Both the position numbers and the translations under genes were made by a program. DNA of 62,500 nucleotides from Gluconobacter sp. Dm-62 (GTDB lineage: Bacteria; Pseudomonadota; Alphaproteobacteria; Acetobacterales; Acetobacteraceae): the NCBI RefSeq assembly GCF_018256155.1, contig NZ_JAERLY010000015.1, positions 1-62,500 on the forward strand. Reading direction: 5' to 3'. This document shows positions 1 to 62,500 of this stretch, one piece after another. The notes below the pieces were generated by a model, which worked only from the letters and a program-made list of their open reading frames with translations, did not search any database and had not been told where the DNA came from. Position 1 is the first letter of the stretch. Each line of letters starts with the position of its first letter.

Positions 1-84
1 TGGCAGGGCAAAGCCCTCACCGACACAAGGCTCCCCGTCGAAGTCAAACAGCAAAACGCCATCGTCCGAGCCTTTACCCGGTAA
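1..84 (+). CDS. C-terminal end of an unidentified protein (cut by window edge)
   Basis: Reading from base 1, the first frame stays open for 27 codons and stops with TAA at 82-84. The visible tail ends in VRAFTR. Codon choice looks like coding DNA of this genome, and the next gene starts about 30 bases later, so this is probably the end of an upstream gene on the same strand. The piece is too short to name a family, and chance openness of a short frame cannot be excluded. Confidence 0.4.
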   Translation, partial: WQGKALTDTRLPVEVKQQNAIVRAFTR

Positions 85-116
85 AATACCGGATGCGCCT
101 GAACAGGAGACGCAGA

Positions 117-1064
117 ATGAAGTCGAAAATGTTTCGTTCCCTCGTTCTTCTGTCTGGTGTTGTCGGACTGACATCTCATGCGATTGCGGCTGAAAGCAGT
201 GCCATTACGGCACCGGGCCCACAGGGAGCTCTGGCCGGGACATTCGTAAACGCGGGCACCGGCAAGCCCGTTGTATTGATGATCCCCGGCTCCGGCCCGA
301 CCGACCGGGACGGGAATTCAGCTCTGGGGCAAAAGCCTGCGACGCTGCGGCAGATTGCCAATGGTCTTGCCGCTCATGGAATTTCGTCCGTCCGGATCGA
401 CAAGCGTGGCATGTTTGGCAGCAAAGAGGCCGTGGCCGACGGCAATCGCGTCACGATTGCGGATTATGCCGCTGATGTGCGGAGCTGGATTGCGGTTATC
501 CGGGTCAAAACGGCTGCACGGTGTGTCTGGCTGGCAGGGCATAGCGAGGGTGGGCTTGTCGCACTGGCAAGCGTGCAGGGGCAGGCCGACATCTGCGGAC
601 TGATCCTTCTGGCCACGCCCGGTCGACCTCTTGGCGAAGTCATGCGGGCGCAGCTTCACGCCATTCCTTCAGCACAGACTGTCCTGCCGCAGATCAATGC
701 GGCTATTGATGCGCTCGAAGCCGGCCATCACGTGGATGTCCAGACGCTGCACCCGGGTCTGCGCGGCGTGTTTCATCCGCTGGTGCAGGATTTCATGATC
801 GATCTGTTCCATCATGATCCGGCGGCTCTGCTGAAGGCGTATCATGGGCCGGTTCTGATTGTTCAGGGTGGTGAGGATCGCAAGGTCAGTCCGACTGAAG
901 ATCTGCCGTTGCTGAAAGCGGCAGATCCGCAGGCGCAGGTCGTCCTGCTGCCGAATGCGATCCACCCGCTGGCAGATCTGGGCGCTGCTCCATCTGCGGA
1001 TGGATCGCTCCCGCTCGATGGCGCAGTGGTGCCTGATATTGCAGAGTTTGTTCTGAAACATTGA
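117..1064 (+). CDS. Exported alpha/beta hydrolase
   Basis: A 315-residue alpha/beta-hydrolase-fold protein with an N-terminal signal peptide (hydrophobic stretch about residues 8-24, AIAA cleavage site), so it should act in the periplasm. GSGPTDRDGN near residue 57 fits the oxyanion-hole loop. GHSEGG near 141 holds the nucleophile serine, GGEDRKVSP the acid and AIHPL the histidine. I chose the ATG at 117 because AGGAGA lies just upstream; an in-frame ATG at 93 would add eight basic residues before the signal peptide. The substrate is unknown; esterase or peptidase activity is inferred from the fold only. Confidence 0.85.
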   Translation: MKSKMFRSLVLLSGVVGLTSHAIAAESSAITAPGPQGALAGTFVNAGTGKPVVLMIPGSGPTDRDGNSALGQKPATLRQIANGLAAHGISSVRIDKRGMFGSKEAVADGNRVTIADYAADVRSWIAVIRVKTAARCVWLAGHSEGGLVALASVQGQADICGLILLATPGRPLGEVMRAQLHAIPSAQTVLPQINAAIDALEAGHHVDVQTLHPGLRGVFHPLVQDFMIDLFHHDPAALLKAYHGPVLIVQGGEDRKVSPTEDLPLLKAADPQAQVVLLPNAIHPLADLGAAPSADGSLPLDGAVVPDIAEFVLKH

Positions 1065-1111
1065 CCCCAGCCCCGTGTGATCACACATCTGGGAATAACG
1101 GAGGATCAGAC

Positions 1112-1270
1112 ATGGCAGACGGCGGACATCCCGCAGAGGATTATCTTCGACCGAAACTGCAGGCCCTGATCTCAGACGGTGTGCGGGCCGGGTTCCCGCA
1201 GGATGAAGTCATTGCGGTCCTGATTTCCCTGCTGGATGAGGGACCTGAAGAAGACGGGGAGATGACATGA
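1112..1270 (+). CDS. Small acidic hypothetical protein coupled to the DnaJ-like gene
   Basis: A 52-residue soluble protein that begins MADGGHPAED and is rich in Asp and Glu at its C-terminus. GGAGG sits at a good distance before the ATG at 1112. Its stop overlaps the start of the following DnaJ-like gene (ATGA at 1267-1270), which indicates translational coupling. There are no membrane segments and no motif I recognise. A link to the chaperone is suggested only by the overlap; it could be a small regulator or partner. Confidence 0.7.
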   Translation: MADGGHPAEDYLRPKLQALISDGVRAGFPQDEVIAVLISLLDEGPEEDGEMT

Positions 1271-2178
1271 GCGATCCATATTCGGTACTGGGCGTTTCGA
1301 AAACGGCGACGGACAAGGAAATCCGCAGCGCGTACCGGAAGCTGGCCAAACAGTACCATCCGGATCACAACCCGGACGACAAGAAGGCTGAAGAGCGCTT
1401 CAAGTCGGTCGGTCAGGCCTATAATATTGTTGGCGACAAGGAAAAGCGCGCCCGCTTCGATCGGGGCGAGATCGATGCCGACGGTCAGGAACGTGGCCCC
1501 TTCGGCGGCGGTGGTGGATATGGTCCAGGCGGTCCACGTCCGGGCGCACAGGGCTTTCAGGGCGGGTTCAATCAGGAGGACCTTGGGTCTTTCTTTTCGG
1601 ACATGTTCAGTGGCGGCTTCAGCGGTGATTTCCAGCCGGGCGGTTCTGGTGGCCGTCGTGCGTCCAAGGGATCTGACCGTCGCTATGCCGTGACGATCTC
1701 GTTCCAGCAGGCCGTTCTGGGAACATCTCTTGATCTGGCACTAGGCGAGGGGGGACATACCGAAGTTCGTATCCCGCCAGGTGTGGAAGACGGACAGACC
1801 CTGCGCGTGCGTGGCAAGGGTGCTCCCGGGCGTTCAGGCATGGACGGCCAGCCGGGTGTGGCCGGTGACGCGCTTCTGACGATCACCGTCACACCCGACA
1901 GCCGCTATGTTCGCGAAGGACGCAATTTGCGCATCACGCAGAATCTGGACCTGAAAACGGCCATTCTGGGTGGCAAGATTGCCGTCTCGACCCCCAAGGG
2001 GGATGTTTCGGTCAAGATCCCGAAGCATTCCGACAGCGGCAAGGTCCTGCGTTTGTCCGGCCGTGGGATCGGGGGCGATAAAAAGCATCCGGCCGGTGAT
2101 CTGCTGGTGACGTTGCAGGTCCATATCGGTACTGTCTCCCCCGAGCTGGAGGCCTTCTTCGGCCAGCAGGAGAGCTGA
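1267..2178 (+). CDS. DnaJ-type co-chaperone (CbpA/DnaJ class B)
   Basis: A 303-residue J-domain protein. Residues 1-65 form the J domain with HPD at 31-33, which should stimulate the ATPase of DnaK. A Gly/Phe-rich linker follows to about residue 138, then two beta-rich substrate-binding domains. The CxxCxGxG zinc repeats of canonical DnaJ are absent, so this is a class B protein like CbpA. It acts in the cytoplasm in folding of stressed or nascent proteins. It overlaps the preceding small gene by four bases. Confidence 0.93.
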   Translation: MSDPYSVLGVSKTATDKEIRSAYRKLAKQYHPDHNPDDKKAEERFKSVGQAYNIVGDKEKRARFDRGEIDADGQERGPFGGGGGYGPGGPRPGAQGFQGGFNQEDLGSFFSDMFSGGFSGDFQPGGSGGRRASKGSDRRYAVTISFQQAVLGTSLDLALGEGGHTEVRIPPGVEDGQTLRVRGKGAPGRSGMDGQPGVAGDALLTITVTPDSRYVREGRNLRITQNLDLKTAILGGKIAVSTPKGDVSVKIPKHSDSGKVLRLSGRGIGGDKKHPAGDLLVTLQVHIGTVSPELEAFFGQQES

Positions 2179-2182
2179 AGAC

Positions 2183-2332
2183 ATGGGGATGGTGCGTCGC
2201 GTCCGGTCGAGACTGCCGGAATGGCCGTGGAGTGACATCATCGGCGGAATCGTGGCGCTGATCTTCGTGGTGGCTCTGGGCATCATCAGTACGCACGCAC
2301 TGATCCTCGCCGGGGAATGGCATTTGCCCTAA
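2183..2332 (+). CDS. Small single-pass membrane protein
   Basis: A 49-residue frame starts four bases after the DnaJ-like stop codon. It has a basic N-terminus (RRVRSR), a tryptophan-rich turn (PEWPWSD), one hydrophobic segment of about 22 residues (IIGGIVALIFVVALGIIS) and a short polar end. AGGAGA ahead of it, inside the end of the previous gene, can serve as ribosome binding site. The topology suggests an inner-membrane peptide with its N-terminus in the cytoplasm. No family is recognised; position suggests cotranscription with the chaperone gene. Confidence 0.6.
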   Translation: MGMVRRVRSRLPEWPWSDIIGGIVALIFVVALGIISTHALILAGEWHLP

Positions 2333-2368
2333 GATGCGGCCCGTCTTCTGGTTTCTGACGGGCTCTGC

Positions 2369-3868
2369 ATGACCGCTTCCTCTTTTTCTCCGGTCGGCGC
2401 TTCTGCGCCGGGACTGCGCCGCAAGGCCTTTACGGTCGTTCTGGCCATCGAACTGTGGGAGCGGTTCGGATATTACGGCATGCAGGCCGTCCTGACACTG
2501 TTCATGGTCGAACAGCTCAGGATGACCGATGTCGCTGCCAATCTGATGATGGGCGCCTTCGGGGCACTAACGTATATCACCCCTCTGCTTGGCGGCTTTA
2601 TTGGAGATCGCGTGCTGGGCGCGCGGCGAACCACGGTCATGGGAGCTCTTCTGCTGACCGGTGGCTATGCCCTTCTGGCCGCAGCGTTGCAGTCCCATAC
2701 ATTGCTTCTGGTGGCGATGGCGCTGATTTCCACGGGAAACGGTCTATTCAAGCCCAATGCCGGAAATCTGGTACGCCGGATTTACAAAGGTGATGACGCC
2801 GCGCTCGACGCTGCATTTACGCTCTACTACATGTCCGTCAATGTCGGCTCGACAGTTTCCATGCTGCTGACGCCCTGGTTGCAGATCCATTATGGCGCGC
2901 CTTTTGCATTCGCGACATGTGCCGTCGGGCTTGGGATCGGACTGCTTTATTACGTATTGCGGTCCGGCTGTCTCGACGCCACCACTCCTGCTTTCGAAAA
3001 ACAGCCTGTGCCGCTGCGCAGGTTTGGGCTGGTCGGGGCCGGTCTCGTCCTGCTGACTGTCTTCAACGCATGGATCCTCGGCAGCGATACGCTGGCCCGG
3101 CTTTGCGTCATTGCAGCGGGAGCGACCCTCGCAGCGATCTGGGCAGCACTCTATGTGCGGGCACCGAAAATCGAACGTCCGGGGCTGCGGCTGACCTATA
3201 TGCTGTGCCTGCAAGGGACGATCTATCTTGTTTTCTACCAGCAGATGATGACGTCCCTGACGCTTTTTGCCCTTCGTGGCGTTTCGGGAGACTACCGCAT
3301 TGGCAGCCTGACGCTGTTTCATATGTCTGCGGGGCAGTTTCAGGTTCTCAATTCCCTGTGGATCATGGCGCTCAGTCCTCTGCTGGCGTTTCTCTACAAC
3401 CGGATGGGACAACAGCAGAAGCAGACCTCCCATGCCCGCAAGATGATCCTTGGGTATGCGATGGTCGCGCTTGGATTTGCAGTATGGTGGACAGCCGCCG
3501 CCCATGCCGACGGATTGGTGTCTCCCTGGGTCATGGTGGTGGGATATGGCTGCCTGTCTCTGGGCGAACTTCTGACAATCGGTCTGGGGCTGGCCGTCGT
3601 CGCCTGTTACTCCCCCCCCAGGCTGAGTGGCTTTATGATGGGTGCGCTCTACCTGCTGTGGGGCATTGCCATGTATGTGGGCAGTCTCATCGCCAATCAG
3701 GCCGCGCTGTCTCCGGAAGTGATCGCCGGGGGAGGAGGCACTTCACTGTATGCCGGGCTTTTCCGGACGCTGTGTGAAATTGCAGCGGGACTTGTGGTGA
3801 TCCTGCTCTGCCTTGAGCCCCTGACTCGGCGATGGGACCGCGAACACGCAACTGTGATCGGGCAATAG
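2369..3868 (+). CDS. Proton-dependent oligopeptide transporter (POT/PTR2 family)
   Basis: A 499-residue polytopic inner-membrane protein of the major facilitator superfamily. ELWERFGYYGM near residues 28-38 is the ExxER signature of POT transporters, needed for proton coupling. GGFIGDRVLGARRT follows the second or third helix as in PTR2 proteins. About 14 hydrophobic segments are visible, as in DtpA-type carriers. It should import di- and tripeptides with protons. It is the last gene of a plus-strand run and is followed by the promoter region of the porin gene. Confidence 0.92.
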   Translation: MTASSFSPVGASAPGLRRKAFTVVLAIELWERFGYYGMQAVLTLFMVEQLRMTDVAANLMMGAFGALTYITPLLGGFIGDRVLGARRTTVMGALLLTGGYALLAAALQSHTLLLVAMALISTGNGLFKPNAGNLVRRIYKGDDAALDAAFTLYYMSVNVGSTVSMLLTPWLQIHYGAPFAFATCAVGLGIGLLYYVLRSGCLDATTPAFEKQPVPLRRFGLVGAGLVLLTVFNAWILGSDTLARLCVIAAGATLAAIWAALYVRAPKIERPGLRLTYMLCLQGTIYLVFYQQMMTSLTLFALRGVSGDYRIGSLTLFHMSAGQFQVLNSLWIMALSPLLAFLYNRMGQQQKQTSHARKMILGYAMVALGFAVWWTAAAHADGLVSPWVMVVGYGCLSLGELLTIGLGLAVVACYSPPRLSGFMMGALYLLWGIAMYVGSLIANQAALSPEVIAGGGGTSLYAGLFRTLCEIAAGLVVILLCLEPLTRRWDREHATVIGQ

Positions 3869-3897
3869 AGGCCACGGAAACTGTAGCGTTAAACTTT

Positions 3898-3926
3898 TTG
3901 TAATCCGGGAGAAATCTCAGGATAAA
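3898..3926 (+). promoter_or_regulatory. Candidate promoter of the OprB porin gene
   Basis: TTGTAA (3898-3903) and GATAAA (3921-3926) are separated by exactly 17 bases and resemble a sigma-70 promoter, four of six matches each. They lie about 160 bases ahead of the chosen porin start in the only AT-rich part of this gap. Assignment is by eye. Confidence 0.35.
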
Positions 3927-4087
3927 AAAATCGCGTCAGGTGTCCAGTCTGTGTCGATGACGACATATTATGAAAACTGACGTCTCTCGCACTCTATTCT
4001 GGACTGTTTTCGGACTGTATGACATTGGCCAGCCGCACAACCATGCGCGGGCGGCTGCACTGGTGTCACAGGGAGACGGTTTGGAAG

Positions 4088-5644
4088 ATGGGGAAGCTCG
4101 GACAAGGTTGGACGAAAACGCTGTGGATGGCCTCTGCCATGACAGCGGTGCTTCCCGGCATAACTGCCGTCGGACATGCCCAGACAACACCGGCAGGCAT
4201 CGTGGACGGTCACCAGAAAGCGGCTGCCCGGACCAGTACGGCAACTATGGGCACGCCGCAGATCCGGACGAAATCCATTTCTCCCGTACCCCAGCTCGTG
4301 AAGCCGACCCCCGCAGGCGTTAAGCCGGTGGCCAGCACGTCTGACACCACGGAAAACCGTTTCTTCCCGGCATCGTTCCACGACTGGCTGACCCAGAGCA
4401 CCATGACCGGTGACTGGGGCGGCTGGCGGACCTGGCTGACAGACAAGGGCATCAACATCGGCGGACACTATCTTGAGGATAGCGCTGGCAACCCGATGGG
4501 CGGCAAGACGAAGGCCGTGCGCTATGCGGATGAGTTCGGCATCAATGTCGACTTCAACCTCAAGAAGCTGACAGGCCTGAACCTGGGTATGTTCCACACG
4601 CTGATCACGGCCCGTCAGGGCCTTGGCATCGGCGCCACGCTTCCGGCGATGGACAGCCCACAGCAGATCTTTGGATCGGGCGAGACGGTGCGTCTGACGC
4701 GTCTGTCCTGGGAAATGCCCTGGAACCGGTATGTCTCGACCGAGGTCGGTGAGATCAACACCGAGAACGATTTCGAGCAGTCATCCATCTACTGGGGCAT
4801 GAGCCAGTACTGCCAGTTTGAATCCAACGCGATTTGCGGCATGCCGCAGTCCATCGCGATGAACTCGGGCTATGGCTGGTATCCGACAGCTCATCCAGGC
4901 GCATGGGTGAAGTTCTACCCGGCCGGGAACGACCATTATCTGGTGCAGTTCGGCGCGTATTCGATCGATCCGACGATCTCGAACACGCATAACGGCTGGA
5001 AGCTGAACCTCCACGACGCCATCGGAACCTACATCCCGTTCCAGCTGGGCTGGCATCAGGGCGGCAAGGACGATTACAGCGGCCCGCTCCAGACCAACGT
5101 CAAGATTGGCGGCTACTGGGATACGTCCGAAGTCAGTGACGTCTATTCCAAGCTGAGCATGTTCTCCGTCCCGGCGCAGTATCTGCTTTCGGCGCCAAGC
5201 GAAAAGGTCCGCGGCCGGTTTGGTGGCTGGTTCCAGTTCGACCGGATGCTGGAGCGTGACGCAGGCGATCCGAACCGCGGCACGACGCTGTTCACGTCCT
5301 TCACCTGGGGCGATCCGCGTACGTCCGTCGCACCGTACTTCATTACCTGGGGCGTAACCCGTAAGGGCACGTTCCGCAGCCGTCCGAACGACACGATCAG
5401 CATCGGCATGAAGATGCTGTGGGTGAACCCGAAGCTGACGAACTGGGTGCGTCAGGTTCAGGCCGCCGGTGGCACCAACATCTACAAGCCCTCGGGTGAA
5501 CATGCCCTCGAGCTGAACTATGGCTGGCGTCCGACGCCATGGCTCGTGATCCGGCCGGGTGCGCAGTATATCTGGAGCACAGGTGGCACGAACCGCTACA
5601 AGAACCCGCTGCTTCTGGATTTCGAAACGGGCATCACCTTCTGA
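4088..5644 (+). CDS. oprB: Carbohydrate-selective porin, OprB family
   Basis: A 518-residue outer-membrane protein. The ATG at 4088 gives a signal peptide ending AVGHAQ, with GGGAGA 11 bases upstream; earlier ATGs would place about 20 extra residues before it. After a Pro/Thr-rich spacer the text DWLTQSTMTGDWGGWRTWL marks the OprB start, and the rest is rich in aromatic and glycine residues as expected for a 16-strand barrel. OprB porins admit glucose and other sugars or polyols into the periplasm, where acetic acid bacteria oxidise them. A second porin of identical mature-frame length lies 2.5 kb away on the other strand. Confidence 0.9.
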   Translation: MGKLGQGWTKTLWMASAMTAVLPGITAVGHAQTTPAGIVDGHQKAAARTSTATMGTPQIRTKSISPVPQLVKPTPAGVKPVASTSDTTENRFFPASFHDWLTQSTMTGDWGGWRTWLTDKGINIGGHYLEDSAGNPMGGKTKAVRYADEFGINVDFNLKKLTGLNLGMFHTLITARQGLGIGATLPAMDSPQQIFGSGETVRLTRLSWEMPWNRYVSTEVGEINTENDFEQSSIYWGMSQYCQFESNAICGMPQSIAMNSGYGWYPTAHPGAWVKFYPAGNDHYLVQFGAYSIDPTISNTHNGWKLNLHDAIGTYIPFQLGWHQGGKDDYSGPLQTNVKIGGYWDTSEVSDVYSKLSMFSVPAQYLLSAPSEKVRGRFGGWFQFDRMLERDAGDPNRGTTLFTSFTWGDPRTSVAPYFITWGVTRKGTFRSRPNDTISIGMKMLWVNPKLTNWVRQVQAAGGTNIYKPSGEHALELNYGWRPTPWLVIRPGAQYIWSTGGTNRYKNPLLLDFETGITF

Positions 5645-5678
5645 AGTGTCCCGATCGGAAAGACCGGACATGAAAAAC

Positions 5679-5710
5679 GCGCCGCTCCTGCAAGGGAGGG
5701 CGCATTTTTC
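5679..5710 (+). terminator. Rho-independent terminator after oprB
   Basis: GCGCC-G-CTCC pairs with GGAG-GGCGC around a short loop, and ATTTTTC follows. It stands 34 bases after the porin stop codon. The converging receptor gene ends at 5733, so read-through from that side may also stop here. Confidence 0.75.
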
Positions 5711-5732
5711 GTTTTCGGTGGTGTGAGACGGA

Positions 5733-7976
5733 TTACAGATCCGTCGTGAAGGAGAACTTGAACGTCCGCGGCATGCCCTGCATCAGATAACCGTTGAAGG
5801 CCGAGGACCAGTAACGCGTGTTGGCCAGGTTATCGACACCAAAGCGCAGTGTGACCGGCGTGTGATGCGTCACGAACGTATAGCGGCCTGCCAGATCAAA
5901 GCGCGTCCAGACCGGGATATGCAGCGTGTTGGCGGTGTTGACCCACTGCTTGCCGGTGTTGACCACGCGGCCCACGACCGTGGCGCCCTTGAGGAACGGC
6001 AGATCGTATTCAAGATTGCCGTTGATCGTGTAGTTCGGTACGCCGATGGCCGTATTGCCGTCCTGAAGACCGCCTGCCGTATGGCGTAGATCAGCCTGAA
6101 TGAGCGTGCCGCCGCCATTAAAGCGCAGGCCGGGCAGGATCTCGCCATTGAGCGTCAGTTCGATGCCGCGATTGCGTTGCAGCCCGTCTTCGCGGAACGT
6201 GAACTCTCCTGTATTGCCAAGTGCGACGGAATAGGCGTTGGGCTGTGAAATCTCATAGACGGCGAGGGCGGCGCTGAAGCGGCCCGTGTCGTATTTCGCA
6301 CCCACTTCATACTGCGTGGATTTGTAGGGCGGGAAGATCTCGCCCAGATTCTGGACATTCCCGCTGGCGGTCGGTCCCTGTGACAGGCCCTCGATCCGGT
6401 TGAAATACAGTGAGGTCCGATGCGTCGGATGAATGACCAGCCCGACCACCGGTGTGATGGCGTCCTGATCATAATGGCTGTTCATCGCACCCTGGCCGGT
6501 CGTGCTGTAATTGTACCCCAGGATGTGCATGTTCTGGTACCGGAAGCCCCCTGTCAGGGCGACGCGGTCATGGAAGAAAGACATCGTGTCCGAGAAGAAC
6601 AGACTGTACAGGCGCGTGCGGCTGATCGTCTGCGGATCGTTGACGACGCCACCGACGAAGGTCTCCGCCGGGGCGGCAAACTGCGGCGTGTTGTAGATGT
6701 TGGTTGTACCCGGGGTCAGGGCCATCGTGTAGGCGGCGGCGCTGTCTTCCCACAGGCCGGACCCACCGGCATTGATTTCGTGGCGGACCGGGCCTGTGCG
6801 GAAATGGGCGCGGACGCCGGCGCGGGTGCTCTCATTGGTCTGATCGTAAGGCACATACATCGCGCCCGCCGTACCTGCCCCCGTGGTGGGGTCGGTGACG
6901 GTCGGGTTGGAGTAGTTGCCCTTTTCGTTGCTGGTCAGGGCCCCAAAGGCGCCATAAAGCGTGATGTTCTTCGTCAGATCATGCTCGACATTCAGCATGC
7001 CGAAGACGTAGTTCAGATCGTTATACGCCCAGCGCTGCCCGAAATTATGCGACGGCGCGACCGGGCGTGGGACGGATGTGACGGCGCTGCCAAGGAAAAT
7101 CGCCGGACGGCCACCGTCCACCCCCTGGTTCTCGTAGTCGATATCCATGGTGACGCGCGTGCGGTTATCGCGGTCATGCCAGTCGAAATCCGCGCCGAGT
7201 GTCGTGGAATGGCGGTATTCGTCCGTCACGGCATCTTCGCCGCTCTTGCCCGCAACGTTCAGGCGGACACCAAAAGCCTTGTCCTCACCAAAACGCCGAC
7301 CGACGTCGATGCTCCCGCCGCCCATGGCGCTGCTGGTGTAGTCGCCCGTAATGCGGGTGAGGGGGGCATTGGTTGCATGTTTGAACAGCAGGTTGATGTT
7401 ACCGCCAATAGCCGATCCGCTCGGCGCTGCGCCGTTAAGGAACGCGCTGGCGCCATTGAGCACCTGTACCTGATCATACAGCTCAGGCGAGACGAGCTGG
7501 CGGGGCGTAATGCCATACAGGCCATTGATCGAAACGTCGTCTCCGTTCACGGCGAAACCGCGGATGACGAACATTTCCGAAAAATTGCCGTAGCCGTAGG
7601 TTGTGCGAACGGACGGATCGTTCTCCAGCACTTCGCCCAGTGTCTGGGACTGCTGGTTGAGGATCAGGCTGGAATTGTAGCTGCGGATGTTGAACGGAAC
7701 ATCCAGCCCCTTTTTGTTGCCCAGTGCCCCAAGCTGTCCGCCGCTGCTAACCTGCATCTGGTCCCGCCGTCTGGCGCGGACGACGATTTCTTCATCAGGA
7801 GTAAGCTTCTGTGCCTCTGGAGCTGCCTTGGCAGCAGCGGTCGTTGTGGACGCTGGAGCCGTTGTCGGTGTGGGATCAGCGGCAAGAACGGGAAAAGCTG
7901 TTCCCGTCAGAAGCAGACAGGACAGGCGCGCAACCCGAAGAGGGCGCAGGAGAGGTGCAGGAAGCGATGCGCGCAC
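5733..7976 (-). CDS. TonB-dependent siderophore receptor (FhuE/FcuA-like)
   Basis: An outer-membrane receptor of about 747 residues. It has a signal peptide ending FPVLAA, a Thr/Ala-rich linker, a likely TonB box around EEIVVRARRR, then a plug domain (QSQTLGEVLENDPSVRTTYGYG, FVIRGFAV) and a 22-strand barrel ending in RTFKFSFTTDL with terminal aromatics. Such receptors take up ferric siderophores at the expense of TonB energy. I prefer the GTG at 7976, which has GAGG nearby; a TTG at 8036 extends the frame by 20 residues but would place a Fur-like palindrome inside the coding region. The substrate cannot be read from the sequence. Confidence 0.9.
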   Translation of the reverse strand: MRASLPAPLLRPLRVARLSCLLLTGTAFPVLAADPTPTTAPASTTTAAAKAAPEAQKLTPDEEIVVRARRRDQMQVSSGGQLGALGNKKGLDVPFNIRSYNSSLILNQQSQTLGEVLENDPSVRTTYGYGNFSEMFVIRGFAVNGDDVSINGLYGITPRQLVSPELYDQVQVLNGASAFLNGAAPSGSAIGGNINLLFKHATNAPLTRITGDYTSSAMGGGSIDVGRRFGEDKAFGVRLNVAGKSGEDAVTDEYRHSTTLGADFDWHDRDNRTRVTMDIDYENQGVDGGRPAIFLGSAVTSVPRPVAPSHNFGQRWAYNDLNYVFGMLNVEHDLTKNITLYGAFGALTSNEKGNYSNPTVTDPTTGAGTAGAMYVPYDQTNESTRAGVRAHFRTGPVRHEINAGGSGLWEDSAAAYTMALTPGTTNIYNTPQFAAPAETFVGGVVNDPQTISRTRLYSLFFSDTMSFFHDRVALTGGFRYQNMHILGYNYSTTGQGAMNSHYDQDAITPVVGLVIHPTHRTSLYFNRIEGLSQGPTASGNVQNLGEIFPPYKSTQYEVGAKYDTGRFSAALAVYEISQPNAYSVALGNTGEFTFREDGLQRNRGIELTLNGEILPGLRFNGGGTLIQADLRHTAGGLQDGNTAIGVPNYTINGNLEYDLPFLKGATVVGRVVNTGKQWVNTANTLHIPVWTRFDLAGRYTFVTHHTPVTLRFGVDNLANTRYWSSAFNGYLMQGMPRTFKFSFTTDL

Positions 7977-8020
7977 GGAAACCTCGAAACAATGGACAGT
8001 CTGGCGCGTTATTACGATAA

Positions 8021-8035
8021 TGCGATTTATTCGCA
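8021..8035. promoter_or_regulatory. Fur-like palindrome upstream of the TonB receptor
   Basis: TGCGATTTATTCGCA is a 15-base palindrome with six of seven arm positions matched. It resembles alphaproteobacterial Fur operators of the TGCNAAT/ATTNGCA kind. It lies 45 bases before the preferred GTG start of an iron-receptor-type gene, which fits iron-dependent repression. Confidence 0.5.
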
Positions 8036-8068
8036 ACTAAATTATGGTGGCCGAGTGTAACCGCACAT

Positions 8069-8095
8069 AAAAAAACGGGACCCGACCGGGCCCCG
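8069..8095 (-). terminator. Rho-independent terminator of the second oprB gene
   Basis: On the minus strand CGGGGCCCGG and CCGGGTCCCG-type arms form a GC-rich hairpin (8076-8095) followed by a run of seven or more T. It lies about 30 bases beyond the stop codon of the minus-strand porin. Confidence 0.8.
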
Positions 8096-8124
8096 CTTTG
8101 CAAAAACTCAATGCGTTTTGAAGG

Positions 8125-9681
8125 TCAGAGAACGACGGTGAACTGAATGCCCAGAACAGCGGCATCGTGAAACGTCGTCGTAGCACTGGGACGCTGGATG
8201 TACTGGAAGTCCGGCTGGATCGCCATCGCCCGTGCGACATGCGCGGAATAGAACAGTTCGTACACGTTCTCATGGCTCTGCGGGCCATAAACAGCGCCCC
8301 ACTGGTTATCCTGATAGGGCAGGCCAAGGGCCAAAGACGATTCCTGCTGCAGAGCGGCCGTGTGGCTCATGTCGAAATGCTGGTACATCGCACCAACCGT
8401 ATCAAGCGGACGGCCCCATGCGGAACCCGTATCCACCAGACCGGCCCATTCATGGTCGCGCATCGCGACGGTCTGGCCATCGCTGTACATCGCGCCGGCA
8501 AGGGCGATCAGGCCGTTCGTGTTGCCCGGGCCATTGCGCATCAGCATCTGGTCGATCATGAGCCATGCGCTGTTGCGGCCGGCTTCGTAGCGACGCGGCT
8601 GACCCGTGGCCTGCCAGGAATTGCCGTGAATGTCCTCGTACAGGTTCACATAGCGCGAGTTGTCATAGGAATAGCCAAGGACGTAGTGGCCCTGAAGCTG
8701 GTTGTGCCCAAAGCGCGGCGTCCAGCCGATTTCAACCGGAGTGGAGAACTTGCCGAGGCCAGACTGCGCCCAGGACCAGCCCGAGATACCGCCGTTATAG
8801 GAATGCGGGCTCACGGCAAAAAGGCCTGCCATCACATAGGTGTTCATGGTCGGCATCACGCGCACCACGGCGCCCAGATTGCCCGACGGCCAGTCACGGT
8901 TGCCTTCGGTATATTTGTTCGGGGCTGGATTGCCGCACATCGCGACGTTCATGAAGTCACAGAACAGCGGTGAGGCAGCGAAGAAACTGCCGACCGGGAT
9001 CCAGCCCGCGCTGACATCAATACGGTTATGAACGAAGGTCGCCTCGCCATACATCGCGACCATATGGGCCACCACGTTGCCTCGGGCACCATAGATCTGC
9101 TGCACACCCGCAATGGAGTCGCCGAAATTGCGGGAGACGCTCTGTCCATGACCGTTGACGACAAGGGTGTGGGTCCAGAAGTTCCGGATACCCGCCAGCT
9201 TGTCCCAGTCAACGTCGAGTTCGATACCGACCTGGCCAGCATCGGAATAGGCGCGCTGTTTGCCGCCCGTGACGTTGCCTGCAAATTCCTCGTTGATGGC
9301 CGCCATGAGGTGGATGCCATGCTTGAGCAGCCAGGGCTGCACGCCGCCCCAGTCACCAAGGAAATGCTGTGTGCCCATGGGTGCGGAAAAATAGGGTCCC
9401 GGGTCACCCGCCGTCTGGCCGAACCCCGAGACGGTGTTCTGCATGATGGGGGTGTTGTTCCCGCCATTGGCAGGTGTTTCGCTGCTCTGTGGGGCGGGCG
9501 CCAGGGCCGCGGCGCGGGAAACGCGGGCTTTGGCGCTGTTGGGATCAGGCGCGGACTGCGCCTGTGCATGATCGGCGGTGACCGCCAACGCGGAAACGGA
9601 AAGGAGCCCCATCAGGACAGACCGCAGGTGTTCGGAACGGATTCGGGAAGAAGTCCGGGCGAAAGAAGCGAGTACAGGCAT
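8125..9681 (-). CDS. oprB: Carbohydrate-selective porin, OprB family (second copy)
   Basis: A second OprB-type porin, 518 residues from the ATG at 9681, the same length as the first. The start gives a signal peptide (LMGLLSVSALAVTADHAQAQ); the open frame reaches 9798 but the extra 39 residues are not signal-like. FLGDWGGVQPWLLKHGI is the OprB entry motif, and aromatic-rich barrel sequence runs to FTVVL at the end. It shares layout and family with the 4088-5644 porin but differs in detail, so the two probably serve different sugars or polyols. Its own terminator follows. Confidence 0.9.
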   Translation of the reverse strand: MPVLASFARTSSRIRSEHLRSVLMGLLSVSALAVTADHAQAQSAPDPNSAKARVSRAAALAPAPQSSETPANGGNNTPIMQNTVSGFGQTAGDPGPYFSAPMGTQHFLGDWGGVQPWLLKHGIHLMAAINEEFAGNVTGGKQRAYSDAGQVGIELDVDWDKLAGIRNFWTHTLVVNGHGQSVSRNFGDSIAGVQQIYGARGNVVAHMVAMYGEATFVHNRIDVSAGWIPVGSFFAASPLFCDFMNVAMCGNPAPNKYTEGNRDWPSGNLGAVVRVMPTMNTYVMAGLFAVSPHSYNGGISGWSWAQSGLGKFSTPVEIGWTPRFGHNQLQGHYVLGYSYDNSRYVNLYEDIHGNSWQATGQPRRYEAGRNSAWLMIDQMLMRNGPGNTNGLIALAGAMYSDGQTVAMRDHEWAGLVDTGSAWGRPLDTVGAMYQHFDMSHTAALQQESSLALGLPYQDNQWGAVYGPQSHENVYELFYSAHVARAMAIQPDFQYIQRPSATTTFHDAAVLGIQFTVVL

Positions 9682-9981
9682 GAAGCGGGCAGGGCCTTTC
9701 AGAAGTGAGTTGGTGAAACGGGAAGCTGGCGGTCGTCCAGAGCCTTGAAAAGCGATGTGCCCCTGGAGATCCGACCAGAGTCGATACGCGTTTCGCAAGC
9801 ATGTGGACCCGCAGCGCCAGTGTCGAAAAGGAGGCGCCGCCGGGGTTCGAGGGTAATGAACGTATTGTGCCGAAAGATGTTGCTCCGGCAGGGCTTCGGA
9901 GGAAGATTTGCCAAAGCCGGGAAGTCCTGTAGCGTAAAAATCAGAGTTTTTCTCATTTTTTTCATTACAGGAGATTGCCAG

Positions 9982-10611
9982 ATGTCCCTTCGCTCCCTGC
10001 TGGCCCGGAGTTTTCTGGGCGTTTCACTCGCCACGGTGTCTGTCACTGGAATGACTACCACCGAGCATGCTTTCGCCGCCATCCCGGCATCAACTGTTCC
10101 GCTAAAGTTGATGACTGTGGCCGTTCAGGGCAACAGTCGCGTCCCGACAGCCGATATTCTTCAGGCATTCGGATATCACGCTGGCGACATGGTCACGCGC
10201 AATGATCTGAGTGCCGCACAGAAGCGGGTGGGCGATCTTTATTCGTCGCGGAATGTCGGAGCCAGTCTGGGTGAGCAACTGCGGATTTCCGGCAAGGGCG
10301 TGTCGGTCAAGCTGGTCCTTGAGGAACAGGCTGCAGGGGCAGCGGTCCAGCCAACGGCTCTGGTGCTGGACAAAGTGGAGTTCCAGGGGAACAAAAAGGT
10401 CTCGACAGCGGATCTGGAGGCAGCAACCAAGCTGCGTGCAGGCAGCCCGATTTCAAATGAGCTGCTCTCTGCGGACCAGCAGGCCATTCAGGCCCTGTAC
10501 AAGAGCAAGAATGTAGGCGCCTCGTTCCAGCCGCAGGCGACCTACCCGAACCATGACCAGCATGTCGTACTTGTCTGGACGATCCACGAACAGGAGAAGG
10601 CTGCGAACTGA
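9982..10611 (+). CDS. Exported POTRA-repeat protein without a barrel
   Basis: A 209-residue protein with a signal peptide (MSLRSLLARSFLGVSLATVSVTG, cut near AFAA) and two related halves. KLMTVAVQGNSRVPTADIL and VLDKVEFQGNKKVSTADLE are the typical starts of POTRA domains, each followed by a YSSRNVGAS or YKSKNVGAS block. BamA, TamA and FpvA-like secretion porins carry POTRA repeats before an outer-membrane barrel, but here the protein ends after the repeats. CAGGAGA precedes the ATG at 9982. It should be a free periplasmic POTRA protein; a scaffold or assembly role is inference. Confidence 0.75.
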   Translation: MSLRSLLARSFLGVSLATVSVTGMTTTEHAFAAIPASTVPLKLMTVAVQGNSRVPTADILQAFGYHAGDMVTRNDLSAAQKRVGDLYSSRNVGASLGEQLRISGKGVSVKLVLEEQAAGAAVQPTALVLDKVEFQGNKKVSTADLEAATKLRAGSPISNELLSADQQAIQALYKSKNVGASFQPQATYPNHDQHVVLVWTIHEQEKAAN

Positions 10612-10636
10612 CGCAGCCTGATCCCTGAAATGCCGC

Positions 10637-11224
10637 TCAGCCCAGCGTATCGGGGTCGAGCGGCTGTGGCGTGAGAATTGCGGGCAGATAGAGCGGGTGC
10701 TCTGGACGCCCGCTCTTGCTCAGACGCAGGGCCGTGACGGTGATACCATGATGGCCAAGCAGCCGGGCGACGTCGGTCCCTCGTGCGCGCAGCCCCTTGG
10801 CCTGCGGGGAGCCGTAAGCGAGCACGACCAGATCTGCCTGCCGGGCCATATCCAGAAGATAGTGGTCGTTTTCCGGCCCAACAGGATCGGGAACTTCCAG
10901 CAGTCGCTTCTGGTCCGTACAGCGATAGGCGAAGCTGTTACCAACGAACATCCCGCCGTACCCCCAGGCACGGGCGTAACGCTGGCATTTGGCGACGGTG
11001 CGGTCATCACCGAATTCGGTCGCTACTGACGGATTCATCATCAACCACATGACCATGGGACGGCTGTCATCCCAGACCCGGCGGAGGGTGTAACGATAAC
11101 AGTCCTGCGGACCGCCATAAACAGCAGTGCTGCGGACATCTCCGGCCAGCTTCAGGGGGCTTGAATCGCCGACATGATGCTGACCGAAAAGGTCACGGGT
11201 GGCTGACAAAGAGCGTGTACTCAC
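10637..11224 (-). CDS. DUF1643 family protein
   Basis: A 195-residue cytoplasmic protein. YTLRRVWDDSRPMVMWLMMNPSVATEFGDD and TVAKCQRYARAWGYGG-type text, then NSFAYR and a VLAYGSP segment, match the DUF1643 pattern as I know it. The GTG start at 11224 overlaps the stop of the peroxiredoxin gene (GTGA), so the two are translated together. The function of the family is not established. It lies last in a transglycosylase, peroxiredoxin, DUF1643 run. Confidence 0.8.
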   Translation of the reverse strand: MSTRSLSATRDLFGQHHVGDSSPLKLAGDVRSTAVYGGPQDCYRYTLRRVWDDSRPMVMWLMMNPSVATEFGDDRTVAKCQRYARAWGYGGMFVGNSFAYRCTDQKRLLEVPDPVGPENDHYLLDMARQADLVVLAYGSPQAKGLRARGTDVARLLGHHGITVTALRLSKSGRPEHPLYLPAILTPQPLDPDTLG

Positions 11225-11769
11225 GGAGTCTTCTTAAGGGCTTTCACTGCGGCGAGAGCCCGTGAGACATGTTCGTCAGGAGACATCGAGGCGTAGCTCA
11301 TGGCCACATGCCCATCCTGCGCGATCACGTAGGACGTGCGGCTTGCCATGTGCAGCAGAGGCATCTTGGCGGCATAACTGCGTGTGATCTTGCCGGTCGG
11401 ATCGGCTGCAACCGCAAAGGCGCTGCGGCATTCACTGACCGAAAAGCGGTCCAGCTTGTCGATCGGATCCATGGAAATACCGATGACAGTGGCTCCCTGT
11501 GCCTTGAAGTCAGGAATCGCGTCCGCAAATTCATGGGCTTCGATTGTGCAGCCCTTGGTGAAGGCCGCCGGATAGAAATACAGGACCACGGGGCCGGTCT
11601 TGAGAGCATCGGCCAGATGATACGTGAACTCGTGCCCTCCTAGGCTGGCAGGCGCCGAGAAATCCGGAGCATGGGTCCCGGTTTCAAGCGCGGCATGAGC
11701 CGGAGTGGTCGTCAGGGCGCCGGCGAGGGCGACAGCGCAGAAAGCGGTCGTTGCAAGAAAGCGGCGCAT
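11221..11769 (-). CDS. Exported peroxiredoxin (AhpC/TSA, BCP-like)
   Basis: A 182-residue thiol peroxidase-type protein with a signal peptide (FLATTAFCAVALAGALTTTPAHA), so it works in the periplasm. The thioredoxin-fold text YFYPAAFTKGCTIEAHEF carries the likely peroxidatic Cys near residue 74. BCP enzymes often have the resolving Cys five residues later; here that position is His, and another Cys appears near 114 (SECRSAF). It should reduce hydrogen peroxide or organic peroxides using an unknown thiol donor. Its stop overlaps the start of the DUF1643 gene. Confidence 0.85.
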   Translation of the reverse strand: MRRFLATTAFCAVALAGALTTTPAHAALETGTHAPDFSAPASLGGHEFTYHLADALKTGPVVLYFYPAAFTKGCTIEAHEFADAIPDFKAQGATVIGISMDPIDKLDRFSVSECRSAFAVAADPTGKITRSYAAKMPLLHMASRTSYVIAQDGHVAMSYASMSPDEHVSRALAAVKALKKTP

Positions 11770-11825
11770 CAGGGGTTTGTATTCCTGTCAGAGAAGCGGG
11801 CCAGCAAGCCAGCCCGGCGAACGGA

Positions 11826-13193
11826 TCAATATGCGCCGGGCGGAACCACGACGCAGGGAGAACCGTGCGACAGACGACGGCATGCTGCAACTGCATTTTC
11901 ATGCGTCAGACCCGTCAGACGTGCGCGATAGAGATGGGCACGGCCTCCCTTGACGCTTTCCACCTGCGATCTGGCGGATGCCACAACAACGCCACCCTTG
12001 CTGTGGGCCGCAGATGTAGCAAGGCTGGCCTGACGGGCATTGGCAAAAGCGCCGACCTGAATAGCCCAGTTTCCGGTGGCTGCCACAGGCCGTGACGGCG
12101 CGGACGTCGCAGGAAGGGACATGTGGTACTGGGGTCGGCTGGCAGGCATGACAGCCATGATCGGCTGGGGCTGCAGATGATGCCCGATCGGGATTTCCTG
12201 GGCCGTGACACGGTTATCCGCGACGTCATCGGCCGCGACGGAAGCCTGTCGGACGGGAGGGCGCTCAGGCGTGGGCGCATAGCCCCGGGCGGCCCAGGCA
12301 GCGCTGATGCTTGTCGGCGCTTCCGACCCCGCGGCGGAGGCAACCTGCACCGGTGCCGTTTCGGGTACCGTGGCTGGCGCCGGCTCGGCAGCGGCATCCT
12401 CAGACGTGCTTTCGGCGGCTTCCCGATGGTTCCAGGCTGCGCTCACAGCCTGTCGCTCTGAGGGGGACGTAACAGGTGTTACGTCAGCAGGCGGGGTATT
12501 CTGGGCCAGCATGACCTGGGAATTGGGATCGTGCTGCGCGACCAGAAGATCTGCGGCGGAACGGCTGTGGGGCGCAATGCCAGCGATATGAGGCCCGATA
12601 GCGGCAACATAGCGGCGCGTTTCACGGGGCAGTGGTCGTCCGCGACGGAGATAGCGGTCAAGGCTGCCAGGACCGTCATTATAGGCGGCCAGAAAGCCGG
12701 GAGATCCATAGATATCATACATCTGCCGGAGATAGGCTGTCCCCGCGAGGATGTTATCATGCGGATCGTAGGGATCTTCGCCCAGTCCGAGCTGCTGGCG
12801 CATGTCATCATAAGTCGGAGGCATGAGCTGAAGCAGTCCCATGGCGCCCGGGGTCGAGGTAATGAAATTACCGCTGTGATCGAAAAGATGCCCCCCCGAT
12901 TCCTGCTGCATCACCGCCCGGATCCAGGCCTCAGGCACGTCGAAGCGACTGGAGGCTTCCTGAATGTACGGGCCCCAGGGGTCGCCGGGAGGACCCGGGG
13001 GGGCATAATAGGATTTTGCATGGGCCCGGTAGTTGGCCGCTTCCTGTGATACCGGAAGTTCCGAAGACGACCCCATATCAGCATTGTTGCCGGCGCAGGC
13101 AGCAAGCAATCCAACCAGACCGAACGCAGCACCCGCACGGATGAGAGACAGGGTGCGGACAGGGGTCCGGAACGGAAAGACGGGTCTGGGCAT
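11826..13193 (-). CDS. Lytic transglycosylase lipoprotein with SPOR domain
   Basis: A 455-residue envelope protein. The chosen ATG at 13193 gives a lipoprotein signal with LAAC about 30 residues in; a longer frame to 13238 has no better start signal. The SLT domain shows PEAWIRAVMQQESGG with the catalytic Glu, then GAMGLLQLMP and AAYNDGPG, all standard for soluble lytic transglycosylases. A Pro/Ala-rich linker leads to a C-terminal SPOR domain (WAIQVGAFANARQA), which binds denuded septal peptidoglycan. It should cleave murein, probably at division sites. Confidence 0.9.
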   Translation of the reverse strand: MPRPVFPFRTPVRTLSLIRAGAAFGLVGLLAACAGNNADMGSSSELPVSQEAANYRAHAKSYYAPPGPPGDPWGPYIQEASSRFDVPEAWIRAVMQQESGGHLFDHSGNFITSTPGAMGLLQLMPPTYDDMRQQLGLGEDPYDPHDNILAGTAYLRQMYDIYGSPGFLAAYNDGPGSLDRYLRRGRPLPRETRRYVAAIGPHIAGIAPHSRSAADLLVAQHDPNSQVMLAQNTPPADVTPVTSPSERQAVSAAWNHREAAESTSEDAAAEPAPATVPETAPVQVASAAGSEAPTSISAAWAARGYAPTPERPPVRQASVAADDVADNRVTAQEIPIGHHLQPQPIMAVMPASRPQYHMSLPATSAPSRPVAATGNWAIQVGAFANARQASLATSAAHSKGGVVVASARSQVESVKGGRAHLYRARLTGLTHENAVAACRRLSHGSPCVVVPPGAY

Positions 13194-13400
13194 CGGGTCG
13201 TGGCACCTGAGGAAAACTTGTCTCAATAGACCAAGCATACACGGGGATTACGGCGAAACTAGGAAAAAGGGCTCCACAGACCAGATTTTCTGACGAAGAA
13301 TTGTTCCCGCGACAGAGTGTGATGAAGATTCATTTCCCGAATACGAACTTCACTGCCGCGCCTTCTTGCCGGAGCAGGGGGGATCGGGTAGGCGGACGAT

Positions 13401-14270
13401 ATGAGTGCACCTTCTCCAGCATCAGATGCCACCCGGGACGAAGCGCCGCGCAGGCATACCAGTCGGGACACTCCCCGTGGCAGTCCTGCCGCCAGGGCCT
13501 GGGCTGACTGGAAAGAAACGCGGCGTCTGTGGAGGCTGGGTGTCAGGCTGGGCTGGCTCGATATCCGTCTCCGGTATCGTGGTTCTGCTCTGGGGCCGTT
13601 CTGGCTGACCATCACTTCAGCGCTGATGGTGGCCTCAATGGGCGTGCTCTACAGTCGGCTGTTCCACATGCAGCTCGCGACCTATCTGCCCTTCCTCTCA
13701 CTGTCGCTCACCCTGTGGAGCGTCGGGCTTTCAAGCCTGATCCAGGAATCCTGCACCTGCTTCCTCGATGCGGAAGATATGGTGCGATCAGTACAGCTGC
13801 CGCTCCTGCTGTATGCGGTCCGCGTCGTGGTCCGCAATGCGATCGTGTTTGCCCATAATATCGTGGTCCCGCTCGCCGTATTCGTCATTTACCATCTGTG
13901 GCCCGGGATAAATGCCGTTCTGGCCATTCCTGCACTTCTCCTGTGGGCTCTGGACGGGTTTGCCGCCTGCATGCTGTTCGGATCGCTCTGCGCGCGGTTC
14001 AGGGACATCACGCCGATCGTCGGTGCGCTCCTGCAGATCGTGTTCTATGTGACACCGATCATCTGGATGCCGCAGCAGCTGGGGGCAAAAGCCTCCCTTC
14101 TGCTGCTCAATCCGTTCTATCCCCTGCTGGAAATCGTGCGTGCGCCCCTTCTGGGTCACCTGCCGTCCCTTCAGGTCTGGGGGATTGCGCTGACACTCAG
14201 CGTGGTGTTCTGGGCGATCGCCATACGATCATTCATCAAGACGCGGGCGCGTCTGGTATTCTGGATCTGA
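13401..14270 (+). CDS. ABC-2 type polysaccharide export permease (Wzm/KpsM-like)
   Basis: A 289-residue inner-membrane protein with about six hydrophobic segments after a polar N-terminal tail of about 45 residues. DIRLRYRGSALGPFWLTI is the conserved cytoplasmic entry of O-antigen and capsule export permeases, and FYVTPIIWMP and LLNPFYPLLEIVRAPLLG are typical C-terminal motifs. With the ATPase encoded four bases downstream it should flip or export a lipid-linked or capsular polysaccharide. No glycosyltransferases sit next to it, so the substrate is not indicated. Confidence 0.9.
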   Translation: MSAPSPASDATRDEAPRRHTSRDTPRGSPAARAWADWKETRRLWRLGVRLGWLDIRLRYRGSALGPFWLTITSALMVASMGVLYSRLFHMQLATYLPFLSLSLTLWSVGLSSLIQESCTCFLDAEDMVRSVQLPLLLYAVRVVVRNAIVFAHNIVVPLAVFVIYHLWPGINAVLAIPALLLWALDGFAACMLFGSLCARFRDITPIVGALLQIVFYVTPIIWMPQQLGAKASLLLLNPFYPLLEIVRAPLLGHLPSLQVWGIALTLSVVFWAIAIRSFIKTRARLVFWI

Positions 14271-14274
14271 CATC

Positions 14275-15072
14275 ATGGTTCACATCCACCTTGACGAGAT
14301 CTCCCTGTCTTTTCCGGTCCTGCATGGCAGTTCCCGCTCCCTGAAAAAGACCCTTCTGGCACGTGCGAAAAGTACGGTGGCTGCCCGAACCGGAGCGGTC
14401 GGCGGCAGAATGCGTATCAGCAATGATTCATCCGAGGTCGTGGAAGTTCAGGCCCTTTCCGATGTCAGTTTCAAAATTTCCGGAGGCGAGCGGGTTGGTC
14501 TTGTCGGGCACAACGGTGCCGGTAAATCGACCCTTCTCAGGCTCCTGGCCGGGATTTACGAAACGGGTGAGGGGGTTCTGGACATCGTTGGGGATACCCA
14601 CGCGCTTATTGACCCGAATGCCGGCATGAATGGCGAACTGACGGGGCGGGAAAACATCCAGCTTTTCGCCTGCAGAATGGGTATGGGGCGTACTGCAACA
14701 CAGGAGCTGGAGCGGGACGTTGAGGCGTTTTCAGATCTGGGAGCATTTTTCGATCTTCCTGTCCGGCTTTATTCCTCCGGCATGTCTGTCCGGCTGGGAT
14801 TTGCCCTCGCAACCGTGCCACGCCCCCGAATCCTGCTGATGGACGAGTGGTTCATGGCCGGGGACCAGAAATTTCAGGACAAGGCCAAGGCCCGTCTGGA
14901 AGGCATGGTCGACGCAGCAGACATTCTGGTCGTGACGTCTCACGCGCTTTCGATTCTCCGGCAGTGGTGCACGCGCATCATCTGGATGGAGAGCGGGGAA
15001 GTGCGCATGGACGGTCCGGCAGACGATGTGCTGGACGCCTATGAGGCCGCGCTGGCAGTCATTCCTGTTTAA
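14275..15072 (+). CDS. ABC polysaccharide exporter ATPase (Wzt/KpsT-like)
   Basis: A 265-residue ATPase. Walker A is GHNGAGKST near residue 78, the signature is YSSGMSVRLGF, and Walker B is RILLMDEWF. The text ALSDVSFKISGGERVGLVG is typical of the TagH/Wzt/KpsT group. It ends shortly after the nucleotide-binding domain, so it lacks the carbohydrate-binding C-terminal extension found in some Wzt proteins. It begins four bases after the permease stop and should form an ABC exporter with it. Confidence 0.92.
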   Translation: MVHIHLDEISLSFPVLHGSSRSLKKTLLARAKSTVAARTGAVGGRMRISNDSSEVVEVQALSDVSFKISGGERVGLVGHNGAGKSTLLRLLAGIYETGEGVLDIVGDTHALIDPNAGMNGELTGRENIQLFACRMGMGRTATQELERDVEAFSDLGAFFDLPVRLYSSGMSVRLGFALATVPRPRILLMDEWFMAGDQKFQDKAKARLEGMVDAADILVVTSHALSILRQWCTRIIWMESGEVRMDGPADDVLDAYEAALAVIPV

Positions 15073-15155
15073 GCCAGACATGCAGGCGGTGGAGTTGGTA
15101 TCCCGCCGGGCGTGAGGTAGGCTCCTGCCCGGTTTTACATTCAGGGAGACAGTTC

Positions 15156-15374
15156 ATGTCTTATGCCGCCATTGATGCAGCACGTGTCGCCAAAGCGTCC
15201 GAGTCCGCTCTGCTGACCTTATCAACCGTGAAGGAAACGTCTGAAGCGCATCAGCGCAAGACGATCATGATCGAACGCATTCATGCCCTCGCCAAGGCTG
15301 CCGCCGAGACGAAGGACTGCAACGCCATCACGCTGACATCCGAAGAATTCTGGCTGATTTCCAAGAACTGGTAA
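15156..15374 (+). CDS. Small hypothetical protein
   Basis: A 72-residue protein with AGGGAGA before its ATG. It is mostly helical in character (alanine, lysine and glutamate rich: KASESALLTLSTVKETSEAHQRK, split over two helices) and ends FWLISKNW. There is no signal peptide or membrane segment. It follows the exporter ATPase on the same strand by 83 bases. I recognise no family; a good start signal and codon use support a real gene. Confidence 0.6.
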   Translation: MSYAAIDAARVAKASESALLTLSTVKETSEAHQRKTIMIERIHALAKAAAETKDCNAITLTSEEFWLISKNW

Positions 15375-15410
15375 CAAACACAGGGCGGAAGGGCAGAAGC
15401 TTTTCCGTCC

Positions 15411-15803
15411 TCAGCCGCTATAGGACGCGAGCTCGATCAGATTGCCATCGGGATCGCGGCAGTAGACGGACGTGATCGGACCCAGCGCGCCCAGACGCGC
15501 CACAGGCCCCTCGACGATCTCCACGCCACATTTTTCCAGATGCCGGATGATATGTTCGCTGGCGATGGCTGTCGTAAAGCACAGATCAGATGTGCCCGGC
15601 GCCGCATCCCCCGCTGTATCCCAGCCCTCGGAGCCTTCAGGGCGCAGGTTGATTTTCTGGCCGCCAAAGCTCAGGGCAACACGGTTGTTGCGACCGTATT
15701 CCTCGATATCCATCCCCAGAACACGCTGATACCACGATGCAGACACGGTCCGGTCCCGGACAGTCAGCACGATATGGTCAAGGCGATCGACGGTGAAACG
15801 CAT
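15411..15803 (-). CDS. VOC family (glyoxalase/dioxygenase fold) protein
   Basis: A 130-residue protein of the vicinal oxygen chelate superfamily. RLDHIVLTVRD opens the first beta-alpha-beta-beta-beta module with the metal-ligand His, and DPDGNLIELASY closes the second with the ligand Glu. The pattern is like glyoxalase or bleomycin-resistance proteins. The specific reaction is not clear from sequence. Confidence 0.87.
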   Translation of the reverse strand: MRFTVDRLDHIVLTVRDRTVSASWYQRVLGMDIEEYGRNNRVALSFGGQKINLRPEGSEGWDTAGDAAPGTSDLCFTTAIASEHIIRHLEKCGVEIVEGPVARLGALGPITSVYCRDPDGNLIELASYSG

Positions 15804-15896
15804 GGGGATCCCTCATGAGAGCGACATTCCGGCCAGTATAGGCCGGAGAAACACTGTCTGGCTAATCCGTTTTACGACATCCCGGAAGAAGCGCCC

Positions 15897-16472
15897 TCAG
15901 GTCGGAGGACGCTTGCGGAAGGCCGCCAGGCTAACAACTTCCGCATCTTTCTTCACATCGTCGTCGGATGCCGTGTCGGGCTGGACGTCCGGATGATGGG
16001 CCGGATCGATATCGTCAGGCTCCACGGCCCCGTCGGGGATCTCAATGTCTTCATCATCTTCAAGCGGTGAATGATTGAAGCGCAGCGCCATGCGGATATG
16101 CGGGTCGGCGAATGCCGTGATGGCGTTCACCGGGATGCACAGGATGCTGCCGACGCCACCGAAGGACAGGCCCACGGAAATCACACCCTTGTCGCGGTCC
16201 AGTGCCAGATCCCAGAACTGGTGCTGCAGCACGATGGTCATTTCTTCTGGATACTGCGCGCGCAGACGGGCCGGGATGATGACGTCCGGGCGGTTCGTGC
16301 GGAATGTCAGATAGAAATGGTGGGCGCCCGGCAGGCCTTCCGCCGCGACATGCTCGATCGCACGCAGCATGACTTCGCGATAGGCGTCTTCCACCCAGTC
16401 GTCATAGGGAAGAAGGCTCTCGGGAAGGTCGTGCTCGAAGCCGTCCTGGCCGTTGTGATCGTCGTCGCTCAT
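15897..16472 (-). CDS. sspB: ClpXP adaptor SspB (alphaproteobacterial type)
   Basis: A 191-residue protein. Residues 15-120 form the SspB fold (YREVMLRAIEHVAAEG, HHFYLTFRTN, PEEMTIVLQHQFWDL, GVGSILCIPVNAI). An acidic disordered tail follows and ends VVSLAAFRKR, which resembles the ClpX-docking XB motif. SspB tethers tmRNA-tagged proteins to the ClpXP protease. I chose the ATG at 16472 over an upstream one at 16565 because homologous sequence begins there. The gene lies about 100 bases downstream of the tmRNA gene on the same strand. Confidence 0.9.
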   Translation of the reverse strand: MSDDDHNGQDGFEHDLPESLLPYDDWVEDAYREVMLRAIEHVAAEGLPGAHHFYLTFRTNRPDVIIPARLRAQYPEEMTIVLQHQFWDLALDRDKGVISVGLSFGGVGSILCIPVNAITAFADPHIRMALRFNHSPLEDDEDIEIPDGAVEPDDIDPAHHPDVQPDTASDDDVKKDAEVVSLAAFRKRPPT

Positions 16473-16573
16473 GGTCGCAAGCCTGATGTTTCGGTCAACT
16501 TGCATCAGGGATGCGACAGACCGGCGCGGATGGCAAGCCGTCTTTGTTGTGAATGTCGGGGACATGATGAGGT

Positions 16574-16860
16574 GGGAGGGCTTCTGTTGCCCGGTGCCCT
16601 CCCGAACCGCGCTTATCGCTTATGCAGCGACAGCGAGCACCTCTGAGTTATCGTTGGCACTTGTAAGTTTAGCCCGATGACGGTGGTACAATACCGGGCA
16701 AAAGATAAGTCTTTACCGTGCGCGTCGAGCCTGTTTCGTCCCCACAGACCCCTTTTGCGAGGGGTTTTTCTATGGTGGAGACGCCGGGCACTGCCCCCGG
16801 GTCCACAACACTTATTCCACTTACCGTTTATCGCCATAGCCGGGGACGAACCCCTTGCAT
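16574..16860 (-). ncRNA. ssrA: tmRNA, circularly permuted two-piece form
   Basis: On the minus strand the acceptor piece comes first and ends CGTCTCC-ACCA at 16773. A 29-base spacer with a CCCC/GGGG hairpin follows, then the coding piece starts GGGGACG at 16743. GGGGACG and CGTCTCC pair over seven bases with a G-U third pair, the alanine identity element. ATAAGT (16810-16815) can pair with ACTTAT (16705-16710). The tag frame at 16658-16620 reads ANDNSEVLAVAA then TAA. A GGGAGGGC hairpin (16574-16603) ends the coding piece. This permuted order is the known alphaproteobacterial form. The outer end near 16860 is an estimate. Confidence 0.92.
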
Positions 16861-16935
16861 TAATGAACATAGGAGTGCTGCTGGTCGCTCGCAAGGGAAA
16901 AGGCGGTCACGAAAAAAATTAAGCGCCCGGAATCG

Positions 16936-16957
16936 TGTCAATCCGATTCATTCGGAT
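16936..16957 (-). promoter_or_regulatory. Candidate ssrA promoter element with overlapping palindrome
   Basis: TTGACA on the minus strand (16941-16936) is a perfect -35 box pointing at ssrA, with an AT-rich stretch about 17 bases on as a weak -10. Next to it ATCCGA-TTCAT-TCGGAT (16941-16957) is a perfect six-base inverted repeat that could be an operator for ssrA or for the divergent thyX. Confidence 0.45.
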
Positions 16958-16992
16958 GACGGGGGAGGAAAGCCCATGCTAAAGCCGCCGCC

Positions 16993-17904
16993 ATGGCACT
17001 GACATCCGAACAGCGCGCCGAGATCGAAGCTCAGCGCAGCGAACCCCAGCTCACGTCCCGTCCGACCGTGGCGGCGATGGAAAACCTGCTTTTCACACCT
17101 TTCGAGGTGCTGGATCATGGCTTCCTGCGCGTCGTCGACTATATGGGCGACGACGGCGCCGTCGTGCAGGCAGCACGGGTGTCTTATGGCCGCGGCACGA
17201 AGAAGGTGTCCGAAGATGCCGGGCTGATCCGCTATCTGATGCGCCATCGTCATTCGACGCCGTTCGAAATGTGCGAAATCAAGTTCCATGTGAAGCTGCC
17301 CGTCTTTGTGGCGCGTCAGTGGATCCGCCATCGCATGGCGAGCGTGAATGAGTATTCGGCGCGCTATTCCATTCTGGACCGCGAATTCTATCTGCCCGCG
17401 ATGGATCAGGTTGCCGCGCAGAGTAGTTCAAACCGTCAGGGACGCAGCGACGCCCTGGATGCTGATACCGCGCATGAGGTTCTGGAGATCCTGCGTCGGG
17501 ATGCCAGCCAGTGCTACGACGATTATGAGAGCCTGCTGAACCCGGAAGGCACGGGGCTGGCACGTGAACTCGCACGCATCAACCTGACACTGAATACCTA
17601 TACGCAGTGGTACTGGAAGATCGACCTGCACAATCTGATGCACTTCCTCGCCCTTCGGGCCGATCCGCATGCGCAGTATGAAATCCGCGTCTATGCGGAA
17701 AAGATGATCGAGATCCTCAAGGCCTGGGTCCCTGCGACCGCCGCCGCTTTCGAGGAATATCGTCTTGGCGCGTTCACGCTTTCGGCCGGAATGCTGAAAG
17801 TGGTGCGTCGGCGTCTGGCCGGCGAGACGGTAACGCAGGAAAACTCGGGACTGACCAAGCGCGAGTGGTCGGAAATGGTGGCGGTTCTGGATGGTGCATC
17901 CTGA
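16993..17904 (+). CDS. thyX: FAD-dependent thymidylate synthase
   Basis: A 303-residue flavoenzyme that methylates dUMP to dTMP using methylenetetrahydrofolate and NADPH. The ThyX signature [15 protein letters not shown] is present in mid-protein, preceded by [27 protein letters not shown], split across two strands of the fold, and followed by NLMHFLALR. Length is normal for the longer alphaproteobacterial members. The ATG at 16993 is the only plausible in-frame start; the GGAGG at 16971 is rather far upstream. ThyX replaces the classical ThyA enzyme. Confidence 0.95.
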
Positions 17905-18088
17905 ACCTGGCCCCGGCCCAGCCGGAAGCGATCTTGAACGGTTGATGCTCGAAGCGCGCGAAGCGCAGGCGGCAAATCCCGTTAAAGGTGAATCAGAAAA
18001 ACCGCCCAATCTGTTATTCTGGTCTGTGGTGGCCGGAAGTCTTGTTCTTGCGTCTATTGCCATCCATTTTTTCTGGCCAGCGTCATAA
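17891..18088 (+). CDS. Small single-pass membrane protein overlapping thyX
   Basis: A 65-residue frame that begins inside the last codons of thyX. It has a Pro/Gly-rich start, an acidic amphipathic middle ([15 protein letters not shown]) and one membrane segment near the C-terminus ([21 protein letters not shown]). The start signal is weak. The overlap and the clean hydrophobic segment favour a real tail-anchored protein, but no family is recognised. Confidence 0.55.
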
Positions 18089-18176
18089 AAGATTTGGCCC
18101 TGTAAAAGGTAAGTAAAGACGGAGTCTCTAATCTGTTTTTACCCAAACAGGCTTTATGAGAGATTCATGCCCGGTT

Positions 18177-18196
18177 GATGTGAATTTCGTCACATC
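18177..18196. promoter_or_regulatory. Perfect CRP/FNR-type palindrome
   Basis: GATGTGA-ATTTCG-TCACATC has two perfect seven-base arms and contains TGTGA-N6-TCACA, the consensus for CRP-family regulators. No gene start lies close downstream on either strand. Confidence 0.55.
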
Positions 18197-18222
18197 CCGG
18201 CCCAATCTTTTTACAAACAGAG

Positions 18223-18231
18223 TTATCCACA
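18223..18231 (+). other. DnaA box
   Basis: TTATCCACA matches the strict DnaA-binding consensus. It sits in non-coding DNA 27 bases from the CRP-type palindrome. A single perfect box does not prove an origin. Confidence 0.5.
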
Positions 18232-18539
18232 AGGTGGCGGGGCTTGTTCAGAGGGTTCCGATTCGTTCTTTCCTGCGCCCGTGGAAAAATAAGTCTCTGA
18301 TTTCAGGCGGTAATTTCCGTTACGAATCGCAGAGAAAAACGAGATTCCGCTCCAAGTCTGTCAAGTAGATTTTCGGAATACCCACATTCCACCCTTCGCA
18401 AATCCACTACTTGTGCATTACTGATCGCGGGAGATGATTTTTGCTCCTGCAGGGAAACTGCAAGCGATTGCACGAACGACCTCAGCCAGAGCGTCATTTT
18501 CAGCTCATGCGAGAACGTGAAGATGTTCTGAAAGAAATC

Positions 18540-18614
18540 TGGTGCCGGGTGAGGGATTTGAACCCCCGACCTTCGGTTTACAAAACCGCTGCACTACCAC
18601 TGTGCTAACCCGGC
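18540..18614 (-). tRNA. tRNA-Thr (anticodon TGT)
   Basis: On the minus strand GCCGGGT opens a full cloverleaf: D stem GCAC/GTGC, anticodon loop TTTGTAA with TGT, T arm GGGGG-TTCAAAT-CCCTC, and acceptor ACCCGGC followed by an encoded CCA. It reads ACA threonine codons. Confidence 0.95.
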
Positions 18615-18693
18615 ATCGGCAGTGGGGCTTTTTCCATGTCCGGGCGTATCAGGTCAAGCGCCGGAGAACGATTCTTTGTTGCTGACCAGGAAT

Positions 18694-18849
18694 TTAGTGC
18701 GGGATGGGTGTGATCAGGTCTGCCGGTGGCGGGAGGTGCTGCGAGTCTTTGGTGAAGCCGTAGCCGTCTGGCGAAAGGCCCCGATGCGTGACCGTCTGGG
18801 AGCATCCTGCCAATGTCAGGCAGGCACCAATCAAGAGAATACGGATCAT
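18694..18849 (-). CDS. Small lipoprotein coupled to mrp
   Basis: A 51-residue frame starts with an ATG that overlaps the mrp stop codon (ATGA). MIRILLIGACLTLAGC is a compact lipoprotein signal with lipobox LAGC, so the mature peptide is about 36 residues, begins CSQTVTHRGLSPDGYG and is proline-rich at its end. It should be lipid-anchored in the envelope. Size, lipobox and overlap make it a likely real gene. No function is known, and the link to mrp may be only translational economy. Confidence 0.75.
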   Translation of the reverse strand: MIRILLIGACLTLAGCSQTVTHRGLSPDGYGFTKDSQHLPPPADLITPIPH

Positions 18850-20045
18850 GACCGCTCTTTCGTGTTGTGTTGGGAGGACAGCGCGCGGGTAACGGCCTGC
18901 GCAAGCCTCGTATAGGCCTGGGCCGCTTCGCTCTCAGGTGCGGAGAGGATGATCGGGGTGCCTTCATCGCCGCTGGCGCGGATATCGGCCAGAAGCGGGA
19001 TCTCAGCCAGAAACGGAACTCCCATCTTTTCGGCTTCGGCCTTGGCGCCCCCGTGCCCGAACAGTTCCGTGCGATGGTTGCAGTTCGGGCAGCAGAAATA
19101 GGACATGTTCTCGACGACGCCGAGGATCGGGGTTTCCATCCGCTCGAACATCGCCACGCCACGCCGCGCATCCAGCAGCGCGATATCCTGAGGCGTGGAG
19201 ACAATAACCGCCCCACCGGCAGCCAGCTTCGGGCCGAGCTTCTGGGCCAGCGTCAACTGGGCGTCTCCAGTGCCGGGCGGCATGTCGATCACAAGAACGT
19301 CGAGCTTCCCCCATTCGACTTCACCCAGAAACTGCGTCAGCGCGCCCATGACCATCGGCCCACGCCAGATCATGGCCTGGTTTTCATCCACCAGATAGCC
19401 GATGGACATGCTCTTCAGGCCCCAGGCTTCGATGGGAAGGATCGTGCCATCCACGACTTCAGGGCGGGTGTTGCGTCCCAGCATCCGGGGCAGGGAAGGG
19501 CCGTAGATATCCGCGTCCAGAAGTCCGGTTTTCAGGCCTTCCCGCGCAAGGCCGACCGCAAGATTGACAGCCGTGGTGGACTTGCCAACACCGCCCTTGC
19601 CTGATGCAACGGCAATGACGGCTTTGACGCCGGGCAGCAGTGTCTCGGGCGCGTGTCGGCTCGCGGCATTGCGGCGCTTGTCCCCCAGATTGAAAGGGCG
19701 GTGTCCGCCCCCCTGAGCAGGGGCGTTGGCCGCGGCGAGCGTGGCCGGCCGGTGAGACGTGAAGGACAGAGTGGCGCCCGTGATGCCCGGCAGGCTCGCA
19801 ATGGCCGCCTCGACGCGCGGCCGCAGGGGTTCCACGCGGGAAGCGTTGTCACGTGACGTCGCCAGAGAGACATGCGCGTGGCCATTGCGAACAGACACAC
19901 TCTCCAGCGCGGCAAAGGACAGAACGTTCGAACCCTGACCGTCCTGCTCGCTTTTCAGAATGTCGGTGATGCGGGTTTCGGCATTGGGAGCATTCGTCTC
20001 GGGGGAGCCGGGCGGCATGTCGTTCGGGGGCGTGGTGTCAGTCAT
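18846..20045 (-). CDS. mrp: Mrp/NBP35-type Fe-S cluster carrier ATPase
   Basis: A 399-residue cytoplasmic P-loop protein (ApbC/Mrp family). The N-terminal 110 residues resemble the MIP18/DUF59 domain, and an Ala/Gly-rich linker follows. VIAVASGKGGVGKSTTAVN is the deviant Walker A with the signature lysine. VIDMPPGTGDAQLT and YFCCPNCNH supply the switch region and the CxxC pair that bridges a 4Fe-4S cluster. It carries Fe-S clusters to target apoproteins. The small lipoprotein gene overlaps its stop; htrA diverges from it across 125 bases. Confidence 0.94.
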   Translation of the reverse strand: MTDTTPPNDMPPGSPETNAPNAETRITDILKSEQDGQGSNVLSFAALESVSVRNGHAHVSLATSRDNASRVEPLRPRVEAAIASLPGITGATLSFTSHRPATLAAANAPAQGGGHRPFNLGDKRRNAASRHAPETLLPGVKAVIAVASGKGGVGKSTTAVNLAVGLAREGLKTGLLDADIYGPSLPRMLGRNTRPEVVDGTILPIEAWGLKSMSIGYLVDENQAMIWRGPMVMGALTQFLGEVEWGKLDVLVIDMPPGTGDAQLTLAQKLGPKLAAGGAVIVSTPQDIALLDARRGVAMFERMETPILGVVENMSYFCCPNCNHRTELFGHGGAKAEAEKMGVPFLAEIPLLADIRASGDEGTPIILSAPESEAAQAYTRLAQAVTRALSSQHNTKERS

Positions 20046-20170
20046 GCCAGGCTCTCATCAGGGAAAATATCGTATTGGAAAGGACTCTGAGCCTAGCATG
20101 GCCGGGTCGAAAACGCATCCTGAACGGCAGGATGGTGACGAAGGGCCACGTTCTGCGTTAGCGTGCGGGT

Positions 20171-21757
20171 ATGAAAAACCTGTCTGCCCGTTCCGGCGCC
20201 CGTCGTGCTGCCCGTCTTGCTGTTTCCGGTCTGGCCATGTCCCTTGCTACGGGATGGGGCGTCAGTGCTGCTCCGGCTTTTGCCCAGAGTGCTTCGCCGG
20301 TCTCAAACCAGCCGTCTTCGGTGCCGACACCCGCACCGCGTTCCGTGCCGTCGAGCTTCGCGGATCTGGCCAACAGGCTGCTGCCGTCTGTCGTGAACGT
20401 CTCGACATCAGCGGTTCTCAAGCCTTCGAAAAACGACGACAAGGGCCCGGATTTCAGCGATCCGGACGGCCCGCAGGTGCCTCCGTTCCAGCCGGGTTCG
20501 CCGCTGGAAAAGTTCTTTCATGACTACATGAAGCACAAGCCCGCCCCGAACCATCCGCCGCGTCGTCAGCAGGCGCTGGGGTCGGGATTCATCATCGATG
20601 CGTCCGGCATCATCGTGACGAACAATCACGTGATTGAAGGGGCGGATCAGGTCAGCGTCACGCTACAGGACGGGACCGAAATGCCGGCCCGGATCGTAGG
20701 CCGGGACAGTCAGGTCGATCTGGCCGTGCTTGAGGTCAAGCCGAAGCATCCGCTCCCGACCGTTCCGCTTGGACATAGCGACAAGGCCCGGATCGGCGAC
20801 TGGGTTCTGGCGATCGGCAACCCCTTCGGCCTGAACGGCACCGTGACGGCCGGTATCATTTCCTCGCGCGGACGAAACGTCGAACATGGCCTGTATGATG
20901 ATTACATTCAGACCGACGCCGCCATCAATCGTGGCAACTCAGGTGGTCCGCTGTTCAACCTGTCTGGCGAAGTCATTGGCATTAACACACTGATTTATGG
21001 CGGTGCGGGCGGCGATTCCATCGGCATCGGCTTCGCCATTCCGGCCGATGACGCACGTGGGATCATCGACCAGCTTCGGCGCACGGGGCATGTCTCCCGT
21101 GGCTGGATGGGGCTGAAATTCCAGGATGTGACGAACGACATCGCCGAGACGCTCGATTTCCACAAAGCCGACGGCTCCAACGGCAAGGGCACGCTGATTT
21201 CGGAAATTGATCCGAAAGGTCCGGCCGCGAAAGCCGGGCTTGAGGTCGGCGACATCATTACCCGCGTCGGCGATCAGGACGTGACCGGCCAGACCATGCC
21301 GCGCATCATCGCCTCCATTCTGCCGGGAACGCAGGCGCAGTTAACGGTGTGGCACAAGGGTGCGCTCAAGACGCTGCCGATCACGCTCGGCCAGTCGCCC
21401 ACGCCGCCGGATATGCCACCTTCGGATACGCACCAGCCGGAACACCGTCATGCGGCTCTGGGGGAAATCGGTGTGACGGTCAGTGCGATCGATGCGGACG
21501 CCCGGACACAATACGCCCTGACCGACGACCAGCGCGGTGTGCTCGTCTCTCGTGTTGAGGCCGGAAGCCCCGCCGCATCGCGCGGTATTGCGGAAGGCAA
21601 CGTGATCACGCAGGTCGGGCAGGACCAGATCAACACACCGGATGATTTTGCCAAGGCCGTGCAGCGTCTGCATGAAAGCAAGAAGACGGAAGTGCTGCTG
21701 CTGGTTCAGGATGATGACGGGCTGCGCTGGGTGCCGGTGCCCTTCCTTGGGAACTGA
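20171..21757 (+). CDS. degP: Periplasmic serine protease Do (DegP/HtrA)
   Basis: A 528-residue periplasmic protease and chaperone. The signal peptide ends APAFAQ. The trypsin-like domain has NNHVIEG (His), VDLAVLEVK (Asp) and GNSGGPLFN (Ser), and two PDZ domains follow (MGLKFQDV to GALKTLPI; then GVTVSAIDADART to the end). A Pro-rich stretch links the PDZ domains. HtrA proteins degrade or refold misfolded envelope proteins. The 125-base divergent gap with mrp should hold its promoter, but I could not pick a clear envelope-stress consensus. Confidence 0.95.
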   Translation: MKNLSARSGARRAARLAVSGLAMSLATGWGVSAAPAFAQSASPVSNQPSSVPTPAPRSVPSSFADLANRLLPSVVNVSTSAVLKPSKNDDKGPDFSDPDGPQVPPFQPGSPLEKFFHDYMKHKPAPNHPPRRQQALGSGFIIDASGIIVTNNHVIEGADQVSVTLQDGTEMPARIVGRDSQVDLAVLEVKPKHPLPTVPLGHSDKARIGDWVLAIGNPFGLNGTVTAGIISSRGRNVEHGLYDDYIQTDAAINRGNSGGPLFNLSGEVIGINTLIYGGAGGDSIGIGFAIPADDARGIIDQLRRTGHVSRGWMGLKFQDVTNDIAETLDFHKADGSNGKGTLISEIDPKGPAAKAGLEVGDIITRVGDQDVTGQTMPRIIASILPGTQAQLTVWHKGALKTLPITLGQSPTPPDMPPSDTHQPEHRHAALGEIGVTVSAIDADARTQYALTDDQRGVLVSRVEAGSPAASRGIAEGNVITQVGQDQINTPDDFAKAVQRLHESKKTEVLLLVQDDDGLRWVPVPFLGN

Positions 21758-21784
21758 GGCCGTCCCCCTGCGCTGAAACCTGCC

Positions 21785-22852
21785 ATGAATGTCCTGACAC
21801 GCCTGAGCCGGAAATGGCTGTCCGTGCCGCCCCGAAACAGCAGATGGCGCGAAGTAATGCGCCCCGCAACCCGCCAGACCATCCGCGTTCTGGTGTCGGT
21901 TGTGGTCGCGTGGATCGTGGGTTCGCTCATGCATCTGCAGGAAACGATCTGGGCGCTGGTGACGGCGCTGATCGTCACCCAGTCCAGCATCAGCCAGACC
22001 ATGACGACGGCACGGGATCAGATCAGCGGCACGCTGATTGGCGCGCTGGCGGGTGTCTGCGCGGTGGTGCTGGAAATCACGACGGGCCTGCGCTGGATTC
22101 CGTTCTGGATCATGCTGGCCCCGCTGGTGTTCCTGACAGCCATCCAGCCGACGCTGCGTTTTGCCTGTATCACGCTGATGATCGTGTACCTGTTTCCCAG
22201 CCAGGGCAGCCCGTTCCTGCCCATGATCACGCGGCTTCTGGCAATCGTGGTCGGCGTGGCGGTGTCGATCGTCGTGTCTTTCTTCATCCTGCACAGCAGC
22301 GCGCGCAAACAGGCCTTTCATACAGCCGCGCGTCTGTTGCGGCGCATGGATCAACTTCTGAAGAGCGCGCTTGACCAGGATGTTGGATGGGCGGCCATCG
22401 AACGCCAGAACGATGATTGTGTGGCATTGCTGGCCGAGCTGGAAGATGCCGTAACCGAGGCCCGGCGCGAGCGCCTGAAGGAGCTGGAAAAGCGCGATCC
22501 TGTTCTGGCCGCCCTCCCGCGCCTCATGCGGCGCCTGTTGAACGACACGATGCTTGTCGCGCGTGCCATCGCGACGGGCCGTGCAGCAGGAAATACGGGA
22601 TTATTGCCCTTGTACAAAGGACTGAGCCACGCGCTTCGTGCGCTGGCACATAGTTGTGAAGAGCAACTCGCCGCCAGAAGCAATCAGCACGAACAGCAAT
22701 CCGAAGACGAGGAAATCCTGGATCTTCTGCCCCGTCTGGAAGAGCAGACCCGACCTGAAATGCGCTTTGTGATGTCCCTGTTCCGCGAGGATCTGGAACG
22801 CGCCGTCGGGGTCATCATGCGTGAGGACGCCAGCGCCGTAAAAGGGCTCTGA
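21785..22852 (+). CDS. FUSC/aromatic acid exporter-like membrane protein
   Basis: A 355-residue protein with about six hydrophobic segments in its first 180 residues (VLVSVVVAWIVGSLMHLQETIWALVTALIV, split between helices 1 and 2; LIGALAGVCAVVLEI; MLAPLVFLTAIQP; LLAIVVGVAVSIVVSFF) and a charged, helical cytoplasmic C-terminal half. The arrangement and the TISQTMTTARDQISGTLIGA-type loop match FUSC or ArAE family proteins, proposed exporters of aromatic acids. It starts 27 bases after degP and may share its transcript. Confidence 0.8.
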   Translation: MNVLTRLSRKWLSVPPRNSRWREVMRPATRQTIRVLVSVVVAWIVGSLMHLQETIWALVTALIVTQSSISQTMTTARDQISGTLIGALAGVCAVVLEITTGLRWIPFWIMLAPLVFLTAIQPTLRFACITLMIVYLFPSQGSPFLPMITRLLAIVVGVAVSIVVSFFILHSSARKQAFHTAARLLRRMDQLLKSALDQDVGWAAIERQNDDCVALLAELEDAVTEARRERLKELEKRDPVLAALPRLMRRLLNDTMLVARAIATGRAAGNTGLLPLYKGLSHALRALAHSCEEQLAARSNQHEQQSEDEEILDLLPRLEEQTRPEMRFVMSLFREDLERAVGVIMREDASAVKGL

Positions 22853-22860
22853 CACGGTCT

Positions 22861-22897
22861 TTCAGCAGCCGTTGTCAGGACTGCAAACAGGCTGCTG
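22861..22897. other. Intergenic hairpin ahead of the mannitol dehydrogenase gene
   Basis: CAGCAGCC and GGCTGCTG form a perfect eight-base stem across a 19-base loop, placed 10 bases after the FUSC gene stop. No T run follows, so it is either a weak terminator, an mRNA 3' stabiliser or a leader structure of the next gene. Confidence 0.45.
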
Positions 22898-23000
22898 TTG
22901 AAACCGTCATTCGGCTTTTACGTTGTTCAGGGGCTATGATGGCACATGCCCGGCCTTGTCGGTCCCCGTCAGCGACCGGCCCGAAACCACGGAGAATTCC

Positions 23001-24458
23001 ATGATTACGCGCGAAACCCTCAAGTCTCTTCCTGCCAATGTCCAGGCTCCTCCCTACGACATCGACGGGATCAAGCCGGGGATCGTGCATTTCGGAGTGG
23101 GCAATTTCTTCCGGGCGCATGAAGCGTTTTATGTCGAACAGATCCTTGAGCACGCACCGGACTGGGCCATCGTCGGTGTTGGCCTGACAGGCAGCGACCG
23201 TTCGAAGAAAAAGGCTGAAGAATTCAAGGCGCAGGACTGCCTTTATTCCCTGACGGAAACAGCCCCGTCCGGCAGAAGCACGGTGCGCGTCATGGGTGCC
23301 CTGCGCGATTACCTGCTGGCCCCGGCCGATCCGGAAGCCGTGCTGAAGCATCTGGTCGATCCGGCCATCCGCATCGTCTCCATGACGATCACGGAAGGCG
23401 GCTACAATATCAATGAGAAGACCGGGGCATTCGATCTGGAGAATGCGGCAGTAAAAGCTGACCTTCAGAATCCGGAAAAGCCATCAACCGTTTTCGGATA
23501 CGTCGTCGAGGCGCTGCGTCGTCGTCGTGATGCCGGGAACAAGGCCTTTACGGTCATGTCCTGCGACAACCTGCGCCATAACGGCAATGTCGCCCGCAAG
23601 GCATTCCTCGGCTATGCGAAAGCACGTGATCCCGAACTGGCAAAATGGATCGAGGAAAACGCGACTTTCCCCAACGGCATGGTCGATCGCATCACCCCGA
23701 CCGTCTCCTCAGAAATCGCCAGGAAACTGAACGCAGCCAGCGGACTGGCGGATGACCTGCCGCTCGTCGCTGAAGATTTCCACCAGTGGGTGCTGGAAGA
23801 CCGGTTCGCCGATGGCCGTCCGCCGCTTGAGAAGGCAGGTGTGCAGCTTGTCGATGACGTGACTGATTGGGAACACGTCAAAATCCGGATGCTCAATGCC
23901 GGTCACATCACGCTCTGCTTCCCCGGCATTCTGGTCGGGTATGAGAATGTGGACGAAGCGATCGAAGACAGCGAACTGCTCGGCAATCTGAAAAACTATC
24001 TCAACAAGGATGTCATCCCGACGCTGAAGGCCCCCGCTGGCATGACGCTTGAAGGCTACCGGGACAGCGTCATCAGCCGCTTCTCCAACACCGCGATGTC
24101 CGATCAGACGCTACGGATTGCGAGCGACGGCTGTTCCAAGGTTCAGGTATTCTGGACAGAAACCGTACGTCGGGCGATCGAAGGCAAGCGTGACCTGTCC
24201 CGGATCGCATTCGGGATTGCGTCCTATCTGGAAATGCTCCGTGGCCGGGACGAAAAGGGCGGGGCGTATGAATCGTCCGAACCGACTTACGGCGAAGCCG
24301 AGAAGAAGCTGGCCAAGGCTGATGATTTTGAAAGTGCCCTCAAGCTCCCCGCCTTCGATGGCTGGCGCGATCTGGACACCTCGGAGCTCGACCAGAAGGT
24401 CATCGCTCTGCGTAAGGTGATCCGCGAAAAGGGTGTGAAGGCCGCCATTCCGGCCTGA
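23001..24458 (+). CDS. Mannitol 2-dehydrogenase (polyol dehydrogenase family)
   Basis: A 485-residue long-chain dehydrogenase that interconverts D-mannitol and D-fructose in the cytoplasm. The protein closely resembles what I remember of the Gluconobacter mannitol dehydrogenase. IKPGIVHFGVGNFFRAHEAFY holds the cofactor-binding loop (two pieces), and VKIRMLNAGH carries the catalytic Lys, Asn and His of the K-x4-N-x2-H motif. GGAGAA precedes the ATG at 23001; the open frame reaches upstream to 22923 without a start signal. Gluconobacter homologues are reported as NADP-linked; the cofactor was not deduced here. Confidence 0.93.
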   Translation: MITRETLKSLPANVQAPPYDIDGIKPGIVHFGVGNFFRAHEAFYVEQILEHAPDWAIVGVGLTGSDRSKKKAEEFKAQDCLYSLTETAPSGRSTVRVMGALRDYLLAPADPEAVLKHLVDPAIRIVSMTITEGGYNINEKTGAFDLENAAVKADLQNPEKPSTVFGYVVEALRRRRDAGNKAFTVMSCDNLRHNGNVARKAFLGYAKARDPELAKWIEENATFPNGMVDRITPTVSSEIARKLNAASGLADDLPLVAEDFHQWVLEDRFADGRPPLEKAGVQLVDDVTDWEHVKIRMLNAGHITLCFPGILVGYENVDEAIEDSELLGNLKNYLNKDVIPTLKAPAGMTLEGYRDSVISRFSNTAMSDQTLRIASDGCSKVQVFWTETVRRAIEGKRDLSRIAFGIASYLEMLRGRDEKGGAYESSEPTYGEAEKKLAKADDFESALKLPAFDGWRDLDTSELDQKVIALRKVIREKGVKAAIPA

Positions 24459-24479
24459 ATCCCACTTTCGAAAACATAA

Positions 24480-24515
24480 AAAACACCGCGTCCCGTAAAG
24501 GGCGCGGTGTTTTTT
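24480..24515. terminator. Bidirectional rho-independent terminator
   Basis: AACACCGCG and CGCGGTGTT form a long GC-rich stem with extra CCC/GGG pairing in the loop, flanked by A and T runs on both sides. It lies between the mannitol dehydrogenase gene and the converging DUF3309 gene and should serve both. Confidence 0.88.
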
Positions 24516-24539
24516 ATGAAGAAATCTTCGAGATAACGG

Positions 24540-24692
24540 TCAGATCTGTCCCATGAGGACAAGAATCACGACGATGACCACGATCAGGCCAAGGCCGCTG
24601 GATGGGTAGTAGCCCCATTTTGAGCTGTACGGCCATGATGGCAGCGCACCGATCAGCAGGAGGATCAGGATTACAAGAAGGATCAGTCCCAT
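24540..24692 (-). CDS. DUF3309 small membrane protein
   Basis: A 50-residue protein of two hydrophobic segments (MGLILLVILILLLIGALP and GLGLIVVIVVILVLMG) joined by a short loop, PSWPYSSKWGYYPSS. This is the pattern of the DUF3309 family, common in alpha- and betaproteobacteria and often linked to stress responses, though no mechanism is known. AGAGAGA lies before the ATG at 24692. It is transcribed toward the mannitol dehydrogenase terminator. Confidence 0.85.
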   Translation of the reverse strand: MGLILLVILILLLIGALPSWPYSSKWGYYPSSGLGLIVVIVVILVLMGQI

Positions 24693-24766
24693 GGCACATC
24701 TCTCTTGCCGGTTGAGACTGCTTTACGCTTCTGGATGACTGAAAGTTTCCGTACGGTTGCGAAAGA

Positions 24767-25597
24767 TCAAAGCTGCCGGTCGCGCTTGATGCGGTCCCAG
24801 GCTGCATTGATGCGGGCAACCCGGTCCTGCGCACGCTTGCGCTCGGCCTCGGACATCGGCTTCTGGGCCAGAACATCCGGATGGTGCTCACGGATGAGGG
24901 TGCGCCAGCGGATACGGACTTCGGTATCACTTGCGCTGCGGGTAATGCCGAGAATGCGATAGGCATCCGGCTCGTTGCCGCTGGCAGCGCGGCTGTTCCC
25001 GCTTTCCGCCCGGTCCCAGGCCCCCGCTGGCAGACCAAAAGCCCGATGCACGCGCTGAAGAAAATCGACTTCCTTGGGATGCAGTTCGCGGCTTGGGCCC
25101 GCATCGGCACGGGCAATCCGGAACAGCGCCGTCATGAGATTTTCAAGCGGCGCGGTGTTATCGGCATAGGCCTTGCCCATCTCGCGGGCATACATCTCGA
25201 AATCGTCCGTCCGGTCGCGGGCGCGATCGAACAGCATGCCGACTTCCTTGACGTTATCGGGCGGGAACTGGAAGCAGGTTTTGAAAGCGTTGATTTCGTG
25301 CCGGTTCACCGGTCCATCGACCTTGGCGAGCTTGGCGCACAGGGCAACGAGTCCAATGGCATAAAGCTGGTCGCGCTTGCCAAGAGCCGCTGCAATCTTG
25401 GCAGCACCAAAGAAAGCGGCGCTATTGGGGTCGGGACGGCCGTTCGCAGGAAAACGCTCGCTCCACCCACCCGTAGAGGGCTTGAGTAGCGAACCGTTAT
25501 CGGCAGCATGCCCCAGCGCTGCGCCCATCAGTGCTCCGAAAGGACCACCAACCGCGAAGCCCGCGACACCACCGAACATCTTGCCCCAGATAGCCAT
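24767..25597 (-). CDS. djlA: DjlA-like J-domain protein with TerB domain
   Basis: A 276-residue protein. It begins with a glycine-rich hydrophobic stretch (GKMFGGVAGFAVGGPFGALM) that may contact the membrane. A TerB-like helical domain follows at about residues 60-190 (AIGLVALCAKLAKVDGPVNRHE in two parts). The C-terminus is a J domain (DAYRILGITRSASDTEVR, HPD in REHHPDVLAQ). DjlA proteins are DnaK co-chaperones at the inner membrane. It is longer than a bare J protein and shorter than some DjlA relatives. Confidence 0.88.
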   Translation of the reverse strand: MAIWGKMFGGVAGFAVGGPFGALMGAALGHAADNGSLLKPSTGGWSERFPANGRPDPNSAAFFGAAKIAAALGKRDQLYAIGLVALCAKLAKVDGPVNRHEINAFKTCFQFPPDNVKEVGMLFDRARDRTDDFEMYAREMGKAYADNTAPLENLMTALFRIARADAGPSRELHPKEVDFLQRVHRAFGLPAGAWDRAESGNSRAASGNEPDAYRILGITRSASDTEVRIRWRTLIREHHPDVLAQKPMSEAERKRAQDRVARINAAWDRIKRDRQL

Positions 25598-25767
25598 CCC
25601 TTCAATCTAGCACGCCCATTCACAGGGGCAAATGACAGATCGCACGGATCGCTCTGCGGCGGATGAAACGTCATGCTTCCTGCGTGGTATAAGGACGGAA
25701 TTACGAACCCGACGCCGCCTCATGCATTTGTGCCCCAGGTTCTTCAGATCGTTTTACGGATATTTTC

Positions 25768-26088
25768 ATGCCCCCTTCGCCCTCAATACCCCGCACCGAT
25801 GACGAACTGATGGATCTCCTGATCCAGCGCCTGCCCGAACGTTTACAGAAAGCGCTGAACTGGCTGCGGGAGCCGGATCGCAAATGGGTCCGGATTCCGG
25901 CCGGCATTCTGTTCATGCTGGGCGGCGTATTGTCGATCCTGCCGGTTCTGGGCCTGTGGATGCTGCCCATCGGCGTCATGCTGCTCTCACAGGATATTCC
26001 GTTCTTCCGCCGTTTGCAGGGCCGTGTCCTGCGCTGGATCGAACACAAACATCCGGACTGGCTCGGCCTACCGAAGGATGGTCATTGA
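25768..26088 (+). CDS. Small inner-membrane protein
   Basis: A 106-residue protein with a polar N-terminal 45 residues, one long or two short hydrophobic segments (IPAGILFMLGGVLSILPVLGLWML and PIGVMLLSQDI) and a basic C-terminus. Similar proteins in alphaproteobacteria are usually annotated only as transmembrane proteins. Its last bases overlap the converging RHH gene by seven bases. No function can be assigned. Confidence 0.72.
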   Translation: MPPSPSIPRTDDELMDLLIQRLPERLQKALNWLREPDRKWVRIPAGILFMLGGVLSILPVLGLWMLPIGVMLLSQDIPFFRRLQGRVLRWIEHKHPDWLGLPKDGH

Positions 26089-26315
26089 TCGGGAGTTTTA
26101 AGCTCTTTCTGCAGATGCATCAGGGCCGCCACCCTCAATGCTGAGGCCAAAGGGCGCTCGGGCGGTCGTGTTGCATCCAGCGTAGCCACCAGCGAAGCGA
26201 AGCTCTGCTGGCGCACGGTGGCTATCGTGTCCAGAACCGCCCAGAATTCGGGCTCCAGCGCAACTGAGGTCCGGTGACCGGATAACGACAGGCTGCGTTT
26301 GACGAGATCACTCAT
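26082..26315 (-). CDS. Ribbon-helix-helix domain protein
   Basis: A 77-residue protein that matches the short RHH_4-type proteins of alphaproteobacteria: LVKRSLSLSGHRTSVALEPEFW, read in two parts, forms the beta strand and first helix, and SFASLVATLDATRP the second helix. Such domains bind DNA as dimers, but the target is unknown. Its ATG overlaps the stop of queG (ATGA), so the two are translated together. Confidence 0.82.
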   Translation of the reverse strand: MSDLVKRSLSLSGHRTSVALEPEFWAVLDTIATVRQQSFASLVATLDATRPPERPLASALRVAALMHLQKELKTPDQ

Positions 26316-27370
26316 ACAGCGTGTTCCTCAAGACGGGTCAAAGCCCAGTGCGCGGTTTCAGAAATATCCGGGTTCGGATCATGCAGCAGATCCCGCACCG
26401 AAGATGCAAGTGACGGATCGGCAGAATTGCCAATCGCAATCAGAACATTGCGGACGAACCGGTTGCGTCCGATCCGCTTGACCGGTGAGCCGGAAAAGAA
26501 CGTCCGGAAGGTCGCATCATCCAGCCGGACCAGTTCATCGAGCTTCGGGGCGACCAGTTCAGGCCGCGCCTGAAGCTTGATATGCCGTGCGCTCTCGGCA
26601 AACCGGTTCCACGGACAAACGGACAGGCAGTCGTCGCAACCATAAATATGATTGCCGATTTTCGGCCTAAGCTCATGCGGGATCGGGCCTTTATGCTCAA
26701 TCGTCAGATACGAAATGCAGCGCTTGGCATCCATTTTCCCCGGCCCCGTAAACGCATCAGTCGGACAGGCCGTCAGGCACCGCGTGCAGGAGCCGCAGCT
26801 CCCGCCTGTGGGAGCGGAGGGTGTCAGCTCCAGCGTGGTGTAGATCTCGCCCAGCAGCAGCCACGACCCGTGGTCTCGCGAAACAAGGCAGGTGTGCTTC
26901 CCCGTCCAGCCCAGATGCGCCTTTTCCGCCAGTGCACGCTCCGAGACAGGAGCTGTATCGACAAAAACCTTCACCTGCGTCTCGGGTCCGCCCAGCTTCA
27001 CGACGAACTGCGCAAGATGTTTGAGCATCCCCTTGATGACGTCATGGTAGTCGCGGTTGCGGGCATAGACGGAAATATTGCCGCATTCGGGATCGGTTGT
27101 CGGGCCCTCTGCCGGGGCATAGGACAGGCCGAGGGAAATCACGCTCCGGACTTCGGGCCACAGGGCCTGCGGATGGGCGCGTTCCTCGATCCGCGTTTCC
27201 ATCCACTCCATCGTGCCATGATGGCCCTGCGCGACGAATTCCCGCAGACCCAGCGCCACATCCGGCCCGAGTTCAGCCTTGCAGAACCCGACCGCATCGA
27301 AACCGAGATGGCGGGCATGGTCCGCAATCCGGGTTTCAGGCCCTGTGTCGGGTTTCGGGAAAGCGGTCAT
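26312..27370 (-). CDS. queG: Epoxyqueuosine reductase
   Basis: A 352-residue cobalamin and Fe-S enzyme that reduces epoxyqueuosine to queuosine in tRNA. Two 4Fe-4S sites are clear: CGSCTRCLTACPTDAF and CDDCLSVCPWNRFA. The C-terminal part has a short HEAT-like repeat (LLHDPNPDISETAHWALTRLE in two pieces). I place the start at the ATG 27370, where the homologous text begins; the frame is open upstream to 27529. The partner genes queA and tgt lie 5-7 kb away. Confidence 0.94.
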   Translation of the reverse strand: MTAFPKPDTGPETRIADHARHLGFDAVGFCKAELGPDVALGLREFVAQGHHGTMEWMETRIEERAHPQALWPEVRSVISLGLSYAPAEGPTTDPECGNISVYARNRDYHDVIKGMLKHLAQFVVKLGGPETQVKVFVDTAPVSERALAEKAHLGWTGKHTCLVSRDHGSWLLLGEIYTTLELTPSAPTGGSCGSCTRCLTACPTDAFTGPGKMDAKRCISYLTIEHKGPIPHELRPKIGNHIYGCDDCLSVCPWNRFAESARHIKLQARPELVAPKLDELVRLDDATFRTFFSGSPVKRIGRNRFVRNVLIAIGNSADPSLASSVRDLLHDPNPDISETAHWALTRLEEHAV

Positions 27371-27527
27371 GGAGGGGATAAGTCTCGCCGGTGAACAGGC
27401 TGCTGTTATGCCATCGGGGGCACAAACGGACCAGCTTTTCCGGCTTCCCGGACGCCTGATCCAGACAGGATTTGTCACGATCTTAAAATGGCTTGCCACG
27501 TCCGGGACAGGGCGGCATCGTCGGGCC

Positions 27528-29069
27528 ATGCGACATCCCTCCTATCCCGTTCTGCCAGCCATTTTTCTGGCCATAAACGCCGCGCTGACAATGATTCCGG
27601 CCGCACACGCTGCCACTCCTTCTGCCGCGCAAATTTACGACCACGTTCGGAACGATCCTGTCCGGCTGAACATGTTCCTCCGCGCTTTTCCCAAAGGGGC
27701 GGACCTGCACAACCATCTGGTCGGCGCGATCTATGCCGAGAGCATGCTGGACTGGGCCGCACGGGATGGTCTGTGTGTGTCCCTGAAGGAAAAACGCATT
27801 CTCGATCACGCCTGCGCGCATCCAGGAGACGGAGAGATATCTGCTGCCGAGCTGTCGCATCATGCAGGATTGGAAAATGTCCTGATCGATGCGCTGTCCA
27901 TGCGCGACTTCGTGCCAGCCCCAGGTGACGCCTCCGGGCATGACCATTTCTTCGCAACATTCGCCCGCTTCGGCGCCATCGATGATGCGCATTCCGGTGA
28001 CATGCTGGCCGAAGCGCGGGACCGTGCAGCCCGTGATCATGTGACCTATCTGGAACTGATGGTCTCGCCCGGTATCGGTGGAATGATTGGCGCGGGTTTC
28101 CATCATCCGCTGAAAGATGATGATCTGCCCGCCGCGCATCAGGCGCTCGCCCCCGAAATCCCGGCTCTCGTGCAGAAAGCCCGCACGGCTACGGACCAGA
28201 TGGAAGCACAGGCGAAAGACGTCCTGAAATGTGGAACGCCACAGGCGCATCCGGGATGTGCCGTGACGGTGCGTTATCTGTTCCAGACCCTGCGCACATT
28301 ACCACCGCAGGCCGTCTATGCGCAGCTTGACGCGGGATATGCGACCGTAAAAGCCGACCCGCGCTTCGTCGGGCTGAATATCGTGGCGCCCGAAGACGAT
28401 CCGACCGCCATGCGCGACTATGACCTGCACATGCGCATGTTCCATTTCCTGAACGGCGTCACTCCAGGCGTGAAACTCAGCCTGCATGCCGGAGAACTCA
28501 CAACCGGTCTCGTCCCGACAGACGGCCTGCGTCACCACATCCGCGCAGCTATGGATGTAGCGGGAGCCAGCCGGATCGGCCACGGCGTCGATGTGGCGCT
28601 TGAGGACGACCCGGCATCGCTTCTGGCCAAAATGGCGCGGCGTCACCTGATGGTGGAAATCAACCTGACCAGCAATGACGAGATCCTCGGCGTCAAAGGC
28701 GCGGCCCACCCGTTCCCGCTGTACCGCCGGACCGGTGTCCCGATGGCGCTTTCCACGGATGACGAGGGCGTCTCGCGCGGGGATCTGACGCAGGAATATG
28801 TCCGTGCGGCCCAGACCTATGACCTGTCCTACGCCGATCTGAAAACCCTGTCCCGCACTGGTCTGGAATATGCGTTCGTCCCCGGGGAAAGCCTGTGGTC
28901 CGATCATCAGCCGGGACAGTTCGTGTCCGCCTGCCGGACGCTGCCCGTCGTATCCGCGTCCTGCACGACATTCCTGAAATCCAGCGAAAAAGCCCGTCTG
29001 CAATGGGCGCTCGAACAACGGTTCGGCACTTTCGAAGCCACTGTCACACATGAGGGACTCTACCAGTGA
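27528..29069 (+). CDS. Exported adenosine deaminase-like protein
   Basis: A 513-residue metal-dependent hydrolase with a signal peptide (VLPAIFLAINAALTMIPAAHA), so it should be periplasmic. KGADLHNHLVGA gives the HxH zinc pair, SLHAGELT the third histidine and catalytic Glu, RIGHGVDV the fourth, and STDDEGVSR the Asp pair. This is the adenosine deaminase pattern; length resembles the secreted ADGF/ADA2 branch. It would convert adenosine to inosine outside the cytoplasm. The GTG start of the next gene overlaps its stop. Confidence 0.86.
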   Translation: MRHPSYPVLPAIFLAINAALTMIPAAHAATPSAAQIYDHVRNDPVRLNMFLRAFPKGADLHNHLVGAIYAESMLDWAARDGLCVSLKEKRILDHACAHPGDGEISAAELSHHAGLENVLIDALSMRDFVPAPGDASGHDHFFATFARFGAIDDAHSGDMLAEARDRAARDHVTYLELMVSPGIGGMIGAGFHHPLKDDDLPAAHQALAPEIPALVQKARTATDQMEAQAKDVLKCGTPQAHPGCAVTVRYLFQTLRTLPPQAVYAQLDAGYATVKADPRFVGLNIVAPEDDPTAMRDYDLHMRMFHFLNGVTPGVKLSLHAGELTTGLVPTDGLRHHIRAAMDVAGASRIGHGVDVALEDDPASLLAKMARRHLMVEINLTSNDEILGVKGAAHPFPLYRRTGVPMALSTDDEGVSRGDLTQEYVRAAQTYDLSYADLKTLSRTGLEYAFVPGESLWSDHQPGQFVSACRTLPVVSASCTTFLKSSEKARLQWALEQRFGTFEATVTHEGLYQ

Positions 29070-30142
29070 AATCTGTCTCAACCGTCTTCGGGGCCGCGTT
29101 CCTGTCCCTCTGTGCCCTGGGTTCGGCTTCCGCCCACACACCAATTCCCGTGCGCGTAGTCGTCGTCACGACCTTCGAAATCGGCAAGGACACGGGTGAT
29201 ACGGCTGGCGAATACCAGAACTGGATCGAAAAACTCCCGCTTCAGAAGACGATCCCAGCCCCCGGTACCGATCACGACGTGATGCACTACAATCCGGACC
29301 TGCATGTTCTGGGCATCGCAAGCGGGGAGGGGCCAGAGCACATGGCCTCGGCCATCACGGCACTCGTGCTCGATCCGCGCTTCGATCTGCGCCATGCCTA
29401 TTTCGTGCTGGCAGGGATTGGCGGGATTGATCCCAATTTCGGCACGATCGGTTCGGCCGTCTGGGCACCGCGCGTTATCAATGGTGGCCTGTCCCATCTG
29501 GTGGACCCGCGTGAAATCCCCGCCTCCTGGCCGGACGGGTTTACGCCCGTGCAGGGCAGCACCCCCGATGAAAAGCCGCGTCCTGCGCTTCATTCCGGCA
29601 TGGGGGACATGGAATACACGCTCGATCCGTCCCTCGTGCAGTGGGCCTATGGGCTGACAAAGGACATCGCGCTGCCGGACAATGCAGGCCTGAAGGCCTC
29701 GCGCCTGCGCTACACCGGCTTTGCCGCTGCCCAGAAGCCGCCCGCCGTGCAGCTTGGTGACACGATCTCGGGCGAAGCCTTCTGGGTCGGCGCGAAAATG
29801 AACCATTGGGCCGAGCGCTGGGTGAAATACTGGACAGACGGGCAGGGCGTGATGGCCACGACGGCGGAAGAAGACGTCGCGTTCTGTCAGGCTCTGGCGC
29901 TTCAGGGCAAAGCCGGACGTGTTGATCCGAAGCGTGCGCTCATCCTGCGCACCGCCAGCAATTTCGACATGCCGCCGCCGGGTCAGAGCGCCGCGCAGCT
30001 TCTGTCGGACGAAGCACATGAGACCGGCTTTTCGGGTTTTCAGGCATCGGTCGATGCCGCCTATACCGTGGGCAGTATGGTTGTGAAGGAACTGGCAACG
30101 CACTGGGGTCAATATGAAAAGGCGCTGCCAACGGCCCGGTAA
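29066..30142 (+). CDS. Exported NUP-family purine nucleoside protein
   Basis: A 358-residue protein with a signal peptide (FGAAFLSLCALGSASAHT). VVVVTTFEIGKDTGDTAGEYQNW, read in two parts, and LRTASNFDMPPPG are hallmarks of the family annotated as purine nucleoside permease (NUP). The sequence has a nucleoside-phosphorylase-like look and no run of membrane helices, so a periplasmic nucleoside-binding or cleaving enzyme is more likely than a permease. The GTG start overlaps the adenosine deaminase stop (GTGA). A paralogue is at 30998-32047. Confidence 0.82.
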   Translation: MKSVSTVFGAAFLSLCALGSASAHTPIPVRVVVVTTFEIGKDTGDTAGEYQNWIEKLPLQKTIPAPGTDHDVMHYNPDLHVLGIASGEGPEHMASAITALVLDPRFDLRHAYFVLAGIGGIDPNFGTIGSAVWAPRVINGGLSHLVDPREIPASWPDGFTPVQGSTPDEKPRPALHSGMGDMEYTLDPSLVQWAYGLTKDIALPDNAGLKASRLRYTGFAAAQKPPAVQLGDTISGEAFWVGAKMNHWAERWVKYWTDGQGVMATTAEEDVAFCQALALQGKAGRVDPKRALILRTASNFDMPPPGQSAAQLLSDEAHETGFSGFQASVDAAYTVGSMVVKELATHWGQYEKALPTAR

Positions 30143-30154
30143 AATCCAGGGTGT

Positions 30155-30934
30155 TCAGTCGTGGTCAGGAGCAAGCTTTCTGACCTCATGAACACCATCA
30201 ATCGCGCCCAGCCCCGTGATGAGATGGGAAACAGGACGCCTGCCATGGACCAGCATGATCAGCGTCACGAGGCGCGGACGCGGAGCTGCAGGAGCCGTCC
30301 CTTCACGGTCCGCCTCGTCCAGAAGCTGCTCGGCGCTTCGGCTTTCTTCATCAAGTCGCACGCCATCAATGGCAAAGCGCAGCTCCGTGCAACTCACCAG
30401 AATGGTCCTCAGCAGCCCGCGACTGTCTTCATAGGAAATCGTTAGCTCGGTTGACTGTTCCCCCGAGCGCGGAAGCTGTTTCAGTAGTTTTGGAAACAGC
30501 ACCATGACGATGAAATGGGCAGCCGTCGTGGCAATGGCGAGAATGGGCAGTCCCGCACCACAGGCCATTCCCAGAGCTGCCGTGAACCAGATGGCCGCAG
30601 CCGTGGTCAGGCCCCGCACGGCATCGCGGCGCATGAAAATCACACCGCCCCCGATGAAACCGATCCCCGAGACGATCTGCGCGGCCACGCGGGACGGATC
30701 CAGCACGATCCGCCCGGCATCAATGACGTCCATGAAGCCGTATTTAGAAATCAGCATGAACAGGGCGGCGGAAACCCCGACCAGCGTATGCGTCCGCAGA
30801 CCAGCACTTTTCTGCCGGATCTCACGTTCCAGCCCCACAAGGGAAGACAGAACGAAAGCGAGCGCCAGCTCTTCAAGCTGAAGCCGCCCTTCACCCACCA
30901 GTCCCTGTGCCGTCAGCGTGATGAGATTCTGCAT
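30155..30934 (-). CDS. MgtC/SapB family membrane protein
   Basis: A 259-residue protein with about four or five membrane segments followed by a soluble C-terminal domain of about 90 residues. GLEREIRQKSAGLRTHTLVG, SGIGFIGGGVIF and VRGLTTAAAIWFTAALGMAC are the MgtC signatures. MgtC proteins help growth at low magnesium and affect ATP synthase; the C-terminal part probably has an ACT-like fold. It lies between the two NUP genes, converging with the first; no magnesium-sensing leader is evident. Confidence 0.9.
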   Translation of the reverse strand: MQNLITLTAQGLVGEGRLQLEELALAFVLSSLVGLEREIRQKSAGLRTHTLVGVSAALFMLISKYGFMDVIDAGRIVLDPSRVAAQIVSGIGFIGGGVIFMRRDAVRGLTTAAAIWFTAALGMACGAGLPILAIATTAAHFIVMVLFPKLLKQLPRSGEQSTELTISYEDSRGLLRTILVSCTELRFAIDGVRLDEESRSAEQLLDEADREGTAPAAPRPRLVTLIMLVHGRRPVSHLITGLGAIDGVHEVRKLAPDHD

Positions 30935-30997
30935 GCCGTGTCTGCTCCTTCTGCGAGGTTAACGCAGGCAGGCGCTAGAATGTTGTGACAGTTTGGC

Positions 30998-32047
30998 TCA
31001 GCGCTCGGGGATATGGTCGCGGTAGCGGTCCCAATGCGTCGCAAGTTCGCGCACGACCGGCTCTCCCGCACGCTCGTTGTTGTCATAGGCAACGGCTTGT
31101 CCCGGTCCTTCGTCCCCCATGGACGCCGTGACCGAAACGCCGGGTGGCGGCATGTCGAAATTGCTGCCTGAGCGCAGGACCATGATCCGCTCCGGATCGA
31201 CATAGCCCAGCCGTGCCAGTATTCGCATGTCGTACTGGTAATGCTGGCTTTCCTCATTGGTCATGACGAAGCGCCCCTGACCCTTCGTCCACATCGTGAC
31301 CCAGTTCTCGGCCCAGCGGTTGCGTTCCGCGCCATGCCAGTAGCGTTCCGTTCCCAGTGTCTCGCCCATCAACACCATCGGCGGCTTCTGGGCCTGCGGA
31401 TAGCCGCGCCATGCCTTGCGGCGCTCAGCGATGACCGGATCATCCTCAAGCGTTACGTTCTGGCTCAGGGCAAACGCCCAGCGTGCCAGCCCCCGGTTGA
31501 GCGGATAGGCCTTGGTCAACTGCGCCACATCCGTCACCGAACCATAATGGTTCGGATTGTCGGGCAGGGTGTCCGGGCGGCTCGCACCAATCGCGTAAAG
31601 CCCGTAAGGCCAGCCCTTGGGAATGGTCCGGTCGTCGATTTCGCGCAGGGCGTCCGCGTCCACAACCCATTGCGCCCAGGCCACGCTGCCGACCGATGCC
31701 ATGTTCGGATTGACGCCGGAAATGCCGGTAAACAGCCAGTAGGTGTGGTGCAGGTCAAAGCGCGGATCGAGTGCCAGTGCATGCAAATCCATATCGCCAT
31801 GTCGCAGGACGATGCCGTACACACCGTCCGCATTGCGGCGCAACTGGTCCGGTACGCCGCGGATGGGAACGGTTTCATCCAGATGCAGCCGCTCCACCCA
31901 GTCCTGATATTCGCCGGGCGTGTCACCCGTATCATGCCCGACTTCGAAATTGGCGACGACCAGAACGCGGATTTCTTCCGGCGCGGCGCAGGCCGTTCCC
32001 GTTGCGAGGAGGATGCCTAGAATGAAACCGGAGACGGCGTGGCGCAT
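30998..32047 (-). CDS. Exported NUP-family purine nucleoside protein (second copy)
   Basis: A 349-residue paralogue of the 29066-30142 product. From the ATG at 32047 it has a signal peptide (VSGFILGILLATGTACAA). VLVVANFEVGHDTGDTPGEY and LRSGSNFDMPPPGVS align clearly with the first copy, as does the central GSVAWAQWVVDA. Opposite strand, separate transcription and moderate divergence suggest different substrates or regulation. The frame is open upstream to 32113 but that part is not signal-like. Confidence 0.82.
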   Translation of the reverse strand: MRHAVSGFILGILLATGTACAAPEEIRVLVVANFEVGHDTGDTPGEYQDWVERLHLDETVPIRGVPDQLRRNADGVYGIVLRHGDMDLHALALDPRFDLHHTYWLFTGISGVNPNMASVGSVAWAQWVVDADALREIDDRTIPKGWPYGLYAIGASRPDTLPDNPNHYGSVTDVAQLTKAYPLNRGLARWAFALSQNVTLEDDPVIAERRKAWRGYPQAQKPPMVLMGETLGTERYWHGAERNRWAENWVTMWTKGQGRFVMTNEESQHYQYDMRILARLGYVDPERIMVLRSGSNFDMPPPGVSVTASMGDEGPGQAVAYDNNERAGEPVVRELATHWDRYRDHIPER

Positions 32048-32069
32048 GGATGGGGCTTTCTTGAGTGAC

Positions 32070-32177
32070 GCAGGGCTCTGCCCTGCACCCAGAAGGGGTC
32101 TTGACCCCTTCACCCCAATTCATGAATCGGGATCAAAGGGACCGCGTCCCTTTGTGGGGTCTGGGGCAAAGCCCCAG
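32070..32177. repeat. Cluster of four short hairpins
   Basis: Four perfect stem-loops follow each other in 108 bases: GCAGGGC/GCCCTGC (32070-32086), AAGGGGTC/GACCCCTT (32093-32110), AAAGGGAC/GTCCCTTT (32135-32153) and CTGGGGC/GCCCCAG (32161-32177). The palindrome ATTCATGAAT stands between the second and third. None is followed by a T run. The block fills the gap between tgt and the second NUP gene and looks like a mosaic intergenic repeat. Confidence 0.75.
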
Positions 32178-32178
32178 C

Positions 32179-33357
32179 TTACAGGGCCAGATCCGGCATC
32201 GGCCATTCGTCTTCGGTCCAGTCGCCCTTGGCCCAGTCTTCCCGCAGCTTCACAGCCAAAGCGTCAAGCGTGCCGTCCACGATGGCGGCGCGGATCTGGC
32301 GCATCAGGCGCTGATAATAGGCCAGATTGTGCCATGTCAGCAGCATCGGGCCGAGCATCTCGTTGGCGCGGAACAGATGATGCAGGTATGCGCGGCTGTA
32401 ACGCCCGGCGATGGGTGTGTCGTCATGGGGTGTCAGCGTGCGGGTATCGTCCGCAAAACGGGCGTTGCGCAGGTTGATCGTGCCGCGCTCGGTATAGGCG
32501 CGGGCCGTGCGACCGGCGCGGGAAGGCATTACGCAGTCGAACATGTCCACACCGCGCATGACTGCGCCCAGAAGATCGTCCGGCGTGCCGACACCCATCA
32601 GATACCGCGCCTTGTCCTGCGGCAGCATCGGCGTGGTGAAGTCCAGCGTCGAGAACATCAGCTCCTGACCTTCGCCCACGGCCAGACCGCCGATCGCATA
32701 GCCTTCAAAGCCGATATCGCTCAGAGCCTTGATGGAATATTCGCGTAAATCCCGCTCGGTTCCGCCCTGTACGATGCCGAACTGTCCATATCCCTCGCGC
32801 GCGACAAACGCCTCGCGGGAACGGGCGGCCCAGCGCATGGACATTTCCATGGATTTCCGCAGCACTTCCGGCGTGGCGGGGAGTGCGGGGCATTCGTCGA
32901 ACGCCATGGTGATGGTTGCGTCGAGCTTGAACTGGATGTCGGTCGAGATCTCCGGCGTCAGGCGATGCTTGCTGCCGTCGATATGCGAGCGGAACGTCAC
33001 GCCGTCTTCGTCGAGCTTGCGCAGCGCGCCGAGCGACATGACCTGAAACCCGCCGGAATCGGTCAGGATCGGGCCGGACCAGTCCATCATTTTGTGCAGG
33101 CCACCAAGCTTCTGCACGCGGTCCGCCGTGGGGCGCAGCATGAGATGGTAGGTGTTGCCCAGAACGATGCCCGCACCCGTGGAGCGCACGGCGTCCATCG
33201 TCATGCCTTTGACCGTTCCGACGGTTCCCACTGGCATAAAGGTCGGGGTCGGGACCGTGCCATGGCGGGTGTGCAGATGCCCCGCGCGTGCCATGCCGCA
33301 GGTCGCTTCGGGTGCCCAGGTCATTTTGGTGGCGTGATCGGTCGGGTGGTCGCTCAT
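32179..33357 (-). CDS. tgt: Queuine/preQ1 tRNA-guanine transglycosylase
   Basis: A 392-residue enzyme that swaps guanine-34 of GUN-anticodon tRNAs for preQ1. [28 protein letters not shown] and the nucleophile region [11 protein letters not shown] are all present. The ATG at 33357 overlaps the queA stop (ATGA), which sets the start. Odd feature: in the usual zinc site before [10 protein letters not shown] the CxCxxC cysteines are gone, and the text there is [20 protein letters not shown]. The DNA was re-read and no frameshift explains this. Confidence 0.93.
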
Positions 33358-34397
33358 GGCGCGCGCTCCAGCAGGCAAGCATCGCCATACGAATAGAACC
33401 GCAATCCGTTGGCGATGGCGTAGGCATAGGCCTCACGCATGGTCTCGGTGCCGCTGAACGCGCAGACGAGCATGAACAGCGTCGAACGCGGCAGATGGAA
33501 GTTCGTCATCAGCACGTCCACCGCCTTGAAGCGGTATCCGGGCTTGATGAAAATGGAGGTCTCGCCGCGCCATGGGGCCACGGTGCCGTCCTCGCGGGCC
33601 GCGCTTTCCAGCAGGCGGAGGGACGTGGTGCCGACGGCGACGATCCGGCCGCCACGCGCACGGGTCTCGTTGATGGCAGCCGCGGTTTCGGCGTCGATCT
33701 CGCCCCATTCGGCGTGCATTTTGTGCTCGGCGATGGTGGAGCGGACGGGCAGGAACGTGCCTGCGCCGACATGCAGCGTCAGCGTCCGGCGCTGAACGCC
33801 TTTCGCGTCCAGTGCTGCGAGCACTTCAGGCGTAAAATGCAGGCCCGCCGTGGGCGCTGCTACAGCGCCACGATACTGCGAGAAGATGGTGCGGTAATCC
33901 GCATCGTCCTGCTTCGTTGGGCCGAAAGGGCGTTCGATATAAGGCGGCAGGGCCAAGGCACCAACACGTTCGAGAAACGCGTCGAATTCGTCTCCCTCGA
34001 CCGAGAAGCGGATGCTGACCGCGCCGTCGCCTTCGTTTTCGACAACGGTGGCCGTGACCGGATCATTGCCGAAATGTAGGATGTCCTGCGGCTTCAGCTT
34101 GCGGGAATTGCGCGCCAGTGCATGCCAGCTTCCGTCTGCCAGAATGCGGTCGAGCGTCAGGCCGATCTTCGCCTCGCCGCGTGTGGCGGCAAGCTGGGCG
34201 CGGATAACGGCCGTATTGTTGGCAATCAGCAGATCCCCTTCACGCAGGAAATCCGGCAGCTCGCGGATTACATGCGGATCAGGCGCCAGACCGGGCCGGA
34301 CATGCAGCAGCGTTGCGCTGTCACGCGGGCGTGCAGGTTCCGTTGCGATATGATCGCGGGGAAGTTCGAAATCGAAGGGGGCGAGATCGTCCGTCAT
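33354..34397 (-). CDS. queA: SAM:tRNA ribosyltransferase-isomerase
   Basis: A 347-residue enzyme that turns preQ1 in tRNA into epoxyqueuosine with the ribosyl part of S-adenosylmethionine. [21 protein letters not shown], read in two parts, is the standard N-terminus, with [14 protein letters not shown] and [11 protein letters not shown] later. Length is normal. It is first of the queA-tgt pair; tgt begins within its stop codon. Confidence 0.96.
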
Positions 34398-34433
34398 GGG
34401 GACGTTCTCTAGCAGGTTCGGCTCACATGAAAA

Positions 34434-34455
34434 CGCCGGACCCGCAGGCCCGGCG
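34434..34455 (-). terminator. Terminator after gcd
   Basis: CGCCGG and CCGGCG with two more GC pairs beyond one mismatch form a strong hairpin; GTTTTC follows on the minus strand. It stands about 33 bases beyond the stop of the glucose dehydrogenase gene and before the queA start. A T run also flanks the other side. Confidence 0.65.
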
Positions 34456-34487
34456 CATCTTTTTGAATGAAAAATGCCTTTTCGAGG

Positions 34488-36908
34488 CTACTTCGGGAGT
34501 GCGAAGGCCACGACCTCGTCACTGTTCCGCGTTTTCAGCCCGCCATGTCCCCCCACGGCGAGTACGACATACTGCCTGCCATCCTCGCCCATATAGGTCA
34601 TGGGTGTGGCATTGCCGCCCGCATCGAGCTCGGTTTTGAACAGTGTGTGCCCGTCATGCCCGTCCAGAACATGGAAACTCTGGTCCGCCAGTGCGCCCAT
34701 GAAAACAAGTCCGTTAGGCGTGGTCACGCTGCCGCCCATGGAGAAGATGCTGGTGGGAAGCCCAACGGGCATCCGCAGCATGTTGGTCGGCCCGACATTC
34801 TTCGTGGTGCCGAGAGCGCGCTCCCAGATAACCCGACGATGAACAAGGTCGATTGCCTGCATCTTGCCCCAGGGCGGCGCAAGGCACGGAGCGCCAAACA
34901 GCCCGAGCCAGGGCTTGATGACGGCGGCATAGGGCAGGCCATGCTGCGGGTTGTTAGTGAAGACCGGTTCCGGATAGGGCTGGTTCCACCCCTTCCAGGG
35001 TTTGAACAGCCCTTCCTGCACGGCCTTGTCATGCGGCACGAGCGTCATGAGGAACGGGATGAACGTCGTGTTGATATACATGACGCCATGGACCGGATCG
35101 ATCGTCCCGCCATACCAGTCCGCCACGCCATCGAAAGCGGGAAAGCCGATCGTGCCCTGCTCGCTGGGCGGAGTGTAGAGGCCCTTGAAGCGCATGGAAT
35201 GGAAAGCAATCCGGCAGGCAAGCTGGTCGAACGGCGTAGCACCCCACAGATCATCTTCCGTCAGATCCGGACGACGCAGGTTTGGCATGTCCACTGAATA
35301 GGGCTGGGTCGGGGAATAGCGCTCATTGGGAATATCCCCACCCGGAACAGGCTTTTCCTGCACGCGATAGAACGGCTGGCCGGTCCGGCGATCCAGAACG
35401 AACAGCTCACCCTGCTTTGTCGTCTGGACGAGGGCCGGGGTGAGCGTGCCGCTGGCATCCGGCAGATCAACCAGAGACGGGCCGACGGGAAGATCGAAAT
35501 CCCACAGATCATGATGCACGGACTGGAAATGCCAGCGCTCTTCGCCAGTCGTCAGATCCAGCGCAACAAGAGACGTGTCGTATTTCTCGTCAAACGAGCG
35601 CCGCTTGACGCCATAATAGTCCGGCGTGGCAATCCCAAGCGGCACATAAACCATGTTCAGCCCCGCATCGGCCGTATAGACGCCCCAGCCATTCGGCGTC
35701 CCACGCGTAAAGGTTTCATTGGGGCCGAGCGGACTGTTGGCCGGAACGCGGCCCATGTCCCAAGCCCAGGCGAGCTGCCCGGTGGTGGCATCAAAGGCGC
35801 GGATAACGCCGGAAGGTTCATCAACGGACTGGTCATCATAGACCCAGCCGCTCGTGACGATCCGGTTGTGCAGAACCATCGGCGGGGACGTGATGAAATG
35901 GAAGCCCGGCGGGATGGCGCCCATGCCGTCGCGGAGATCAATCTTTCCGTCATGCCCGAAGCTGTGACAGATCTGCCCGGTCTCGGCATCAAGTGCGAAA
36001 AGCGTCGGCGGAGAGCCAGAATCCGTCGAGATAATGCGATGCGTACAGTCCGTGGCTCCCGGAATGTCGGCGTAGGACACGCCACGGCACGCCTGATAGA
36101 TATTCGCGCCAAATTCGCCGCCGGGCCGGTAATGCCAGACCTCCTTGCCGGTCGTGGCATCCAGCGCCACGACGTCCCGGTGCGGTGTACAGAAGAAAAG
36201 GCGATTGCCGATCTTGATGGGTGTGGCTTCGAAACTGAACTCGCGGCCGCGGGAGTTCTCGCCCGAACGCGGCAGATCACCGCTGTGATAGACCCAGGCG
36301 ACTTTCAGATTATGCGCATTCTGCGCATTGATCTGCGTCGGGGCTGCAAAACGGTCTCCGGCGGGTGTGCCGCCATGGAACTGCCAGTCATTGGTCGCCA
36401 TCTGGTCACTGCCGGACAGACTGGCTCCCGTTGATCCGGGGAAGGAATTGAGCTGCTGATAGCGCTGGCTCGTAATATACCAGCCGCAGGCGAACATGAA
36501 CACAAACAGCGTCAGACAGCCTCCCATACCGCCCAGCACGGTGCTGTTGACCCGGACATGGCGCCGGCTGTCCATCAAACGGCCGCCGATCCAAGGGCCA
36601 AAAACCCACAGACCGATTCCGGCGGGAAGGGCCAGCGGCGGAATGAGTCGCCAGCCATCCAGCCCGACCCGCCACAGCGCCCAGATCAGGGTATAGACCA
36701 GAAGGGCGGTATAGATCGCCAGACCGGAGCGCCGTCCCATGGCCAGCATGATGCCGGACAGAACCATGAGCAGACCGGCTACCGCGTAATAAAATGCCCC
36801 TCCCAGAGCGATGAGCCGCAGTCCCGGCAGAAAAAGGGCCAGTCCCAGTATGGCAAGGCCAATACCGGTCAGGGTCTGCACTAAAGGCCGGGCGGACGAC
36901 GACGCCAT
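34488..36908 (-). CDS. gcd: Membrane-bound PQQ-dependent glucose dehydrogenase
   Basis: An 806-residue quinoprotein, the usual length of mGDH. The first 140 residues hold five membrane segments; the rest is an eight-bladed propeller facing the periplasm (NDWQFHGGTPAGDRFAAPTQI, in two parts; HYRPGGEFG; WHFQSVHHDLWDFDLP in the metal and PQQ region; VFMGALADQSFHVLDG). It oxidises glucose to gluconolactone and feeds electrons to ubiquinone, a main energy route in Gluconobacter. It is transcribed alone and ends at its own hairpin. Confidence 0.96.
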   Translation of the reverse strand: MASSSARPLVQTLTGIGLAILGLALFLPGLRLIALGGAFYYAVAGLLMVLSGIMLAMGRRSGLAIYTALLVYTLIWALWRVGLDGWRLIPPLALPAGIGLWVFGPWIGGRLMDSRRHVRVNSTVLGGMGGCLTLFVFMFACGWYITSQRYQQLNSFPGSTGASLSGSDQMATNDWQFHGGTPAGDRFAAPTQINAQNAHNLKVAWVYHSGDLPRSGENSRGREFSFEATPIKIGNRLFFCTPHRDVVALDATTGKEVWHYRPGGEFGANIYQACRGVSYADIPGATDCTHRIISTDSGSPPTLFALDAETGQICHSFGHDGKIDLRDGMGAIPPGFHFITSPPMVLHNRIVTSGWVYDDQSVDEPSGVIRAFDATTGQLAWAWDMGRVPANSPLGPNETFTRGTPNGWGVYTADAGLNMVYVPLGIATPDYYGVKRRSFDEKYDTSLVALDLTTGEERWHFQSVHHDLWDFDLPVGPSLVDLPDASGTLTPALVQTTKQGELFVLDRRTGQPFYRVQEKPVPGGDIPNERYSPTQPYSVDMPNLRRPDLTEDDLWGATPFDQLACRIAFHSMRFKGLYTPPSEQGTIGFPAFDGVADWYGGTIDPVHGVMYINTTFIPFLMTLVPHDKAVQEGLFKPWKGWNQPYPEPVFTNNPQHGLPYAAVIKPWLGLFGAPCLAPPWGKMQAIDLVHRRVIWERALGTTKNVGPTNMLRMPVGLPTSIFSMGGSVTTPNGLVFMGALADQSFHVLDGHDGHTLFKTELDAGGNATPMTYMGEDGRQYVVLAVGGHGGLKTRNSDEVVAFALPK

Positions 36909-37035
36909 GGATGTTTTTCCTTCGGAATGGATCTGAAGGATTTAAAGCGCAGCCTGAGAGTGGGGTTTCTTTAAAATAAAGGTACAGAAATGCGGATGGG
37001 CAGCAGTAAACGTCACCGGCTGCCCGCGGCGTTTA

Positions 37036-37299
37036 TCAGGCGGAGACGCTGAGCAGATGGCTCGTGTCGCTGCTTGAGCCGGTGCTGGAAGAGCCACCAG
37101 AGGTCGTTTCGGAAATGATGTTGCCCTGGGCATCTTCAACGATGGTGGTTGTGGAGCCATCGGCATTCGTCTTGGTCGTGGTGGTTTCCTGCGTGGAGGA
37201 CGTTCCGCTCGACGACGAGGACGAACTGGAAGACGACGCGCTGCCCGAACTGTAAAGGCTGCTCATGGCGGAAGAGCCGATGGAGGAAATGCTTGTCAT
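37036..37299 (-). CDS. Ser/Thr-rich low-complexity small protein
   Basis: An 87-residue protein in which serine dominates (a run of ten near residue 22) and a TTTTKTNADGSTTTIVEDAQ segment lies in the middle. NADGSTTTxxxDAQGNxxSET-type text occurs in small proteins of alphaproteobacteria, sometimes ahead of EF-hand domains, but none is present here. There is no signal peptide. GGAG lies before the ATG with a long spacing. A conspicuous inverted repeat lies 70 bases upstream. Function unknown. Confidence 0.55.
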   Translation of the reverse strand: MTSISSIGSSAMSSLYSSGSASSSSSSSSSSGTSSTQETTTTKTNADGSTTTIVEDAQGNIISETTSGGSSSTGSSSDTSHLLSVSA

Positions 37300-37369
37300 G
37301 AGGAAAAGACTCCGTGGGAAAGGAACGAAGTCATTTTCGGATCAGAAAGTTAATAAAGGATAAGGACCC

Positions 37370-37422
37370 ATGTAACCGAGTGATACGGATTGTACAGGGA
37401 TAGAGCCGTACGGCGGTTACAT
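37370..37422. promoter_or_regulatory. Operator-like inverted repeat ATGTAACCG/CGGTTACAT
   Basis: Two perfect nine-base arms stand at 37370-37378 and 37414-37422, 35 bases apart. A further GTTACAT occurs at 37439-37445. The set lies upstream of the Ser-rich small gene and downstream of mazG, in AT-richer DNA. Spacing of about four helical turns would suit a looping dimer or tetramer regulator. Confidence 0.45.
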
Positions 37423-37478
37423 TGACGGTGGAGCGTCTGTTACATCCGGAATAGACGCCCATACCAAAAATCCGGTCC

Positions 37479-38261
37479 TTATTTCATACCGGGCAGCTTT
37501 TTCGCAGCCTGCCAGAGTGCTTCCATCGTCGGCAGATCCTGTTCGGCCATGGTCTGACCCTTCTGGGCGAGCATGGCTTCCATGGCCTCAAACCGACGGG
37601 TGAACTTGGCATTGCTCCGGCGGAGGGCGGCTTCGGGGTCGATATCCAGCTTGCGGGCCAGACTTGCGACCGTGAACAGGACGTCGCCCAGTTCGTCCTC
37701 GATCCGGTCACGGTCCCCGCCGAATTCGGCTTTCAGCTCGTCGATTTCTTCATGGACCTTGTCGAGAATGCCCGTGGCATCGTCCCAGTCGAACCCCACG
37801 CGAGCCGCGCGGCGTGTCAGCTTGGCGGCGCGCATCAGGGCAGGCAGCGGCAGGGCAACGCCCGCCAGCGTTCCATATTCGGCCTTGCGCTGGCGTTCGG
37901 CTTCCTTTTCCCGCTCCCATGTGTCGTCATCCATCGCCGCATCGCCAAAAACATGCGGGTGACGGCGCACCAGCTTGTCGGCAATCGTGCCCGCGACGGT
38001 CTCAAAGTCGAAATGCCCGGCTTCTGAAGCCATCTGGGCCTGAAAGACCACCTGCAGCAGCAGGTCTCCCAGTTCGTCCGGAATGGCGTCACGGTCGTCA
38101 CGCGCAATGGCGTCCATGACCTCGTAGGCTTCCTCGATCGCGAAAGGCGCAATCGTGGCCGGGGTCTGTTCCACGTCCCAGGGGCAGCCGCTCTCAGGGT
38201 CCCGCAGTCGCTTCATGACGTCCAGCAGGCGGTCGATCTGCCGGGGGGAGGACTGGGTCAT
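37479..38261 (-). CDS. mazG: Nucleoside triphosphate pyrophosphohydrolase MazG
   Basis: A 260-residue two-domain MazG. The N-terminal domain has RLRDPESGCPWDVEQT, FAIEEAYEVMDAI and DELGDLLLQVVFQA, with the acidic EExxE metal site. The second domain repeats the pattern (DKVHEEIDELKAEF, DELGDVLFTVASL). It hydrolyses noncanonical or excess NTPs to NMP and pyrophosphate. Confidence 0.95.
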   Translation of the reverse strand: MTQSSPRQIDRLLDVMKRLRDPESGCPWDVEQTPATIAPFAIEEAYEVMDAIARDDRDAIPDELGDLLLQVVFQAQMASEAGHFDFETVAGTIADKLVRRHPHVFGDAAMDDDTWEREKEAERQRKAEYGTLAGVALPLPALMRAAKLTRRAARVGFDWDDATGILDKVHEEIDELKAEFGGDRDRIEDELGDVLFTVASLARKLDIDPEAALRRSNAKFTRRFEAMEAMLAQKGQTMAEQDLPTMEALWQAAKKLPGMK

Positions 38262-38444
38262 GGAAACATCCTGCTGTTATCGTGCTGCACGGTTCATACC
38301 CGTGCGGCGTCAGGTATGAAAGCGCCGGGTAAGGCGCCAGCGGGTGACAGCATGACATTCCCGACGTAAAACGACTGCCGGACGTTTCAGGGACCTGCCC
38401 GATACTACAGTGGCGGGTGGATTTGCAGACAGGGTGGATGGCGC

Positions 38445-39344
38445 ATGGCACGCATTTTCATTGACGGGGAAGCAGGCACGACGGGTCTGGGTATCCGCCA
38501 GCGGATCGAAGCCCTCCCGGCCTCTTATGGTCTGGAAGTCCTGTCCATCGATCCGGCGCTGCGCAAGGATACGGCAGCACGCCGCTCCATGCTTGAACAG
38601 GCGGATGTCGCCATTCTGTGCCTGCCCGATGATGCTGCACGCGAGACCGTGGCACTCTCTGAGGGACTGGACGTCCGGATTCTGGACGCCAGCACGGCGC
38701 ATCGGATTGCGGATGGCTGGGCTTATGGCTTTCCCGAAATGGATGCGGAACAGGCCGCTGTCATCAAAGACGCACGGTTTGTCGCCAATCCCGGCTGCTA
38801 TCCGACGGGCGCCATTGCCCTGATGCGGCCTCTGGTCCGGGCAGGGCTGCTCCCGGCCGACCATCCTGTCTCGATCAACGCCGTCTCCGGCTATAGCGGG
38901 GCAGGGCGGGTTGCGATTGAAGAGCATGAGAAAAACGGCGGTCCGGCCTTCTTCCTGTATGGGCTGAACCTCAAGCACAAGCATCTGCCCGAGATCCGAC
39001 ACTATTCCGGCCTGACGCGCCAGCCGCTGTTCGTGCCGTCGGTGGGGCATTTCCCGCAGGGCATGATCGTGTCCATTCCGCTGCACCTGAAAGATCTGCC
39101 GGGACAGCCCTCGGCTGCGGAACTCGAAGCGGTACTTCAGGATGCCTATGCCGGATGCGAGCATGTGCGCGTCGTCCCCGCCGAAACGCAGCTTGTGGCG
39201 GATACCCTCGCCAACACCGACGACATGGAGCTGCGCGTCCATCATAATGGCGAGCAGGTCGTCCTGACCGCGCAGTTGGACAATCTGGGTAAGGGCGCTT
39301 CGGGGGCTGCCATCCAGAACCTGATCCTGATGCTGGACCTCTGA
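38445..39344 (+). CDS. argC: N-acetyl-gamma-glutamyl-phosphate reductase (short type)
   Basis: A 299-residue enzyme of arginine synthesis that reduces N-acetylglutamyl phosphate to the semialdehyde with [23 protein letters not shown] is the cofactor loop, and NPGCYPTGA contains the catalytic cysteine. The length of about 300 matches the type 2 ArgC found in alphaproteobacteria rather than the 340-residue type 1. It stands alone, followed by tRNA-Leu. Confidence 0.95.
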
Positions 39345-39419
39345 GGCATATCATTTTTCGGTCCGGATTTTGCACTCTGGCACTTTCGCCGGGAATGCAT
39401 TAGGGTTCGGGCCGCCCGC

Positions 39420-39503
39420 GCGAGAGTGGCGGAACGGTAGACGCAGTCGGCTCAAAATCGACCGCCGAAAGGCATAGGGGTTCGAATCCCCTCTCTCGCA
39501 CCA
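39420..39503 (+). tRNA. tRNA-Leu (anticodon CAA)
   Basis: GCGAGAG pairs with CTCTCGC, followed by discriminator A and an encoded CCA. The anticodon stem GTCGG/TCGAC encloses CTCAAAA with CAA, which reads TTG. A short variable arm (CGCCGAAAGGCA) marks a class II tRNA, and the T arm reads GGGG-TTCGAAT-CCCC. Confidence 0.96.
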
Positions 39504-39557
39504 TGTGCGGTCATTTCCTGCCGGAATGACCTCAGGACCGATCAGCACGGAACGAGC

Positions 39558-40715
39558 ATGTCCAAGCCGACTGTCAGACCCTCCCGCCCGTTCTTCTCCT
39601 CAGGTCCCTGCGCCAAGCGTCCCGGATGGTCCTTGTCCGGTCTGGATCAGGCCCTGCTGGGCCGCTCGCATCGTGCGCCGGAAGGTCGCGCGCGCCTTAA
39701 AGACGTCATCACACGCTCCAAAGACCTCCTTGGTATTCCGTCGGACTGGCGCGTCGGCATTGTCCCGGCCTCCGATACGGGGGCCGTGGAAATGGTCCTG
39801 TGGGCGCTCGCCGGTGAGCGCGGGATCGATGTCCTGTCCTTTGAAAGCTTTTCCGGAACCTGGGCACAGGATCTGCGCGACGTCCTGAAAATCGAGGATC
39901 TGCGCGTTCTGGACGCGCCCTATGGCGAGCTGCCGGATCTGACGAAAGTGGACTGGACCCGCGATGTCGTTCTGACATGGAACGGCACGACGTCCGGTGT
40001 CTGCATTCCCAACGCGGACGCCATTCCGGCCGAACACGAAGGTCTGGTTATCTGTGACGCCACCTCTGCGGCATTTGCGATGGATCTGCCCTGGGACCGG
40101 CTCGATATCGTGACCTGGTCTTGGCAGAAAGCACTGGGTGGCGAGGCCGCGCATGGCATGGTGGCACTCAGCCCGCGTGCTGCCGCCCGTCTGGCCCAGC
40201 CGTCTCCGCGTCCGCTGCCCAAGATTTTCCGTCTGGCCAATAAAAAGGGCCTGATCGAAGCCATTTTCGAAGGCGATACGATCAACACGCCGTCCATGCT
40301 CTGCGTCGAAGACGCGCTGGATGGTCTGCGCTGGGCCGAGCAGATTGGCGGTCTTCCGGCCCTGAAGGCCCGTTCACAGCGCAATCTCGCAGTCGTCGCA
40401 GCATGGATCGAAACTGCGGACTGGGTGTCGTTCCTCTCGGTTCGGGAAGAGACCCGTTCCAGCACGTCCATCTGCCTGAAAATCACGGCGCCTTGGTTTG
40501 AGAGCCTGTCTGACGAAGCCAAAGGCAAGGCGGTCAAGCACCTGACCGGGCTCGTCGCGAAGGAAGATGCGGGTTACGACTTGGCCGCCTATCGCGATGC
40601 TCCGGCCGGCCTGCGAATCTGGGGTGGTGCGACGGTCGAGACGGCCGATATCGAAGCGCTGCTGCCCTGGCTCGACTGGGCGCATGAGCAGACCCGGATG
40701 GAGTTTTCGGTATGA
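39558..40715 (+). CDS. serC: Phosphoserine aminotransferase
   Basis: A 385-residue PLP enzyme of serine synthesis that makes 3-phosphoserine from phosphohydroxypyruvate and glutamate. [15 protein letters not shown] is the typical start, and [10 protein letters not shown] holds the PLP-binding lysine. It belongs to the long alphaproteobacterial/archaeal-like SerC branch. Its stop overlaps the hisZ start (ATGA), so translation is coupled. No serA lies next to it. Confidence 0.94.
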
Positions 40716-41851
40716 GCCTGTATTCCGAAACCCCCAGCGCGGCCCTGCTGCCCTCCGGTTTTGCGGACCTGCTGCCCGGTGAGGCTGAAGCCGAAGCCCG
40801 TGGCATTGCCAGCGTGATGGAAGCGTTTTCCCGTCACGGTTATCAGCGCGTCCGGCCGCCTCTGCTGGAATTTGAAAGCTCCCTGCTGGGCGGATCGGGC
40901 GAATCCCTGGCCCCCCAGACCTTCCGCCTGATGGACCCGAATTCGCATCGCATGATGGCGCTGCGTCCAGACATGACGACGCAGATTGCGCGCATTGCGA
41001 GCATTCGCCTTCAGGACGCCCCACGCCCGCTGCGCCTGTCATATTCGGGAAGCTGCATTGTTGTCGGCACGCCGGGTCGCGAAGCCGACCGTCAGGTTTC
41101 GCAGGCCGGGATCGAACTGATCGGCCCCGACTGCGCGCAGGCCGATGCTGAAGTCATCGCGCTCGGCGCGAAGGCTCTTGCGGAACTCGGAATTGAAGGC
41201 GTTTCGTTCGATCTGTCCATGCCCGTTCTGGCGCTGGGCCTGATCGAAGCTGTCATTCCCGAAGCCGATCGTGAGCCCCTGCTGCACGCGCTGGACCGCA
41301 AGGATGCCAGTGCCGTGGCCGAACTTGGCGGTTCGATCGCCGGAATGCTGGCCGTCATGCTGCGCGCTGCCGGGCCTGCCGACCGTGCGCTGGATCTGCT
41401 GGCAGAGCTGGATTACCCCGAAGAAATCGCCGGACATTTCGAGCGTCTGGCGGCGTCCGTGGCAGCAATCCGCGAGCGTAGCCCGGATCTGCGTCTGACG
41501 ATTGATCCCGTGGATTTCCGTGGCTGGCGCTATCACACAGGCCTCTGCGTGACGGTCTTTTCGACCAGTTCGCGTGAAGAACTGGGACGTGGCGGACGCT
41601 ATCTCGCGGGGAAAGAACCCGCCTGTGGCCTGACGCTCCGTCCGCAGGCCCTTTTGCGCGCGGCTCCCGTGTCTGCGTCGCGCCCGCGCTGCTATGTGCC
41701 GGTCAGTCTTGATACAGACGCTCTTTCCGGTCTGCACAAGGCCGGTTACGCCACGGTTTCTGCATTGTCGCATGATGAAGATGCGGCCGCTCAGGCGCGT
41801 CATCTGCGCTGCACCCATGTCTGGAAGGATGAGGCGGCCCAGCCGCTCTGA
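40712..41851 (+). CDS. hisZ: ATP phosphoribosyltransferase regulatory subunit
   Basis: A 379-residue histidyl-tRNA synthetase paralogue. [20 protein letters not shown] and [22 protein letters not shown], each read in parts, are the class II motifs 1 and 2, and [17 protein letters not shown] the degraded motif 3. HisZ joins short-form HisG to catalyse and regulate the first step of histidine synthesis. It is shorter than HisS and lacks the anticodon-binding domain. It overlaps serC and lies 57 bases before purA. Confidence 0.9.
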
Positions 41852-41908
41852 CCCGTCGGTCCCTTTCGTTTCTCCCGCCCTGTATTGTCAGTTCTAGGAA
41901 GTCAGCTC

Positions 41909-43198
41909 ATGTCCAACGTCACCGTGATCGGAACCCAGTGGGGAGACGAGGGTAAAGGCAAGATCGTCGACTGGCTCGCCAGCCGCGCCGATATCGTCGT
42001 TCGCTTTCAGGGCGGCCACAATGCTGGTCACACGCTGGTCGTGGGCGATCAGGTCTACAAGCTGTCCCTGCTGCCGTCCGGTCTGGTGCGCGGCAAGATC
42101 GGCGTGATCGGCAATGGCGTCGTCGTGGACCCGAAGGCCCTGATGACCGAGATCGACCGCGTCACCGGACAGGGCCTCGTCGTTACGCCCGAGACGCTGT
42201 GGATCGCCGAGAACGCCCCGCTGATCCTGCCGGTTCATGGTGCGCTTGATCGTGCCCGTGAAGCTGCCCGTGGTGAGCACAAGATCGGCACGACCGGCCG
42301 TGGCATCGGCCCGGCTTATGAGGACAAGGTGGCCCGTCGCGCCATCCGTATCTGCGATCTGGCCGAGCCCGAGACGCTGGACTGGAAGCTGGACGAACTG
42401 CTCCTGCACCACAACACGCTGCTTGCTGGTCTGGGTGCCGAGACCTTCACGAAGGAGCAGCTCAAGGACTTCCTGACCGAGATCACGCCGCGTCTTCTGC
42501 CGTTCTCCTGCCAGGTCTGGGATCGTCTGGACGAAGCCCGTCGTGCCGGTCGTCGCATCCTGTTCGAAGGTGCACAGGCTGTCATGCTGGACGTCGACCA
42601 CGGCACCTATCCGTATGTCACGAGCTCCAACACAGTTGCGGCCGTTGCTGCATCGGGCAGCGGTGTCAGCCCGTCTTCCGTCGGCTTCGTGCTCGGAATT
42701 GCCAAGGCCTACACGACCCGCGTGGGTGAGGGACCTTTCCCGACCGAACTGCATGACCAGACCGGTCGGACCCTTGGCGAGCGCGGTCATGAATTCGGCA
42801 CCGTGACGGGCCGTCCGCGTCGTTGCGGCTGGTTCGATGCGGTTCTGATCCGTCGTGCCGTCCGCGTCGGTGGCGTCAGCGGTATCGCCCTGACGAAGCT
42901 GGATGTGCTGGATGGTCTGGACGAGATCTCCATCTGCGTCGGCTATGAACTGGACGGTCAGATGATCGAGACCTTCCCGTCGGCTCCGGGCGCACAGGCC
43001 CGCGTCAAGCCGGTTTACGAGACGATGCCGGGCTGGAAAGAGACGACCGCAGGTGCTCGTTCCTGGGCCGAACTTCCCGCGCAGGCCATCAAATATGTCC
43101 GCCGCATCGAAGAACTGATCGAAGCCCCGGTGACGCTGCTTTCCACGAGCCCGGAACGCGACGACACCATCCTGATGCGCGATCCGTTCGAAGACTGA
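41909..43198 (+). CDS. purA: Adenylosuccinate synthetase
   Basis: A 429-residue enzyme that joins IMP and aspartate with GTP, the first committed step to [21 protein letters not shown] is the unmistakable N-terminal GTP loop; [23 protein letters not shown] and [11 protein letters not shown] follow. The ATG at 41909 has AGGAAG upstream. A perfect hairpin lies after the stop codon. It follows hisZ on the same strand and may share its transcript. Confidence 0.97.
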
Positions 43199-43241
43199 TC
43201 TTCCAGCCCCGGAATCGGTCGTTGCATTAACGAAGTCTCAA

Positions 43242-43272
43242 TCCCTATCCGGCACAAAAGACCGGATAGGGA
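43242..43272. other. Perfect 11-base inverted repeat between purA and the pseudokinase gene
   Basis: TCCCTATCCGG and CCGGATAGGGA enclose CACAAAAGA. It lies 44 bases after the purA stop and 15 bases before the next ATG. No T run follows on the plus strand, so it is not a standard terminator; it may be an attenuator, a translation-controlling leader or a protein-binding site. Confidence 0.6.
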
Positions 43273-43287
43273 AACAACGGGATTTCA

Positions 43288-45258
43288 ATGGCCGACACGC
43301 AGGCAGATAACAGCCAGGAACTGCTCATCGCCGAGCGGTATCTGATCAGCCTGGACCGCAAACAGCCTGACCTCGGGGGCTGTGAGACATATAGCGCCCA
43401 GGACATGACCACATCCGGGGCGTCCTATCTTGCCCTGGCCCCGTTCGCACCATCAGCCCGCCTTTCCGAAATCATGTTCTTCCGTCATGAGAGCGTGATT
43501 CCTATCCGGACCCATGAATACTCTCAGGGCATTCTGTGGGTCTTCTGCCCACATCCGCCTGGCCCCTCGCTTGCAGAAAGCCTTGGCTTATGGACGGAAA
43601 GCCAGCTGATCGATGGTGTGATCCGTCCGCTGGCTTCGCTTCTGCAAAACCTGGAAGCCGCAAAACTCACATGCCGCAGTATTCGGCCCGACAATCTCTT
43701 CGTGGGGCAAGGACTGCATCAGGTCGTCCTGGGGCCGTTGGGAGTGTCCGCACCGGCTGAGAAGCAGCCTGTTCTTTTCGAGCCGTTGTCTTCCGCCGTC
43801 TGTCGCCCGTCCGCACGCGGCGAAGGCACGACGGATTGCGACATTTTCTCCTTGGGGGTCATTATCCTCGCGCTCGCTACGGGGAAGCTGCCACTTGAGG
43901 GATTGTCCGATGCGGACATCCTCAAGAAGCGTTTTGAAGTTGGCACCCCCGCTGCCTACATGGACGGTCAGAACGTGCCCGTCGGACTGCGCTCCCTTCT
44001 GACGGCGATGCTGTCCGATGACCCCGTCAGCCGTCCGTCGCCACGCGATCTGGTGACGATTGCGCCCAGCAAACTCTTCACGGTCCGTCCCGTCATCCCC
44101 GCGCGGATCCCGATCATGATCGGGGGGAACGCCGTCCATACGCCGCAGGCTCTGGCCTGGTATGCCGGGCGACATCCTGCGGAGTTTTCGGCATTGCTGC
44201 AAAGGAAGGTAGTCAGCAACTGGCTCCACCGCGAACTTGAACTCTCCGTCATGGCGAGCCTGATCGAGCAGGCCAGTGCCTCATTCCTTCCAGCGGGCGG
44301 CAGCAAAGCGGTCGATCCGGCCACAATGGTCATCACACACGCGATTTCCGTTCTGGATCCTGCGGCGCCAATGTTCTGGGGAGGGCTATGGTTCTGGCCG
44401 GAGGCGCTGCCCCAGATGCTGGTTCAGGCCACAACCCGGCCCGCCACGCCCGATGAAGAGCGAACAGTCCGCAATATCCTGAGTTTCATGGCGGGAAATC
44501 CGGATGCTTTCATGTCGGCTCATCTTCCCCAGCGGCAGGCGCGGCAGATAACAACATTATCCGTGGCCGCACGGCGCATGGGTCTTAAAGGGGCAGATCT
44601 GGTCAGACGCTTCCCGTATGACATGAACAGTTTTCTCCCGTGCCTTTCCAAGAGATGCCAGGAATTGCGGATTTCTCTTCCGGAAGGGTTGCTGCAATGG
44701 CTGAACCGCCATGTGGGGATCGAGGACCTGCCTGATGAAGCGCTTGGCAGAAGCGGCTTTCTGGATGACCAGATGCGCTCTTTCCTTGAAGCGAACTGCG
44801 CACGCCAGGGTGTCATTCCTCTCTCGCAGTCGCAGAAAGCGGGACTGCCGGCTTGGCTGGCGGACCTGACGCTGCTTGCGTCCGTGCAGAGAAAATTTGA
44901 CAAGACGTCGCTCAGTTTCATGGCCCAGCGGGCACTCCCATTGCTGGAAACGGAGCTGCGCCAGTGGCGGAGTAAAACCGCCCGCGCCCGGCGGCGCGTG
45001 CGCCTTGGCAAGGTGGCAGAGGAAGGAAATCTGGGCACCTTTCTTGCAACCGTCAATGATCCGACCGGCCTTCGACTGGACCAGCGACAGGCTCAGGAAG
45101 CGGAGGCTGAAATCAGCAATCTGATGCGTGTTCTCGATGAGGCGCCCGAACGAAGGGCCGCCAATGATCGTGAAGCACGCAATTCCGGGGAGTTCTTCTC
45201 ACTTCTGACGGGCATTGCGGTAGCCATGGCAAGCATCTGGCTGGAGTTCTGTCGGTGA
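43288..45258 (+). CDS. Kinase-fold protein lacking catalytic residues (likely pseudokinase)
   Basis: A 656-residue protein. Residues 1-270 read like a eukaryotic-type Ser/Thr kinase: CRSIRPDNLFVG stands where HRDxKPxN is expected, and DCDIFSLGVIILALATGKLP matches the helix F region, with RPSPRDLV later. The catalytic Asp, the VAxK lysine and a DFG are not found. The remaining 380 residues are helical, with no recognised domain, and end in a hydrophobic GIAVAMASIWLEFC stretch. It may be a regulatory scaffold. A membrane protein gene follows nine bases later. Confidence 0.75.
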   Translation: MADTQADNSQELLIAERYLISLDRKQPDLGGCETYSAQDMTTSGASYLALAPFAPSARLSEIMFFRHESVIPIRTHEYSQGILWVFCPHPPGPSLAESLGLWTESQLIDGVIRPLASLLQNLEAAKLTCRSIRPDNLFVGQGLHQVVLGPLGVSAPAEKQPVLFEPLSSAVCRPSARGEGTTDCDIFSLGVIILALATGKLPLEGLSDADILKKRFEVGTPAAYMDGQNVPVGLRSLLTAMLSDDPVSRPSPRDLVTIAPSKLFTVRPVIPARIPIMIGGNAVHTPQALAWYAGRHPAEFSALLQRKVVSNWLHRELELSVMASLIEQASASFLPAGGSKAVDPATMVITHAISVLDPAAPMFWGGLWFWPEALPQMLVQATTRPATPDEERTVRNILSFMAGNPDAFMSAHLPQRQARQITTLSVAARRMGLKGADLVRRFPYDMNSFLPCLSKRCQELRISLPEGLLQWLNRHVGIEDLPDEALGRSGFLDDQMRSFLEANCARQGVIPLSQSQKAGLPAWLADLTLLASVQRKFDKTSLSFMAQRALPLLETELRQWRSKTARARRRVRLGKVAEEGNLGTFLATVNDPTGLRLDQRQAQEAEAEISNLMRVLDEAPERRAANDREARNSGEFFSLLTGIAVAMASIWLEFCR

Positions 45259-45267
45259 GGAAGACCT

Positions 45268-45738
45268 ATGGCGTCCGTTAGACAGGCAGAACAGGACTCA
45301 CTTCGTGCTCCGGGATTCCGCTGGTGGCACGGGATCATTATCGGCCTGCTGCTCTCCTATGTTCCAGGCAGCCTGGTGGTCGCGGGCGTTCTGCTGCTTC
45401 CTCTGGTGGCATTGAGGTTCTTTGACCCCAATGCAGACGGTCAGCGGATCATGATCGTGCTGTTCTATGTCGGGGCGGCAATGGTGCATCCCCTGCACGA
45501 AGCCTGGGCCGCCAACGGAGACTGGGATACGTGCATCGCGCAGATCACGCAGCCCGTCACCCTGGCACTCGACTGGCTTTCAGCGGGAGCGGCCTGGCTC
45601 GTGGCGGAAGCATCGGCCATTGGTGGCAGGCTGTGGAACGCGGAAGTCGCACGCCGCGAGCGCAAGTCCATCGAAAAGCGTATCGCGTATCTTCAGGACG
45701 AATGGATGTCTTCGGACGAAGACGCGCCTGCGACCTGA
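45268..45738 (+). CDS. Membrane protein paired with the kinase-fold gene
   Basis: A 156-residue protein with three hydrophobic segments (HGIIIGLLLSYVPGSLVVAG; VLLLPLVALRFF; IMIVLFYVGAAMV) and a later amphipathic helix (LALDWLSAGAAWLVAEASAI). The end is charged and coiled-coil-like (ARRERKSIEKRIAYLQDEW) before an acidic tip. It starts nine bases after the kinase-fold gene and should be co-expressed with it. No family name is known to me; physical partnership is inference. Confidence 0.7.
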   Translation: MASVRQAEQDSLRAPGFRWWHGIIIGLLLSYVPGSLVVAGVLLLPLVALRFFDPNADGQRIMIVLFYVGAAMVHPLHEAWAANGDWDTCIAQITQPVTLALDWLSAGAAWLVAEASAIGGRLWNAEVARRERKSIEKRIAYLQDEWMSSDEDAPAT

Positions 45739-45766
45739 CCTGTATCGCGGTCGCAGGAGCCGGGCC

Positions 45767-46726
45767 TCACTCGGGCGTTGTTTCTTCAGTTGAAGTTTCC
45801 ATCAGTCTGGCAGCCAGATCGTTGGAGCCGCCAACAAGACCCTTCGCATATTCCTGCGCAGAGAAGGGACGCAGGTCTTCGGCCTGTTCCCCAACGCCGA
45901 CCATGTGGACCGGTAGCTTGAACTGTTCCGCCAGTGCCACGACGATACCGCCGCGGGCAGAACCGTCCAGTTTGGTCACGATCAGCCCGGTGACGTTGAC
46001 CAGTTCCCGGAAGACACGGACCTGCTCGATGGCATTCTGGCCAGTCGTGGCATCAAGGACGAGTAGAACGGAATGGGGGGCCGTTTCGTCGAACTTCCGC
46101 ATGACACGGATGACCTTGGCCAGTTCCTCCATCAGCGCGCCCTTGTTGTGCAAGCGTCCGGCAGTGTCGATCAGGAGCAGATCTGTTCCGGCTTCCGTTG
46201 CGCGCTTGAGGCCGTCATAGGCCAGCCCCGCAGCATCGGCGCCATGCTTTCCGGAGATCACCGGCACATTGGCGCGCTTGCCCCAGACTTCGAGCTGCTC
46301 AACAGCGGCAGCGCGGAACGTGTCCCCTGCCACCAGCATGACGGATTTGCCCTCTTCCGTATAAAGACGGGACATCTTGCCGATGGTCGTGGTCTTGCCG
46401 ACGCCATTGACGCCGACGACCAGCACGACATGGGGCTTTTTCTTCGGGTCGGGCTCAAACGGAATGGCGACGGGTTCGAGGACACGGGCGATTTCGGTTG
46501 CCAGGGTCTCGCGGATTTCGTCGCTGGTGACGTCCTTGCCAAAGCGCGTGCTGCGGAAGCTTTCAATGACGCGCTCGGCCACAGCGGGTCCGAGATCGGC
46601 CGCGATCAGTTCGTCTTCAAGTTCTTCAAGCGCGGTCTCATCCAGCTTGCGATGCGTGAAAACAGCACCGAGACGGGTGCTCGAGCGCGAAAGACCCTGT
46701 TTGAGTCGTGAGAAAAATCCAGCCAT
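45767..46726 (-). CDS. ftsY: Signal recognition particle receptor FtsY
   Basis: A 319-residue SRP GTPase. It has only a short charged N-terminal region before the NG domain, as in many alphaproteobacteria. GVNGVGKTTTIGKMSRL is the P loop, DTAGRLHNKGALMEEL the second G box, and TKLDGSARGG the guanine and closing motif. It docks ribosome-nascent-chain complexes at the Sec translocon. It is last of a dapF-mtaB-ftsY run. Confidence 0.97.
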   Translation of the reverse strand: MAGFFSRLKQGLSRSSTRLGAVFTHRKLDETALEELEDELIAADLGPAVAERVIESFRSTRFGKDVTSDEIRETLATEIARVLEPVAIPFEPDPKKKPHVVLVVGVNGVGKTTTIGKMSRLYTEEGKSVMLVAGDTFRAAAVEQLEVWGKRANVPVISGKHGADAAGLAYDGLKRATEAGTDLLLIDTAGRLHNKGALMEELAKVIRVMRKFDETAPHSVLLVLDATTGQNAIEQVRVFRELVNVTGLIVTKLDGSARGGIVVALAEQFKLPVHMVGVGEQAEDLRPFSAQEYAKGLVGGSNDLAARLMETSTEETTPE

Positions 46727-46786
46727 GCAAGGGAGTTCGGACAGGTCGGGCCGAACGTCAAGAGGATAGGGAGATCTGAGCGCGTT

Positions 46787-47989
46787 TCAGCTGCGGATTT
46801 CAGCGAGAAGTGTCCCGTTTTCCAGTCTCGTAGCCCGAACGGGCACAAAACTGCCCCGGACTGGCGCAGGCGCGGTTCCGGTCAACCGTACGGCGGCAAA
46901 TTCCGGCGAATGGCCGCGATCCGGCGCTTCGGCCAGAATATCGAATTCGGTGCCGATGAGACGTGCAAGAAAACGGTCGCGGTTTTTGTCCCCGACTTCG
47001 CGGAGCTGTGCCGCGCGTTTCTGACGTTCTGCATTGGGGACGGCTGGCATCCGTGCAGCGGGGGTTCCGGGGCGTTCGCTATAAGGGAAAACATGCAGGA
47101 AAGGGATCTGCTGCTCTTCAATAAAGGAGCGGGTTTCTTCGAACAGGGCGTCCGTTTCCGTGGGAAAGCCTGCGATCAGATCGGCCCCGACGCCCGTCTC
47201 GGGACGCAGGGCCCGAACACGGCGCAACGTCGCCGTGACCCCGGCCGTATCGTGACGGCGCTTCATGCGCTTGAGAATAAGGTCCGATCCCGCCTGCAAA
47301 GAAAGGTGCAGATGGGGCATCAGGCGCGGTTCATTTTCCAGCAGCCACCACAGATCCGCATCCCCCGTCTCTGTATCCAGAATGACGGGATCAATGGAAG
47401 AAAGACGCAGTCTCCGGACACCTTCCACACGCCCCAGCAGTTCGCGGCACAATGCGCCCAGACCTTTGCCGTCGCGACCTTGCCAAGACGCGATATCCAC
47501 GCCGGTCAGGACAATTTCCTGATGCCCGGCTTCGACAAGCGCCTCGGCACGCGCGATGGCGTCCTCAACAGGTGTGGAGCGGGAATCGCCGCGACCATAG
47601 GGAATGATGCAAAACGTGCAGCGATGATCGCAGCCCTGCTGGACCTGAAGAAGCGCGCGCGCATGACGGGAAGGAGGCAGTCCCGCGCCGTGGTCGCCCC
47701 AGATGGCAGGCTTGAGCTTGTCTTCGTTGGGCACGACGCGGACAACACCCGGAAGCTCGGCCCAGCGATCTGGCGCGATGTCGGAGGCACAACCCGTCAC
47801 GACGATCTTCGCGTCCGGGTTCTCCCGGTGCGCGCGGCGGATGGCCTGTCGGGCCTGTCGCTCGGCCGTGGTCGTTACGGCGCAGGTATTGACGATGATG
47901 GTGTCATCCTGCCCGCGCGCATGATGGGCCATGCCATCGCTTTCATGCGCATTAAGGCGGCAGCCGAACGTCAGGACGGAGGCGGTCAC
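46787..47989 (-). CDS. mtaB: tRNA t6A37 methylthiotransferase MtaB
   Basis: A 400-residue radical-SAM enzyme that adds a methylthio group to N6-threonylcarbamoyladenosine-37 in t[17 protein letters not shown] opens the UPF0004 domain that binds the second Fe-S cluster; [18 protein letters not shown] holds the radical-SAM CxxxCxxC. A TRAM-like tail follows. The GTG at 47989 overlaps the dapF stop (GTGA) and is chosen over an upstream ATG at 48055. Confidence 0.93.
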
Positions 47990-48759
47990 GCGGTGGTCCC
48001 GTGGAAAACCGTGACGGCTGGGCCGGTCATGAGAACATGGCCGTCCTCGCGCCATGTGATGCGCAGATCTCCGCCATCCATTGTCACGGTGCAGGTGCGC
48101 TCGGTCAGGCCCCGGCGAGCGGCGTTCACCACGGCAGCGCAGGCGCCGGACCCGCAGGCCAGCGTCAGACCAGCGCCACGTTCCCAGACGCGCAGGCGCA
48201 TATGCGTCCGGGACAGGATCTGCGCAAAGCCGATATTGGCGCGTTCGGGGAAGAGAGGATCCCGTTCGAAGTCGGGTCCCAGCATTTCAGCGCGGGAGGC
48301 ATCGCCAAAGAGCGTGGCATGCGGATTGCCCATAGAGCAGGCTGCCGCATCATGCAGTGGCAGATGGAGCGTGTCACAGGGTTCCGAAAGCGGCACGTCC
48401 CGCCAGTCCAGACGGGGTGCGCCCATATCGACCGTGAAAAGATCGCCGTCATGGGTCGTGGGAAGAAGCCCGGCCGCCGTCTGGAGCGTCGGCGCGCCAC
48501 CGACGAATTTTGCCACGCAGCGCGACGCATTGCCGCAGGCCCCGGCCTCAGAACCGTCCGGATTGAAAAAACGGACATGCACATCCGCCCCTGCCAGCGT
48601 TGGCGGTGTCAGCAGCACAAGCTGGTCACAGCCGATTCCAAAGCGCCGGTCACAGAGGTGGCGGATCGTTGCGGTATCAAGGGCAGGATCGTTCTGGCGG
48701 CCGTCGATCACGACGAAATCGTTGCCCAGACCGTGCATTTTCGTGAAGGGGAGGGTCAT
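47986..48759 (-). CDS. dapF: Diaminopimelate epimerase
   Basis: A 257-residue enzyme that converts LL- to meso-diaminopimelate for lysine and peptidoglycan. [17 protein letters not shown] is the N-terminus; the two catalytic cysteines lie in [10 protein letters not shown] and [10 protein letters not shown]. The ATG at 48759 has GAGAGG upstream; a longer frame to 48807 adds no conserved text. It heads the run with mtaB (stop/start overlap) and ftsY. Confidence 0.95.
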
Positions 48760-48843
48760 GATGGGGCCTCTCATAAAGCATCCCGCGGGTTGACGCACGG
48801 GGAACATGCCCTCATCTCGGCTGCTGGATCAGAAGGAGTGGAC

Positions 48844-49494
48844 ATGAGCGGCCCAGAAAAGCTTGAAGGCATGCACGAAGCAGCGTTCACGCGCGCCAAC
48901 AACGAGCCCGACACGATTTTCTATGCACAGCGCGTGCCGGATTCGCTGATGGATATGGGCGCGCGCACAGCCGTGACGGCCCTGTATCAGACGGCCCTGC
49001 CGGTCGGTGGTGCGGTGCTGGACCTGATGGCGGGCGCCCTCAGCCATTATCCCGAGGAAGCAACATTCCAGCGCGTGGTCGGGCTCGGGATTTCCAAAGC
49101 GGCTCTGGATGCCAATCCCGTCCTCGGCGAACGGGTGGTGCAGGACCTCAATGATGAGCCTGAACTTCCTTTTGAGGATGACAGCTTTGATGCCGTGACG
49201 CTGTGTGACGGGCTGGCCTATCTGACGACGCCGCTGGCTGTGCTGATGGAAATTGTCCGGGTTCTCAAGCCCGGCGCACCGCTGATCCTGACATTTTCCG
49301 ACCAGTTCCACGCGGCAAAGGCCGTTGCGATCTGGCAGGCGCTTGAACCGGCGGACCGGGTGCGTCTGGCGAGTGTCCTGATGTCGCGGACCGGTCTGGC
49401 CGAGCTGGATACGGGCGAGGTGGTGCCACCCGAGGATCTGACGGCATGGCGCGATACGGTGCATGCCGTGGTTGGTCGCAAGCCAAGAAACTGA
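48844..49494 (+). CDS. SAM-dependent methyltransferase, class I
   Basis: A 216-residue protein. AVLDLMAGALSHYP corresponds to motif I of Rossmann methyltransferases in a degenerate form; FDAVTLCDGLAYLTTPLAVLMEIVRVLKPGAPLIL, split over motifs II and III, is typical of the methyltransferase-11 group. The AAGGAG before the ATG at 48844 fixes the start; the frame is open 840 bases further upstream but there runs antisense to dapF. Substrate unknown. Confidence 0.82.
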   Translation: MSGPEKLEGMHEAAFTRANNEPDTIFYAQRVPDSLMDMGARTAVTALYQTALPVGGAVLDLMAGALSHYPEEATFQRVVGLGISKAALDANPVLGERVVQDLNDEPELPFEDDSFDAVTLCDGLAYLTTPLAVLMEIVRVLKPGAPLILTFSDQFHAAKAVAIWQALEPADRVRLASVLMSRTGLAELDTGEVVPPEDLTAWRDTVHAVVGRKPRN

Positions 49495-49690
49495 ATACCG
49501 CAAGGGGCGGCCGGCGCTGTTTCGACGCAGGTTGGCAGCCCACCGTTATGAATGTCAGAATAGTCTGGAAGAACAAGAAAAAGCCTTCCATACGTTCTTT
49601 CTGGCATTTTCGAGTGGAAGTCTTTATGCAGCGGCATTCCAGCCGCCGCATCCTGTCGTCGGCGTGACGTTTGCCGAGTGTTCATAAAAT

Positions 49691-51511
49691 ATGCCTTTTC
49701 CCGATACCCATCCTGCCCTTAAGCGCGCCCTTGAGGCACGTGGCTACGAACAGCTGACTCCTGTTCAGGAAGCAGTTCTGCAGCCGGGGCTGGACGAGCG
49801 CGACCTGCTGGTTTCCGCGCAGACGGGGTCGGGCAAGACCGTCGCCTTCGGCCTGGCCATCGCTCCGACCCTGCTCGGAGATGCCGATCGCCTTCCGCCG
49901 TCCCCTCAGCCCATGGCGCTCGTGATTGCGCCGACGCGTGAGCTGGCGCTTCAGGTCCAGTCCGAACTCAAGTGGCTCTATGCCGAAACCGGCGCCCGCA
50001 TCGCGAGCTGCATTGGCGGCACCGATGCCCGCAGTGAAGCCCGCGAACTGAATCGCGGCGTCCATATCGTTGTCGGCACGCCGGGTCGTCTGTGCGATCA
50101 CCTGTCGCGCGGCTCCCTCGACCTGTCCGCTCTGCGCTGCGTCATTCTTGATGAAGCCGACGAAATGCTGGACATGGGCTTCCGCGACGAGCTCGAAAAG
50201 CTGCTCGATGCCGCCCCGACCGAGCGTCGTACGCTGCTGTTCTCCGCGACGATCGCCCGCGAGATCGCATCCCTGGCACGCCGTTACCAGAAGAATGCCG
50301 AGCGCATCGATACCGTGTCGGGTGCGAAGCAGCATTCTGACATCACCTATCGCTGCGTCATCACGCAGCCGCAGGAAATCGAGCGTTCGCTCGTCAACGT
50401 GCTTCGTTTCTACGAAAGCCCGACGGCGATGGTGTTCTGCAACACCCGTATGATGGTCAATCAGGTTCAGGCAACGCTGCTTGAGCGCGGTTTTGCGTCC
50501 GTCGCCATTTCCGGCGAAATGGGCCAGAACGAGCGTAGCCGCGCGATCGAGAGCCTGCGTTCCGGTCAGGCCCGCGTCTGCGTTGCGACGGACGTTGCAG
50601 CCCGCGGCATTGACGTGCCGGCGCTGAACCTCGTGATCCATGCCAGCATCCCGACCGCTGCCGAAACCCTGCTGCACCGTTCGGGCCGTACGGGTCGTGC
50701 GGGTCGCAAGGGCACCAGCGTCCTGATGGTTCCGCTGAACCAGCGTCGCCGAGCCGAGCGTCTGCTTCAGCTCGCGAAGATCCAGGCCGAGTGGGAAGCC
50801 GTTCCGACGGCTGACGCCATTGCCTCGCAGGACAAGACCCGTCTGATGGACGATCCGATCCTGACGAACGCCGTGGACGACATGTCCGATGAGCTGGTCA
50901 ACCAGCTGGTCGAGAAGTACGACGCCACGAAGCTCGCAGCGGCACTGGTCGGTCTGTATCGTGCACGTCTGCCGAAGGTCGAGCAGATCCGCCCGATGTC
51001 CGTCGAGGCTCCGCGCCATACGGAACGTGGCGAGCGTGCCCCGCGTGAAGAGCACGTCATGGCGGGCGAGTGGTTCAAGATGAGCGTTGGTCGCACCGAG
51101 CGCGCTGACCCGAAATGGCTGATCCCGCTGATCTGCCGCCTGGGTGGCGTGCAGAAGCGCGAGATCGGCAGCATCCGCATCGATCAGGAACAGACCTACT
51201 TCCAGATCGCCGATGAGAGCGTGGCCCGCTTCAAGTCCTGCCTCGCCGGTGCGGAAGCCGACGAAGTGACGATCGAGCCGTCCGAAGCCCCTGCCGGTGG
51301 CATGGGTGCCCGTGGTCGCAACCCCGGTGAAGGCAAGCGCTTTGGTGGCGGTGGTCGTCCGGGTGGCGGCGGTGGCTTCAAGGGCGGCCCGCGTGGCGGT
51401 GGCGCCGGTGGCGGCTACAAGGGCCGCGGCGGTTCGGGCTTTGGTCGTCCGAAGCCCGCAGGTGGTGACGGCCCGCGCAGTGACGGTTCAAGCCGCAAGC
51501 GCCGTTCCTGA
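49691..51511 (+). CDS. DEAD-box RNA helicase (DeaD/CsdA-like)
   Basis: A 606-residue helicase. Q motif LTPVQEAVLQP, motif I AQTGSGKT, Ia PTRELALQ, II DEAD, III SAT and VI HRSGRTGRAGR are all intact. A DbpA-type RNA-binding domain follows at about 450-530, then a glycine- and arginine-rich tail that should bind RNA loosely. Such proteins aid ribosome assembly and RNA turnover, especially in the cold. A leader of nearly 200 bases precedes it, as in cold-induced genes; its own start signal is weak. Confidence 0.95.
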   Translation: MPFPDTHPALKRALEARGYEQLTPVQEAVLQPGLDERDLLVSAQTGSGKTVAFGLAIAPTLLGDADRLPPSPQPMALVIAPTRELALQVQSELKWLYAETGARIASCIGGTDARSEARELNRGVHIVVGTPGRLCDHLSRGSLDLSALRCVILDEADEMLDMGFRDELEKLLDAAPTERRTLLFSATIAREIASLARRYQKNAERIDTVSGAKQHSDITYRCVITQPQEIERSLVNVLRFYESPTAMVFCNTRMMVNQVQATLLERGFASVAISGEMGQNERSRAIESLRSGQARVCVATDVAARGIDVPALNLVIHASIPTAAETLLHRSGRTGRAGRKGTSVLMVPLNQRRRAERLLQLAKIQAEWEAVPTADAIASQDKTRLMDDPILTNAVDDMSDELVNQLVEKYDATKLAAALVGLYRARLPKVEQIRPMSVEAPRHTERGERAPREEHVMAGEWFKMSVGRTERADPKWLIPLICRLGGVQKREIGSIRIDQEQTYFQIADESVARFKSCLAGAEADEVTIEPSEAPAGGMGARGRNPGEGKRFGGGGRPGGGGGFKGGPRGGGAGGGYKGRGGSGFGRPKPAGGDGPRSDGSSRKRRS

Positions 51512-51536
51512 TCCGTCTTCAGGGAGCTGAGAAGCA

Positions 51537-51576
51537 AACCCCGCCGGAGCAGGTCTCCGGCGGGGTTTTGTTTTTT
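51537..51576. terminator. Rho-independent terminator after the DEAD-box gene
   Basis: AACCCCGCCGGAG and CTCCGGCGGGGTT form a perfect 13-base stem around CAGGT; a T-rich run follows to 51576. It abuts the stop codon of the converging GT61 gene. Confidence 0.92.
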
Positions 51577-52679
51577 CAGGCGTCGGGCAGGAGTGCAGTC
51601 AGTTCCCGGACCCGATCGAGAATATCTGCGACCGGGAGCGGAATGGCGGCATCGTCCGTGTGGTTTTCCTGAGCTGCCCCTGTCTGGAAAACATCCGCCC
51701 AGTATCTCAGCGCACCCTGTGTCGCCATGGCGGCAAAGCAGGGGTTGATGTGGTGTGACGGAACGAGCTCGTAAACGAGTGTTCCGGGCTGGCACCAGGC
51801 GATATTGGCCATGCCTGCCCCCAGCATTCCCATGACCATCCCAGCGTCGCTGAACAGACGGATCTGCTCGCTCAGGGACAGTGTTTCGGGATGCACACGC
51901 TCGAAACCGAGTTTTTCCAGAGCATCTGCCAACTCGGCTTCGTTGGGAACATGCCGGTTGGCCGAGCTGCCACGCTCGATATAGAGCAGCCGTCCGGCCG
52001 ATACCGCCGAGCCTCCAGCCGCCTTACGCAGTCGCGCATAAGCGGCCCGGGAAAGCTCCGAGACCGCAAAATCAGCGCTCCCATTGACGAAACTGATGTA
52101 GTCGAGCGCCTCAAAAGCATACTGCCGCCCCTGTTGCAGGCGAATATGTTCGTCGGAGGTCAAGCCGAAAAAATCCAGCGTCTCGAACTGCCAGGGATGC
52201 ATATGTTCGGGCAGAACAAGGCGCACCGGTCTGCCTGTCAGTGACAGGGCATGCAGCGTCGGGACCGTATGGGCGACCCAGTGGTAATAGTTCGACGCCC
52301 AGTGATCGACACAGCTCGCCGTAATCCCCCTGAAGGTGGGGCACCGGATGACATCCGCAGGGCGGATGCGCAAAGCCCGCACGGCTTCCGGGTCCTGAAC
52401 ATAGACAGTTTCAGAGACAGGCTGCCCGGCATGCAGCAGCGTCATCAGGGGCTGATCCAGTACAACATCACGCAGGGCGTAATGCTGGATTGTGATCGCC
52501 ATGCTCTCCCAGTTCCGGAACGGATTGCGCTCCGGATGGCTCAGGTCAGAGGCGCAGAGCGGGGAAACCGGCTGTACAGGACAGGTTTCGAGAACACTCG
52601 TCCTCCGGGCAATCTCAGCCAGACCGGACGATCCGGCGGACGGAGAGAAAAAGTGCCTGAGACGGGAGAGAAGCTGCAT
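51576..52679 (-). CDS. Glycosyltransferase family 61 protein
   Basis: A 367-residue protein of the DUF563/GT61 type. NYYHWVAHTVPTLHAL gives the HW motif seen in this family; FERVHPETLSLSEQIRLFSDAGMVMGMLGAGMANIAWC, read in parts, is the conserved C-terminal block with its GAGxxN loop. Members transfer pentose or hexose units to glycans or polysaccharides. No signal peptide is evident. The substrate is unknown; an exopolysaccharide role is inference. Confidence 0.84.
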   Translation of the reverse strand: MQLLSRLRHFFSPSAGSSGLAEIARRTSVLETCPVQPVSPLCASDLSHPERNPFRNWESMAITIQHYALRDVVLDQPLMTLLHAGQPVSETVYVQDPEAVRALRIRPADVIRCPTFRGITASCVDHWASNYYHWVAHTVPTLHALSLTGRPVRLVLPEHMHPWQFETLDFFGLTSDEHIRLQQGRQYAFEALDYISFVNGSADFAVSELSRAAYARLRKAAGGSAVSAGRLLYIERGSSANRHVPNEAELADALEKLGFERVHPETLSLSEQIRLFSDAGMVMGMLGAGMANIAWCQPGTLVYELVPSHHINPCFAAMATQGALRYWADVFQTGAAQENHTDDAAIPLPVADILDRVRELTALLPDA

Positions 52680-52687
52680 GATCAGGA

Positions 52688-53566
52688 TCAGACGGTCTTG
52701 GCCGCTCCTTTGAGAAGGGCCTGCTGGGCTTCCTTGAGCGGATCGGACATTTTCTGTTCCGGCTCCTTGAGATGCAGGCTTTCAAGCGTGTCCAGCAGCG
52801 CCTCGGCCACCAGTACGCGCGCGAGCCATTTATGGTCCGCCGGGATCACGATCCAGGGGGCGTCCGGCGTTGCCGTTGCGCGGATCGCCTCTTCGTAGGC
52901 TGCGGTATAATGCGGCCAGAACTCGCGCTCCTTCAGGTCAGACGGGCTGAACTTCCAGCGCTTTTCCGGATGATCCAGCCGCTTGAGCAGACGCATGCGC
53001 TGCTCTTCGGGTGAAATATGCAGGAACAGCTTGAGGACGATGATGTTCTGCCGACGCAGATAGCTTTCGAAATGACGCAGATCACCCAGCCGATGATCCC
53101 AGAAATCCGGAAGATCGGGATTGAGCCCGCGCGCACGAACCATGTCCGGATGAACGCGCTCCACCAGAACGTCTTCATAATGGCTGCGGTTGAAAATGCC
53201 GATCTCACCCCGTGACGGCACGGCAAGATGAATGCGCCACAAATCATCATGACGCGTCGCGATGCCGACAGGCGCCTTGAACGACGTGACATGCACGCCC
53301 TGCGGGTTCAGGCCGGAAAAGGCATGGCGGATCGCACCATCCTTGCCGGCAGTGTCCATGCCCTGAAGCACAACAAGGATGCCATGCGTGGCATATGCCG
53401 CCAGCCGCTGCTGCAGGACAGACATCCGGTCCACGCAGTCGCGGATGCGCGTGCGGGACGTGTCTTTCTGGCGACCAAGTTTGTCATTCGTGGCGATGGA
53501 GGACAGACGGAAGTTCTTGCCGTCCGTAATGCGAAGTTGGGAAGGAAGCCCGGTCTCACCCGACAT
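52688..53566 (-). CDS. Polyphosphate kinase 2 family phosphotransferase
   Basis: A 292-residue P-loop protein. Walker A is LQGMDTAGKDGAIRHAFSG, and the lid and Walker B region is IGIFNRSHYEDVLVERVHP. These are diagnostic for PPK2, which moves phosphate between polyphosphate and nucleotides. Whether it prefers AMP, ADP or both cannot be told safely. Its start overlaps the end of the upstream SDR gene by 11 bases. Confidence 0.92.
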   Translation of the reverse strand: MSGETGLPSQLRITDGKNFRLSSIATNDKLGRQKDTSRTRIRDCVDRMSVLQQRLAAYATHGILVVLQGMDTAGKDGAIRHAFSGLNPQGVHVTSFKAPVGIATRHDDLWRIHLAVPSRGEIGIFNRSHYEDVLVERVHPDMVRARGLNPDLPDFWDHRLGDLRHFESYLRRQNIIVLKLFLHISPEEQRMRLLKRLDHPEKRWKFSPSDLKEREFWPHYTAAYEEAIRATATPDAPWIVIPADHKWLARVLVAEALLDTLESLHLKEPEQKMSDPLKEAQQALLKGAAKTV

Positions 53567-54311
53567 GACGGTTCACCGCAAGCCCACCCGATGCCTGACA
53601 GACCGGCATCATTTCCAGATAATTGACGTTCACATGCCAGGGCAGACCAATCAGCCAGGAGACTGTTCCCGCGATGTCTTCCGGTGTCAGCGGTGTCGTG
53701 TCCTTGTAAACGGCCGCCGCTTTGCTGTCGTCGCCCAGACGCACATTGCTGAATTCGCTGCCACCACACAGGCCAGGCTCGATATTCGTCACGCGGATGC
53801 GGGTGCCGAGCAGATCCGTGCGCAGGTTCTGGGTGAACTGATGCACGAAGGCCTTGGTCGCGCCATAGACGTTTCCGCCTGTGTAGGGATAGGTCCCCGC
53901 CGTGCTGCCCAGCGCGATGATGTAGCCCGTATTGCGCTGGACCATGCCCGGTAAAAGCGCACGCGTCAGCTCCACCACACCGGACACGTTCGTTGCGATC
54001 ATCGACTCCCAGTTGTCGGCCTCGGCGTCCTGCGCCGGCTCCATGCCGAGGGCCAGACCCGCATTGTTCACAAGCACGTCGATATCCTGCCATTCTTCAG
54101 GCAGGGCGGCGGGCAGGGCACGCAGGGCATTGCGATCGGTCATGTCGAGCGTGAAGGGCAGGACGCTCTCGCCGAGTTCCTCCTTGAGAGCTTCCAGACG
54201 CTCCTTGCGGCGCCCGGTTGCGATAACGCGGTGACCTTCACGGACAAGCCGCGTGGCAATGGCATGACCGAAGCCTGCGGTGGCGCCGGTGACGAGAACG
54301 GTGAGAGGCAT
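53556..54311 (-). CDS. SDR family oxidoreductase (YdfG-like)
   Basis: A 251-residue short-chain dehydrogenase. VTGATAGFGHAIATRL is the cofactor glycine motif, VLVNNAGLALG the NNAG motif, and S in ALGSTAGT with Y-x3-K in YGATKAF the catalytic set. The sequence resembles YdfG, which oxidises L-allo-threonine and serine-like 3-hydroxy acids with NADP. The ATG at 54311 has GGAG upstream; the frame is open further to 54470. Confidence 0.9.
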   Translation of the reverse strand: MPLTVLVTGATAGFGHAIATRLVREGHRVIATGRRKERLEALKEELGESVLPFTLDMTDRNALRALPAALPEEWQDIDVLVNNAGLALGMEPAQDAEADNWESMIATNVSGVVELTRALLPGMVQRNTGYIIALGSTAGTYPYTGGNVYGATKAFVHQFTQNLRTDLLGTRIRVTNIEPGLCGGSEFSNVRLGDDSKAAAVYKDTTPLTPEDIAGTVSWLIGLPWHVNVNYLEMMPVCQASGGLAVNRHVG

Positions 54312-54445
54312 GACAATCTCCAGACGGACAGTCCGCACCCGACCGGTGCGGTTCGTGGGGCGGTTCGGGATACTCAGGTCAATGACATTGGATGTCATTA
54401 ACACTCCTGAAGGCAAACGCTTGCAATACAGGAAGGGATGCACCC

Positions 54446-55072
54446 ATGTTGGCAGGCATGAAGAAAACACTCGATGGACGGAATGACAACCTGACGGATC
54501 CCGCTCTCATGGAGCTCGGCCTGACGGGAAAACTGCTCGTGGCGGCGCCTGCGCTGGCGGAGACGTTCTTTGAACGGACGGTGATCTATCTCTGCGCCCA
54601 TTCGGAGCAGGACGGCGCGATGGGGCTGATCGTCAACAAGCGCCTGTCCCAGCCCGGGCTGGACGAACTGTTCGGACAACTGGGAATCGAGCCCAACCCT
54701 CCCGAACGCCGCATCGGCGTCTGTATGGGAGGCCCGGTCGAGCACTCGCGTGGGTTTGTCCTGCATTCAGCGGACTGGGCAGGCGAGGGCAGTCTGGACG
54801 TCGATGGCCACACGTCCCTGACCGCCAGTCTGGATATTTTGCGCGAGATCGCCGCCGGACATGGCCCGAAACAGGCCATGATGGCGCTCGGACATGCCGC
54901 CTGGGCGCCAGGGCAGCTCGAACAGGAAATCCAGCGCGACAGCTCGTGGTTCGTGGCGCCTGCCACCGACGAGATCGTGTTTGGTACCGATCATGCAAAA
55001 AAATGGCGACAGGCCCTCGTCGCAATCGATTTCGATCCACTTCTTCTTTCGTCGTCGGTCGGGGAAGCCTGA
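54446..55072 (+). CDS. YqgE/AlgH family protein
   Basis: A 208-residue protein of the DUF179 family. LTGKLLVAAPAL, FFERTVIYLCAHSEQDGAMGLIVNK (two strands) and GGPVEHSRGFVLHS are the conserved blocks. Members are cytoplasmic and of uncertain role. GGAAGG lies nine bases before the ATG at 54446; a second ATG 12 bases later is an alternative. It diverges from the SDR gene. Confidence 0.9.
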   Translation: MLAGMKKTLDGRNDNLTDPALMELGLTGKLLVAAPALAETFFERTVIYLCAHSEQDGAMGLIVNKRLSQPGLDELFGQLGIEPNPPERRIGVCMGGPVEHSRGFVLHSADWAGEGSLDVDGHTSLTASLDILREIAAGHGPKQAMMALGHAAWAPGQLEQEIQRDSSWFVAPATDEIVFGTDHAKKWRQALVAIDFDPLLLSSSVGEA

Positions 55073-55130
55073 AGCGGCGTTCTGTTCCGAAGATGATCCA
55101 CCAGACACAGCCCAGAAACAGGAAGGTAGC

Positions 55131-55784
55131 ATGAGCGCATCCCATATCCTCTACATCTATGAACACTGCCCGTTCTGCACCAAGGCGCGGATGATCTTCG
55201 GGCTCAGGAACATTCCCTATGAGCAGCGCATCCTGCTCAATGATGATGTCGACGGCCCGGTTCGCATGGTCGGCCGCAAGGTCGTTCCCATCCTTGAAGA
55301 AAACGGAACATTCATGCCCGAGAGCATGGATATCGTCACGCATGTCGACGCAATTGGCACGCCGGTCCTGACCGGGAAAACTCATCCTGAAATTGCGGCA
55401 TGGCTGAAAAAGGTGGGGACGCCGCTCTATCGCCTGTTCCTGCCCCGTGCCGCGGCGGCACCCCTGCCGGAGTTCGCAACAACATCCGCACGCGCCGGGT
55501 TCATCCGTCGCAAGGAACCGTCCGTCGGATCGTTCAGTGCCCTGCTGGAAGACAGGACCGACGAACTGACGCAGCTTAACGCGCTGCTGAAGGAACTGGC
55601 GCCGCTGATCCGCTCGCCTCAGGCCGTGAATGGCGAACTCTCCACGGACGACATCCATCTCTATGCCCATCTGCACAGCATGTCGCTGATCCGGGGCGTT
55701 GTGTATCCGCCCGAAGTCGAGGCCTACCGGCAGGCCATGGCGGCACGGTCCGGCGTGACGCTGTTTGACGCCATCGCCGTCTGA
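55131..55784 (+). CDS. grxB: Glutaredoxin 2
   Basis: A 217-residue Grx2 with a glutathione-transferase-like fold. The active site is YEHCPFCTKARM with Cys13 and Cys16. GGRKVVPILE-like text (GRKVVPILEENG) gives the cis-proline, and SMDIVTHVD the GSH contact. An all-helical C-terminal domain follows. It reduces mixed disulfides with glutathione. GGAAGG lies just before the ATG at 55131; the gene follows yqgE by 58 bases. Confidence 0.93.
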   Translation: MSASHILYIYEHCPFCTKARMIFGLRNIPYEQRILLNDDVDGPVRMVGRKVVPILEENGTFMPESMDIVTHVDAIGTPVLTGKTHPEIAAWLKKVGTPLYRLFLPRAAAAPLPEFATTSARAGFIRRKEPSVGSFSALLEDRTDELTQLNALLKELAPLIRSPQAVNGELSTDDIHLYAHLHSMSLIRGVVYPPEVEAYRQAMAARSGVTLFDAIAV

Positions 55785-55846
55785 GCGGCCCTCTTGGAAA
55801 ATCCAGTCCGGACAGTTACGGTTGCGCATTAAATCTGGAGGTTCGG

Positions 55847-57238
55847 ATGCGCGGAACTGTTTGTGGACTTGTTGTCTCCTGTCTGATGGCGGGGAGCGCG
55901 CTCGCCGCCCCCGCCATCCATCCGCAGGCTGAAACGCAGGCCCTGTCACTGGCCGAGAAAGCCATCGCCCTGCGTTCGGTCGCAGGCACGGGCAACCAGA
56001 CCCCCCAGGTCGCGACGCTGTTTCGTGACGCGCTGGTTCAGGGCGGCTTTGCACCTGCTGACATCACCATCACGCCTTATCATGACACCGCCTATCTGAT
56101 TGCCCGATGGCACGGCACCGACCCGTCCCTGAAGCCACTGGTCATTTCCGGTCATATGGATGTGGTCGAAGCCAAAGCCGCCGACTGGACCCATGACCCG
56201 TTCAAACCGCAGATTGTGAACGGCTATCTGCTCGGACGCGGCGCCACGGATATGAAGCTCGACGATACGGTCAGCATTGCGTCTCTTCTGGAGCTCAAAC
56301 GTGAAGGGTATCGCCCAAGGCGGGATATCATCATCGCGTTTTCGGGCGATGAAGAGACCGACATGAACACCGGACAGGCCATCGCCAAACTTCTTGATAC
56401 GGCGGATCTGGTGCTGAACGTCGATGGCGCCAACGGTGTTCTGGACGATCGCACCGGAAAACCGATCTATTTCAGTTGGGAAGGCGCGGAGAAATCCTAC
56501 GCGGATTATCGCCTGACAGTGACCAATCCCGGCGGCCATTCCTCCGAACCGAGAGCCGTGAACGCGATCGACGAACTGGCCGCGGCTCTGCTGCGGATCC
56601 AGCAGCACCGGTTCAAACCGGAGCTGAACGAACTCACACACGCCTACTTCGTGAGCGCAGCACAATGGGAAGCGCCCGCCACAGCCGCGGCCATGCGCGC
56701 GTTTGCAGCCAATCCGGCCGATGAAAAAGCCATTGCAAGCCTGTCAGCCGATCCCTCCCTGATCGGACGGATGGGAACGACCTGCGTGGTGACCATGATC
56801 AACGGCGGCCATGCCCTGAATGCGCTCCCGCAGCGTGCGACGGCCAACATCAACTGCCGGATTTTCCCCGGACACCCGCGCCCGGAAATCGCAAAGGAAC
56901 TGCAGGAGGCTGCGGCCGATCCTGCCCTGAAGATCGAGGACGTTTCGGCTGGTTCCGTTGAGACCGCAGCCTCGCCCATGCGGCCGGATTTCGTGAAAGC
57001 CGTCGAACACGGCATTCACAGTGTCTATCCCGGAATGCCGGTCTTCCCGAGCATGTCGTCAGGCGCGAGCGACAGCATGTGGTACCGCTACAATCATGTG
57101 CCCAGCTACGGCATGTCGCCGTTGTTCATCAAACCGTCTGAATCCTTCATGCACGGCCTGAACGAACGTACGCCCGTAGCCTCAATCCGCCCTGCCGTCG
57201 ATGCGATGATGGTGATGGTGACGGACTTGTCTCACTGA
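55847..57238 (+). CDS. Exported M20 family metallopeptidase
   Basis: A 463-residue zinc peptidase with a signal peptide (GLVVSCLMAGSALAAP). ISGHMDVVEA, GRGATDMKLD and FSGDEETDMNTG supply the metal ligands and catalytic Glu; NPGGHSSEPRAVNAI is the dimerisation or lid segment. Architecture fits the M20/M25/M40 carboxypeptidases that trim peptides, here in the periplasm. It converges on an S9 peptidase gene across a shared terminator. Confidence 0.92.
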   Translation: MRGTVCGLVVSCLMAGSALAAPAIHPQAETQALSLAEKAIALRSVAGTGNQTPQVATLFRDALVQGGFAPADITITPYHDTAYLIARWHGTDPSLKPLVISGHMDVVEAKAADWTHDPFKPQIVNGYLLGRGATDMKLDDTVSIASLLELKREGYRPRRDIIIAFSGDEETDMNTGQAIAKLLDTADLVLNVDGANGVLDDRTGKPIYFSWEGAEKSYADYRLTVTNPGGHSSEPRAVNAIDELAAALLRIQQHRFKPELNELTHAYFVSAAQWEAPATAAAMRAFAANPADEKAIASLSADPSLIGRMGTTCVVTMINGGHALNALPQRATANINCRIFPGHPRPEIAKELQEAAADPALKIEDVSAGSVETAASPMRPDFVKAVEHGIHSVYPGMPVFPSMSSGASDSMWYRYNHVPSYGMSPLFIKPSESFMHGLNERTPVASIRPAVDAMMVMVTDLSH

Positions 57239-57251
57239 AGTCATAACCCAC

Positions 57252-57291
57252 AAAAAAAGGGGCCCGGATCTTATGATCCGGCCCCCTTTTT
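57252..57291. terminator. Bidirectional rho-independent terminator
   Basis: GGGGCCCGGATC and GATCCGGCCCC pair around TTAT, flanked by a run of seven A and a run of five T. It serves the two converging peptidase genes. Confidence 0.9.
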
Positions 57292-57311
57292 CATATTCGC
57301 CTGATGCAGGA

Positions 57312-59531
57312 TTATTTCCCGGGCTGAAGCACCGAGCTCAGGAACTGCACCCGCCGCTGGGCCACGCGGGCGCGGATGACGGGGTCAGGCAGCATATGCG
57401 TGCCCGGCAGCAGCAGCAGGTCATAGGGCTTGCCGGCATGGAGCAGAGCCTGCGTCAGTTTCATGGTATTTTCGAAATAGACATTGTCGTCCGTGATGCC
57501 ATGCATCAGCAGCAACGGCCGCTTCAGCGTGTCGGCATAGGTCAGGACATTGCTCTTGCGATAGCCTTCCGCATCGTCCTGCGGCATGCCGAGATAACGC
57601 TCGGTATAGGCCGTATCATAATCCGCAAAATCAACAGGCGGCGCACCCGCAACGCCGACCTTGAACACGTCCGGACGGCGGATGGTCGCCATGGCGGTGA
57701 AATAGCCGCCAAAAGACCAGCCATGCACGCCGACGCGGGAGAGATCCATTTCATGATGGCGCTTGCCGAGCGCCTGAAGCCCGTCCACCTGATCCTGAAG
57801 CGGCGCATCGATCAGATTGCCCTTGATGGCACGCTCGAAATCATGATCGCGACCCGGTGTGCCCCGACCGTCGATCGTGACGACGATATAGCCCTGATTG
57901 GCAAGGCACTGATCATCCAGAAAGGCTGTCGGCGTATCACGCACCAGCTTCACGCCCGGCCCGGCATAGACCGACAGCACGACCGGATAGCGCTTTGAGG
58001 CACTGAAATTGTCCGGACGAATAATGGCTGCATCCAGCTCACGCGTTCCTGCGGTCGTGAATTCAATATGAACCGGCAGCTTCGGCGGCTGGGCTACGCT
58101 GGGAAGCGTTGCAACGACATGCCCGTCCGCATCCCGAACCTGCGTCTGGCGCGTGCCATTCGCACTGGCAAAGGTATCGACCATGGCCGTATGCGTGCCA
58201 TTCGTGACATGCACATTGTGAATACCGCGCTCCGTCACAAACGGCGTAACGGCCCCGGTCCCGAGGTCGATATGCACGACTTCATTGTCCAGCCGGTTGG
58301 CCCGGACAGTGACCGTGATGGTGTTGTGTCCGGCGTCATAGTCGTCGAAGGCGACATAGGACAAACCAGGCGGCGTCAGGACACGCTGAAGTGTTCCATC
58401 GGCTGCATGAAGCTCAAGCTGCCAGTCCTTGCCCCGGTCCGCAGCCCAGAGAAAACCTGCATTTTTATCCAGAAACACCGGAAGATTGTGCCCACCGGAG
58501 GCCGCGCGCGGGTCCAGCTCGATCCAGGCCGGATCAGACTGGCTCAGAAGCACATGCGTGGCCCCGGTCGCGGGATCGATCGTCAGAAGCTGTTCCTGCG
58601 TCTGGGCACGATTGAGCAGCACGACAGCGAGCGGACCGTTCTTCCGCCACACCACACGTCCAAGATACGGCCACGCCTCGTGATCCCATGAGATCCAGCG
58701 CACCGGACCGCCCTTGGCATCCACGAGGCCAAAGCGTGTTTTCGCGTTGGTTGTGCCTGCGCGGGGATAACGGAACGAGACCGGCTCGGCCTGCGGGGCT
58801 TGAGGATTGGTGATGTAGTGCTTTTCGACGTCGCTGTTATCGGCTTCTTCAAACAGGATGGTCTTGCTGTCAGGAGACCACCAGGCGCCATCGGCCCGCT
58901 CCAGTTCCTCGGCTGCGGCAAATTCGGCGAGGCCATGCGTCAACGTCTCACTGCCGCCGGTTGTCAGGCGCGTTTCACGCCCGCTGACCAGATCAACGCT
59001 ATAAAGATCATTGTCCCGCACGGCGGCAAGGCTCAGACCGTCCGGCGACAGGCGGGGCGCGATCCACTGACCTTCGACCGGCGTAACACGGCCATCATCC
59101 GTGGCAATGCGCTCAAGCTGCCCGCCCTGTGAGGCCAGAACCGTGCCCCCGTCCTCACTCATCTGATAATCGGTAATGCCTGACATGATCTGCCGCGCCC
59201 GTTCCCGCCGGGCCTTCTCCTCAACCGACAGATTTTCCGGCCCCGAAGCCGGCGCAGCCAGCTCATGAATCGAATGGTCCGGCAGGTCGTAGCGATAAAG
59301 GTGCAGATGCGTGTCAAACGGCCCCGAGCGCAGGAACAGGACGGAATGACCATCCGGTGTGACCTCGGCATGGTTCGGCAGCCCGAGCGCGCCATTCCGG
59401 GTCTTCGCCAGATCGATCATGCAGGCAGCAGGATCTGCGGCCTGCAGAACGCCAGCGGACAACAACGGAGACAGGACAGCACAGGCCAGAAGGATGCGGC
59501 GCAGGGGAAGGCGCAGGGAAGGTGACGGCAT
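57312..59531 (-). CDS. Exported S9 family peptidase (dipeptidyl peptidase IV-like)
   Basis: A 739-residue serine peptidase with a signal peptide (ILLACAVLSPLLSAGVLQAA). Residues 40-480 look like the beta-propeller; the hydrolase domain has GVHGWSFGGYFTAMA (Ser), ITDDNVYFENTMKL (Asp) and LLPGTHML (His). DPP4-like enzymes release dipeptides with penultimate proline or alanine. Together with the M20 peptidase and the POT transporter it would support periplasmic peptide use. Confidence 0.93.
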   Translation of the reverse strand: MPSPSLRLPLRRILLACAVLSPLLSAGVLQAADPAACMIDLAKTRNGALGLPNHAEVTPDGHSVLFLRSGPFDTHLHLYRYDLPDHSIHELAAPASGPENLSVEEKARRERARQIMSGITDYQMSEDGGTVLASQGGQLERIATDDGRVTPVEGQWIAPRLSPDGLSLAAVRDNDLYSVDLVSGRETRLTTGGSETLTHGLAEFAAAEELERADGAWWSPDSKTILFEEADNSDVEKHYITNPQAPQAEPVSFRYPRAGTTNAKTRFGLVDAKGGPVRWISWDHEAWPYLGRVVWRKNGPLAVVLLNRAQTQEQLLTIDPATGATHVLLSQSDPAWIELDPRAASGGHNLPVFLDKNAGFLWAADRGKDWQLELHAADGTLQRVLTPPGLSYVAFDDYDAGHNTITVTVRANRLDNEVVHIDLGTGAVTPFVTERGIHNVHVTNGTHTAMVDTFASANGTRQTQVRDADGHVVATLPSVAQPPKLPVHIEFTTAGTRELDAAIIRPDNFSASKRYPVVLSVYAGPGVKLVRDTPTAFLDDQCLANQGYIVVTIDGRGTPGRDHDFERAIKGNLIDAPLQDQVDGLQALGKRHHEMDLSRVGVHGWSFGGYFTAMATIRRPDVFKVGVAGAPPVDFADYDTAYTERYLGMPQDDAEGYRKSNVLTYADTLKRPLLLMHGITDDNVYFENTMKLTQALLHAGKPYDLLLLPGTHMLPDPVIRARVAQRRVQFLSSVLQPGK

Positions 59532-59724
59532 TGCTTCTCCAACTAAGGATAACGGCGGACAGGATTTTGATGTCGATCATGGACCGGAGCGTCGTTTGTG
59601 AACAGGGTTTCCGCGAAGGATGACGCAGCCGTCTCACGTTTTCGGGAGCAGGGGCGTTTTTACCGGGACCGATCCCGGGCTCGGGTGTTCTGTATCACGG
59701 TATGTCTCAGCAAGAAGGAGCCTG

Positions 59725-60810
59725 ATGGATATGCAGTATCGTCAGCTTGGTCGCTCGGGCCTCAAGATTTCAGCACTCAATTTCGGATCGGTCACGTTCG
59801 GGGGGCAGGGCAGTTTCGCCGCCACGGGCAAAGTGGATCTCGCCGAAGCCACGCGGATGGTGGACATCTGCGTCGAGCACGGCGTGAACATGTTCGACAC
59901 GGCGGACGCCTATTCCGGCGGTGAAGCCGAGGAAATCCTCGGCCGCGTTCTTCAGGGCCGTAGTCGCGAACTGCTTGTCACCACAAAAGTGCGTTTTCCG
60001 ACGGGAAAAGGGCCGAACGAACAGGGCCTGTCGCGTCATCATATCCTCAATGCCTGCGAAGACAGCCTGCGTCGGCTGGGGCGGGATCACATCGATCTTT
60101 ATTATCTGCATGAATGGGACGGCCTGACGCCGGTTGAAGAGACGCTTGAGGCGCTCCAGACCCTGCGTGATCAGGGCAAGATCCGGTATGCGGGCATTTC
60201 CAATTTCGCGGGCTGGCAGGCCATGAAGCTGCTCGGAGCAGCTGAGCGGGACCGTCTGATCGTCCCCGTCAGCCAGCAGCTCTATTATTCCCTTGAAGCC
60301 CGCGATGCCGAATATGAGCTTCTGCCGCTCGCCGTGGATCAGGGCCTGGGCGTTCAGGTCTGGAGCCCACTCGCCTGTGGCCTGCTGACCGGGAAATACC
60401 GTCGCGGCAAGACAGCCCCGGAAGATTCCCGCCGCATTTCCGGCTGGCCTGAGCCGGAAGTCCGGGATCTGAAAAAGCTCTACGATACGGTCGAGGTTCT
60501 GGTGCAGATTGCGGAAGAACACAGCGTCTCCGCCGCCCGCGTGGCGCTGGCCTGGACACTGCACAAGCCGGGCATCACGTCCCTCGTTCTGGGCGCGCGC
60601 AAGGAGAGCCAGCTTCTGGACAATCTTGCGGCCGCATCGCTCCGTCTGACACAGGAACAGGTCCGTAGACTTGACGATGTGAGCGCTCCAGACCTGATCT
60701 ATCCCTACTGGCATCAGAACCGGAACGCCTTTGATCGTCTCTCCAAGGCGGATCTTGTTTTGCAGGGGCCTGCAAAACGTCATCGGGAGGCCCTTGAAAC
60801 AAAAAAGTGA
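59725..60810 (+). CDS. Aldo/keto reductase
   Basis: A 361-residue NADP(H) oxidoreductase. The tetrad is visible: Asp and Tyr in MFDTADAYSGGEAEE, Lys in LLVTTKVRF, His in YYLHEWDG. ISNFAGWQ, VQVWSPLACGLLTGKY and LVLGARKESQL are the usual barrel and cofactor motifs of the larger AKR groups. AAGAAGGAG precedes the ATG at 59725; the frame is open upstream to 59620. The substrate is not predictable. The clpB promoter appears to lie in its last codons. Confidence 0.92.
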   Translation: MDMQYRQLGRSGLKISALNFGSVTFGGQGSFAATGKVDLAEATRMVDICVEHGVNMFDTADAYSGGEAEEILGRVLQGRSRELLVTTKVRFPTGKGPNEQGLSRHHILNACEDSLRRLGRDHIDLYYLHEWDGLTPVEETLEALQTLRDQGKIRYAGISNFAGWQAMKLLGAAERDRLIVPVSQQLYYSLEARDAEYELLPLAVDQGLGVQVWSPLACGLLTGKYRRGKTAPEDSRRISGWPEPEVRDLKKLYDTVEVLVQIAEEHSVSAARVALAWTLHKPGITSLVLGARKESQLLDNLAAASLRLTQEQVRRLDDVSAPDLIYPYWHQNRNAFDRLSKADLVLQGPAKRHREALETKK

Positions 60811-60820
60811 CTGCCTAAAT
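60793..60820 (+). promoter_or_regulatory. Heat-shock (sigma-32 type) promoter for clpB
   Basis: CTTGAAA at 60793 and CCTAAAT at 60814 are separated so that 17 bases lie between CTTG and the -10 element. This fits the alphaproteobacterial RpoH form CTTG-N17/18-CYTATNT with one mismatch. It straddles the stop codon of the aldo/keto reductase gene and is 83-110 bases before the clpB ATG. Confidence 0.65.
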
Positions 60821-60830
60821 CTTAAGCACA

Positions 60831-60853
60831 GGCCGCTGCCTTCGGGGGCGGCC
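60831..60853 (+). other. Leader hairpin with UUCG tetraloop before clpB
   Basis: GGCCGC pairs with GCGGCC, and the helix continues with mismatches to a C-TTCG-G tetraloop, a highly stable RNA loop. No T run follows. It may end aldo/keto reductase transcripts weakly or structure the clpB leader. Confidence 0.5.
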
Positions 60854-60902
60854 AGACACATCAATGCCGCCGTAACGGGGCATACGAGGACTTTTAAAGA
60901 CT

Positions 60903-62500
60903 ATGGACATTCAGAATTTCACCGAACGCAGCCAGGGCTTTCTTCAGGCCGCACAGACCATTGCGCTTCGGGACTACAACCAGCAGCTGACGCCGGAGCA
61001 TCTGCTCAAGGCCCTGCTGGACGATGAACAGGGCGCGGCATCCGGCCTGATCCGCGCCGCAGGTGGCGATCCGAAGGTCGTCCAGACCGCCAACGATGCC
61101 GCTCTCGCCAAACTACCGAAAGTGCAGGGTGCCGGGGCCGGCCAGCCTCAGATGACACCGGATCTTGCGCGTCTGCTCGACGGTGCGGAATCCGCTGCGA
61201 AAGTCGCGGGTGACAGTCATGTCGCTCAGGACCGTCTGCTTGTGGCGATTGCCGCCAGCAATACGGCTGCGGGTAAAGCGCTTGTGGACGGCAAGGCCAG
61301 TGCGGCGGCTCTGGAGCGCGCGGTCGCGGAAATCCGCAAAGGGCGCACCGTGACGAGCGCCTCGGCCGAAAACACGTTCGACGCCCTGAAGAAATACGCT
61401 CGCGACGTGACGGCGGTGGCGCAGGCTGGCAAGCTCGATCCGGTCATCGGCCGTGACGAGGAAATCCGCCGGACCATTCAGGTTCTGGCGCGTCGCAGCA
61501 AGAATAATCCGGTCCTGATCGGTGAGCCGGGTGTGGGTAAGACAGCCATTGTCGAAGGTCTCGCACAGCGGATCGTCAACGGTGACGTGCCTGAAGCCCT
61601 GCGCAACAAGAAGCTGATGTCGCTCGACATGGGCGCGCTGATCGCAGGTGCGAAATATCGTGGTGAGTTCGAGGAGCGTCTGAAGGCCGTTCTCAAGGAA
61701 ATCGAGACGGCTGAAGGCGAGATCATCCTCTTCATCGACGAAATGCACACGCTGGTCGGCGCCGGTCGGTCCGATGGTGCGATGGATGCGTCCAACCTCA
61801 TCAAGCCGGAACTGGCGCGCGGCACGCTGCATTGCGTGGGTGCGACGACGCTCGACGAATACCGCAAGTATATTGAGAAAGATGCGGCTCTGGCCCGTCG
61901 TTTCCAGCCGGTGTTCGTGGGTGAGCCCACCGTGGCCGACACGATTTCGATTCTGCGTGGCATCAAGGAGAAGTACGAGCTGCATCATGGTGTCCGTATT
62001 ACGGACAACGCCATCGTCGCGGCCGCGACGCTCTCCAACCGCTACATCACGGACCGCTTCCTGCCCGACAAGGCGATTGATCTGATCGACGAGGCCGCCA
62101 GCCGTCTGCGGATGCAGATCGACAGCAAGCCTGAAGCGCTGGACGAACTCGACCGCCGCATCATCCAGCTCAAGATCGAGCGTGAAGCCATCCGCAAGGA
62201 AGACGACACGGCTTCGAAGGACCGTCTGGTCGCACTGGAAGCAGAACTGGCCGATCTGGAAGAACAGTCCGATGCGATGGGTGCCGAATGGCATGCCGAG
62301 AAGGATCGTGTGAATGCGATCCAGAAGCTGAAAGAACAGCTCGATACAGCGCGTTCCGATGTGGAAGTCGCGCAGCGTCAGGGCAATCTCGGGAAAGCGT
62401 CTGAACTAATGTACGGCCTGATCCCGAACCTAGAGACCCAGATCGCCAAGGCTCAGGAAGAAGAAGACGCCTCGTCGAAGAGTGGTCTGTTCGCTGATAC
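60903..62500 (+). CDS. clpB: ATP-dependent disaggregase ClpB (5' part, cut by window edge)
   Basis: The frame opens at ATG 60903 ([18 protein letters not shown]) and runs past the window end; 532 codons are visible. Seen are the Clp-N domain (1-145), the first AAA+ module with [26 protein letters not shown] and [14 protein letters not shown], sensor text [12 protein letters not shown], and the start of the coiled-coil middle domain ([15 protein letters not shown]). The second AAA+ module lies beyond the edge. ClpB works with DnaK and J proteins to dissolve aggregates. A heat-shock-type promoter precedes it. Confidence 0.96.

Follow-up and report, generated by a model that had tools for sequence, protein, structure and literature searches.

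The minus strand of the window, by which we mean the whole stretch of 62,500 nucleotides analysed here, almost certainly carries a permuted tmRNA gene, of the two-piece type that belongs to alphaproteobacteria. It is followed on the same strand, 100 nt beyond the end of the tmRNA model, by sspB, the gene of the ClpXP adaptor for ssrA-tagged proteins (Table 1). This adjacency between tmRNA and sspB is present in most of the alphaproteobacterial genomes that we sampled. Our preferred reading is that the two genes of the window are read as one shared transcript, to which we give a probability of about 0.6.

Table 1. Features of the window, in order of position.
Feature	Position	Strand	Basis or remark
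ORF without Pfam match	13401-14270		ahead of the ABC transporter ATPase gene
ABC transporter ATPase	14275-15072
Glyoxalase-type protein	15411-15803
sspB, 191 aa, ClpXP adaptor for ssrA-tagged proteins	15897..16472	-	PF04386; solved structures; likely start
Hairpin CCTGATG...CATCAGG	16482..16509	-	9 nt ahead of the sspB start codon; shorter stem in some relatives
tmRNA coding piece, begins GGGGACG at 16743	16573..16743	-	3' end is the model end, not a mapped end
Terminal hairpin GGGAGGGCACCGGGCAACAGAAGCCCTCCC	16603-16574	-	closes the coding piece
Tag frame ANDNSEVLAVAA plus TAA	16620..16658	-	ARAGORN, translation
Intervening segment, 29 nt	16744..16772	-	removal expected
Hairpin CCCCTCGCAAAAGGGG	16764-16749	-	inside the intervening segment; fold -9.2 kcal/mol
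Acceptor 3' strand CGTCTCC, then encoded ACCA at 16776-16773	16783-16773	-
T-arm CCGGGGGCAGTGCCCGG	16800-16784	-	within the acceptor piece
tmRNA acceptor piece, begins GGCTATGGCGATAAACGG	16773..16841	-	5' end approximate; sequence, RF01849, fold
Leader hairpin AAGGGGTTCGTCCCC	16842..16856	-	before the acceptor piece; position and fold
Candidate promoter: CTTGCG (-35) 16895-16890, 18-nt spacer, TATGTT (-10) 16871-16866	16866..16895	-	inferred
thyX, divergent upstream neighbour	16993..17904	+	PF02511, 197.4 bits; context only
tRNA-Thr	18540-18614
Mrp/NUBPL-type P-loop protein	18846-20045
Trypsin-PDZ protease	20171-21757

A permuted tmRNA gene on the minus strand

The earlier note had read this locus as a permuted two-piece tmRNA gene from the letters alone, and the covariance model of the alphaproteobacterial family bears it out. 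The Rfam model RF01849 (alpha_tmRNA) matches over its whole length (model positions 1-355 of 355; window 16573-16898, minus strand) with 238.7 bits and an E value of 4.9e-68, the gathering score of this model being 50. A further Rfam model, RF04321 (tmRNA_permuted), matches the same locus with 144.6 bits, and these were also the two matches returned when the short stretch was searched alone at a permissive threshold. The locus was detected at once by standard tools, and the tmRNA of the window is a routine, correctly identified gene of known kind.

The details that had been noticed in the minus strand hold as well. The acceptor end (CGTCTCC-ACCA, 16783-16773) stands before the coding piece, which opens with GGGGACG at 16743-16737, and the sequence contains the seven-pair acceptor stem with its G-U third pair, G3-U70; the stem also formed when the acceptor piece was cofolded with the 75 nt that open the coding piece. 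The G3-U70 pair marks alanine identity. The frame at 16658-16620, TAA included, reads ANDNSEVLAVAA-stop, and ARAGORN independently reported a permuted tmRNA with this same tag. Its first codon is for alanine, its tail is hydrophobic and of the AA type, and the tag is identical in all seven named Gluconobacter loci (L041-L047).

When compared with the two-piece alphaproteobacterial tmRNA described by RF01849, the gene of the window has the same order of pieces, the G-U acceptor stem, the encoded CCA and the T-arm, and a tag that likewise starts with ANDN and ends with AA. It differs in sequence detail only, namely in a short region past the tag stop, where the model has gaps, and in the hairpin of the segment to be removed. 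The stem of this hairpin is kept in all seven rows of the genus alignment, with one loop change, in L020. On the plus strand, the site of the same hairpin (16750-16764) scores as terminator-like.

A standard one-piece tmRNA was considered and ruled out, since the RF00023 (standard tmRNA) matches in the genome to which the window belongs, 15 in number and 59-151 bases long, are short and all below the cut-off of 47, the best of them reaching 43.4 bits. A second or decayed copy elsewhere was ruled out too, RF01849 having a single match in this genome (3.46 Mb, 52 contigs) at E <= 0.001. The idea that the locus itself is a decayed or inactive tmRNA-like sequence has, in our estimate, a negligible chance of being right. 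Against it stand the match to the full model, the intact acceptor stem, the encoded CCA and the open tag, and also the presence in the genome of a single copy together with an SmpB gene, which lies on another contig (PF01668, 160.2 bits, one match). It is also opposed by the genus alignment (seven rows, that of the window included), in which the flanks vary and the RNA scarcely does.

Permuted ssrA genes occur in alphaproteobacteria, as the earlier note states. In the class sample RF01849 has a match in 140 of 144 genomes and exceeds its cut-off in 138; among related genomes the model matches in 58 of 60, the own genome being counted in both sets. In one genome, G121, a second and weaker match over the threshold (G121:C5:288509-288849, 72.8 bits) accompanies the main one, and may stand for another permuted tmRNA gene or for one in decay. 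Available excerpts of the literature place these genes in a wider frame: a 2025 census counts 11,946 unique permuted tmRNA sequences (PMC11915505), two-piece tmRNA works in Caulobacter (Keiler, Shapiro and Williams 2000, via PMC3985003) and the tag of the split tmRNA of Sinorhizobium meliloti has been detected by mass spectrometry (PMC10117765).

A candidate promoter at the start of the tmRNA model

An aligned set of 133 alphaproteobacterial loci suggests that positions 1-33 of the RF01849 model may represent a promoter rather than RNA. Model positions 3-5 of these loci read CTT (C 0.74, T 1.00, T 0.87), and positions 27-32 hold a box that resembles TATATT. A promoter-like pattern occurs in 79 of the 133 loci, compared with 2.86 per shuffled set and with none of 132 windows taken farther upstream. 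The pattern is absent from the remaining 54 tmRNA loci, and promoter scans miss many known starts. A scan with the sigma-70 consensus found no promoter-like site between 16400 and 17100 on either strand; it also missed the candidate promoter of the tmRNA, so that it says little about a promoter of sspB.

sspB directly downstream

The product of the gene behind the tmRNA belongs to the SspB family (PF04386, 141.7 bits against a cut-off of 27, scored on a longer frame beginning at 16565). The solved structures closest to it are 2nys, 2qas and 2qaz, of which 2qaz bears the title 'SspB Protein'. They are those of the alphaproteobacterial SspB, with which it shares the domain and from which it shows no notable difference at the family level. 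According to excerpts of two articles (PMC3985003, PMC8138137), SspB binds the ssrA tag and increases the delivery of tagged proteins to ClpXP; as a member of the family, the protein of the window would bind the tag and ClpX.

Where does sspB begin? The longest open reading frame starts at 16565, a start that we rejected on finding that a 1-nt gap breaks the frame in L020, L023, L026 and L028. The extension at 16473-16565 is intact in L024 and L029, that is, in two of six genus relatives. Because the upstream frame is broken in the other four, 16472 is taken as the likely start, and automatic annotation may place the start of sspB wrongly at 16565, just past the end of the tmRNA. The resulting leader of 100 nt is partly conserved within the genus; its conserved blocks could hold a promoter, and the leader, with its hairpin at 16509-16482, may contain other signals of sspB's own.

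Linkage of ssrA and sspB in Alphaproteobacteria

The class sample comprised 144 alphaproteobacterial genomes with a completeness of at least 90%, the own genome included, and both genes were found in 134 of them. In 92 of these 134 genomes, which represent 79 families, the tmRNA is followed at no more than 600 nt by the start of an SspB domain on its own strand; in 15 others the domain starts between 600 and 6000 nt downstream, again on the same strand. In the remaining 27, sspB is located elsewhere on the contig of the tmRNA (8 genomes) or on another contig (19 genomes), so linkage is not required. Every pair closer than 6 kb (107/107) has the tmRNA first and sspB second on one strand, and random positions in genomes of 3 Mb would yield about 0.01 linked cases as against the 92 observed.

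Two further sets of genomes were compared as well. Among 38 additional relatives with both genes, mostly from the genus of the window, the distance was at most 600 nt in 33 and at most 6 kb in the other five. The phylum sample contributed 14 further alphaproteobacteria, in which the distance, counted from where the shorter RF04321 match ends, was below 300 nt in eight, 3.0-4.2 kb in four and 8.1 kb in one, while in one the genes lay apart. Outside the class, a standard tmRNA above its cut-off and an SspB match were both present in 64 other proteobacterial genomes, and in none of them did the pair lie within 10 kb. This control is limited: only 13 of the 64 carry both genes on one contig, many of the SspB matches stay below 50 bits and two fall short of the cut-off, and the underlying phylum sample draws 23 of its 74 non-alphaproteobacterial genomes from a single family.

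Eight of the 144 genomes of the class sample gave no SspB match. Four of these (G065, G079, G123 and G155) have a strong tmRNA match. In G087 and G108 the match is weak and does not reach the cut-off, and in G083 and G113 there is no match. In another two genomes, which belong to one family and have an unlinked sspB, the tmRNA terminal hairpin with GCAACAGAA apparently has another copy of this motif immediately behind it (L147 of G047 and L151 of G165).

One transcript for tmRNA and sspB?

A model of how the locus may work is as follows. Transcription would begin at the promoter-like element 16895-16866 and yield, from the circularly permuted ssrA gene, a precursor with the acceptor half first. 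RNase P and a tRNA 3'-end enzyme would then cut out the middle segment of 29 nt; this excision of 16744-16772, which the earlier note had proposed to test, is what the family leads one to expect, and a review, in the excerpt available, names RNase P and tRNase Z as the probable enzymes for permuted precursors (PMC3985003). The product would be a two-piece tmRNA held together by the seven-pair acceptor stem and a long helix, which together with SmpB should rescue stalled ribosomes and add the tag ANDNSEVLAVAA. Finally, transcription would probably run on into sspB, and the tag RNA and the adaptor message would be cut apart afterwards.

The proposed ssrA-sspB operon of the window combines a shared strand, a short gap and a gap in which a terminator was not found. 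No terminator-like site was detected on the minus strand between 16400 and 17100, nor, by our own rule, behind the tmRNA of the window; with none detected there, transcription probably continues into sspB. We extend this proposal to the class with lesser confidence, considering it an even bet that the permuted tmRNA and SspB make up a single transcription unit in most of its members, in which the writer and the reader of the tag would be made together, and that permutation makes such an arrangement easier. It could do so since the CCA end lies inside the precursor and the coding piece could have its 3' end released from a downstream mRNA with no need for end maturation of the tRNA type.

A different explanation is that the tmRNA is real and sspB a mere neighbour, with a promoter of its own in the 100-nt gap, the gene order then reflecting functional clustering and low rearrangement. 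We regard this as possible though not probable. The conserved blocks immediately ahead of the sspB start within the genus would suit an independent promoter, and thyX, which is divergent, also often adjoins the tmRNA without sharing its transcript. The spacing in the class speaks against it. The distance from the end of the tmRNA model to the sspB start, the latter picked by a rule that found a ribosome-binding word of at least four letters in 42 of 92 genomes, has a median of 79 nt and is at most 60 nt in 39 of the 92 linked genomes. In G117 and G153 it is 12 nt, with a ribosome-binding word present. Spacings as short as these leave little room for a promoter outside the RNA gene. Two of the chosen starts are doubtful, those of G081 (31 nt inside the RNA) and G109 (9 nt). 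In addition, only two of the 77 tmRNA-sspB gaps of at least 32 nt contain the promoter-like pattern.

The distribution of terminators bears on the matter from both sides. A terminator-like site follows the tmRNA in 29 of the 92 linked genomes, where sspB would need either read-through or another promoter, as a mere neighbour with a promoter of its own would have. Such sites are rarer in linked genomes than in unlinked ones (15/25; Fisher p 0.011 for linked versus unlinked), which counts against a mere neighbour; the genomes of intermediate distance have 7 of 15. This contrast is only moderate, and we do not rest the case for a shared transcript on it. In one variant of the shared transcript, most transcripts would end at the terminal hairpin of the tmRNA and a minority would read through to become sspB mRNA, and this would fix how much tag RNA there is for each adaptor. 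Some linked genomes do have a T-run right after the terminal hairpin, with sspB starting about 30 nt on (28 nt in G053, locus L006), which is how a leaky terminator between the RNA and the mRNA would look. By our own rule, 63 of the 92 linked genomes, the window included, are without a terminator-like site, and we consider this leaky-terminator arrangement improbable.

The neighbourhood of the locus

Upstream of the tmRNA gene, thyX is read away from it. Over the best segment, the ThyX of the window shares 99% identity with those of Gluconobacter potus and G. aidae, in a comparison that may not have listed its own record, and the host is close to Gluconobacter potus. A survey of 80 named ThyX loci found tmRNA and SspB together in 57, tmRNA only in 12, SspB only in one and neither in 10; these counts are lower bounds, as the flanks reached no farther than 3 kb and SspB was sought with the protein of the window. 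The tmRNA gene was divergent from thyX at each of the 69 loci that had it in the flank. A published table has thyX and tmRNA adjacent in Pelagibacter too, where another gene takes the place on the far side (PMC2704228, excerpt).

The proximity of a tmRNA gene to a protein gene of its pathway has a precedent in ssrA lying beside smpB, the neighbourhood described in the excerpt of PMC4131195. The window is alike in that the tmRNA gene adjoins a gene of the same pathway; it differs in that the partner is a degradation adaptor and that smpB lies on another contig.

Has the linkage of ssrA and sspB been noticed before? Lessner, Venters and Keiler published a paper on alphaproteobacterial SspB in 2007. 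Within the open-licence literature, a scope outside which this key paper falls, a statement of the linkage was not found among the matches listed, and the excerpts of eight articles do not state that sspB follows ssrA (PMC11915505, PMC3985003, PMC2704228, PMC8138137, PMC9491525, PMC10117765, PMC8119881 and PMC4131195). The linkage may be new, or it may already have been described.

Significance

By itself, the tmRNA gene of the window is one more in a family of thousands of sequences. The linked sspB carries more weight, since it offers a testable idea of how the level of the adaptor could be kept in step with that of the tag RNA. The succession of thyX, ssrA and sspB also provides a positional marker by which permuted tmRNA genes can be located, and this marker would help to date the union of the permuted gene and the adaptor within the class.
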